Source: Geodermatophilus sp. DF01-2
Lineage (GTDB): Bacteria; Actinomycetota; Actinomycetes; Mycobacteriales; Geodermatophilaceae
Assembly: GCF_004571065.1 (NCBI RefSeq)
Contig: NZ_SPQN01000042.1
Span: 1-38,273, forward strand
DNA: 38,273 nucleotides
Direction: 5' to 3'
Below are positions 1 to 38,273 of this stretch, piece by piece (position 1 is the stretch's first letter; the number at the start of each line of letters is the position of its first letter). A program made the position numbers and the translations under genes. A model generated the notes under the pieces. That model was not told where the DNA came from. It did not search any database and saw only the letters and a program-made list of their open reading frames with translations.

Positions 1-2
1 CG

Positions 3-263
3 CCCGGGGTGGCCGCCGCCGCGCCGGCGCCCCAGGTCGCAGGCACGGACGGCGGGGGACCGGTGCTGCTGCCGGTCGGGCTCGCCGTCACGGCCGCGGG
101 GATCGTCGTCGCCACGCTCGTCGGCCGTCGCCGGGCGGTCCGGGTGGCGTCCCCGGCCGAACCGTCGGCTCGTGCGCCGGGGGCACCACCGGCTCGGTCC
201 GCTCGGTCACCACGTGGGCGTCCCCCTGCACCTGGGGCAGGGTCGCCGTCCACGCGGCCGTGA
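3..263 (+). CDS. C-terminal tail of a probable D-alanyl-D-alanine carboxypeptidase (partial)
   Basis: The frame is open from the window edge to a TGA at 261-263, so only the end of the protein is visible. It shows a short linker, one hydrophobic helix (VLLPVGLAVTAAGIVVATLV, about 65-125) and then RRR and a basic Ala/Pro/Arg-rich tail. A C-terminal membrane anchor followed by Arg is typical of actinobacterial DacB/DacC-type PBPs, and dacB1 lies near yhjD and trpS in Mycobacterium tuberculosis. No catalytic motif is inside the window, so the name rests on context and the anchor. The tail overlaps the convergent downstream gene by about 175 bases, which is unusual. It could equally be another C-terminally anchored exported protein. 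Confidence 0.45.
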   Translation, partial: PGVAAAAPAPQVAGTDGGGPVLLPVGLAVTAAGIVVATLVGRRRAVRVASPAEPSARAPGAPPARSARSPRGRPPAPGAGSPSTRP

Positions 264-1176
264 AGAACGCGAATCGGCAGACGAGGTTGATCCAGACCAG
301 GATGCCGACGGCGCCCCCGAAGGCCGACGCGGTCACGCTGCCCGAGATCAGCGACAGGTAGAGGCTGCCGAGCAGCTTCATCACCTCGAAGCCGGCCGCG
401 CCGAACAGCGCGCCGGGCAGCAACCGGCGCAGCGGGTGGGCGGTGGAGGGCACCACCTTGAGCAGCCACAGGAAGACGACGACGTCCGTGACGAGCGCGA
501 GCGCGAGGCCGAGCGCGGTGGTGAGGAACGCCAGGATCGAGGCGTCCTGAATGCCCAGCAGTCCCGTCAGCCATCCGGTGGCCTGGGTTACGACGCCGGT
601 GAACCCGAGGCTGAGCAGCCCCATCGCCCCGAGCGCCACCAGCGCCATCAGGTCCTGCAGGTTGTCGCGGAGGAACTCCGGCTCGTCGAGGCGCCCCTTC
701 CAGATGCGCTCCATGCCCAGCCGCAGCTTGTCCATGGCCCGCAGACCGGCGTAGAGGAAGCCGGCCAGGGCGATGATCCCCACGACACCGGCCGAGCCCA
801 CCGCACCGCGCAGCTCCCGCACGATCTCGACGCCCGTGGGCCCGGGGAAGGAGTTCCGGATGGCCGAGTACAGCTCCTGCTGCAGCAACGCGTTGCCGGC
901 GAGGACCAGCCCGATGACCGACGCGACGAGCAGGAGCACGGGGACCAGGCCGAGGAACACGAAGTAGGTGACGCCGGCGGCCATGAGGTCGCCCTGGGTG
1001 CGCTGGTAGCGGCCGCCGGCGCGGGCGAGGTGGTCGAACCACGAGAGGCGGTGGCGCAGCCGGTCGACCCGCTCCTGCCAGCGGCCGGGCAACTGGGTGA
1101 CCCGCGACCAGCGGCCGCCGGGAGGCTCATCCTCGGCGCGCGCGGGAGCGGGCTGCTCGGTCCGGGTGGCGCTCAC
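88..1176 (-). CDS. yhjD: YhjD/YihY/BrkB-family inner membrane protein
   Basis: About 362 residues. A Pro/Arg-rich cytoplasmic N-terminus is followed by six hydrophobic segments, beginning GVTYFVFLGLVPVLLLVASV and ending LVWINLVCRFAFFTAAW. A disordered Pro/Thr/Arg tail completes it. The pattern VTYFVFLGLVP, YAGLRAMDKLRLGMERIW and the final FGGAVGILVWINLV identify the YihY/virulence factor BrkB (YhjD) family. Its function in actinobacteria is poorly defined; M. tuberculosis Rv3335c is the equivalent next to trpS. An upstream GTG (1206) is in frame. The GTG at 1176 is preferred because a CAGACT -10-like hexamer ends 7 nt before it and neither site has a Shine-Dalgarno. The tail is antisense to the carboxypeptidase-like gene. 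Confidence 0.85.
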   Translation of the reverse strand: MSATRTEQPAPARAEDEPPGGRWSRVTQLPGRWQERVDRLRHRLSWFDHLARAGGRYQRTQGDLMAAGVTYFVFLGLVPVLLLVASVIGLVLAGNALLQQELYSAIRNSFPGPTGVEIVRELRGAVGSAGVVGIIALAGFLYAGLRAMDKLRLGMERIWKGRLDEPEFLRDNLQDLMALVALGAMGLLSLGFTGVVTQATGWLTGLLGIQDASILAFLTTALGLALALVTDVVVFLWLLKVVPSTAHPLRRLLPGALFGAAGFEVMKLLGSLYLSLISGSVTASAFGGAVGILVWINLVCRFAFFTAAWTATLPQVQGDAHVVTERTEPVVPPAHEPTVRPGTPPGPPGDGRRAWRRRSPRP

Positions 1177-1183
1177 CCGCCCG

Positions 1184-1189
1184 AGTCTG
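1184..1189 (-). promoter_or_regulatory. -10-like hexamer for a leaderless yhjD transcript
   Basis: CAGACT (minus strand) with 7 nt before the GTG at 1176, the same spacing as other start-proximal hexamers here. No clear -35 is seen. Confidence 0.35.
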
Positions 1190-1233
1190 CGGTCAGACCG
1201 CGCCACGCGCCCCCCGGCCCCTGGTGACGGACT

Positions 1234-1300
1234 GGAACGGCCCTCCTGCAGGGGCCCGCCCCGAGCGACAGCGAGGGGTGGGGGGAAGGAGGGTCCTTCT
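1234..1300. repeat. Family-1 structured intergenic element (copy 1), probable terminator
   Basis: It abuts the stop codon of the 2H phosphoesterase gene. Outer arms GGCCCTCCTGC and GAAGGAGGGTCC pair almost completely. The inner part has CCCC-GAGC...GCGA-GGGG. There is no U tract, as is common for hairpin terminators in high-GC actinobacteria. Related copies lie near 5.1, 8.9, 11.2, 13.5, 15.8, 18.5, 28.3, 31.5 and 37.9 kb. Confidence 0.7.
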
Positions 1301-4052
<2,752 letters not shown>

Positions 4053-4111
4053 GTCCGCTGCCTCCTGACCGCGCCCCCCTGCGTCGCGCCGGTAGGGCCT
4101 GTGCGCGGATC

Positions 4112-4117
4112 TAGGGT
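4112..4117 (+). promoter_or_regulatory. -10-like TAGGGT for a leaderless galE transcript
   Basis: TAGGGT ends 7 nt before the galE ATG, so the predicted transcription start is at or next to the A of the start codon. It lies in the short galE/pat divergent region. Confidence 0.4.
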
Positions 4118-4124
4118 GGGGCGC

Positions 4125-5081
4125 ATGCGCGTTCTCGTCGCCGGTGGGGCCGGCTACATCGGCAGCGTAGTCACGGCCGCCCTCCTCGCGGGCGGTCACG
4201 AGGTGACCGTCCTCGACGACCTCTCGACCGGGCACGCCGACGCGGTCCCGCCGGGGGCCGGGTTCGTGCAGGCCTCGCTGCACGACTCGGCGCCCGTCCT
4301 GGCCGACGTCCGACCCGAGGCGGTGCTGCACTTCGCGGCCAAGAGCCTGGTCGGCGAGTCCCAGGTCGCGCCGCAGATCTACTGGGACACCAACGTGTCC
4401 GGGACGCTGGCACTGCTGGAGGCCATGCGCGCGGCCGACTGCCGCCGGATCGTCTTCTCCTCGACCGCGGCGACCTACGGCGAGCCCGAGCAGGTGCCGA
4501 TCCGCGAGGACGCTCCCACCCGGCCGACCAACACCTACGGCGCCACCAAGCTCGCCGTCGACGCGATGCTGACCTCGTACGCAGCGGCGTACGACTTCGC
4601 GGCGGTGAGCCTGCGCTACTTCAACGTCGCCGGTGCCGCCTACGGCCTGGGCGAGCGGCACACCACCGAGACCCACCTCATCCCGATCGCACTGCAGGTG
4701 GCGGCCGGCCAGCGGGAGCACCTGACGATCTACGGCGAGGACTACCCCACGCCGGACGGCACCTGCATCCGCGACTACATCCACGTCGAGGACCTCAGCG
4801 ACGCCCATCTGCTCGCGCTCACCGCCCCCGCGCCGGGCGAGCACCGCATCTACAACCTGGGCAACGGCACCGGCTTCTCGGTGCAGCAGGTCGTCGACGC
4901 CGTCCGCGAGGTCACCGGCCACCCCGTGCCGGTCGTCGTCGGCGAGCGCCGGGCCGGCGACCCGGCGCAGCTGGTGGCCTCGAGCGACCGGATCCGCGAG
5001 GACCTCGGGTGGACGCCGCGGCACACCGACCTGGCCGACATCGTCCGCGACGCCTGGGAGACCGCGCAGAAGCGCGCCTGA
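4125..5081 (+). CDS. galE: UDP-glucose 4-epimerase
   Basis: 318-residue short-chain dehydrogenase/reductase of the extended class. It has an N-terminal NAD-binding GGAGYIGS (7-14), a DDLSTGH segment after the second strand (31-37), catalytic Ser around SSTAATYG (112-119) and Y138-xxx-K142 in [27 protein letters not shown] and [11 protein letters not shown] are typical GalE elements. It interconverts UDP-glucose and UDP-galactose for the Leloir pathway and for cell-envelope galactan or exopolysaccharide. It stands alone on the plus strand, divergent from the aminotransferase gene. Upstream ORF extension in the same frame is antisense to that gene and was discarded. Confidence 0.96.
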
Positions 5082-5084
5082 CCG

Positions 5085-5294
5085 CCTCCGGCCCCCTGCA
5101 GCGGCCCCCGGTCGTCTCCTGACGTCGGGCCTCCTCCCGGGCACCGCGGCCCCGTCCCGGGCTCCGCTCCGAACCTGCGAGAGGTGGGGAGGGCGGGGTC
5201 CACCTACGAGGGGTGGGCAGGAGGAGGTCCTTCGACGAAGGGCTCGGGAAGAGGGACGCTTCCACGAGTGGCGGGGGCAGGCGGGTCCTTCTTC
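5085..5294. repeat. Family-1 element cluster between convergent galE and corC-like genes
   Basis: At least one full copy (5148-5201: outer arms GGCCCCGTCCC and GGGCGGGGTCC, inner GAACCTGCGAG) plus two degraded right halves (about 5202-5235 and 5272-5293, each GGG-rich and ending GGTCCTTC). The last one abuts the stop of the CorC-like gene. It probably serves as a bidirectional terminator. No coding sequence is seen here. Confidence 0.6.
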
Positions 5295-6626
5295 TCAGCC
5301 ACCGATCGTGCCCGTGGGAACGGTCGCCGGATCGACCTCGGGCTCGGGTGCCCGGCTGACCGAGATCCGGGCGATCCGCCGTCCGTCGAGCTCGAGGACG
5401 GTGAGCGTGCGCCCCTCGACCTCGACGGTGTCGCCGACGTCGGGCAGCCGGCCGAGCTCGGCGAGCACGTACCCGGCGACGGTCTCGTACGGTCCCTCGG
5501 GCAGCTGGACCCCGGTCACCTCGCGGAAGTCGTCGAGGTTGAGCAGGCCGTCGACCTCGTGCGGGCCGTCGGGCCGCTCGGCATCGCCGTCGGCGACGTC
5601 CTCGTCGTACTCGTCGTAGATCTCCCCGATGACCTCCTCGATGAGGTCCTCGAGGGTGACGATGCCGTCGGTGCCGCCGTACTCGTCGACGACGATCGCC
5701 AGGTGCTGGTTCTCCCGCCGCATCTCCGACAGGGCGGTGAGGACGCCGGCGGTGCCCGGCAGCCGGTTCACCTCGCGGACGAGGTCGCCGACGGTCGCCG
5801 CGCGACCGGCCGGGTGATTGGGCAGGAACAGGTCCCGGACGTGCACGAAGCCGAGGACGTCGTCCTCGTCCCGGCCGACGACCGGGTAGCGCGAATGGCT
5901 GGAGTCGTGCACCTGCTTGGCCGCGCGGCTGGCGGTCATCGACGCCTCGAGGAAGTCGACCTCGGTGCGCGGTGTCATGACCTCCCGGACCTCGCGGTCG
6001 CCGGCCCGGAACACCTCGCCGATGAGCCGGCGCTCGTCGGAGCTCAGCGACTCGTGCGCCGTGACCAGGTCGCGCAGCTCCTCCTGGCTGATCGACTCGC
6101 CACTGGCGGTGGGGTCACCGCCCACGAGCCTGACCAGCAGGTTCGTGGACTTCGACAGCAGCCAGATGACCGGGCGGGACAGCTTGGCGATGGCGTTGAG
6201 CGGCGCGGCGACCAGGAGCGAGAAGCCCTCGGCCCGCTGCAGCGCGAGGCGCTTGGGGGTCAGCTCGCCGACGACCAGGGACAGGTAGCTGATCGCGATG
6301 GTGACCAGCACGAAGGCGAGCGGGTCGGCCAGGCCGGCGCCCATGCCGAGGGTCACGAACCACTCGGCCAGCGGCTGGGACAGCGTGCTGGCACCGAAGG
6401 CGGCGGAGAAGAAGCCGGCCAGGGTGACCCCGACCTGGACGGCGGCGAGGAAGCGGTTGGGGTCGCTGAGCAGCCGCTGGACCGCCTGGCCGCGGCGCCC
6501 CTGTTCGGCCAGCGCGCGCACCTGCGACTCGCGCAGGGACACCAGGGCGATCTCCGCTCCCGAGAACGCACCGCCGACCAGCACGAAGGCGACGACCATC
6601 ACGATGTTGAGCCAGACGTCGCTCAC
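5295..6626 (-). CDS. HlyC/CorC (CNNM) family protein with CBS pair
   Basis: 443 residues. An N-terminal DUF21/CNNM transmembrane domain (about 5-165) has helices around residues 5-30, 65-80 and 102-122. It carries FSGAEIALVSL and GELTPKRLALQ. A CBS pair follows (about 216-335), beginning REVMTPRTEVDFLE and ending VVDEYGGTDGIVTLEDLIEEVIGEI, then a CorC_HlyC domain (about 355-425). Such proteins are implicated in Mg2+/Co2+ efflux or homeostasis at the membrane. The GTG start has GGAGGAG about ten bases upstream. It diverges from the CAP-domain gene, and the shared 180-base region carries a CRP-like site. The older name hemolysin does not imply toxin activity. Confidence 0.92.
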   Translation of the reverse strand: MSDVWLNIVMVVAFVLVGGAFSGAEIALVSLRESQVRALAEQGRRGQAVQRLLSDPNRFLAAVQVGVTLAGFFSAAFGASTLSQPLAEWFVTLGMGAGLADPLAFVLVTIAISYLSLVVGELTPKRLALQRAEGFSLLVAAPLNAIAKLSRPVIWLLSKSTNLLVRLVGGDPTASGESISQEELRDLVTAHESLSSDERRLIGEVFRAGDREVREVMTPRTEVDFLEASMTASRAAKQVHDSSHSRYPVVGRDEDDVLGFVHVRDLFLPNHPAGRAATVGDLVREVNRLPGTAGVLTALSEMRRENQHLAIVVDEYGGTDGIVTLEDLIEEVIGEIYDEYDEDVADGDAERPDGPHEVDGLLNLDDFREVTGVQLPEGPYETVAGYVLAELGRLPDVGDTVEVEGRTLTVLELDGRRIARISVSRAPEPEVDPATVPTGTIGG

Positions 6627-6724
6627 CGGCGGCGTGCTCCTCCGAGTCGGGCTGCGGGACGTCGTCCATGCTGCCCGCTCACCGTCGCCGGGACACCACC
6701 CGGGCAGACCCGTGGGGAACTTCC

Positions 6725-6740
6725 TGTGACCTCCATCACA
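6725..6740. promoter_or_regulatory. CRP/GlxR-type binding site
   Basis: TGTGA-N6-TCACA exactly matches the two half-sites of the CRP/GlxR consensus. It lies 84 bases before the CAP-domain start and about 100 bases before the divergent CorC-like start. A further TCACA half-site is at 6753-6757. Actinobacterial CRP homologues commonly control secreted cell-wall proteins; regulation here is inferred. Confidence 0.65.
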
Positions 6741-6770
6741 CCTCGCTGCCGATCACACTCCGCGCTCGGC

Positions 6771-6786
6771 TACTCTCGCCAGAGTA
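6771..6786. promoter_or_regulatory. Inverted repeat, possible operator or -10 region of the CAP-domain gene
   Basis: TACTCT-N4-AGAGTA, perfect 6-base arms. The left arm resembles a -10 hexamer (TANNNT) for the plus-strand gene, so a protein bound here would block transcription. The binding protein is unknown. Confidence 0.4.
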
Positions 6787-6808
6787 ACGATCCGCGATCT
6801 AGCACCTC

Positions 6809-7783
6809 GTGAGGGTCAGCCTCGTGCACCACATGCCGGCGGGTCCGCCGCTCTCTTCCCGCGTCGCCGCCGCCCTCTCCGGCTGGATCCGCCTCCTCGG
6901 GCGAGCCCTCGGGCCGCGGCGGGTGCTCCCCCTCCTCCTCGTCGTCGGTGCGGTCGCCGGTGTGACGCTCGGCGTCCCGATGGTGTCCGGGGCGGTGACC
7001 AGCTTCACCGACCCGGTGGCCCTGGAGTCCACCGCGGCCTCGGAGCGCACGGCCGCCGGTGAGGCACCCTCCGGTGGGCCGTCGACCGCCGCGGACCCCG
7101 CTCCGCAGGAGGGTCCGGTGGTGCAGATGGGCGTCGACGGCGCCCCACCACCGTCGGGGTCCGCACCGGTCCCCGGGACGCCGTCGGCCGAGGCGCCCGC
7201 CACGGCGACCCCGTCCGCCGCCCCGGCCGAGGACCCGGCGACCGCCCCGTCGTCCCCTGCCGAGGACGCCGCCGCGGCCGAGGAGACCCGGGAGACCCGT
7301 GCCGCCGAGGCGGAGGCCACGGCTTCCGCTCCCGATCTCGCTCCCGAGCCCACCGCGGGGCCGGCCCCGGAGCCGGCCCCGGTGGTGCGGGCCGCCGCGG
7401 AGGCCGACCCTTCCGCAGAGGGGCAGGTGCTGACCCTGGTGAACGAGGCCCGCGCCTGGGCCGGCTGCGCCCCCGTGGTCGCCGACGCGCCGCTGGCGGC
7501 GGTGGCACGGGCGCACAGCGCGGACATGCGCGACCGCGACTACTTCTCGCACACCAGCCCGGAGGGCCTCTCCCCCTTCGACCGGGCCGAGCAGGCCGGG
7601 GTCGACTACTCCCGGGCGGAGAACATCGCCTACGGCCAGGCCGGCGCCGATGCGGTGATGCAGGCGTGGATGGACAGCCCCGGCCACCGGGAGAACATCC
7701 TCGACTGCGAGCTGACCAAGCTGGGCGTGGGCGTCGCCGAGGGTCCCGGCGGTCCGTGGTGGACCCAGCTCTTCGGCGCCTGA
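6809..7783 (+). CDS. Secreted/anchored CAP (SCP/PR-1) domain protein
   Basis: Up to 324 residues. A basic N-terminus precedes one hydrophobic segment (VLPLLLVVGAVAGVTLGVPM, about 39-58), a long Ala/Pro/Glu/Thr-rich linker (about 65-200) and a C-terminal CAP domain (about 208-324). The CAP domain shows VNEARAWAGCAPV, ARAHSADMRDRDYFSHTSPEG, RAENIAYGQ and WMDSPGHRENIL, including the conserved His and Glu. Bacterial CAP-domain proteins are exported, and their activity is mostly undefined (YkwD-like). The layout suggests a membrane-tethered extracellular domain on a flexible stalk. The start could be GTG 6809 or ATG 6833; neither has a convincing Shine-Dalgarno. A CRP-like site and an inverted repeat lie upstream, and a long hairpin follows the stop. 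Confidence 0.85.
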   Translation: MRVSLVHHMPAGPPLSSRVAAALSGWIRLLGRALGPRRVLPLLLVVGAVAGVTLGVPMVSGAVTSFTDPVALESTAASERTAAGEAPSGGPSTAADPAPQEGPVVQMGVDGAPPPSGSAPVPGTPSAEAPATATPSAAPAEDPATAPSSPAEDAAAAEETRETRAAEAEATASAPDLAPEPTAGPAPEPAPVVRAAAEADPSAEGQVLTLVNEARAWAGCAPVVADAPLAAVARAHSADMRDRDYFSHTSPEGLSPFDRAEQAGVDYSRAENIAYGQAGADAVMQAWMDSPGHRENILDCELTKLGVGVAEGPGGPWWTQLFGA

Positions 7784-7836
7784 CGCCTTCGACGCCCCCG
7801 CCTCCTCGTCCCGCGCCCCGGCCCACGGCGCGGCAC

Positions 7837-7897
7837 CGCGACAACACGCTGAGCGCCCTCTTCCGGCCGGTGAGCGGGCGCTCAGCGTGTTCTCGCG
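7837..7897. terminator. Family-2 hairpin (copy A), bidirectional terminator
   Basis: Perfect 16-base arms, AACACGCTGAGCGCCC (7843-7858) and its complement (7876-7891). A one-base mismatch leads into a further CGCGA/TCGCG pairing, giving about 22 paired positions around a 17-nt loop. It sits between convergent genes, and its right arm contains the stop codon of the DUF559 gene (7882-7884). The 19-nt left arm and loop edge are repeated exactly at 36348-36366. Confidence 0.8.
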
Positions 7898-8802
7898 GGA
7901 CTCGACCGACTCGACCGACTCGACCGCAAGGCAAGCAGCCCGCGAATTCGGAAGAGCAGCCGTTCGGGGTGCCGGAGGTCGTCCGCGGTCACGTGGACCA
8001 CGACCCATCCCGCGGCAGTGAGCCGGTTGAGCCGACGTCGGTCGCCGATGAAGGCCGAACGCGCGCCGTGCCACAACCCGTCGTACTCGATCGCCAGCCG
8101 GAGTTCCGGATAGGCGAAGTCGACGCGCGCCACGAAGCCGTCCTGGTCGAACACCCGGTACTGCGCCACGGGCGCCGGTAGTCCCTCACGTCGCATCAGC
8201 AGCCGCAGCCGCGTCTCCTGCGGCGACTCGGCGAGCCCGTCTGCCTCGCGTGCGACCCAGGCGGCCTGCACACTGCCCCGGCAAGGCGGCATCCCGGCCA
8301 CCGAGTCGCGCACGTCGGCCAGCGTGGTCAGTCCTCCCTGCAGTACCCGGTCGAGCAGGACGACCGCCTCGTCCCGGTCACCGTCGCGGATCATGGCCAG
8401 TGCAGCGTCCGCCCGGGACACGCAGTGCCAGAGCCCGCACCGGACCAGGTGCTGCTCGGGGAGGAAGCTGCGGACGCGGACTCCCGCGCCGGCGTTCCAC
8501 CGACGTCCGATCGGCAGGACGACCTCGACCGGGTCGTCGGCCGTCGCGATGCCGGGAACTCCCCACAGGACGGCTGCGCTCCGCCCGGTGAACCCTGCAC
8601 CGGAGGGCAGCACGAGACCGACGGAACTGACGAGCAGTCGGTGGGTGACCGGCAGTGCGGCGTCCGCGTACACGTCCTGACGGAGGCGCCGCCACGCCGA
8701 ACTGCGCAGCTGTTTGGGGGTGAGGAGCCCTTTCCGGACGACGGTGGTCCCGCGGAACACGCGTCCCCGGAGAGCCGGTGGCCGTTCGGGCGTGATGGGC
8801 AT
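7882..8802 (-). CDS. DUF559 (VSR-like nuclease fold) protein with winged-helix N-terminus
   Basis: 306 residues from the ATG at 8802. The N-terminal half (LLTPKQLRSSAWRRLRQDVYADAA, then GFTGRSAAVLWGVP) resembles the AbiEi-like winged-helix module found on many actinobacterial DUF559 proteins. The C-terminal half has VARVDFAYPELRLAIEYDGLWHG and VVHVTADDL, the DUF559 core related to very-short-patch-repair endonucleases, with candidate acidic residues D and E in VDFAYPE and IEYDG. Function is unproven; DNA repair, defence and mobile-element roles have been proposed for relatives. The last residues (RSSRSSRSS then PARTR) come from a 9-base tandem repeat and the arm of the downstream hairpin, so the tail looks non-functional. 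Start codons upstream of 8802 were rejected because they overlap hairpins. Confidence 0.82.
   Translation of the reverse strand: MPITPERPPALRGRVFRGTTVVRKGLLTPKQLRSSAWRRLRQDVYADAALPVTHRLLVSSVGLVLPSGAGFTGRSAAVLWGVPGIATADDPVEVVLPIGRRWNAGAGVRVRSFLPEQHLVRCGLWHCVSRADAALAMIRDGDRDEAVVLLDRVLQGGLTTLADVRDSVAGMPPCRGSVQAAWVAREADGLAESPQETRLRLLMRREGLPAPVAQYRVFDQDGFVARVDFAYPELRLAIEYDGLWHGARSAFIGDRRRLNRLTAAGWVVVHVTADDLRHPERLLFRIRGLLALRSSRSSRSSPARTR
7899..7925. repeat. Three perfect 9-base tandem repeats in the DUF559 gene 3' end
   Basis: GACTCGACC x3, read in reverse as codons for Arg-Ser-Ser. It adjoins the family-2 hairpin and is a likely slippage site. Confidence 0.85.
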
Positions 8803-8857
8803 CCGGCGACTCTGCCGCGCGCGAGGACGCGTACAGCCGTCGTCCACAGGCCGATGA

Positions 8858-8902
8858 CACGTCAGTGGCCCCCTCGGACGCGCCGAGGGGGCCACTGACG
8901 TG
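8858..8902. terminator. Perfect 20-bp-stem hairpin downstream of icd
   Basis: Two 20-base arms (starting CACGTCAGTGG and ending CCACTGACGTG) with a 5-base loop ACGCG and no mismatch. It lies between the icd stop and the DUF559 start, on the same strand, so it would isolate the DUF559 gene from mdh-icd transcription. Confidence 0.85.
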
Positions 8903-8907
8903 CGATC

Positions 8908-8962
8908 GGCCACCCTTCAGGGTCCCGCGCCGAGCGTGCGAGGCGTGGGGGAAGGGTGGGCC
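8908..8962. repeat. Family-1 structured element abutting the icd stop
   Basis: Outer arms GGCCACCCTTC and GAAGGGTGGGCC pair with one bulge. The inner segment is CGAGCGTGCGAGG. It touches the icd stop codon (8963-8965) and is the first of two hairpins after icd. Confidence 0.7.
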
Positions 8963-10177
8963 TTACCCCATGGCCTTCTGCAGGTTGCCGTCGATGGCCG
9001 CCAGGAAGTCCTGGGTGTTCAGCCACGGCTGGTCCTTGGAGATCAGCAGCGCGAGGTCCTTGGTCATCTGGCCGCTCTCGACGGTGTCGATGCAGACCTT
9101 CTCCAGGGTCTCGGCGAACCGGGTCACCTCAGGGGTGCTGTCGAGCTTGCCGCGGTGGGCCAGGCCCCGGGTCCAGGCGAAGATCGACGCGATCGGGTTG
9201 GTCGAGGTCTGCTCGCCACGCTGGTGCTGGCGGAAGTGGCGGGTCACCGTTCCGTGCGCGGCCTCGGCCTCGACGGTGCGGCCGTCGGGGCTCATGAGCA
9301 CCGACGTCATCAGGCCCAGCGAGCCGAAGCCCTGCGCCACGGTGTCGGACTGGACGTCGCCGTCGTAGTTCTTGCACGCCCACACGTAGCCGCCCTCCCA
9401 CTTGAGGGACGCGGCCACCATGTCGTCGATCAGCCGGTGCTCGTAGGTGATGCCGGCCTCGTCGAACCGGTCCTTGAACTCGGTCTCGAAGACCTCGGCG
9501 AACAGGTCCTTGAACCGGCCGTCGTAGGCCTTGAGGATCGTGTTCTTCGTCGACAGGTAGACCGGATAGCCGCGCTGCAGGCCGTAGTTCATCGAGGCCC
9601 GGGCGAAGTCGCGGATCGACTCGTCGAGGTTGTACATCGCCAGCGCGACGCCGGCGCCGGGCGACTGGAAGACCTCGTGCTCGATCGGCGCGGAGCCGTC
9701 CTTCGGCGTGAAGGTGACCGTCAGCGTGCCCTCGCCGGGGAACCGGAAGTCGGTGGCCCGGTACTGGTCACCGAACGCGTGACGGCCGACGACGATCGGC
9801 TTGGTCCAGCCCGGCACCAGCCGCGGGACGTTCGACATGATGATCGGCTCGCGGAAGATGACGCCGCCGAGGATGTTGCGGATCGTCCCGTTCGGGGACC
9901 GCCACATCTTCTTGAGGCCGAACTCCTCGACGCGGGCCTCGTCGGGGGTGATCGTCGCGCACTTGACGCCGACGCCGTGCTTCTTGATCGCGTTGGCCGA
10001 GTCGACGGTGATCTGGTCGTCGGTCTCGTCGCGCTTCTCGATGCCCAGGTCGTAGTACTCGAGGTTCACGTCGAGGTACGGGAGGATCAGCTGGTCCTTG
10101 ATGAACTGCCAGATGATCCGGGTCATCTCGTCGCCGTCGAGCTCGACGACGGTGCCCTCGACCTTGATCTTTGCCAC
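8963..10177 (-). CDS. icd: NADP-dependent isocitrate dehydrogenase (dimeric eukaryotic-like type)
   Basis: 404 residues. It converts isocitrate to 2-oxoglutarate and CO2 with NADPH formation in the TCA cycle. The sequence [50 protein letters not shown] and [17 protein letters not shown] is that of the type II homodimeric IDH (mitochondrial IDH2-like) rather than the monomeric 80-kDa type or E. coli type. GTG 10177 is chosen because an AGAGGG lies eight bases upstream; an in-frame GTG two codons earlier also exists. mdh ends 38 bases upstream on the same strand, so mdh-icd likely form one transcript. Two hairpins follow the stop. Confidence 0.96.
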
Positions 10178-10215
10178 GTGCACGTCCCTCTCTACATGCT
10201 CTGAGCCGGCTGGGC

Positions 10216-11169
10216 TCAGAGGTCGGCTACGTCGGCCTGCTTGGCGCGCACGGCCTCGGCCGCCTCGCGCAGCCCGGCCAGTTCGCTCTCGGTCAGGTCG
10301 CCCTCGACCACCCGGCGCACGCCCTCGCGCCCGATCTCGGCCTCGACCCCGAGGTAGACCCCGGAGATGCCGTACTCGCCGTCCACCCAGGCGCACACCG
10401 GCATGACCGCTCCGGAGTCCTCCATGACCGCGCGCGCCATGCGCGCTGCGGCCGCGGACGGGGCGTAGTACGCCGAGCCGGTCTTGAGCAGCGCCACGAC
10501 CTCGGCTCCGCCGTTGCGGGTCCGGTCGACGAGGTGCTCGATGCGGTCGGCGGGCAGGACGTCGGTCAGCGGCTTGCCGTCGACGGTGCAGCGCGAGGGC
10601 ACCGGCACCATGGTGTCGCCGTGCGAGCCGAGGGTCAGGGTGCGCACCGAGCCCACCGCGGCGCCGAGTTCGCCGGCGACGTTGTTGGTGAACCGGGCGG
10701 TGTCGAGCATGCCGGCCTGGCCCATCACCCGGTTCTTCGGGAAGTCGGTGGCCAGCTGAGCGAGCGCGGTCATCTCGTCCAGCGGGTTGGACACGACGAT
10801 GACCACGGCGTCCGGCGAGGTCCGGGCGATGTTCTCGGCGACCGAGCGGACGATCTTGGCGTTGGTCTCGATGAGGTCCATCCGGCTCATGCCGGGTTTG
10901 CGGGGCAGCCCCGCGGTGATGACGACGACGTCGGATCCCTCGGTGCCCTCGTAGGACCCGCCGCCGACCCCGACGACCTCGGTCTCGAAGCCTTCGATCG
11001 GCCGGGACTGATTCATGTCGAGGGCCAGGCCCTCGGGCTTGCCCTCGACGATGTCGGTGAGCACGACGGTCTCGAAGATGTCGTACTCCGCTAGACGGAG
11101 GGCGGTGGTCGAGCCGTAGAACCCGGCACCGACGACGGTCACCTTGCCGTTCCTGGGCTGCTCTGCCAT
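10216..11169 (-). CDS. mdh: Malate dehydrogenase (LDH-like type)
   Basis: 317 residues. It oxidises malate to oxaloacetate with NAD+ in the TCA cycle. The Rossmann motif is GAGFYG (14-19), with an Asp (D39) closing the second strand in VVLTDI. The mobile-loop arginines are R90 and R96 in [11 protein letters not shown]. The catalytic Asp/Arg pair is in LDTARF (D156, R159) and the catalytic His in GSHGDTMVP (H183). Arg at the first mobile-loop position indicates malate rather than lactate specificity. The ATG has no Shine-Dalgarno, but a TAGGTT ends seven bases before it, suggesting a leaderless message. It precedes icd, a grouping that couples two TCA steps. Confidence 0.95.
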
Positions 11170-11176
11170 GGCGGTC

Positions 11177-11182
11177 AACCTA
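11177..11182 (-). promoter_or_regulatory. -10-like TAGGTT for a leaderless mdh transcript
   Basis: TAGGTT on the minus strand with exactly 7 nt to the ATG at 11169. No ribosome binding site is present. Confidence 0.45.
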
Positions 11183-11214
11183 TCGCTGGCGACGCCGGAG
11201 CGCCCGGGCAGGTG

Positions 11215-11318
11215 CGGCCCCCTCGAGGGCACCCGGCCCCCTCCTGGCGCACCCAGAGTCTGCGAAGGGCTCGGGGAGGGGGTCCTTCTCCGAGGGGTGG
11301 GCAGGAGGGGGTCCTCGT
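11215..11318. repeat. Family-1 structured element plus partial second copy
   Basis: Outer arms GGCCCCCTCC (11235-11244) and GGAGGGGGTCC (11275-11285) enclose AGTCTGCGAAG. A second right half (GGGCAGGAGGGGGTCC) runs into the stop of the DUF3017 gene. It probably ends that transcript ahead of mdh. Confidence 0.6.
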
Positions 11319-11618
11319 TCAGGTGGCCGGGATGGCCAGGGCGAAGGCGGTCAGCGTCACCCCGACGCCGGCCAGCAGGACGACGTCCACCGGCCGGCTG
11401 CGGACGGCGAGGAACCCGACCCGGCGCAGCGGGAGCAGCAGCCGCAGCAGCCCCCCGCCCACCAGTGCCAGCCCGACGACGACCAGCCCGCGCCGCCAGT
11501 GCTCGAAGGTCACCATGAGCAACCCGGCACCCACCGCCAGCAGCACCACCAGCAGCGGCAGCTGACGCAGCAGGCCGGCCAGGAAGGGTCGGCGGGTGTA
11601 GAGCGGGGGGCGGGTCAC
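11319..11618 (-). CDS. DUF3017 small membrane protein
   Basis: 99 residues with three hydrophobic segments: LPLLVVLLAVGAGLLMVTF (about 20-38), GLVVVGLALVGGGLLRLLL (about 44-62) and VDVVLLAGVGVTLTAFALAI (about 77-96). They are separated by Arg-rich turns (RRPF, HWRRG, PLRRVGF, VRSRP). Size, pattern and location immediately downstream of folD match the actinobacterial DUF3017 family, whose function is unknown. The GTG start has a strong GAGGAGG nearby. It is probably cotranscribed with folD (73-base gap). Confidence 0.75.
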   Translation of the reverse strand: MTRPPLYTRRPFLAGLLRQLPLLVVLLAVGAGLLMVTFEHWRRGLVVVGLALVGGGLLRLLLPLRRVGFLAVRSRPVDVVLLAGVGVTLTAFALAIPAT

Positions 11619-11691
11619 GTGTCCTCCTCGCTAGCGCTCGTCGACCACGTGCCCTGAGGTGCTCTGTCCCCGCGTAACCTCGCGAGCGCGG

Positions 11692-12564
11692 TCACGAAGC
11701 GGAGAGGACGTCCGCGGCGGCGGCCTGCTCGGCGGCCAGGACGACGTTCTGCAGCAGCATCGCCCGGGTCATCGGCCCCACCCCGCCAGGGTTGGGGGCG
11801 ACGAACCCGGCGACGTCGACGACGTCCTTCGCGACGTCCCCGGCGATCCTGCCGTCGACCCGGCTGACGCCGACGTCGAGGACCGCGGCCCCCGGCTTGA
11901 CGACGTCCCTGGTGACCAGGCCGGGGACGCCGGCCGCGGCGACCACGATGTCGGCGGCACGCAGGTGCGCGGCGAGGTCGCGCGTACCGGTGTGGCAGAG
12001 GGTCACCGTCGCGTTCTCGGAGCGGCGGGTGAGCAGCAGGCCCAGCGGCCGGCCGACGGTGATGCCCCGACCGACGACGACGACCTCGGCGCCGGCGATC
12101 GGCACGTCGTACCGGCGCAGCAGCTCGACGATGCCCACCGGGGTGCACGGCAGCGGCCCCGGCACGTTGAGGACCAGCCGTCCGAGGTTGACCGGGTGCA
12201 GGCCGTCGGCGTCCTTGGCCGGGTCCATCCGCTCGAGGACGATGCTCTCCTCGATACCCGCCGGCAGCGGCAGCTGGACGATGTAGCCGGTACAGGCCGG
12301 GTCGGCGTTGAGCTCGTCGACGACGGCGAGCACGTCGGCGAGCGTGGCGGTTCCGGGCAGCTCGCGCTGGATGCTCGCGATGCCGACCTGGGCACAGTCG
12401 GAGTGCTTGGCGTCGACGTACCAGCGGCTGCCGGGGTCGTCGCCGACCAGCAGGGTGCCGAGCCCGGGACGGTGACCGGCCGCGGTCAGGGCGGCGACCC
12501 GTTCGGTCAGCTCCGCCCGGATGGCCGCTGCGGTCGCCTTGCCGTCGAGGGTCGTCGCCTGCAC
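11692..12564 (-). CDS. folD: Bifunctional methylenetetrahydrofolate dehydrogenase / methenyl-THF cyclohydrolase
   Basis: 290 residues, the usual FolD length. It interconverts 5,10-methylene-, 5,10-methenyl- and 10-formyl-THF with NADP, supplying the formyl donor used by PurN and PurH encoded nearby. Signatures are [14 protein letters not shown] with the catalytic Tyr/Lys, [31 protein letters not shown] and the cofactor motif [11 protein letters not shown]. The final [14 protein letters not shown] is diagnostic. GTG 12564 (giving MQATTLDG) is the natural family start. A CAGACT ends 8 nt upstream, compatible with a leaderless message. It diverges from the membrane-protein gene at 12665. Confidence 0.96.
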
Positions 12565-12572
12565 GGTGCGAC

Positions 12573-12578
12573 AGTCTG
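12573..12578 (-). promoter_or_regulatory. -10-like CAGACT for a leaderless folD transcript
   Basis: CAGACT, 8 nt from the GTG start; no Shine-Dalgarno is visible. Confidence 0.35.
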
Positions 12579-12612
12579 CCGGAAGAGGGGCCGCCGGACG
12601 CGACCGGCGCCC

Positions 12613-12618
12613 TAGGCT
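12613..12618 (+). promoter_or_regulatory. -10-like TAGGCT upstream of the four-helix protein gene
   Basis: TAGGCT, 46 nt before the ATG at 12665. The gene has its own Shine-Dalgarno, so a normal leadered message is expected. Confidence 0.35.
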
Positions 12619-12664
12619 CGCGGGTGCGGGCGCCTTCCCGCCTGCCGTTCCGCGAGGAGTGGTG

Positions 12665-13300
12665 ATGACCGAGCGCGAGCAGTCCCCGGCCGCCGGAGCA
12701 CGGGGCCCCGACGACTGGCGCGAGCAGACGATCCCGGGCATGCAGCCGGTGCGGAGCCCGTGGGCGGACGGTGCCGCCGCCGACCCCCGGTACGCCCCGG
12801 GCCGTGGTCCCGGGCCCGTTCCCGGCTACGGCTCGCCCACGGCGCCGGACTACTCGACGAGGCCCGTGCGCGTCCGCCGGCCCGACAGCCTGGCCAGCCT
12901 GCTGCTGATCCTGGCCGGCATCGCGGCCGGGGTCAGCCTGCTGCTGCGCTGGCTGCCCGGCAGCGAGCTGACCGGGTGGGAACTGGTCCGCAGCGGGTTC
13001 GACGACCTCGGCGGGGGCGCCGGAGAGCTGCTGGGCAGCAGGCTCTGGCAGCCGATGGCGGTCGTCCTGGGCGGTGCCGCGCTGTTCGTGCTGGGCCTGC
13101 TGATGGTCCTGCCCGCCCGCACCCACCGCTTCCTCGGCGTCCTGGCGCTGCTGGTCAGCCTGGTGGCGGGGGCCGGGGTGCTGGTGCCGCTGGCCGACGT
13201 CGGTTGGGCCCCCGACACCACCGACACCGGTTTCTGGTTCGCCGTCGCCGTCCCGGTGTTCGGCCTGCTCGGCGCCCTCAAGGCGATGTTCACGCGGTGA
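12665..13300 (+). CDS. Four-helix membrane protein of unknown function
   Basis: 211 residues. A hydrophilic Pro/Gly-rich cytoplasmic N-terminus (1-75, with [19 protein letters not shown]) is followed by four helices: [21 protein letters not shown] (about 78-98), the [18 protein letters not shown] segment (about 137-155), [21 protein letters not shown] (about 159-179) and [20 protein letters not shown] (about 190-209). The ATG has GAGGAG upstream. No catalytic motif is recognised. Divergence from folD is common for such hypothetical proteins in relatives. It is a genuine gene by codon pattern, topology and start signal, but its function is unknown. Confidence 0.75.
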
Positions 13301-13387
13301 CGTCGTCGGCCTACCGGACGACACCCCCGCCAGGTGCCGCTCCCGGCCGGCACTGACCCCAGCCGTGACGTGGTCCGCGGTGACACT

Positions 13388-13447
13388 TGCGCTGTTCTGC
13401 CCGGTCCTGCGCTCGTGCAGGACCGCCAGTGTGGGTGGAACAGCGCA
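13388..13447. terminator. Two-tier hairpin between convergent genes
   Basis: Inner stem CGGTCCTGC (13402-13410) with GCAGGACCG (13417-13425). Outer stem TGCGCTGTTC (13388-13397) with GAACAGCGCA (13438-13447). Both are perfect. It is a likely bidirectional terminator between the four-helix gene and purH. Confidence 0.7.
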
Positions 13448-13477
13448 CGAGCCGCCCGGCGGGATGAGGGAGACGCG

Positions 13478-13585
13478 GCCCCGTCCCGGGGCCCGCCCCG
13501 AGCCTGCGAGAGGTGAAGTGGACGGCGGCCTCCCTGCAGCGGCCCGCCACGAACCTGCGGGTGGCGGGGGCGAGGGGGTCCTTCA
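13478..13585. repeat. Two overlapping family-1 elements at the purH 3' end
   Basis: Copy a has arms GGCCCCGTCC (13478-13487) and GGACGGCGGCC (13520-13530) around CGAGCCTGCGAGAGG. Copy b starts in the same GGCC (13527), has GGCCTCCCTGC as left arm, GAACCTGCGGG inside and GCGAGGGGGTCC as right arm. It ends at the purH stop. Confidence 0.65.
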
Positions 13586-15136
13586 TCAGTGCGCGAAGTG
13601 CCGGGTCCCGGTCAGGTAGACCGGGATGCCGGCGGCGGTCGCGGCCGCGATGACCTCGCCGTCGCGCACCGAGCCGCCCGGCTGCACGACAGCCCGCACG
13701 CCGGCGTCGAGCAGCACCTGCAGGCCGTCGGCGAACGGGAAGAACGCATCCGAGGCGGCGACCGACCCGGCGGCCCGCTCCCCCGCCCGCGCGACCGCCA
13801 GCCGGGCGGCGTCCACCCGGTTCACCTGACCCATGCCGACACCCACGGTGGCCTTGTCCTGCGCCAGGAGGATCGCATTCGACCGCACCGCGCGGACGCT
13901 GCGCCAGGCGAAGACGAGGTTGTCCAGGCCCGCGGCGTCCAGCGGCTCACCGGTGGCGAGGCTCCAGGTGGTGGGGTCGTCGCCGGGGGCGTCGATGCGG
14001 TCGGCGGTCTGGACCAGCAGCCCGCCGCTGACCGGGCGCAGCTCCGTGGCCGGCCGGCCGGCCTCGGGGAGCCGCAGCAGCCGGACGTTCTTCTTCGCGG
14101 TGAGCACCTGCAGCGCGTCCTCGGTGAACGACGGCGCGACGACGACCTCGGTGAACACCTCCGCGACCTGCTCGGCCATGGTCAGGTCGACCTCGCGGTT
14201 GGCCGCGATCACCCCGCCGAAGGCCGACACCGGGTCGCAGGCGTGCGCCTTGCGGTGCGCCGAGGCGATGTCGGTGCCGACGGCGATGCCGCAGGGGTTG
14301 GCGTGCTTGATGATCGCCACGCAGGGGTCGTCGTGGTCGTGCGCGGCCCGCCAGGCGGCGTCGGTGTCGACGTAGTTGTTGTAGGACATCTGCTTGCCGT
14401 GCAACTGCTCGGCGTGCGCCAGCCCGGACTGCCCGCTGCGGTACAGCGCCGCCCGCTGGTGCGGGTTCTCGCCGTAGCGCAGTACGTCGGCGCGCTCCCA
14501 GCCGGCGCCCACCCAGGCCGGGAAGCCGGAGTCGTCGTCCGGGGCGACGACGTTGCCCAGCCACGACGCGACGGCGATGTCGTAGGTGGCCGTGTGGCGG
14601 AAGGCCGCCGCGGCCAGCGACCGGCGCTCGGCGAGGGTGAACCCCCCGGCGGCGACGGCGGCCAGGACGTCGCCGTAGCGGGCCGGGGCGACGACGACGG
14701 CGACCGACGGATGGTTCTTCGCCGCGGCGCGCACCATCGCCGGGCCGCCGATGTCGATCTGCTCCACGCACTCGTCCGGGCTCGCTCCGGAGGCCACCGT
14801 CTCGGAGAACGGGTAGAGGTTCACCACGACCAGGTCGAACGGCGCGATGCCGAGGTCCTCGAGCTGCTGCACGTGCGCAGGGAGGCGGCGGTCGGCCAGG
14901 ATCCCGGCGTGCACGGCGGGGTGGAGGGTCTTCACCCGCCCGTCCAGGCACTCGGGGAAGCCGGTGACCTGCTCGACGGGGGTGACCGGGACGCCGGCGT
15001 CGGCGATCCGCCGGGCGGTGGCGCCGGTGCTGACCAGCTCGACGCCGGCGTCGGCCAGCCCGCGGGCCAGCTCCTCGATGCCGGTCTTGTCGTACACGCC
15101 CAGCAGGGCCCTGCGGATGGGGGTGCGGTCGCTCAT
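13586..15136 (-). CDS. purH: Bifunctional AICAR transformylase / IMP cyclohydrolase
   Basis: 516 residues, the normal length. The N-terminal IMP cyclohydrolase (MGS-like) domain shows [44 protein letters not shown] and NLYPF. The C-terminal AICAR transformylase domain has [38 protein letters not shown] and the terminal [10 protein letters not shown] with QPGGSVRD. It performs the last two steps of IMP synthesis using 10-formyl-THF. The ATG start overlaps the purN stop by four bases (ATGA), so translation is coupled and purN-purH form an operon. Overlapping hairpin elements follow the stop. Confidence 0.97.
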
Positions 15137-15759
15137 CGGGGGCTCTTCCTCGTCTGGGGCGGGCGGGTCGAGGGTGCAGTGACGAGCTCCGCCACCGTCT
15201 CCACCAGGAGCTCACGCTCCACGGCCTTGATCCGTTCGTGCAGCCGCGCCTCGTCGTCCCCCAGGAGGACGGGCACCTCGCGCTGGGCGATCACCGGGCC
15301 GGTGTCGACGCCGGCGTCCACCCAGTGCACGGTGCTGCCGGTGACCTCGGCGCCGGCCGCCAGGGCGTCGCGGACGGCGTGCGCGCCGGGGAACGCCGGC
15401 AGCAGCGCGGGATGGGTGTTGAGCAGCCGGCCCCCGAACGCCGCGAGCACGGCGGGGCCGACGATCTTCAGGAAGCCGGCCGAGACCACCAGGTCGGGCC
15501 GGTGCCCGGCGATGGCGGCGGCCAGCGAACGGTCCCACGCGGCGCGGTCGGGGTGGTCGCGCAGCACGCAGGTGAAGGTGGCGATCCCGCGTCGCCGGGC
15601 GTGGCCGAGCCCCGGGGCGTCGCGGTCGCTGCCGACGGCGACCACGGTGGCCGGATATCCCGGGTCCTCCGCGGCGGTCAGCAGGGCCTCGCACAGCGAA
15701 CCTGTCCCGGACAGCAGGACGACGACCCGCGCCCGCGGGGACTGCTCGGAGGCGGGCAC
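15133..15759 (-). CDS. purN: Phosphoribosylglycinamide formyltransferase
   Basis: 208 residues. It transfers the formyl group of 10-formyl-THF to GAR, the third step of purine synthesis. The GAR-binding loop is [12 protein letters not shown]. Catalytic residues equivalent to N, H and D are N114 and H116 in [12 protein letters not shown] and D152 in [10 protein letters not shown]. The GTG start (15759) has no Shine-Dalgarno, but TATAGGGT ends six bases upstream. This points to a leaderless transcript beginning between purN and the PerM-like gene. It overlaps purH by four bases. Confidence 0.95.
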
Positions 15760-15765
15760 GCAGCG

Positions 15766-15771
15766 ACCCTA
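15766..15771 (-). promoter_or_regulatory. -10-like TAGGGT for purN-purH
   Basis: TAGGGT (within TATAGGGT) 6 nt before the purN GTG. It borders a family-1 element. Confidence 0.45.
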
Positions 15772-15774
15772 TAA

Positions 15775-15829
15775 GGACCCCGTCCTCCTCACGCCTCGCA
15801 AGCTCGGCGCGAGCCTCTGGACGGGGCCG
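15775..15829. repeat. Family-1 element in reversed orientation after the PerM-like gene
   Basis: Arms GGACCCCGTCC (15775-15785) and GGACGGGGCC (15819-15828) enclose CCTCGCAAGCTCGG, the reverse complement of the usual inner loop. It abuts the stop of the PerM-like gene, but its polarity is opposite to most copies. Confidence 0.6.
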
Positions 15830-15830
15830 G

Positions 15831-17027
15831 TCAGCCGAGGGAACGCCAGCGGGTCACGGCGGCGGCGAGCGCGGCGGCCACGCCCGCCTGGACGGCGACC
15901 GCGAGGCCGGTCGCCACGGGCGGTGCCCCCACCTCGGCCAGCGCCCCGTCCCCGAGGGAGCCGCCGGCCACCCACGCGAGCAGGCCGCACGCCACGCCGA
16001 GGAACAGCCCGGCCAGCATCCCCCACAGCCCCGCCACGACCGAGCCGCCATCGGCGTCGCCCATCCGCCGGCCCAGCGCCGCGCCGGTGACCAGGCCGGC
16101 GAGGGCCGGCACGACCTGCGAGGCGAAGGCCAGCAGCGGCACCGCCTGGGTGTCGGGCAGCGCGGCGAGCAGCGGCAGCGCGGGCACCGCGCCGAGGGTG
16201 ACGCCGTGCACGGAGACGAAGGTCCCGCTGCCGACGGCGAACCCCGGGCCGGCGGCCAGCCCGATGGCGGCGGCCGCGGCGTTGGGCAGGAAGAGGAGGC
16301 CGAGCGCCAGGAGCCCGACCGCGCCGGCACCTGCCCCCCCGAGGGACCCGGACAGCGCGGCGTATCCCTCGGCGTCGGCCGCCAGCGCCGCGGCGACCAT
16401 GAGCAGGCCGAGGGCGACGGCGACCAGCAGCCCGGCCAGCACCGCGCGCAGCAGCGGTTCCACCGGCCCCGGCGTGGCGTCGAGCAGGTCGTCGAGGAGG
16501 CCCGACTCGCGCGCGGTCCCCCACCCGACGGCGAGGGCGGCGAGCACCGCGCTGCCGACCGCCGTCCGCAGCAGGTCGACGTCCGCCCCGGGTGTGTCGA
16601 CGAGGAGCCCGAGCAGGACGGCCAGGACCGTGTGCGTGCCGGTCGCCGTCGCCACGACGGTGATCGCCGGACGGGCGCCCGAGACGTCGCAGGTCCGGAC
16701 GACGCCGCGGCCCGCGCTGGACAGACCCCAGGCGATGGCCAGGGTGAGCAGCAGCGGGGCGAGGACCAGCGGACCCGACCCGAGGGTCAGGCCGCCACCC
16801 TGGGCGAGCAGCCACAGCTGGCCGGCCAGGCGTGCCGAGCCCGCGACCGGCAGTCCGCCGGCCGGGTCGAGCGTCTGCACGACGACCGACGCCAGGCCCA
16901 GTCCCAGCAGCCCGAGCACCGACACGGCGGCGGTGGCCAGCGCGGCGAGGACGAGGGCGCGCCGGGGCCGGTGGGCGCCCGGGTCCGGCTGCGCGGGCAG
17001 GCTCAGGCGGGCGAGCAGGGAGGCCAC
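15831..17027 (-). CDS. DUF6350 / PerM-like polytopic membrane protein
   Basis: 398 residues, almost wholly hydrophobic, with roughly ten predicted helices. These include ALVLAALATAAVSVLGLLGL, LVLAPLLLTLAIAWGLS, LLVAVALGLLMVAAALAA, LLALGLLFLPNAAAAAIGLA and GVAAALAAAVTRW. FLPNAAAAAIGLAAGPGFAVGSGT is the recognisable family segment. Its place directly upstream of purN matches M. tuberculosis Rv0955 (PerM), reported as needed for persistence and linked to divisome stability. Transfer of that role here is inference. The GTG start has a GACAGT about 6 nt upstream and no ribosome binding site. A family-1 element separates it from purN. Confidence 0.82.
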   Translation of the reverse strand: MASLLARLSLPAQPDPGAHRPRRALVLAALATAAVSVLGLLGLGLASVVVQTLDPAGGLPVAGSARLAGQLWLLAQGGGLTLGSGPLVLAPLLLTLAIAWGLSSAGRGVVRTCDVSGARPAITVVATATGTHTVLAVLLGLLVDTPGADVDLLRTAVGSAVLAALAVGWGTARESGLLDDLLDATPGPVEPLLRAVLAGLLVAVALGLLMVAAALAADAEGYAALSGSLGGAGAGAVGLLALGLLFLPNAAAAAIGLAAGPGFAVGSGTFVSVHGVTLGAVPALPLLAALPDTQAVPLLAFASQVVPALAGLVTGAALGRRMGDADGGSVVAGLWGMLAGLFLGVACGLLAWVAGGSLGDGALAEVGAPPVATGLAVAVQAGVAAALAAAVTRWRSLG

Positions 17028-17090
17028 GCCCCCACTGTCCCAAGGCGGGGCCGGGATCGCCGGACCACGCGCCCGAAGTTCTCCAGGAAG

Positions 17091-18368
17091 CTACGAGGAC
17101 TGGTCGGACCCGGCGCCGGACGCGGTGGAGCCGCCCGGCCGGCCCGGGGTGTTGCCTTCGTCGGCCCCCGGCGGCGGCGTCGCGGAGCCCGGCGGAGCCG
17201 GGGGCGGCGGAGGCGGAGGGGGCGTCGGATAGGGCTGCTCCGGCGCGGACGGCGGATGCTCGGCGGCCTGCCCGTAGGAGGTCTGCTGGCCCGGGGGCTG
17301 CCACGGCCCGCCGACCGCGCCGCCGGACTGCCGGCCCTGTGGAGCCGGCCAGGCGTCGCCCGCCGAGCCCTCCGCGCCCTCGGACCGGGGTCGCAGCCGG
17401 TGGAGCAGGCCGAGCACGGCAGCCGTCACGGCCGCGGCCGCGGCGAGGAAGGTGAGCAGTGCGAAGAGGCTGAACCCGCCCTCGAAGGTGCTGAGCCACT
17501 CGACGAGGGTGAGCAGGAAGGCCAGCGACGTCAGACCCACGGTGACGAACCCGCGCGGGAAGGGCAGGTCCAACGCGACGACAGCGGGCACCAGCGCCCA
17601 CACCGCGGCGGCGACGAGCAGCACGGCGGCGGTCGTGACCAGCCCGAAGTCGAAGCCGTTGATCGACTCGGAGAAGCCGAACCCGAAGTCGAAGGTGAAC
17701 CACGGGAGGGCGGCGAAGAGCAGGAAGGCCACCGCGCAGAGGACCACGATCCAGTCACCTGGGCGTGCCCGGTGCAGGTCGAAGGCGACCGTGACGCTGG
17801 GCCGCTGCGGGGTGGGCTGTTGCCCGTAGGGCTGCTGACCGTACGGCTGCGCCCACGGCGGCTGCTGCGCGTACGGCTGCTGACCGTAGGGCGGTCCCCA
17901 CGCCGGCTGCTGGCCGTACCCGGGCTGCCCGTAGGGCTGCTGGCCGTACCCGGGCGGCCCGTAGCCGGGCTGCCCGTAGGGCGGCTGACCGTACGGCTGC
18001 TGTCCGTAGCCTGGTTGACCGTAGGAAGGCTGCTGACCGTAGGGAGGCTGGCCGTATCCCGGCTGCCCGTAGGGCGGCTGCCCGCCGTGGGGCTGCTGAC
18101 CGTGGGGCGGCTGCTCGCCGTAGCTCGGCTGACCGTGGGGCGGCTGTCCGCCGTGGGGCTGCTGACCGTGGGGCGGCTGCTCGCCGTAGCTCGGCTGACC
18201 GTGGGACGGCTGCACGCCGTAGCTCGGCGGCCCGTACCCAGGCTGGTTCTGCCCCTCCTGCGGATGATCCGGCCGGAGCTCCTCCTCGCCCGGCTGACGC
18301 TGCCCCGGCTGGCCCTCGCCCGGCTGCTGCCCGTACCCGCCCGGCGGCTGCGGCGGTTGACTGGTCAT
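17091..18368 (-). CDS. Gln/Gly/Pro/Tyr-rich four-helix membrane protein (Rv0954 / DUF5336-like)
   Basis: 425 residues from ATG 18368, which has GAGGAG upstream. Residues 1-190 are a low-complexity cytoplasmic arm of YGQP, GQQP and PPYG units, with an internal 22-residue tandem duplication. The core (about 200-340) has four helices: [57 protein letters not shown] and [20 protein letters not shown] second Pro/Gly/Ser-rich tail ends the protein. Position between sucD and the PerM-like gene matches Rv0954, the DUF5336 34-kDa antigen-like protein. The repetitive arm suggests self-association or scaffolding, but this is inference; its function is unknown. Confidence 0.8.
18082..18213. repeat. Tandem duplication of a 66-base unit inside the Gln/Tyr-rich gene
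   Basis: Two adjacent 66-base copies (18082-18147 and 18148-18213) differ at only two positions by eye. Each encodes 22 residues containing [18 protein letters not shown]. The surrounding DNA is made of more diverged GGCTGNCCGTA-type units. Confidence 0.85.
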
Positions 18369-18491
18369 CGCGGGGCGCTCCTCGGTCGTGGCCTGGTGAC
18401 TGCGCGGATGGTGGACACCGCCCGTACCGCTCGCAACCGCGGCGCGCCCGCCGTCCCCCGCCCGTGACGCTATCGAGTCCCCGAGACGCCG

Positions 18492-18528
18492 CTGCCCGGT
18501 GACCCCCGTACGGGGGACCACCGGGCAG
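18492..18528. terminator. Long hairpin downstream of sucD
   Basis: Outer arms CTGCCCGGTG (18492-18501) and CACCGGGCAG (18519-18528) with an inner CCCCCGTACGGGGG palindrome. It ends the sucC-sucD transcript ahead of the DUF5336-like gene. Confidence 0.75.
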
Positions 18529-18532
18529 TGGC

Positions 18533-18592
18533 GGCCTCCCTGCAGGGTCCCGCCGCGAGCCTGCGAGCGACGGGGGGCAGGGAGGTCCTTCT
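18533..18592. repeat. Family-1 structured element abutting the sucD stop
   Basis: Outer arms GGCCTCCCTGC (18533-18543) and GCAGGGAGGTCC (18577-18588) are fully complementary apart from one base. The inner loop is CGAGCCTGCGAGCG. Confidence 0.7.
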
Positions 18593-19471
18593 TCAGGCGC
18601 CGACGAGCTCCCGCATCAGGCGCGCGGTCTCCGACGGGGTCTTCCCCACCCGGACGCCGGCGGCCTCGAGGGCCTCCTTCTTCGCCTGCGCGGTGCCGGC
18701 CGAACCGGAGACGATCGCGCCGGCGTGGCCCATCGTCTTGCCCTCGGGCGCGGTGAAGCCGGCGACGTAGCCGGCGACCGGCTTGGTGACGTTGGCCTTG
18801 ATGAAGTCGGCGGCCCGCTCCTCGGCGTCCCCACCGATCTCGCCGATCATGACGATCGCCTCGGTCTCCGGGTCGTCCTGGAAGGCCTGGAGGCAGTCGA
18901 TGTGGGTGGTGCCGATGACCGGGTCGCCGCCGATGCCGACGCAGGTGGAGAACCCGATGTCGCGCAGCTCGTACATCATCTGGTAGGTCAGCGTGCCGGA
19001 CTTGCTGACCAGTCCGATCCTGCCCTGCTTGGTGATGTTGGCCGGGATGATGCCGGCGTTCGACCGACCGGGGCTGATCAGGCCGGGGCAGTTCGGGCCG
19101 ATGATGCGGGTCGAGCCGCCCTGGGCGTGGGCCCAGAAGGAGGTTGAGTCGTGCACCGGGATGCCCTCGGTGATGACGACGGCGAGCCCGATCTGGGCGT
19201 CGACGGCCTCGATGACGGCGTTCTTGGCACCGGCCGGCGGCACGAAGATGACGCTGACGTCGGCGCCGGTCTCCTTCATCGCCTCCGAGACGGAGCCGAA
19301 GACGGGCACGCCGGTGCCGTCGAAGTCGACGCTCTGGCCGGCCTTCTTCGGGTTCACGCCACCGACGATCGCCGTCCCCGAGGCGAGCATGCGCTGGGTG
19401 TGCTTGCGCCCCTCGGAGCCGGTCATGCCCTGGACGATGACCTTGCTGTTCTCGTTGAGGAAGATCGACAT
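18593..19471 (-). CDS. sucD: Succinate-CoA ligase, alpha subunit
   Basis: 292 residues. The alpha subunit binds CoA and carries the phosphohistidine intermediate. The CoA-binding Rossmann domain starts [32 protein letters not shown] and the active-site His in [17 protein letters not shown] are present. It pairs with SucC to interconvert succinyl-CoA and succinate with nucleotide triphosphate formation. The gene lies 32 bases downstream of sucC on the same strand, in one operon. The ATG has only a weak AGGA upstream. Two stacked hairpins follow the stop. Confidence 0.97.
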
Positions 19472-19503
19472 CTCTGTGGTGTCCTGTCGGGGTGTCGGGG
19501 CGA

Positions 19504-20667
19504 TTACGCGGCGGCGAGCTCGGCGGCCCGGCGGGCGGCGCCGTCCATCGTGTCCACCAGGGTCACCAGCGGGTGGTTGGCCTCGGCGAGGATCCGCCGG
19601 CCCTCCTCCACGTTGTTGCCGTCGAGCCGGACGACCAGGGGCTTGGTCGCCTCGTCGCCGAGCAGCTGCAGGGCGTGCACGATGCCGTTGGCGACCGCGT
19701 CGCAGGCGGTGATCCCGCCGAAGACGTTGACGAAGACGCTCTTCACGGCGGGGTCGGACAGGATGATGTGCAGGCCGTTGGCCATGACCTCGGCCGAGGC
19801 GCCACCGCCGATGTCGAGGAAGTTGGCCGGCTTGACCCCGCCGAGCTCCTCACCGGCGTAGGCCACGACGTCGAGCGTGCTCATCACGAGTCCGGCGCCG
19901 TTGCCGATGATGCCGACCGCGCCGTCGAGCTTGACGTAGTTGAGGTCCTTCTCCTTGGCCGCGGCCTCCAGCGGATCGGCGGAGGCGGAGTCCTCCAGCG
20001 CCCCGTGGCCCTCGTGCCGGAAGCGGGCGTTGTCGTCGAGGGTCACCTTTGCGTCGAGCGCCAGGACCGTGCCGTCGGGCGCCTTGGCCAACGGGTTGAC
20101 CTCGACGAGCGTGGCGTCCTCCTTCGCGAAGACGTCCCACAGCTGGACGGCGATGGCGATCACCTGGTCGCGCACCTCGGCGGGGAACCCGGCGGCGTCG
20201 ACGATCTCGGTGGCCTTGGCGGTGTCGACGCCGGTGGTGGCGTCCACGGGGATGCGGGCCAGCGCCTCCGGGCGCTCGACGGCGAGCTGCTCGATCTCCA
20301 TGCCGCCCTCGACGCTGGCCATGGCCAGGAAGGTGCGGTTGGCCCGGTCGAGCAGGTAGGAGAAGTAGTACTCCTCGGCGATGTCGCTGGCCTGCGCGAC
20401 CATGACGCGGTGCGTGATGTGGCCCTTGATGTCCAGGCCGAGGATGTCCTGGGCCCGGGCGCGCGCCTCGTCCGCGTCGTCGGCGAGCTTGACGCCGCCG
20501 GCCTTGCCACGGCCGCCGGTCTTCACCTGGGCCTTGACGACGACGGGGGCGGCGATCTCCCGTGCGATCGCCTCGGCCTGCTCGGGGGTCTCGGCGACGC
20601 CGCCGGGGAGCACGGGGACGCCGTGCGAGGCCAACAGGTCACGGGCCTGGTACTCGAAGAGATCCAC
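19504..20667 (-). CDS. sucC: Succinate-CoA ligase, beta subunit
   Basis: 387 residues. It has an N-terminal ATP-grasp domain ([22 protein letters not shown], then [18 protein letters not shown]) and a C-terminal ligase domain ([39 protein letters not shown]). It supplies nucleotide specificity and the interface for SucD. GTG 20667 gives the canonical family N-terminus; it has no Shine-Dalgarno, but a TACGGT ends 8 nt upstream. Upstream in-frame codons are not family-like. It is the first gene of sucC-sucD, as in Rv0951-Rv0952. Confidence 0.97.
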
Positions 20668-20675
20668 GAACAGGC

Positions 20676-20681
20676 ACCGTA
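20676..20681 (-). promoter_or_regulatory. -10-like TACGGT for sucC-sucD
   Basis: TACGGT on the minus strand, 8 nt from the sucC GTG, predicting a near-leaderless transcript. Confidence 0.4.
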
Positions 20682-20771
20682 GCCCCCGCGTATCCGGGCC
20701 GCGCCACCGGCGTCGGGCCGGGTGCGCGGCATCACACCCGGTCGATCGGCGCCGGCCTCCTCGGCGCGGAG

Positions 20772-20828
20772 CCCCGGCCGTGCACCGATCCCCGGCCGTC
20801 CTCACGACGGCCCTGTCCACGGCCGGGG
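20772..20828. terminator. Nested double hairpin between the B12-domain gene and sucC
   Basis: Outer arms CCCCGGCCGTG (20772-20782) and CACGGCCGGGG (20818-20828); inner arms GGCCGTC (20794-20800) and GACGGCC (20806-20812). All are perfect. It lies just past the stop of the upstream operon and is a likely terminator. Confidence 0.65.
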
Positions 20829-20943
20829 TGACCTCGACGGTCGCTCCCGCGGCGGCGGCTGCGGCGCGCAGCGCCACGTCGTCCTCCTGCACCGGCCCGG
20901 GCTCCGTCGACGAGCGGTGGGGTGCAGCGGCCGATCCTCCCGG

Positions 20944-21369
20944 TCACCGGCTGACCGCGCCGCCGACCTCCGCTCTCAGCCAGGCGGCGATCTCGTCGGG
21001 CGCCGTGTCGGCCGGGAAGACCCGGGTCAGCCCCGGCAGGCCGGCGTCCGACCCACAGCCGAAGACGACGACGTCGTCCACGCCGCGCTCGTCGAGCAGC
21101 GCGGCGAGCCGGGCGAGCAGCTCGGTCGCATCCGCAGGGAGCACCGGGAGGCCGACGGCGTCGGCGTCCTCCTGGACGACGGTGTCGGCGATCTGCTCCG
21201 GCGACTGCCGGCGGCCGGCGTAGACGACCTCCATCCCGGCATCGCGCAGGCCGCGGGCGACGGTCACGGTGGCGCGGTCCTCCCCGTCGTCCCCCGGCGC
21301 GGCGACCACGACCCGGATGCGCTCCTCGCCCACCCGGCCACCCTCGACCGCCGGGTCCGGGCCGGTCAC
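20944..21369 (-). CDS. Small cobalamin-binding-domain-like protein lacking the ligand histidine
   Basis: 141 residues forming one Rossmann-like domain that aligns by pattern with the stand-alone B12-binding domain of methylmalonyl-CoA mutase (IRVVVAAPGDDGEDRATVTVARGLRDAGMEVVYAG, then SPEQIADTVVQEDADAVGL). The DxHxxG signature reads D28-G-E30-D-R-A33, so the cobalt-ligating His is Glu and the Gly is Ala. The later Ser and GG motifs are also absent (GLPVL, VVFGCGSD). It may bind something else or act structurally. The GTG start overlaps the stop of the upstream membrane gene by four bases (GTGA), implying translational coupling. Family resemblance is inferred by eye. Confidence 0.7.
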   Translation of the reverse strand: MTGPDPAVEGGRVGEERIRVVVAAPGDDGEDRATVTVARGLRDAGMEVVYAGRRQSPEQIADTVVQEDADAVGLPVLPADATELLARLAALLDERGVDDVVVFGCGSDAGLPGLTRVFPADTAPDEIAAWLRAEVGGAVSR

Positions 21370-22397
21370 CGGGCGGGAGCCCGGCGCAGCCGCCAGGCCA
21401 GGACGGTGAGGGCGGCGTAGCCGAGCCCGGCCACCAGGAGCCCGACGCCGGGCAGGGTCCACTCCAGCTCATCGGAGGCGGCCGCGTCCCGGAGGCCGGT
21501 CAGCCCGGCGGTGAGGACGACGACGGTGATCGCCAGCAGCCCGCCGACCGCGGCCAGCCGGGGCCGCAGCGAGGGGGCCAGCACCGAGCAGAGGACGACG
21601 GCGCCGGCGAGCAGCAGGCCCCCGAGCAGCGCCAGGCCGGGCCGCTCCAGCAGCCCCTGCGGGCCGTTCTGCTCGACGACGACCTGCAGCCCGGTCGTCG
21701 GGTCGGTGACGATCCGGGCGGGGACGTCGGCGGCCGGCAGGACCAGGCACAGGACCGCGCCGACGCCCAGCAGCGCGGCGGCGCCGGCCAGCGCCGGGCG
21801 GGCGGGGTCGAGCGCCCCGGCGTCGTCCATGACGGTGCGCCCCCAGGACGCCAGGGCCAGCGCGCCGGCCAGGACGGTGAGCCCGAGGGCGACGACGCCG
21901 AGCACCCAGCCGGGACCGACCTCGACCGAGCTGGTGAGCACCCGTTGGCCTGCGATCACCTCCACGCCCGGGCGGATGGTGGACGTGCTCGCCCGGTACA
22001 GCTCGATGAGGAGCAGGCCGAGCGCCAGCGCGCCACCCACTCCGGCGTAGGCGAGGCCGAAACGCGGCGTACGACCGGCCGCGAGGCCCCCGCCGACCGC
22101 CACCCCGACGAGGGGAGCCAGCAGGCCCACGAGCACGCTGCCCACACCACCGGCCTGGGTCACCTCCTCCCCGCCCACGACGAGGTAGGTCGGGAACAGA
22201 CCGACCGCGCCGGTGAGGCCGGCGAGGACGAGCAGCACACCGGCGAGCCCCGCGGTGCGGGGCGGCTCGCCGACCACCAGCCCGTCGACCGGCACCGCGG
22301 CAGCCGGCTCGGGCGAACGCCGCGGGTCGGCACGGCGAGCAGCCGGGGTGCGCGCCGCGCCCCCGGCGGGCCGGGTGGAGCCATCGCGGCCGGCCAC
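21366..22397 (-). CDS. Polytopic membrane protein of unknown function
   Basis: 343 residues from GTG 22397, which is preceded by an AAGGGGG ribosome site. A Pro/Arg-rich N-terminus is followed by about eight hydrophobic segments, including GLAGVLLVLAGLTGAVGLFP, SVLVGLLAPLVGVAVGGGLA, VLGVVALGLTVLAGALALAS, LALLGGLLLAGAVVLCSVL, LAAVGGLLAITVVVLTAGL and VGLLVAGLGYAALTVLAW. Two extracytoplasmic-looking loops lie between helices (STSTIRPGVEVIAGQRVL and PARIVTDPTTGLQVVVEQNG). No family is recognised. It is translationally coupled to the B12-domain-like gene, so the two products may work together. It diverges from the lipase gene. Confidence 0.7.
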   Translation of the reverse strand: MAGRDGSTRPAGGAARTPAARRADPRRSPEPAAAVPVDGLVVGEPPRTAGLAGVLLVLAGLTGAVGLFPTYLVVGGEEVTQAGGVGSVLVGLLAPLVGVAVGGGLAAGRTPRFGLAYAGVGGALALGLLLIELYRASTSTIRPGVEVIAGQRVLTSSVEVGPGWVLGVVALGLTVLAGALALASWGRTVMDDAGALDPARPALAGAAALLGVGAVLCLVLPAADVPARIVTDPTTGLQVVVEQNGPQGLLERPGLALLGGLLLAGAVVLCSVLAPSLRPRLAAVGGLLAITVVVLTAGLTGLRDAAASDELEWTLPGVGLLVAGLGYAALTVLAWRLRRAPAR

Positions 22398-22447
22398 GGT
22401 TCCCCCTTCGTCTTGGTCACGAACTGGCCTCGGCTGGTGGCGTCGGT

Positions 22448-22477
22448 GTGACGACCACCACACGGTGGTCCTACCGT
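22448..22477 (+). promoter_or_regulatory. Candidate lipase promoter with an operator-like palindrome in its spacer
   Basis: GTGACG (22448-22453) and TACCGT (22472-22477) are spaced 18 nt. The spacer is filled by a perfect inverted repeat GACCACC-ACAC-GGTGGTC (22453-22470). This geometry suits a repressor or a MerR-type regulator; none is encoded nearby. Confidence 0.4.
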
Positions 22478-22566
22478 CAGGTGAACGGGGGCTTCACAGC
22501 GAGGCCCTGACCGCCGGGGATGCCCGAACCCGGGCTGCACCGGTGGTCACGGAACGGGGAGGGACG

Positions 22567-23463
22567 ATGCAGTTGCTCGGCGACCCGGAGTCCGACCCAG
22601 CGTCGCACACCGACGCCCGACGGCCGGGAGCGCCACGGCACCCGGTGCGCTCGCTGCTGACCCGGGCCACGCTGACCGGCGGGATCGCCGAACTGGCTCT
22701 CGTCGGGGCCCACGTGCTCATGTACCCGCTGGGCACCCGCACCCAGCGACTGCGGCCCGACCCGCGCTGCCGCCCCGGCGAACAGCCGCCGGGGGCGCGG
22801 GCCCTGTTCGCCGCCGACCCGCTGGCCGCCCGCATCCCCGTCGTCCTCGTGCACGGCCTGATCGACAACCACTCGGTCTTCGCGGTGATGCGGCGCAGCC
22901 TCCGCCGCCGCGGGTTCACCTCCGTCTGCTCCTGGAACTACAGCCCGCTGCTGTCCGACGTCGCCCGCGGCGCGGCGGACCTCGGGGAGCACCTGCAGCG
23001 CATCTGCGAGCAGACCGGGCACGACCGGGTGCACGTGGTCGGGCACAGCCTCGGCGGGCTGATCGCCCGCTACCACGTGCAGCGGCAGGACGGCGACCAG
23101 CGCGTCGAGTCGCTCGTGACCCTGGGGACGCCGCACCAGGGGTCGTTGCTCGCGCACCTGCTGCCCACCCCGCTGGTACGCCAGTTGCGACCGGGGTCGG
23201 CGGTGCTGCAGGAGCTGGCGAAGCCCGCGCCGGGCGTGCGCACCCCCGTGACCGCGATCTACAGCGACCTCGACCAGATGGTCATCCCGACCAGTGCCGG
23301 GCGGTGCGACCATCCGGACCTGCAGGTCCGCAACGTCCTGGTCCGCGGGGTCGGGCACATGTCGCTGCCGTTCCACCGGAGCGTGGTCGACGAGGTCGCC
23401 ACGACCCTGGCCGGGCTGCGGCAGCCCTACCCGGCCGCACCGGCGCCGGCCGCCGTCGCCTGA
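22567..23463 (+). CDS. Alpha/beta-hydrolase, lipase/esterase family
   Basis: 298 residues. A hydrophobic stretch (GGIAELALVGAHVLMYPLG, about 38-56) near the N-terminus may anchor or export the protein. The hydrolase core has the oxyanion HG in VVLVHGLIDNH (about 93-102), the nucleophile elbow GHSLGG (S161), a candidate acid in YSDLDQMVIP and the catalytic His in GHMSLPFH. This matches bacterial triacylglycerol lipase/esterase-like proteins with a lid after the oxyanion strand. Substrate is unknown; lipids or esters are likely. The ATG has GGGAGGG five to eleven bases upstream. Confidence 0.87.
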   Translation: MQLLGDPESDPASHTDARRPGAPRHPVRSLLTRATLTGGIAELALVGAHVLMYPLGTRTQRLRPDPRCRPGEQPPGARALFAADPLAARIPVVLVHGLIDNHSVFAVMRRSLRRRGFTSVCSWNYSPLLSDVARGAADLGEHLQRICEQTGHDRVHVVGHSLGGLIARYHVQRQDGDQRVESLVTLGTPHQGSLLAHLLPTPLVRQLRPGSAVLQELAKPAPGVRTPVTAIYSDLDQMVIPTSAGRCDHPDLQVRNVLVRGVGHMSLPFHRSVVDEVATTLAGLRQPYPAAPAPAAVA

Positions 23464-23547
23464 GCCGGCTTCCTCTCCCCGGCCCGCCGCACCGAGACGG
23501 TGTGGCGGGCGGTCGTGTCCTGCGGCACGGGGCCACGCCCGCGCCCA

Positions 23548-23577
23548 ATGACCTCACGGACTGCAGACAAATAGATA
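23548..23577 (+). promoter_or_regulatory. Candidate promoter of the M23 peptidase gene
   Basis: ATGACC (23548-23553) and TAGATA (23572-23577) with an 18-nt spacer in a locally AT-rich patch (ACAAATAGATAC). This leaves an untranslated leader of about 155 nt, in which no known riboswitch was recognised. Confidence 0.4.
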
Positions 23578-23738
23578 CGGAGTGTCGCTGACCGACCCCG
23601 GCCTGACCGATCGTTACGGTCCGATCACGGCACCGGCACCTCGCCGGCGGACGTCCCGGACGTCCCAGCCGCCGTCGCTCCCCCGACGGGCCGCCCCCGC
23701 GGCACCCGCTCGGAGACCGCTCACGAAGGAGGTGCCCC

Positions 23739-24551
23739 GTGGCCCGCTCGACCGGCCCCGCGCTGCTGGAGCGACCGCGCACCGACGGTGAGCCGGCTGC
23801 CGACGCCGTCCCCGCCTCGGCCACCTGCACGGGCGAGCTCGCCGACGCACCGGCGGCCGAGGCCGCCGACGAGCAGCCGGCCCGTGCCCGGCGCCGCAGC
23901 ATCCCCCGCCCGCCCGGCCGGCGTGGGCCGCTGTGGCTGGCCGCGCTCGTCGCCGGCGCGGTCGTCGCCGCACTGCCGAGCACGCTGGGCACCGGGCCGA
24001 CCGAACTGTCGCTCAGCGCCGCCGACTACGGCCTGGGGATCGCCTCCGACGTCGACTTCAGCGGCGACATGGAGGACGCCGGCGTGCGCCGCGGCATCAG
24101 CGAGGCCGAAGCGCAGGCCCGGCTCGGCGAGCTGGCCGCCTCCCGCGCCGCCCGGGAACCCAAGACGGCGCTGCCCACCGAGGGCCGGATGACCACCTGC
24201 TTCTGCATGCGCTGGGGCACGATGCACTACGGCATCGACCTCGCCGCCCCGTTGGGCACCCCGATCCACTCGGCCACCGACGGCGTGGTCATCCGCGCCG
24301 GGCGGGCCTCCGGGTACGGCAACGCCGTCTACATCCAGGACGCCGACGGCAACGTGCACGTCTACGGCCACATGCGCTACTACGACGTCGAGGCCGGCGA
24401 CCTCGTGCACGCCGGCGACCAGATCGCGAAGGTCGGCAACGAGGGACAGTCGACCGGGCCGCACCTGCACTACCAGATCCACCGGGGCGCCATGAACGGG
24501 CGACCCATCGACCCCGAGGAGTTCCTCGCCGAGCGCGGCGTCCACATCTAG
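23739..24551 (+). CDS. M23-family (LytM) metallopeptidase, membrane-anchored
   Basis: 270 residues. A cytoplasmic Arg-rich N-terminus precedes a single helix (LWLAALVAGAVVAALPSTLG, about 65-84), a linker with a short helical EAEAQARLGELAASRAAREP stretch, and the peptidase domain (about 145-265). Zn ligands and catalytic residues are intact: H163 and D167 in HYGID, H211 in VYGHM, H243 and H245 in PHLHY. The intact site predicts an active peptidoglycan endopeptidase or amidase outside the membrane. Two cysteines in TTCFCMRWG could form a disulfide. The GTG has an excellent AAGGAGG. It matches Rv0950c in the conserved sucC-uvrD neighbourhood. Confidence 0.92.
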   Translation: MARSTGPALLERPRTDGEPAADAVPASATCTGELADAPAAEAADEQPARARRRSIPRPPGRRGPLWLAALVAGAVVAALPSTLGTGPTELSLSAADYGLGIASDVDFSGDMEDAGVRRGISEAEAQARLGELAASRAAREPKTALPTEGRMTTCFCMRWGTMHYGIDLAAPLGTPIHSATDGVVIRAGRASGYGNAVYIQDADGNVHVYGHMRYYDVEAGDLVHAGDQIAKVGNEGQSTGPHLHYQIHRGAMNGRPIDPEEFLAERGVHI

Positions 24552-24588
24552 CCGCCGTCCTCCCGATCACTCCTGCGCTGCTTCGCCT

Positions 24589-24632
24589 GCTCCTGCGGTG
24601 TTGCAGGACCGCAGGAGCGCGTGCAGCACCGC
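24589..24632. terminator. Hairpin with two mutually exclusive stems after the M23 gene
   Basis: Stem 1: GCTCCTGCGGT (24589-24599) with ACCGCAGGAGC (24608-24618), perfect. Stem 2: GCGGTGTTGCA (24595-24605) with TGCAGCACCGC (24622-24632), perfect if one G-U pair is allowed. The stems share GCGGT, so only one can form. It is probably the M23 terminator. Confidence 0.55.
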
Positions 24633-24734
24633 AAGAGCTCGCTGTCCGAGCACGCGCCTGCGCCAGCGACTCCCCGAACCACACGAGGGATCGTGCAGCG
24701 GCCGTGCTGGGATGGATCCGTGGGAGGTCTGCGC

Positions 24735-25426
24735 GTGGTGCTGTTCGACCTGGACGGCACGCTGTTCGACCACCGCGGCGCCGTCACCACCGCGCTCGAG
24801 GGCTGGCTGCCCTCCTTCGGCGCCACGGCGTCAGCGGAGTTCGTCGACGCCTGGTTCGCCGCCGAGGAGCGTCACTTCTCCGCGTGGCGCCGGCGCGAGG
24901 TCACCTTCGCCGAGCAGCGGCGCCGTCGTCTGCGGGACGTGCTCCCACTCATCGGCCACCCCGTGGAGGACACGGACGGGCTCGACGACGTCTTCGCCGG
25001 CTACCTGCGTCACTACGAGGAGGCGTGGCAGGTCTACGACGACGTCGATGCGGCGTTGGCCGAGCTGACCGGACGCGGCCTACGCCCGGCCGTGCTGTCC
25101 AACGGGACGGTCGAGCAGCAGACGGCCAAGCTCGAGCGGACCGGCCTCGCGGGCCGGGTCGGGACCCTCGTCACCGCGGAGGAGCTGGGCGCGGCCAAGC
25201 CGTCCCGGTTGCGTACGCCTCGGCGTGCGAGCGGCTGGGCGTGACGCCGGCTGAGGTGCTGCACGTCGGCGACCTGTACGACCTCGGCGTCCTGGCCGCC
25301 CGCGCCGCGGGCCTGCACGCCCTCCATCTGGACCGGCAGGACGGCGGCCCGCACGACGAGCCGTGCCGGATCACGACGCTCCGCGACCTCGGCCGCGTCG
25401 TTCAGAGCTTGACGAGCGGGGCGTAG
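24735..25426 (+). pseudogene. HAD-superfamily phosphatase interrupted by a single-base frameshift
   Basis: The N-terminal part reads MVLFDLDGTLFDHRG (motif I DLDGT), then PAVLSNGT (motif II) and GAAKP (motif III lysine). After AAKP at about 25197-25202 the frame runs to an unrelated stop at 25242-25244. Moving frame by one base restores VAYASACERLGVTPAEVLHVGDLYDLGVLAARAAGL, the motif IV region. The 692-base span is one short of 231 codons, which fits one deleted base. GTG 24735 with GGGAGG seven bases upstream is the best start. The intact protein would be a 230-residue HAD hydrolase. It could be a true mutation, a sequencing error or, less likely, programmed frameshifting. Its end overlaps convergent pcrA by 25 bases. 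Confidence 0.8.
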
Positions 25427-27726
25427 CGGAGCACGAGGCGCTTCGTGCCGCCCGAGCCGAAGTCGACCGTCGCCTGGGCCTTGTCCCCGACACCGGTGAC
25501 CTCGACGACGGTGCCCAGCCCGAACGCGTCGTGGCTGACCCGGTCCCCCACGTCGACGGAGATGACCGGCCGGTTGCCCGCGCCGCCGCGCAGCCCGCCG
25601 GTGGACAGCCCGGTAGCGGCGACCCGCTGCTGCGCGGAGCGGTAGCCGGTGCTCGGGGCCGGCACCGGCTCCTTGCCCGCCCACTGCACGGTGTCGGGCG
25701 GCAGCTCGTCGAGGAAGCGGGACGGCGGGTTGTAGGCCGGCTGACCCCAGCTGGTGCGCACCGTCGCCCGCGAGATGAACAGCCGCTGCTGCGCCCGGGT
25801 GATGCCGACGTAGGCCAAGCGGCGCTCCTCCTCGAGCTCGCGCGGGTCCCCGAGGGCGCGCAGGTGCGGGAAGACGCCGTCCTCCATGCCGGTGAGGAAG
25901 ACGACCGGGAACTCCAGGCCCTTGGCGGTGTGCAGGGTCATCAACGTGACGACGCCCGCCTCGTCGCCGGCGGTGTCGTCACCCGACCCCGCCGCCCCAC
26001 CGGGAATCTGGTCGGCGTCGGCGACCAGCGACACCTGCTCGAGGAAGTCGGTGATCGAGCCGCCGGGGTTGGCCGCCTCGAACTCCGCGGCCACCGAGAT
26101 GAGTTCCTTGAGGTTGTCGACCCGGCCCTCGTCCTGCGGGTCGGTGCTGGCCGAGAGCTCGGCGAGGTAGCCGGTGCGGTCGAGGATGCTCTCCAGCAGC
26201 GCGGCCGGACCCGACCCGGTCTCGACCAGCTGCTCGAACTCCTCCAGCAGCGCGACGAACTCCTGGATCGCCTTGAGGGAACGGGGCGCCAGCGTGTGGA
26301 CCTCCGAGCAGCGGCGCAGCGCGCTGGCGAAGGCGATCCGCTCCCGGTCGGCGAAGGTCTCGATGCAGGACTCGGCCTTCTCGCCGATCCCCCGCTTGGG
26401 CACGTTGATCACCCGGCGCAGGCTCACCACGTCGGCCGGGTTGGCGACCACCTTCAGGTAGGCCAGCGCGTCGCGGACCTCCTTGCGCTCGTAGAAGCGC
26501 ACCCCGCCGACGACCTTGTAGGGCATGCCGACGCGGATGAACACCTCCTCGAAGACACGGGAGGCGTTGTTGGTCCGGTAGAAGACCGCGATGTCGCGGG
26601 GCTTGACCTTGCCCTCGTCGACCAGCGCGTCGATCTGCTCGGCGGCCCACGCGGCTTCGTCGTGCTCGTTCTCGGCGACGTAGCCGCGGATCAGCGCGCC
26701 CTCGCCGGCGTCGGTCCACAGGTTCTTCGGACGGCGCCCGGTGTTCTTCGCGATGACCTGGTTCGCGGCCCTGAGGATCCGCTGGGTCGAGCGGTAGTTC
26801 TGCTCCAGCAGGATCGTGGTGGCCTGCGGGTAGTCGCGCTCGAACTCGTCGATGTTGCGGATCGTCGCGCCGCGGAAGGCGTAGATCGACTGGTCGGCGT
26901 CCCCGACGACGCACAGCTCGGCGGGCGGCACCGGGCCCTCACCCGTGCCGACCAGCTCGCGGACCAGCACGTACTGGGCGTGGTTGGTGTCCTGGTACTC
27001 GTCGACGAGCACGTGCCGGAAGCGGCGACGGTAGTGCTCGGCGACGTCCGGGAAGGCCTGCAGCAGGTGCACGGTCGTCATGATCAGGTCGTCGAAGTCC
27101 AGCGCGTGCGCCTGGCGCAGCCGCTGCTGGTAGAGCGTGTACGCCTCGGCGAGCACCTTCTCCGGGGCCGTGACCGGCGTGAACGACTCCTCGTCCACCA
27201 GCTCGTTCTTCAGGTTCGAGACCTGCGCGGCCAGGCTGCGGCCCGGGTAGCGCTTGGCGTCGAGGTCGAGGTCGCGGGCGACCATCGTCATCAGCCGCAC
27301 CGAGTCGCCCTGGTCGTAGATCGTGAACGACGACTTCAGGCCCAGCTTGGCCGCCTCGGCGCGCAGGATGCGCACGCACATCGAGTGGAACGTCGACACC
27401 CACATGGCCCGGGCGCGCGGGCCGACCAGCGCGGCGACCCGCTCCTTCATCTCCCCGGCGGCCTTGTTGGTGAAGGTGATCGCCAGGACCTCGCCCGGTT
27501 GCACGCCGCGGGCCCCGAGCAGGTAGGCGATCCGGTGGGTCAGCACCCGGGTCTTGCCGGAGCCGGCGCCGGCGACGATGAGCAACGGGCTGCCCTCGTG
27601 GACGACGGCCTGCCGCTGGGGGCCGTTGAGACCGGCGAGCATCCGGTCCAGCTCCCGCCCCACCGATCCTGCGGCCGAGCGCTGGAGGGAGGCGGTACCG
27701 GGGAGGGCCTGCTGGACGCTGCTCAT
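25402..27726 (-). CDS. pcrA: ATP-dependent DNA helicase PcrA/UvrD1
   Basis: 774 residues, superfamily 1A 3'-5' helicase. Visible motifs are LNGPQRQAVVHEG (Q motif), Walker A GAGSGKTRVLTHRI, ITFTNKAAGEMKER (Ia), VDEYQDTN (II), VVGDADQSIYAFRGA (III), EQNYRST (IV), VTLMTLHTAKGLEFPVVFLTG (V) and YVGITRAQQRLFI (VI). The tail (about 715-774) carries GDRVSHDAFGLGTVVEV and FGSGGTKRLVLRYAPL, the Tudor-like domain of PcrA/UvrD1 that contacts RNA polymerase or Ku in relatives. It acts in nucleotide excision repair and replication-transcription conflict. ATG 27726 is preferred over GTG 27732. It matches Rv0949. Confidence 0.96.
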   Translation of the reverse strand: MSSVQQALPGTASLQRSAAGSVGRELDRMLAGLNGPQRQAVVHEGSPLLIVAGAGSGKTRVLTHRIAYLLGARGVQPGEVLAITFTNKAAGEMKERVAALVGPRARAMWVSTFHSMCVRILRAEAAKLGLKSSFTIYDQGDSVRLMTMVARDLDLDAKRYPGRSLAAQVSNLKNELVDEESFTPVTAPEKVLAEAYTLYQQRLRQAHALDFDDLIMTTVHLLQAFPDVAEHYRRRFRHVLVDEYQDTNHAQYVLVRELVGTGEGPVPPAELCVVGDADQSIYAFRGATIRNIDEFERDYPQATTILLEQNYRSTQRILRAANQVIAKNTGRRPKNLWTDAGEGALIRGYVAENEHDEAAWAAEQIDALVDEGKVKPRDIAVFYRTNNASRVFEEVFIRVGMPYKVVGGVRFYERKEVRDALAYLKVVANPADVVSLRRVINVPKRGIGEKAESCIETFADRERIAFASALRRCSEVHTLAPRSLKAIQEFVALLEEFEQLVETGSGPAALLESILDRTGYLAELSASTDPQDEGRVDNLKELISVAAEFEAANPGGSITDFLEQVSLVADADQIPGGAAGSGDDTAGDEAGVVTLMTLHTAKGLEFPVVFLTGMEDGVFPHLRALGDPRELEEERRLAYVGITRAQQRLFISRATVRTSWGQPAYNPPSRFLDELPPDTVQWAGKEPVPAPSTGYRSAQQRVAATGLSTGGLRGGAGNRPVISVDVGDRVSHDAFGLGTVVEVTGVGDKAQATVDFGSGGTKRLVLRYAPLVKL

Positions 27727-27820
27727 GACCACACCACTGTAGTTCGACCGGGTGACAGGCCCGGTTCGTCGGGAACGCCCGTCCCACGAGCCCCGCTGGC
27801 GCCCGCCGTCGTCCCTGTGG

Positions 27821-27826
27821 CAGACT
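27821..27826 (+). promoter_or_regulatory. -10-like CAGACT of the chorismate mutase leader transcript
   Basis: CAGACT ends 7 nt before the GTG of the leader peptide, predicting transcription start at that codon. No strong -35 is seen. Confidence 0.4.
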
Positions 27827-27833
27827 CTGTCCC

Positions 27834-27896
27834 GTGCTCGCCTCCTTCAGCTTTTACTACGGCCACCGGGTTCCGGTGTCCGTCACCGCTGGCTGA
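27834..27896 (+). CDS. Phe/Tyr-rich leader peptide upstream of chorismate mutase
   Basis: A 20-codon ORF from GTG to TGA with the core FSFYYG: Phe at 5 and 7, Tyr at 8 and 9. One Phe codon is TTT, very rare in this GC-rich DNA. Four aromatic residues in five codons, the products of the pathway that the next gene feeds, are the hallmark of an attenuator peptide. A terminator lies 17-45 bases beyond the stop and the chorismate mutase ATG 95 bases beyond it. No Shine-Dalgarno is seen; a -10-like CAGACT 7 nt upstream suggests a leaderless start. Within and after it are competing hairpins: CACCGG/CCGGTG (27864-27878), CGGTG/CACCG (27874-27888) and GGCTG/CAGCC (27891-27904). Confidence 0.78.
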   Translation: MLASFSFYYGHRVPVSVTAG

Positions 27897-27912
27897 GCAC
27901 AGCCGCACACAG

Positions 27913-27950
27913 ACGCCCCGGGCCCGAAGAGCCCGGGGCGTTTCTCGTCT
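27913..27950 (+). terminator. Attenuator terminator before chorismate mutase
   Basis: Perfect 11-base arms ACGCCCCGGGC (27913-27923) and GCCCGGGGCGT (27931-27941) with a 7-base loop CCGAAGA, followed by TTCTCGTCT. This is a rare U-containing intrinsic terminator here. It lies between the leader peptide and its structural gene, where read-through must be regulated. Confidence 0.85.
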
Positions 27951-27990
27951 CCGGGGTCCGACGGCCTCCTGCCCGCCCCGGAGGCCCCCC

Positions 27991-28263
27991 ATGACCGCCA
28001 CCCTCCCCACGACGTCCACCGCCGACGAGCGCATCGCCGAGCTCCGCGAGCAGATCGACGACTGCGACGCCGAGATCATCCGGCTGGTGCAGCGCCGGCT
28101 GGCCGTGTCGCAGGAGATCGGTGAGCTGCGCCGCGCCTCCGGCGGCACCCGGCTCTCCCTCTCCCGCGAGCAGCAGGTGCTCACCCGGTTCCGGACCGAG
28201 CTCGGCCCGGACGGCGCGACGCTCGGCATGCTGCTGCTGCGCCAGGGCCGCGGCCGCCTGTGA
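27991..28263 (+). CDS. Chorismate mutase, AroQ type (Rv0948c-like)
   Basis: 90 residues, all-helical AroQ fold. It shows RIAELREQIDDCDAEIIRLVQRRLAVSQEIGELR followed by ASGGTRLSLSREQQVL, ELGPDG and a terminal LLLRQGRGRL. The last segments closely resemble the intracellular M. tuberculosis enzyme (Rv0948c, AroQ-delta), which is weakly active alone and activated by complex formation with DAHP synthase; the same is plausible here but inferred. It converts chorismate to prephenate, the first committed step to Phe and Tyr. The ATG has GGAGG upstream. Divergence from uvrD1/pcrA is conserved with M. tuberculosis. A Phe/Tyr leader peptide and terminator lie upstream. Confidence 0.93.
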   Translation: MTATLPTTSTADERIAELREQIDDCDAEIIRLVQRRLAVSQEIGELRRASGGTRLSLSREQQVLTRFRTELGPDGATLGMLLLRQGRGRL

Positions 28264-28267
28264 CCAT

Positions 28268-28375
28268 GGCCCTGTAGGGGCCCGCCGCCGGCCCCGTCCA
28301 GGGCACTGCCCTGAGCTCGCGAAGGGCGGGGAGGACGGGGTCCTGCTCCGGTGGGGGGCAGAAGGGTCCTTCTCC
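28268..28375. repeat. Family-1 elements between chorismate mutase and the PIG-L gene
   Basis: Inner copy: GGCCCCGTCC (28290-28299) pairs with GGACGGGGTCC (28333-28343) around GAGCTCGCGAAG. Flanking pieces GGCCCTGTAGG and GGGGGCAGAAGGGTCC look like a second copy split by it. Polarity is opposite to the usual relation with the preceding gene. Confidence 0.6.
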
Positions 28376-28381
28376 TAGGCT
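28376..28381 (+). promoter_or_regulatory. -10-like TAGGCT for a leaderless PIG-L transcript
   Basis: TAGGCT ends 7 nt before the GTG at 28389, directly at the end of a family-1 element. Confidence 0.4.
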
Positions 28382-28388
28382 GCCGCGG

Positions 28389-29123
28389 GTGACCTCCCTG
28401 CAGCCCCGGAAGCCGGCCGAGCACGTCGAGCGCGCCCTGTGCGTGCTCGCCCACCCCGACGACGTGGACTTCGGCAGCTCCGGCACCGTCGCGACCTGGA
28501 CCGCGGCCGGCACCGAGGTGACCTACCTGATCGTCACCGACGGGGACGCCGGCGGCTTCGACGACACCCCGCGTGACCGGATGGGCGCCCTGCGGCGGGC
28601 CGAGCAGGAGGCGGCGGCCAAGGCGGTCGGGGTGGAGGACGTCCGGTTCCTCGGCTACCCCGACGGCCGGCTCGAGCTGACCCTCGACCTGCGCCGTGAC
28701 ATCACCCGGGTGATCCGCCAGGTCCGCCCGCAGCGGGTGCTGACCAGCTCGCCGGAGCGGATGTGGGATCGGATCGGGGCCAGCCATCCCGACCACATGA
28801 CCGTGGGCGAGTCCACGCTGCGCACCGTCTACCCCGACGCGCGCAACCCCTTCGCCTTCCCCGAGCTGCTCGCCGACGAGGGCCTCGCGGCCTGGACCGT
28901 GTCCGAGGTGTGGCTGACCGCCAGCCCGCGGGCCGACCACGTCGTCGACGTGACCGACGTCGTCGAGCTGAAGTTCGCGGCGCTGAAGAGCCACGTCACC
29001 CAGGTCAGCCACATGGACGGCCTCGAGCCGTTCGTCACCGACTGGATGCGCCAGACCGGGCGCCGCCTGGGCCTGCCGGAGGGCCGGCTCGGCGAGGCCT
29101 TCCAGGTCGTACACACTCTGTGA
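28389..29123 (+). CDS. PIG-L family Zn-dependent deacetylase (LmbE-like)
   Basis: 244 residues. The N-terminal LCVLAHPDDVDFGSSGTVATW holds the AHPDD zinc/catalytic motif (about 20-25). YLIVTDGDAGG follows, and the third ligand is in the HPDHMTVGESTL segment (about 135-146). Relatives deacetylate N-acetylglucosamine conjugates, such as MshB and Mca in mycothiol metabolism. At 244 residues it is shorter than MshB (about 300) and is best called a generic PIG-L deacetylase; mycothiol-related chemistry is plausible. No Shine-Dalgarno is visible and a TAGGCT lies 7 nt upstream, suggesting a leaderless message. The gene ends before a stretch of gene remnants. Confidence 0.87.
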   Translation: MTSLQPRKPAEHVERALCVLAHPDDVDFGSSGTVATWTAAGTEVTYLIVTDGDAGGFDDTPRDRMGALRRAEQEAAAKAVGVEDVRFLGYPDGRLELTLDLRRDITRVIRQVRPQRVLTSSPERMWDRIGASHPDHMTVGESTLRTVYPDARNPFAFPELLADEGLAAWTVSEVWLTASPRADHVVDVTDVVELKFAALKSHVTQVSHMDGLEPFVTDWMRQTGRRLGLPEGRLGEAFQVVHTL

Positions 29124-29171
29124 TCTGTCGGCCTACCGGCCGACACCGCGGCCCGGAGCCGTCCCGACAGC

Positions 29172-29353
29172 TGCATCACCTCCCCCTCGCGGGCGCTGAG
29201 CAGGTCCAGGCCGGGGTCGGTGGCCAGGCCCTCCGGCTGCAGGGCGGACGGCGACGTCGCGGCGAACGCGTCGAGCACGAAGCCGGCCAGCCGCGGGCTG
29301 AACACGACGTCGCCGTCGGCGACGCGGGCGACGGCGTCCCGCAGGTCCGGCCC
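29172..29353 (-). pseudogene. Fragment of a NarL/LuxR-type response regulator
   Basis: One minus-strand frame reads DLRDAVARVADGDVVFSPRL, AGFVLDAFA and LDLLSAREGEVMQL. This matches the end of a receiver domain, the linker and the first helix of a LuxR-type HTH (usually LTPREREVL). Upstream in the same frame there is no receiver homology, and after MQL the frame leaves the HTH without its recognition helix. Both ends are therefore missing. It is a decayed remnant, left by deletion, between the PIG-L and glutamate dehydrogenase genes. Confidence 0.6.
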
Positions 29354-29355
29354 GG

Positions 29356-29556
29356 ATGGTCTTGGCGCCTGGCAGGACGTCGAGCCGCTGGAGCTCGAGG
29401 ACCCGCCGCCGCCTCGGCGCCGCGGGGGTGCTGACGGCCGGCGCGGTGCTGCCGCTGGGCCTGGTGACCGACGGCGGCCTGCTCTGGCTGGTGCTCATCG
29501 GCGGCGGGATCGCCCTGCTGGTGACCGAACTCCGCCGGGCCGGCCGTAGGCGCTGA
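29356..29556 (+). CDS. Possible small two-helix membrane protein or gene fragment
   Basis: 66 codons from ATG 29356. After a Ser/Arg-rich start it has two hydrophobic stretches, LGAAGVLTAGAVLPLGLV and LLWLVLIGGGIALLVTEL, and a basic end (RRAGRRR). No Shine-Dalgarno is seen, and the first third is antisense to the response-regulator remnant. It may be the surviving 3' end of a larger membrane gene, for instance a kinase partner of that regulator, rather than an intact small gene. A strong hairpin follows its stop. No family is recognised. Confidence 0.35.
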   Translation: MVLAPGRTSSRWSSRTRRRLGAAGVLTAGAVLPLGLVTDGGLLWLVLIGGGIALLVTELRRAGRRR

Positions 29557-29567
29557 CCCGAGCGGAC

Positions 29568-29606
29568 CGGAGGGCCCGGGGAGCGGATCGCTCCCCGGGC
29601 CCTCCG
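29568..29606. terminator. Perfect 17-bp-stem bidirectional terminator
   Basis: Arms CGGAGGGCCCGGGGAGC (29568-29584) and its exact complement (29590-29606) with a 5-base loop. It lies 12 bases before the stop of convergent gdhA. Confidence 0.85.
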
Positions 29607-29617
29607 TCGCTGCGAAC

Positions 29618-31225
<1,608 letters not shown>

Positions 31226-31401
31226 TCACGACCGGTCGGCCGCGACGACGTCGGAGAGCTGCGCTCCCCCGGCCGGCAGCGACACGAGCAGCCGCGACGC
31301 GCGCGGCGTCCGGGCGGGGACGAACACCGGCGCCCACACGCGTCGAGGGAGAAGGCGGCGACCGCGTCGACGTCGGACTCGGTCAGCGGGCGGATCACCA
31401 C
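31226..31401 (-). pseudogene. N-terminal remnant of a GNAT acetyltransferase
   Basis: From GTG 31401, with GGAGG five bases upstream, the reading is MVIRPLTESDVDAVAAFSLDA, the standard opening of GNAT N-acetyltransferases. A one-base frame change then gives WAPVFVPARTP, continuing the expected AWAPVF pattern, but the frame ends at 31226-31228 after about 58 codons with no acetyl-CoA-binding motif. The gene has lost its 3' two thirds and gained a frameshift. Its Shine-Dalgarno is part of a family-1 element. Confidence 0.5.
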
Positions 31402-31406
31402 GTCGG

Positions 31407-31537
31407 CCTCCTGCAGGGCCCCGCCGTTGGCCCCGTCCAGAGGCTCGTCTCGAGCCTGCGACGTGCTGGAACGGCCCTCCTGCAGGGTCCCGCGCCGAGC
31501 GTCAGCGAGGGGTGGGGGCAGGAGGGTCCTTCGTCTT
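31407..31537. repeat. Family-1 element (plus partial copy) abutting the guaA stop
   Basis: Full copy: GGCCCTCCTGC (31473-31483) with GCAGGAGGGTCC (31518-31529) around CCGAGCGTCAGCGAGGGG, then CTTCGTCTT and the stop. A left-half copy precedes it (31407-31465, with CTCGAGCCTGCGACG). Confidence 0.7.
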
Positions 31538-33100
31538 CTACTCCCACTCGATGGTGCCCGGCGGCTTGCTCGTCACGTCGAGCACGACCCGGTTCACCTC
31601 GGGCACCTCGTTGGTGATCCGCGTGGAGATGCGGGCCAGGACGTCGTAGGGCAGCCGGGTCCAGTCGGCGGTCATCGCGTCCTCGCTGGACACCGGCCGC
31701 AGCACGACCGGGTGGCCGTAGGTGCGCCCGTCGCCCTGGACGCCGACCGAGCGGACGTCGGCCAGCAGCACCACCGGGCACTGCCAGATCTCGCGGTCGA
31801 GCGTCGCGGCGGTGAGCTCGGCCCGGACGATCGCGTCGGCCTTGCGCAGCACGTCGAGCCGCTCGCGGGTGACCTCACCGACGATCCGGATGCCCAGCCC
31901 GGGGCCCGGGAACGGCTGCCGCCACACCAGCGACTCGGGCAGGCCCAGCTGCAGGCCGACCTCCCGCACCTCGTCCTTGAACAGCGTGCGCAGCGGCTCG
32001 ACGAGGGTGAAGGTGAGGTCCTCGGGCAGCCCGCCGACGTTGTGGTGGCTCTTGATGTTCGCCGTCCCCGTGCCGCCGCCGGACTCGACGACGTCGGGGT
32101 AGAGCGTGCCCTGGACGAGGAAGTCGACCGTCTCCCCGTGGGCCTGCGCGTCGTGGACGACGTCGAGCGCGGCCTGCTCGAAGACGCGGATGAACTCCCG
32201 GCCGATGATCTTGCGCTTCTGCTCGGGATCGCTGACCCCCGCCAGCGCGCCGAGGAACTGCGACCGGGCGTCGACCACCCGCAGGTCGGCGCCGGTGACC
32301 GCGACGAAGTCCCGCTCGATCTGCTCGGTCTCGCCCTCCCGCATAAGCCCGTGGTCGACGTAGACGCAGGTCAGCCGGTCGCCGATGGCCCGCTGGACGA
32401 GCGCCGCGGCCACCGCCGAGTCGACCCCACCGGACAGCGCGCACAGCGCCCGCCGGTCGCCGATCCGGGCGCGGAGCCGCTCGACCTGCTCCTCGACGAC
32501 GTTGGCCATCGTCCAGGTCGGCTCGAGGCCGGCGATGTCGAACAGGAAGTGCTCGAGCACGGTCTGCCCGTGCGCGGTGTGCCGCACCTCGGGGTGGAAC
32601 TGCACACCGGCGAGCTTGCGGTCGACGTCCTCGAAGGCGGCGACCGGCGCCCCGGTGGACGTCGCGGTGACGGTGAACCCCGGCGGAGCGGCGCTGACGG
32701 CGTCCCCGTGGCTCATCCACACCGACTGCTCGACCGGCATGCCGCCGAACAGCCGCCCGGCGGTGGTGACCGTCAGCGGCGTCCCGCCGTACTCGCGGTC
32801 GCCGGTGTGCGCGACCGTCCCGCCCAGCGACTGCGCCATCGCCTGGAAGCCGTAGCAGATGCCGAACGCGGGGACGCCGGACTCGAACAGCGCCGGGTCG
32901 ACCTGCGGCGCCTCGGGCGCGTAGACGCTCGACGGGCCACCGGAGAGGACGATCGCCGCGGGCTTGCGGGCGACGATCTCCTCGGCCGGGACGTCGGAGG
33001 GGACGATCTCGGAGTAGACCCCGGCCTCACGGATCCGCCGCGCGATGAGTTGGGCGTACTGCGCGCCGAAGTCGACGACGAGGACGGTCGGGAACTCCAT
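31538..33100 (-). CDS. guaA: GMP synthase (glutamine-hydrolysing)
   Basis: 520 residues. The N-terminal class I glutamine amidotransferase domain (1-195) has [20 protein letters not shown], the nucleophile C82 in GICYGFQ and the His/Glu of VQFHPEV. The ATP-pyrophosphatase domain follows with the P-loop [13 protein letters not shown] and [11 protein letters not shown]. The C-terminal dimerisation domain has [17 protein letters not shown] and the ending KPPGTIEWE. It aminates XMP to GMP. The ATG overlaps the guaB3 stop by one base (TGATG), so translation is coupled. Order guaB - guaB3 - guaA puts the whole IMP-to-GMP branch in one transcription unit. Confidence 0.97.
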
Positions 33101-34245
33101 CAGGACGCGCCGTCCCCCCGACCGCCGAGCACCAGATCCACCCGCTGGAACTCCTTGAGATCCCGGTAGCCGGTCTTGGCCATGGTCCGGCGCAGCGCGC
33201 CGAAGAGGTTGGTCCGCCCGTCGGCCGTCCGCGCCTCCCCGAGCAGCACGTCGTCCAGCGAGCCCGCCGGGGCGATCGGCGCCGACGTCCCGCCGCGGGG
33301 CAGCCGCGGGTGCGCGGCCACCGAGTCCCACCAGATGCCGCCGCCGGGGGCCTCGGCGGCCGCGCGCAGCGGCTCGCCGAGCTGGACGGCGTCCGCGCCG
33401 CACGCCAGCGCCCGGGCGATGGCGCCGCTGGTCTCGATCCGGCCGTTGGCGATGACGTGCACGTACCGGCCGCCGGTCTCGTCGAGGTAGTCGCGGCGGG
33501 CCGCGGCGGCGTCGGCGATCGCGCTGGCCAGGGGCACGCGGATGCCCATGACGGCGTCGGTCGTGGAGTAGGTGTCGGCGCCGACGCCGACGATCACGCC
33601 CGCCGCGCCGGTGCGCATCAGGTGCAGCGCGGTCTGGTAGTTGGCCGCGCCTCCGACGATGACCGGGACGTCGAGGTCGGCGATGAAGTCCTTGAGGTTG
33701 AGCGCGTCGCCCTGGGTGGTGACGTGCTCGGCGGAGACGATCGTGCCCTGGATGACGAGCAGGTCCACGCCGGCCGCCAGCACCGTCGGGGCGAGCTGGA
33801 GGGTGTGCTGCGGGGAGACGCGCACCGCGGTGGTCACCCCGGCGTCCCGGATCTCCTTGACCCGGGCGGTGACCAGGTCCGGCTTGACCGGCTCCGCGTA
33901 GACCTCCTGCAGCAGCGACACCGGCAGGGCACCGTCGTCGGCCACCTCCCGGAGCCGCCGGTACACCGGCGCGGGGTCGTCGTACCGGGTCCACAGCCCC
34001 TCGGCGTTGAGCACGCCGAGGCCGCCGGCCTGCCCCACGGCGACCGCGGTCGCCGGGCTCACCACGGCGTCCGACGGGCTGGTCACCAGCGGGATGTCGA
34101 ACCGGAAGGCGTCGATCTGCCAGGCAGTGGAGACGTCGTCCATGTCGCGGGTGCGCCGGGACGGGACGATCGAGACCTCGTCGAGGTCGTACCCCCGGCG
34201 GGCGAAGCGGTTGAGGCCGATCTCGACGGTGTCGCGCGTGGGCAT
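33100..34245 (-). CDS. guaB3: GuaB3-family IMP dehydrogenase-related protein
   Basis: 381 residues, an IMPDH/GMPR-type (beta/alpha)8 barrel without CBS domains. The opening [28 protein letters not shown] and [36 protein letters not shown] are typical of the actinobacterial GuaB3 group (Rv3410c). The catalytic loop region (about 219-235) reads [11 protein letters not shown] and has no cysteine, whereas GuaB in the same window has C313 in SICTTR. Either it is not a standard IMPDH or the nucleophile is lost; activity is not settled from sequence. ATG 34245 gives the family start. It follows guaB by 70 bases and overlaps guaA by one. Confidence 0.88.
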
Positions 34246-34261
34246 GCTCAGCGCCCCCTGC

Positions 34262-37265
<3,004 letters not shown>

Positions 37266-37602
37266 GCCTGCTCCTCGCTCGCCGGCCGCACCTGCCGACC
37301 GGGCCCCACCGTCCGGATCCCCCGGCCGGGTGTCGCTCGGACGTGCGTCCCGCCCGGGGACCCCACGTCGCCGCTCCGGCCGGACCGGAGCCGCCGACGG
37401 GTGTCCCGTGGCGGTGTTCGGCACGGCCTGCAGCCACCTTGATCGACTTCCGGGAGCGGCGACACCCGCTCTCACCCAGCGGGGGGAGACGGGAGCCGTG
37501 AAAATGCGGGGTCACCGTGTGTTTGACCCGCGGAGACGTCGGGCACCGGCCCCCTTGCAGCCGGACCGCCCCCTCCGGCTCGCACCGAGCCGAGGAGGAC
37601 GA
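37266..37602. promoter_or_regulatory. Divergent promoter region of bldM-like gene and whiD
   Basis: 337 bases without a gene. It includes an inverted repeat GGGTCA-N9-TGACCC (37509-37529) after an A-rich patch (TGAAAATG), about 75 bases before whiD. TTGATC (37439-37444) could be a -35, but no matching -10 was found. It probably holds promoters and operator sites for both regulators. Confidence 0.45.
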
Positions 37603-37902
37603 ATGGCTGACATCCGCCGCCTGCCCACGCCCGTCGCCGAGGTCTGGGACTGGCAGCTGCACGGATCCTGCCGCGGAGAGAGCACGGCGCTGTTCTTCCA
37701 CCCGGACGGCGAGCGCGGCCCCGCCCGGGCTCGTCGCCAGGCGGCCGCCAAGGCCGTCTGCGGACGTTGCCCGGTCGTCGATGCCTGCCTCAAGCACGCG
37801 CTCTCGGTCCGCGAGCCCTACGGGGTCTGGGGTGGCATGAGCGAGGAGGAGCGGGCCCGGCTGATCGCCGCGGAGCCCGTCGCCGTCGCCGCGGGGGTCT
37901 GA
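37603..37902 (+). CDS. whiD: WhiB-family iron-sulfur regulator (WhiD/WhiB3-like)
   Basis: 99 residues. Four cysteines expected to hold a [4Fe-4S] cluster are present: C23 in HGSCRG, C53 and C56 in VCGRC, and C62 in DACLKHA. The GVWGG turn (74-78) and a C-terminal EEERARL segment follow. Wbl proteins bind the primary sigma factor and respond to NO, O2 or redox state. Pairing with a divergent BldM-like gene matches whiD/bldM in Streptomyces (WhiB3 in mycobacteria). ATG 37603 has GAGGAGG just upstream. A family-1 element starts right after the stop. Confidence 0.93.
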   Translation: MADIRRLPTPVAEVWDWQLHGSCRGESTALFFHPDGERGPARARRQAAAKAVCGRCPVVDACLKHALSVREPYGVWGGMSEEERARLIAAEPVAVAAGV

Positions 37903-38012
37903 AGAAGGGCCCTCCTGCCCCCCGCCCCTCGCACGCTCGCGGCGGGATCCTGCAGGAGGGCCGCCCTCCTCTCCAGCCTTGCAAGCTCGGGGCGGAACCG
38001 GGAGGGGGCCAC
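37903..38012. repeat. Two family-1 elements after whiD
   Basis: Copy a: GGGCCCTCCTGC (37907-37918) with GCAGGAGGGCC (37952-37962) around CCTCGCACGCTCGCGG. Copy b shares GGCC: GGCCGCCCTCC (37959-37969) with GGGAGGGGGCC (38000-38010) around CCTTGCAAGCTCGG. Confidence 0.7.
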
Positions 38013-38013
38013 A

Positions 38014-38071
38014 GCACATACGACAGAGGGCCGGTCCAGCAACTGCTGGACCGGCCCTCTGTCGTATGTGC
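38014..38071. repeat. Perfect 28-base inverted repeat
   Basis: Arms 38014-38041 and 38044-38071 are exact reverse complements (starting GCACATACGACAGAGGG), separated by only two bases. It is the longest perfect palindrome in the window. It could be a terminator, a protein-binding or recombination site, or a relic of a mobile element. Confidence 0.9.
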
Positions 38072-38102
38072 GGCGTGCGCGGACACCGTCCGGGCTCACC
38101 GC

Positions 38103-38144
38103 TGCGGCTCCTGGCTCACGACCAGTGGTGAGCCACGAGCCGCA
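38103..38144. repeat. Hairpin just outside the insertion sequence
   Basis: TGCGGCTC/GAGCCGCA outer and GGCTCAC/GTGAGCC inner stems, separated by symmetric two-base mismatches. It lies about 10 bases before the likely IS end. Confidence 0.7.
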
Positions 38145-38154
38145 ACGATCGAGC

Positions 38155-38273
38155 CTGTCGCATAAAGCCGCGTGCCTGAGCGGGTGCGGGCGGTAGTTGC
38201 GGGAGAATGGGGCATGCCGCAGAACTTCATCCGCGCGGATGTCGATCAGGGGTTTCTGCTGCCGCCGGATGTG
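38155..38273 (+). mobile_element. Left end of an IS1182-like insertion sequence (partial)
   Basis: It contains the start of a transposase gene and the short non-coding end before it (TGTCGCATAAAGCCGCGTG). The exact left boundary and the terminal inverted repeat cannot be confirmed because the right end is outside the window. Confidence 0.5.
38214..38273 (+). CDS. IS1182-like transposase, N-terminus only
   Basis: The 20 visible codons read NFIRADVDQGFLLPPDV after the first three residues and run off the window edge. Openings of the form R-x-V-D-x-x-FLLPP are typical of IS1182-family transposases, which continue with a W-L-P-E-D-H-L segment. The ATG follows GGGAGAATGGGGC, an acceptable ribosome site. 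Only the family is suggested; the catalytic DDE residues are outside. Confidence 0.6.
   Translation, partial: MPQNFIRADVDQGFLLPPDV

Follow-up and report, generated by a model that had tools for sequence, protein, structure and literature searches.

A probable Phe/Tyr leader-peptide attenuator ahead of actinobacterial chorismate mutase genes

The window analyzed here is the whole 38,273-nucleotide stretch of Geodermatophilus sp. DF01-2 DNA, and the features of the locus under study are collected in Table 1. The chorismate mutase encoded there matched Pfam CM_2 (E 3.4e-12) and NCBIfam PRK07857, the latter above its cut-off, and the neighbor gene on the opposite side encodes a UvrD/PcrA helicase on the minus strand. 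Re-reading of the sequence confirmed, with exact coordinates, the GTG-started ORF of the original prediction, whose 20 sense codons (V-L-A-S-F-S-F-Y-Y-G-H-R-V-P-V-S-V-T-A-G) include F-S-F-Y-Y at codons 5–9, with TTT as codon 7. TTT is rare in the window: none of the 55 Phe codons of the four CDSs counted is TTT. With both strands of the window considered, this leader was the sole ORF of 8–40 codons having at least four F/Y in five codons, and a mean of 0.0 such ORFs was found in 50 mononucleotide shuffles scanned on the plus strand only.

Table 1. Coordinates of the leader, RNA structures and gene at the chorismate mutase locus.
Feature	Position	Strand	Evidence
-10-like hexamer CAGACT, 7 nt ahead of GTG	27821..27826	+	sequence and spacing across leaders
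Leader ORF MLASFSFYYGHRVPVSVTAG followed by stop; GTG start 27834-27836, TGA 27894-27896	27834..27896	+	sequence; leader conserved
Sensor codons TTT-TAC-TAC (F7, Y8, Y9); pattern F-x-Y ahead of Gly	27852..27860	+	117 leaders
P1 hairpin (27859-27869 with 27873-27883), Tyr codon to codon 17; putative anti-antiterminator	27859..27883	+	covariation
Antiterminator 5′ side (27867-27873 and 27875-27880), loop and 3′ arm of P1	27867..27880	+	duplex -21.0 kcal/mol; covariation
Antiterminator 3′ side (27912-27917 and 27920-27926), overlapping terminator 5′ arm	27912..27926	+	swap test; covariation
Terminator hairpin (27913-27923 with 27931-27941) and T-containing tail	27913..27950	+	91.6% cells paired; covariation
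GGAGG, likely Shine-Dalgarno of chorismate mutase	27980..27984	+	sequence
Chorismate mutase, AroQ type, 90 aa, putative regulated gene; ATG 27991, stop 28261-28263	27991..28263	+	domain matches

The leaderless-looking start noted at the outset, with CAGACT 7 nt upstream, has a spacing that recurs in 113 of the 117 leaders collected in this study: a [TC]ANNNT hexamer ended 4–10 nt ahead of an in-frame start in these 113, at 6 or 7 nt in 111 of them, vs. 96 of 2177 when start-like codons of the window were taken singly, a somewhat generous contrast in that leaders were allowed several in-frame starts and the control one. Only L100 and L105–L107 lacked the hexamer at that spacing. With a hexamer 6–7 nt ahead of the start, the transcript is therefore predicted to have its first nucleotide at the start codon or beside it.

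Downstream of the ORF, the terminator postulated ahead of chorismate mutase was re-read as 11 perfect pairs with a G+C-rich stem and a T-containing tail, in which GGGGCG and then TTTCTCGTC follow the stem as an imperfect T-tract. Nucleotides 27911–27943 gave a fold energy of −26.8 kcal/mol, and 27826–27995 a folding z of −3.83, while a simple terminator and promoter scan reported none. The original prediction had also found no convincing antiterminator, and this did not hold: one is present, formed by 27867–27880 pairing with 27912–27926.

To evaluate conservation, chorismate mutase loci were collected at increasing taxonomic distance. The gene was found in 109 of 112 family genomes, and an F-x-Y-G leader preceded it at all 72 family loci examined; given also a terminator stem with 91.6% paired cells, both the Phe/Tyr codons and the terminator, whose conservation had been at issue, are retained in relatives. 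In the order, 146 of 160 genomes carried the gene, and the script detected the leader in 45 of 50 loci drawn from 14 other families (f2–f5, f7–f16). Among the rest, L108 has a related leader recognized by eye with one aromatic codon in its core (MAQRQFLLGYRIPVPVSG), L121 has an F-rich leader of other form, and a leader was looked for ahead of chorismate mutase at L114–L116 with none found. Seven further order loci (L287–L293) comprised three with and four without the leader. The leader-lacking loci L114–L116 and L288–L291, which point to a likely loss within f8, comprise all six examined loci of the genera g31, g45 and g48 plus L288 of a fourth genus, g19, that otherwise has the leader. The f3 loci L101–L104 carry, upstream of chorismate mutase, a divergent leader of the GFFYGTPATAPGEEV type with another hairpin arrangement. 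A close-relative search found the leader in 79 of 80 genomes, the sole miss having 18 nt of upstream sequence, and Dactylosporangium, Catellatospora and Asanoa are among the genera with the leader.

Further, the model R1 was run on 296 class genomes, and its 29 best loci (L225–L253) all had the leader and chorismate mutase, five of them lying in genomes that had supplied sequences to R1. Eleven of the 29 came from one genus, probably Streptomyces, with leaders such as MLTQTTFLFTYGNRPTGCHGRAA. These loci indicate that the predicted attenuator family is spread beyond the order of the window. The R1 tally of 182 of 296 class genomes at E ≤ 0.01 overstates that spread, as many matches below the best 29 had no leader by script (L254–L256, L258–L263, L270–L273, L275, L278, L282–L285), and L254 had none at E 1.2e-10, so R1 E-values are unsafe on their own. 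The weaker matches were mixed, some being plain terminators and some leaders of the same build ahead of DAHP synthase. One of them, L255, has a very short ORF, VTFSHGIR, ahead of a strong hairpin at approximately bases 296–322 of its reverse complement; no recognized gene lies nearby, and the ORF may be due to chance. A second copy in the window's own genome was sought and rejected: of seven R1 matches just one was the element itself, two were its opposite strand, and four (L221–L224) had no aromatic leader by script. The type II DAHP synthase and prephenate dehydratase genes of that genome had no aromatic leader either.

Folding with covariation, which the original prediction had proposed as a check, was assayed on 50 sequences hand-picked from the 117 (those left out include the four f3 loci, L120 and L133), and P1, antiterminator and terminator each scored above all 500 shuffles. 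P1 (columns 11–21 with 25–35) was paired in 89.4% of cells with covariation of 0.226 vs. 0.096 shuffled, the antiterminator (columns 19–28 with 77–86) in 76.5% with 0.222 vs. 0.126, and the terminator (columns 72–81 with 97–106) in 91.6% with 0.159 vs. 0.070 (0 of 500 in each case). The three scores also exceeded every slid version, with the −1 slide of the antiterminator coming close (0.178; both partners changed in 6 vs. 5 pairs). Counts of such doubly changed pairs were not unusual, being matched by 80 of 500 shuffles for P1 and 147 of 500 for the antiterminator. The antiterminator halves are GGGAGUCCGG with CCGGGCUCCC in f16, GGACUCCGG with CCGGAGUCC in f15, and GGUUGUCCGGG with CCCGGGCAAUC in L133.

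A swap test between families was then used to quantify the specificity of the antiterminator, on 74 distinct loci of the 117 from 15 families. Duplexes of segment 2 with segment 3 had a mean of −15.9 kcal/mol within families vs. −13.3 kcal/mol (sd 0.53) when permuted, and 0 of 20,000 family permutations were as good as the own pairing. The own pairing came first in 6 of 15 families (f8, f11, f13–f16); f1, f9 and f10 had it in third place, f7 in fifth, and f2, f3, f4, f5 and f12 between 7th and 14th. Script errors in placing segment 3 worked against the own pairing in L101, L103, L104 and L110 and in its favor in L109. The Micromonosporaceae-like f16 (L088, L090, L135 and others) has an extra inverted repeat between P1 and terminator, with GTAGGTC or GTGGGTC inside the ORF and GACCTAC past its stop.

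The sensor codons were compared across the 117 leaders, counting back from Gly. Position −3 was F in 113 (TTT 105, TTC 8), position −1 was Y in 112 (TAC 102, TAT 10), and position −2 was Y, F, S, P, A or L. No third-position excess of divergence was found over codons −4 to −1 (0.188, 0.273 and 0.158 for the three positions), which fits a middle codon varying among these six residues. The first F and the middle codon lie ahead of the P1 stem, and the Tyr codon lies at its base. The Phe at −3 is nearly always TTT (105 of 113), whereas TTC predominates among the remaining Phe codons of these leaders (55 of 74); the preference for TTT at −3 may reflect slow decoding or the keeping of this site unpaired.

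Effects of a stalled ribosome were modeled with 15 nt past the P-site start taken as covered. In window RNA to 27931, the ribosome-free leader folded with P1, while a ribosome with F7, Y8 or Y9 in the A site gave the antiterminator fold (−30.7, −28.5 and −20.2 kcal/mol, respectively), as did F5 in the A site. When the terminator 3′ arm was added, the terminator was within the best fold in every state tried, so anti-termination would have to be kinetic. The model was extended to 106 distinct loci, after five were skipped for having no terminator by a simple rule and six duplicates were removed, and the antiterminator was counted as formed at five or more pairs. It formed in 94, 96 and 96 loci with the ribosome stalled at −3, −2 and −1, respectively, vs. 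14 ribosome-free. With the ribosome at the stop codon it formed in 0 of 106, because the modeled ribosome covers segment 2. Stalled folds failed in f8 (0 of 2) and f10 (0 of 1) and were partial in f2 (0, 2 and 2 of 3), f3 (3 of 4), f9 (1 of 2) and f15 (5 of 7); in f16 the antiterminator formed ribosome-free in 6 of 10.

Computation thus found at this locus a 5′ short ORF, end-product control codons, a P1 hairpin that a ribosome halted at those codons can open, and an antiterminator exclusive of the terminator. The element is very probably a trp/phe-type, ribosome-mediated attenuator of transcription with charged tRNA-Phe and tRNA-Tyr as the signal sensed, and the originally proposed Phe/Tyr attenuation of chorismate mutase gains support from leader conservation, the antiterminator, the promoter position and the Trp codons before DAHP synthase described below. 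From the computed structures and their conservation, we infer transcription start, stalling, termination and read-through as follows. RNA polymerase would start at or beside the GTG, and a ribosome would load on the leaderless 5′ end. When Phe and Tyr are ample, the ribosome would reach the TGA, covering approximately 27876–27906 (15 nt either side of the P site), and once it had left, P1 would re-form; in either state the antiterminator would be blocked, the terminator (27913–27941) would fold, and chorismate mutase would not be transcribed. When Phe or Tyr is scarce, the ribosome would wait on TTT-TAC-TAC, covering the P1 5′ arm partly or fully and leaving 27867–27880 free to pair with 27912–27926, and with the antiterminator formed the terminator would come too late and the polymerase would continue into chorismate mutase.

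Rho, or a general coupling of transcription and translation, could also be imagined to act here, with an untranslated leader letting Rho terminate and the hairpin serving as a pause or 3′-end stabilizer. The imperfect T-tract would suit such a model, as would L019 and L022, in which GCGTCCGTCG replaces GCGTTTCTCG 3′ of the terminator stem; however, an antiterminator covarying with the terminator arm has no role in it, and we consider it improbable. L019 and L022 also have an F-P-Y leader, and their attenuator is possibly decaying.

Slightly less probable still is control of translation by the upstream ORF, whereby stalling or termination would open or close a hairpin over the Shine-Dalgarno sequence of chorismate mutase. 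The GGAG of the window does sit in a predicted hairpin 3′ of the terminator, but its four bases were fully paired in just 2 of the 25 genus loci with a detected Shine-Dalgarno sequence (26 examined), and a conserved and covarying terminator argues against this explanation. A sequestering hairpin as a second layer of control was rejected on the same count, being found in the window fold but in just 2 of 25 genus loci.

The peptide itself might instead act, F-x-Y-G-x-R-x-P being a nascent-chain arrest peptide that senses free Phe or Tyr, much as TnaC senses free Trp. The G-x-R-x-P core is indeed conserved, with R at +2 in 99 and P at +4 in 102 of the 117 leaders, but the codons of this core lie in the P1 stem, and substitutions there often preserve pairing and not the residue. 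For example, pair 16–30, which joins the first base of an H/Y/N/T codon to the last base of a Val/Ala codon, is CG in 12, UA in 10, UG in 10, AU in 6, GC in 2 and unpaired in 9, and in L059 Arg for His and Ala for Val occur together with the stem kept; pair 17–29 is unpaired in 17 of 49. Such residue-altering changes that often keep pairing suggest that the RNA, not the peptide, is conserved there. Most f16 leaders moreover carry Gly-Thr/Ser-Gly-Ser-Pro at the core, and we give an arrest peptide a lower probability again. Finally, short ORFs are common and a terminator alone is unremarkable, but the conservation, the covariation and the lack of a second such ORF in the window leave a chance ORF above an ordinary terminator with a negligible probability.

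Among known systems, a Phe-Tyr-Phe leader was described at aroF (DAHP synthase) of C. glutamicum (Mentz 2013; PMC4046766) and carries the name aroR after Neshat 2014 (PMC11802643, PMC7356990); the accessible text reports read-through under Phe limitation and Tyr as without effect (PMC11802643). As far as the accessible parts of these reports extend, aroR is the closest known case, being likewise an actinobacterial Phe/Tyr leader ahead of a gene of the aromatic pathway, but it precedes DAHP synthase whereas the window element precedes chorismate mutase, and it is reported for one species and likened here by description, not by sequence. The aroR transcript is leaderless. The E. coli pheA (pheL) and trp attenuators share end-product control codons and mutually exclusive 1:2, 2:3 and 3:4 hairpins. 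The E. coli pheL and trp leaders use a Shine-Dalgarno sequence. The window element differs from these in that its start looks leaderless and P1 is wholly coding, its base being formed by the sensor Tyr codon. Both E. coli systems are named in PMC11802643.

Actinobacterial trp, ilv and leu leader peptides belong to attenuators too, several of them leaderless, but for other amino acids (PMC1262725, PMC8079986, accessible portions), and the eight leader peptides listed there for S. lividans serve Leu, Trp, Ala, Ile, Met and Thr (PMC8079986). According to the accessible text of the Seliverstov 2005 survey, the Phe/Tyr operons of Actinobacteria had no conserved RNA element (PMC1262725), and a report on ilvB1 and whiB7 attenuation in mycobacteria makes no mention of chorismate (PMC13236596). 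The uORFC-13-1 motif at Acholeplasma aroF is likewise a predicted Phe-codon uORF ahead of a terminator and an aromatic gene, but according to the accessible part of the source it belongs to another phylum and has an RBS together with a U run that encodes one or more Phe (PMC8632094). None of the 4227 models of Rfam 15, leader, T-box and riboswitch families included, matched the window at gathering score, and the sub-threshold matches of 27740–28020 were unrelated (E 0.64 or more). The string FFYGYR was not found in the literature searched, with an unseen report possible and most subscription papers outside the search; as far as that literature extends, the family is new and its mechanism classical.

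The leaders ahead of DAHP synthase, which we take to be type I-beta, offered a comparison of codons between two target genes. A 160-residue fragment of the enzyme scored below the full-length cut-offs of the NCBIfam DAHP synthase families that it matched, and a protein search with it gave matches in 66 of 148 class genomes. Among the best 30 of those loci, 17 had an aromatic leader (L294–L301, L304, L308, L309, L313, L315, L317, L318, L321, L323), which is no class rate as the query was taken from a leader-bearing genome; the L320 ORF and the second ORF of L317 were set aside as lacking this gene's leader layout behind them. Trp was present in 15 of the 17, e.g., MQRNFWRFYGYRP, MRTAFWFWYGDGP and VARWFFSYYAEPG. 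Leaders of this kind come from other families and, as described below, from beyond the class, and most combine Trp with Phe and Tyr codons. In contrast, Trp was found in the six residues ahead of Gly in 0 of the 117 chorismate mutase leaders and anywhere in 0 of 11 from the Streptomyces-like genus, giving 0 of 128 cores combined (Fisher p = 1.4e-18, or 3e-14 when only distinct sequences are counted, with no correction for kinship in either). L217, a chorismate mutase leader beyond the 128, has Trp in its core, and L112 has one Trp outside the core.

DAHP synthase supplies the routes to Phe, Tyr and Trp alike, while chorismate mutase feeds only Phe and Tyr. With Trp codons ahead of the former and absent ahead of the latter, the leader codons follow the pathway, and this match, drawn from sequence comparison, supports charged-tRNA sensing as the strongest evidence for it. 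The codon difference between the two target genes would be a natural test of what the attenuator senses. Such control would let Actinobacteria match flux in the Phe/Tyr branch directly to amino-acid supply, and the element would mark a point of control in a pathway feeding many aromatic natural products.

A phylum search gave matches in 23 of 198 genomes at E ≤ 1e-6. Outside the class, L334 had no leader, and seven loci (L327–L333) carried a leader, e.g., MSRSFGFWFFYGGRRPA. Six of the seven (not L333) showed DAHP synthase directly, and Trp lay in the aromatic cluster in four and behind it in one. We lean slightly toward one ancient attenuator design, aromatic codons ahead of an ORF-encoded hairpin, extending across much of Actinomycetota and re-coded by branch (Phe/Tyr for chorismate mutase, Phe/Trp/Tyr for type I-beta DAHP synthase), of which C. 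glutamicum aroR would be a member. The stalled folds of the DAHP synthase leaders were mixed, with at least five leader–terminator pairs in 19 of 22 for a ribosome halted at the final aromatic codon and in 12 of 22 when ribosome-free.
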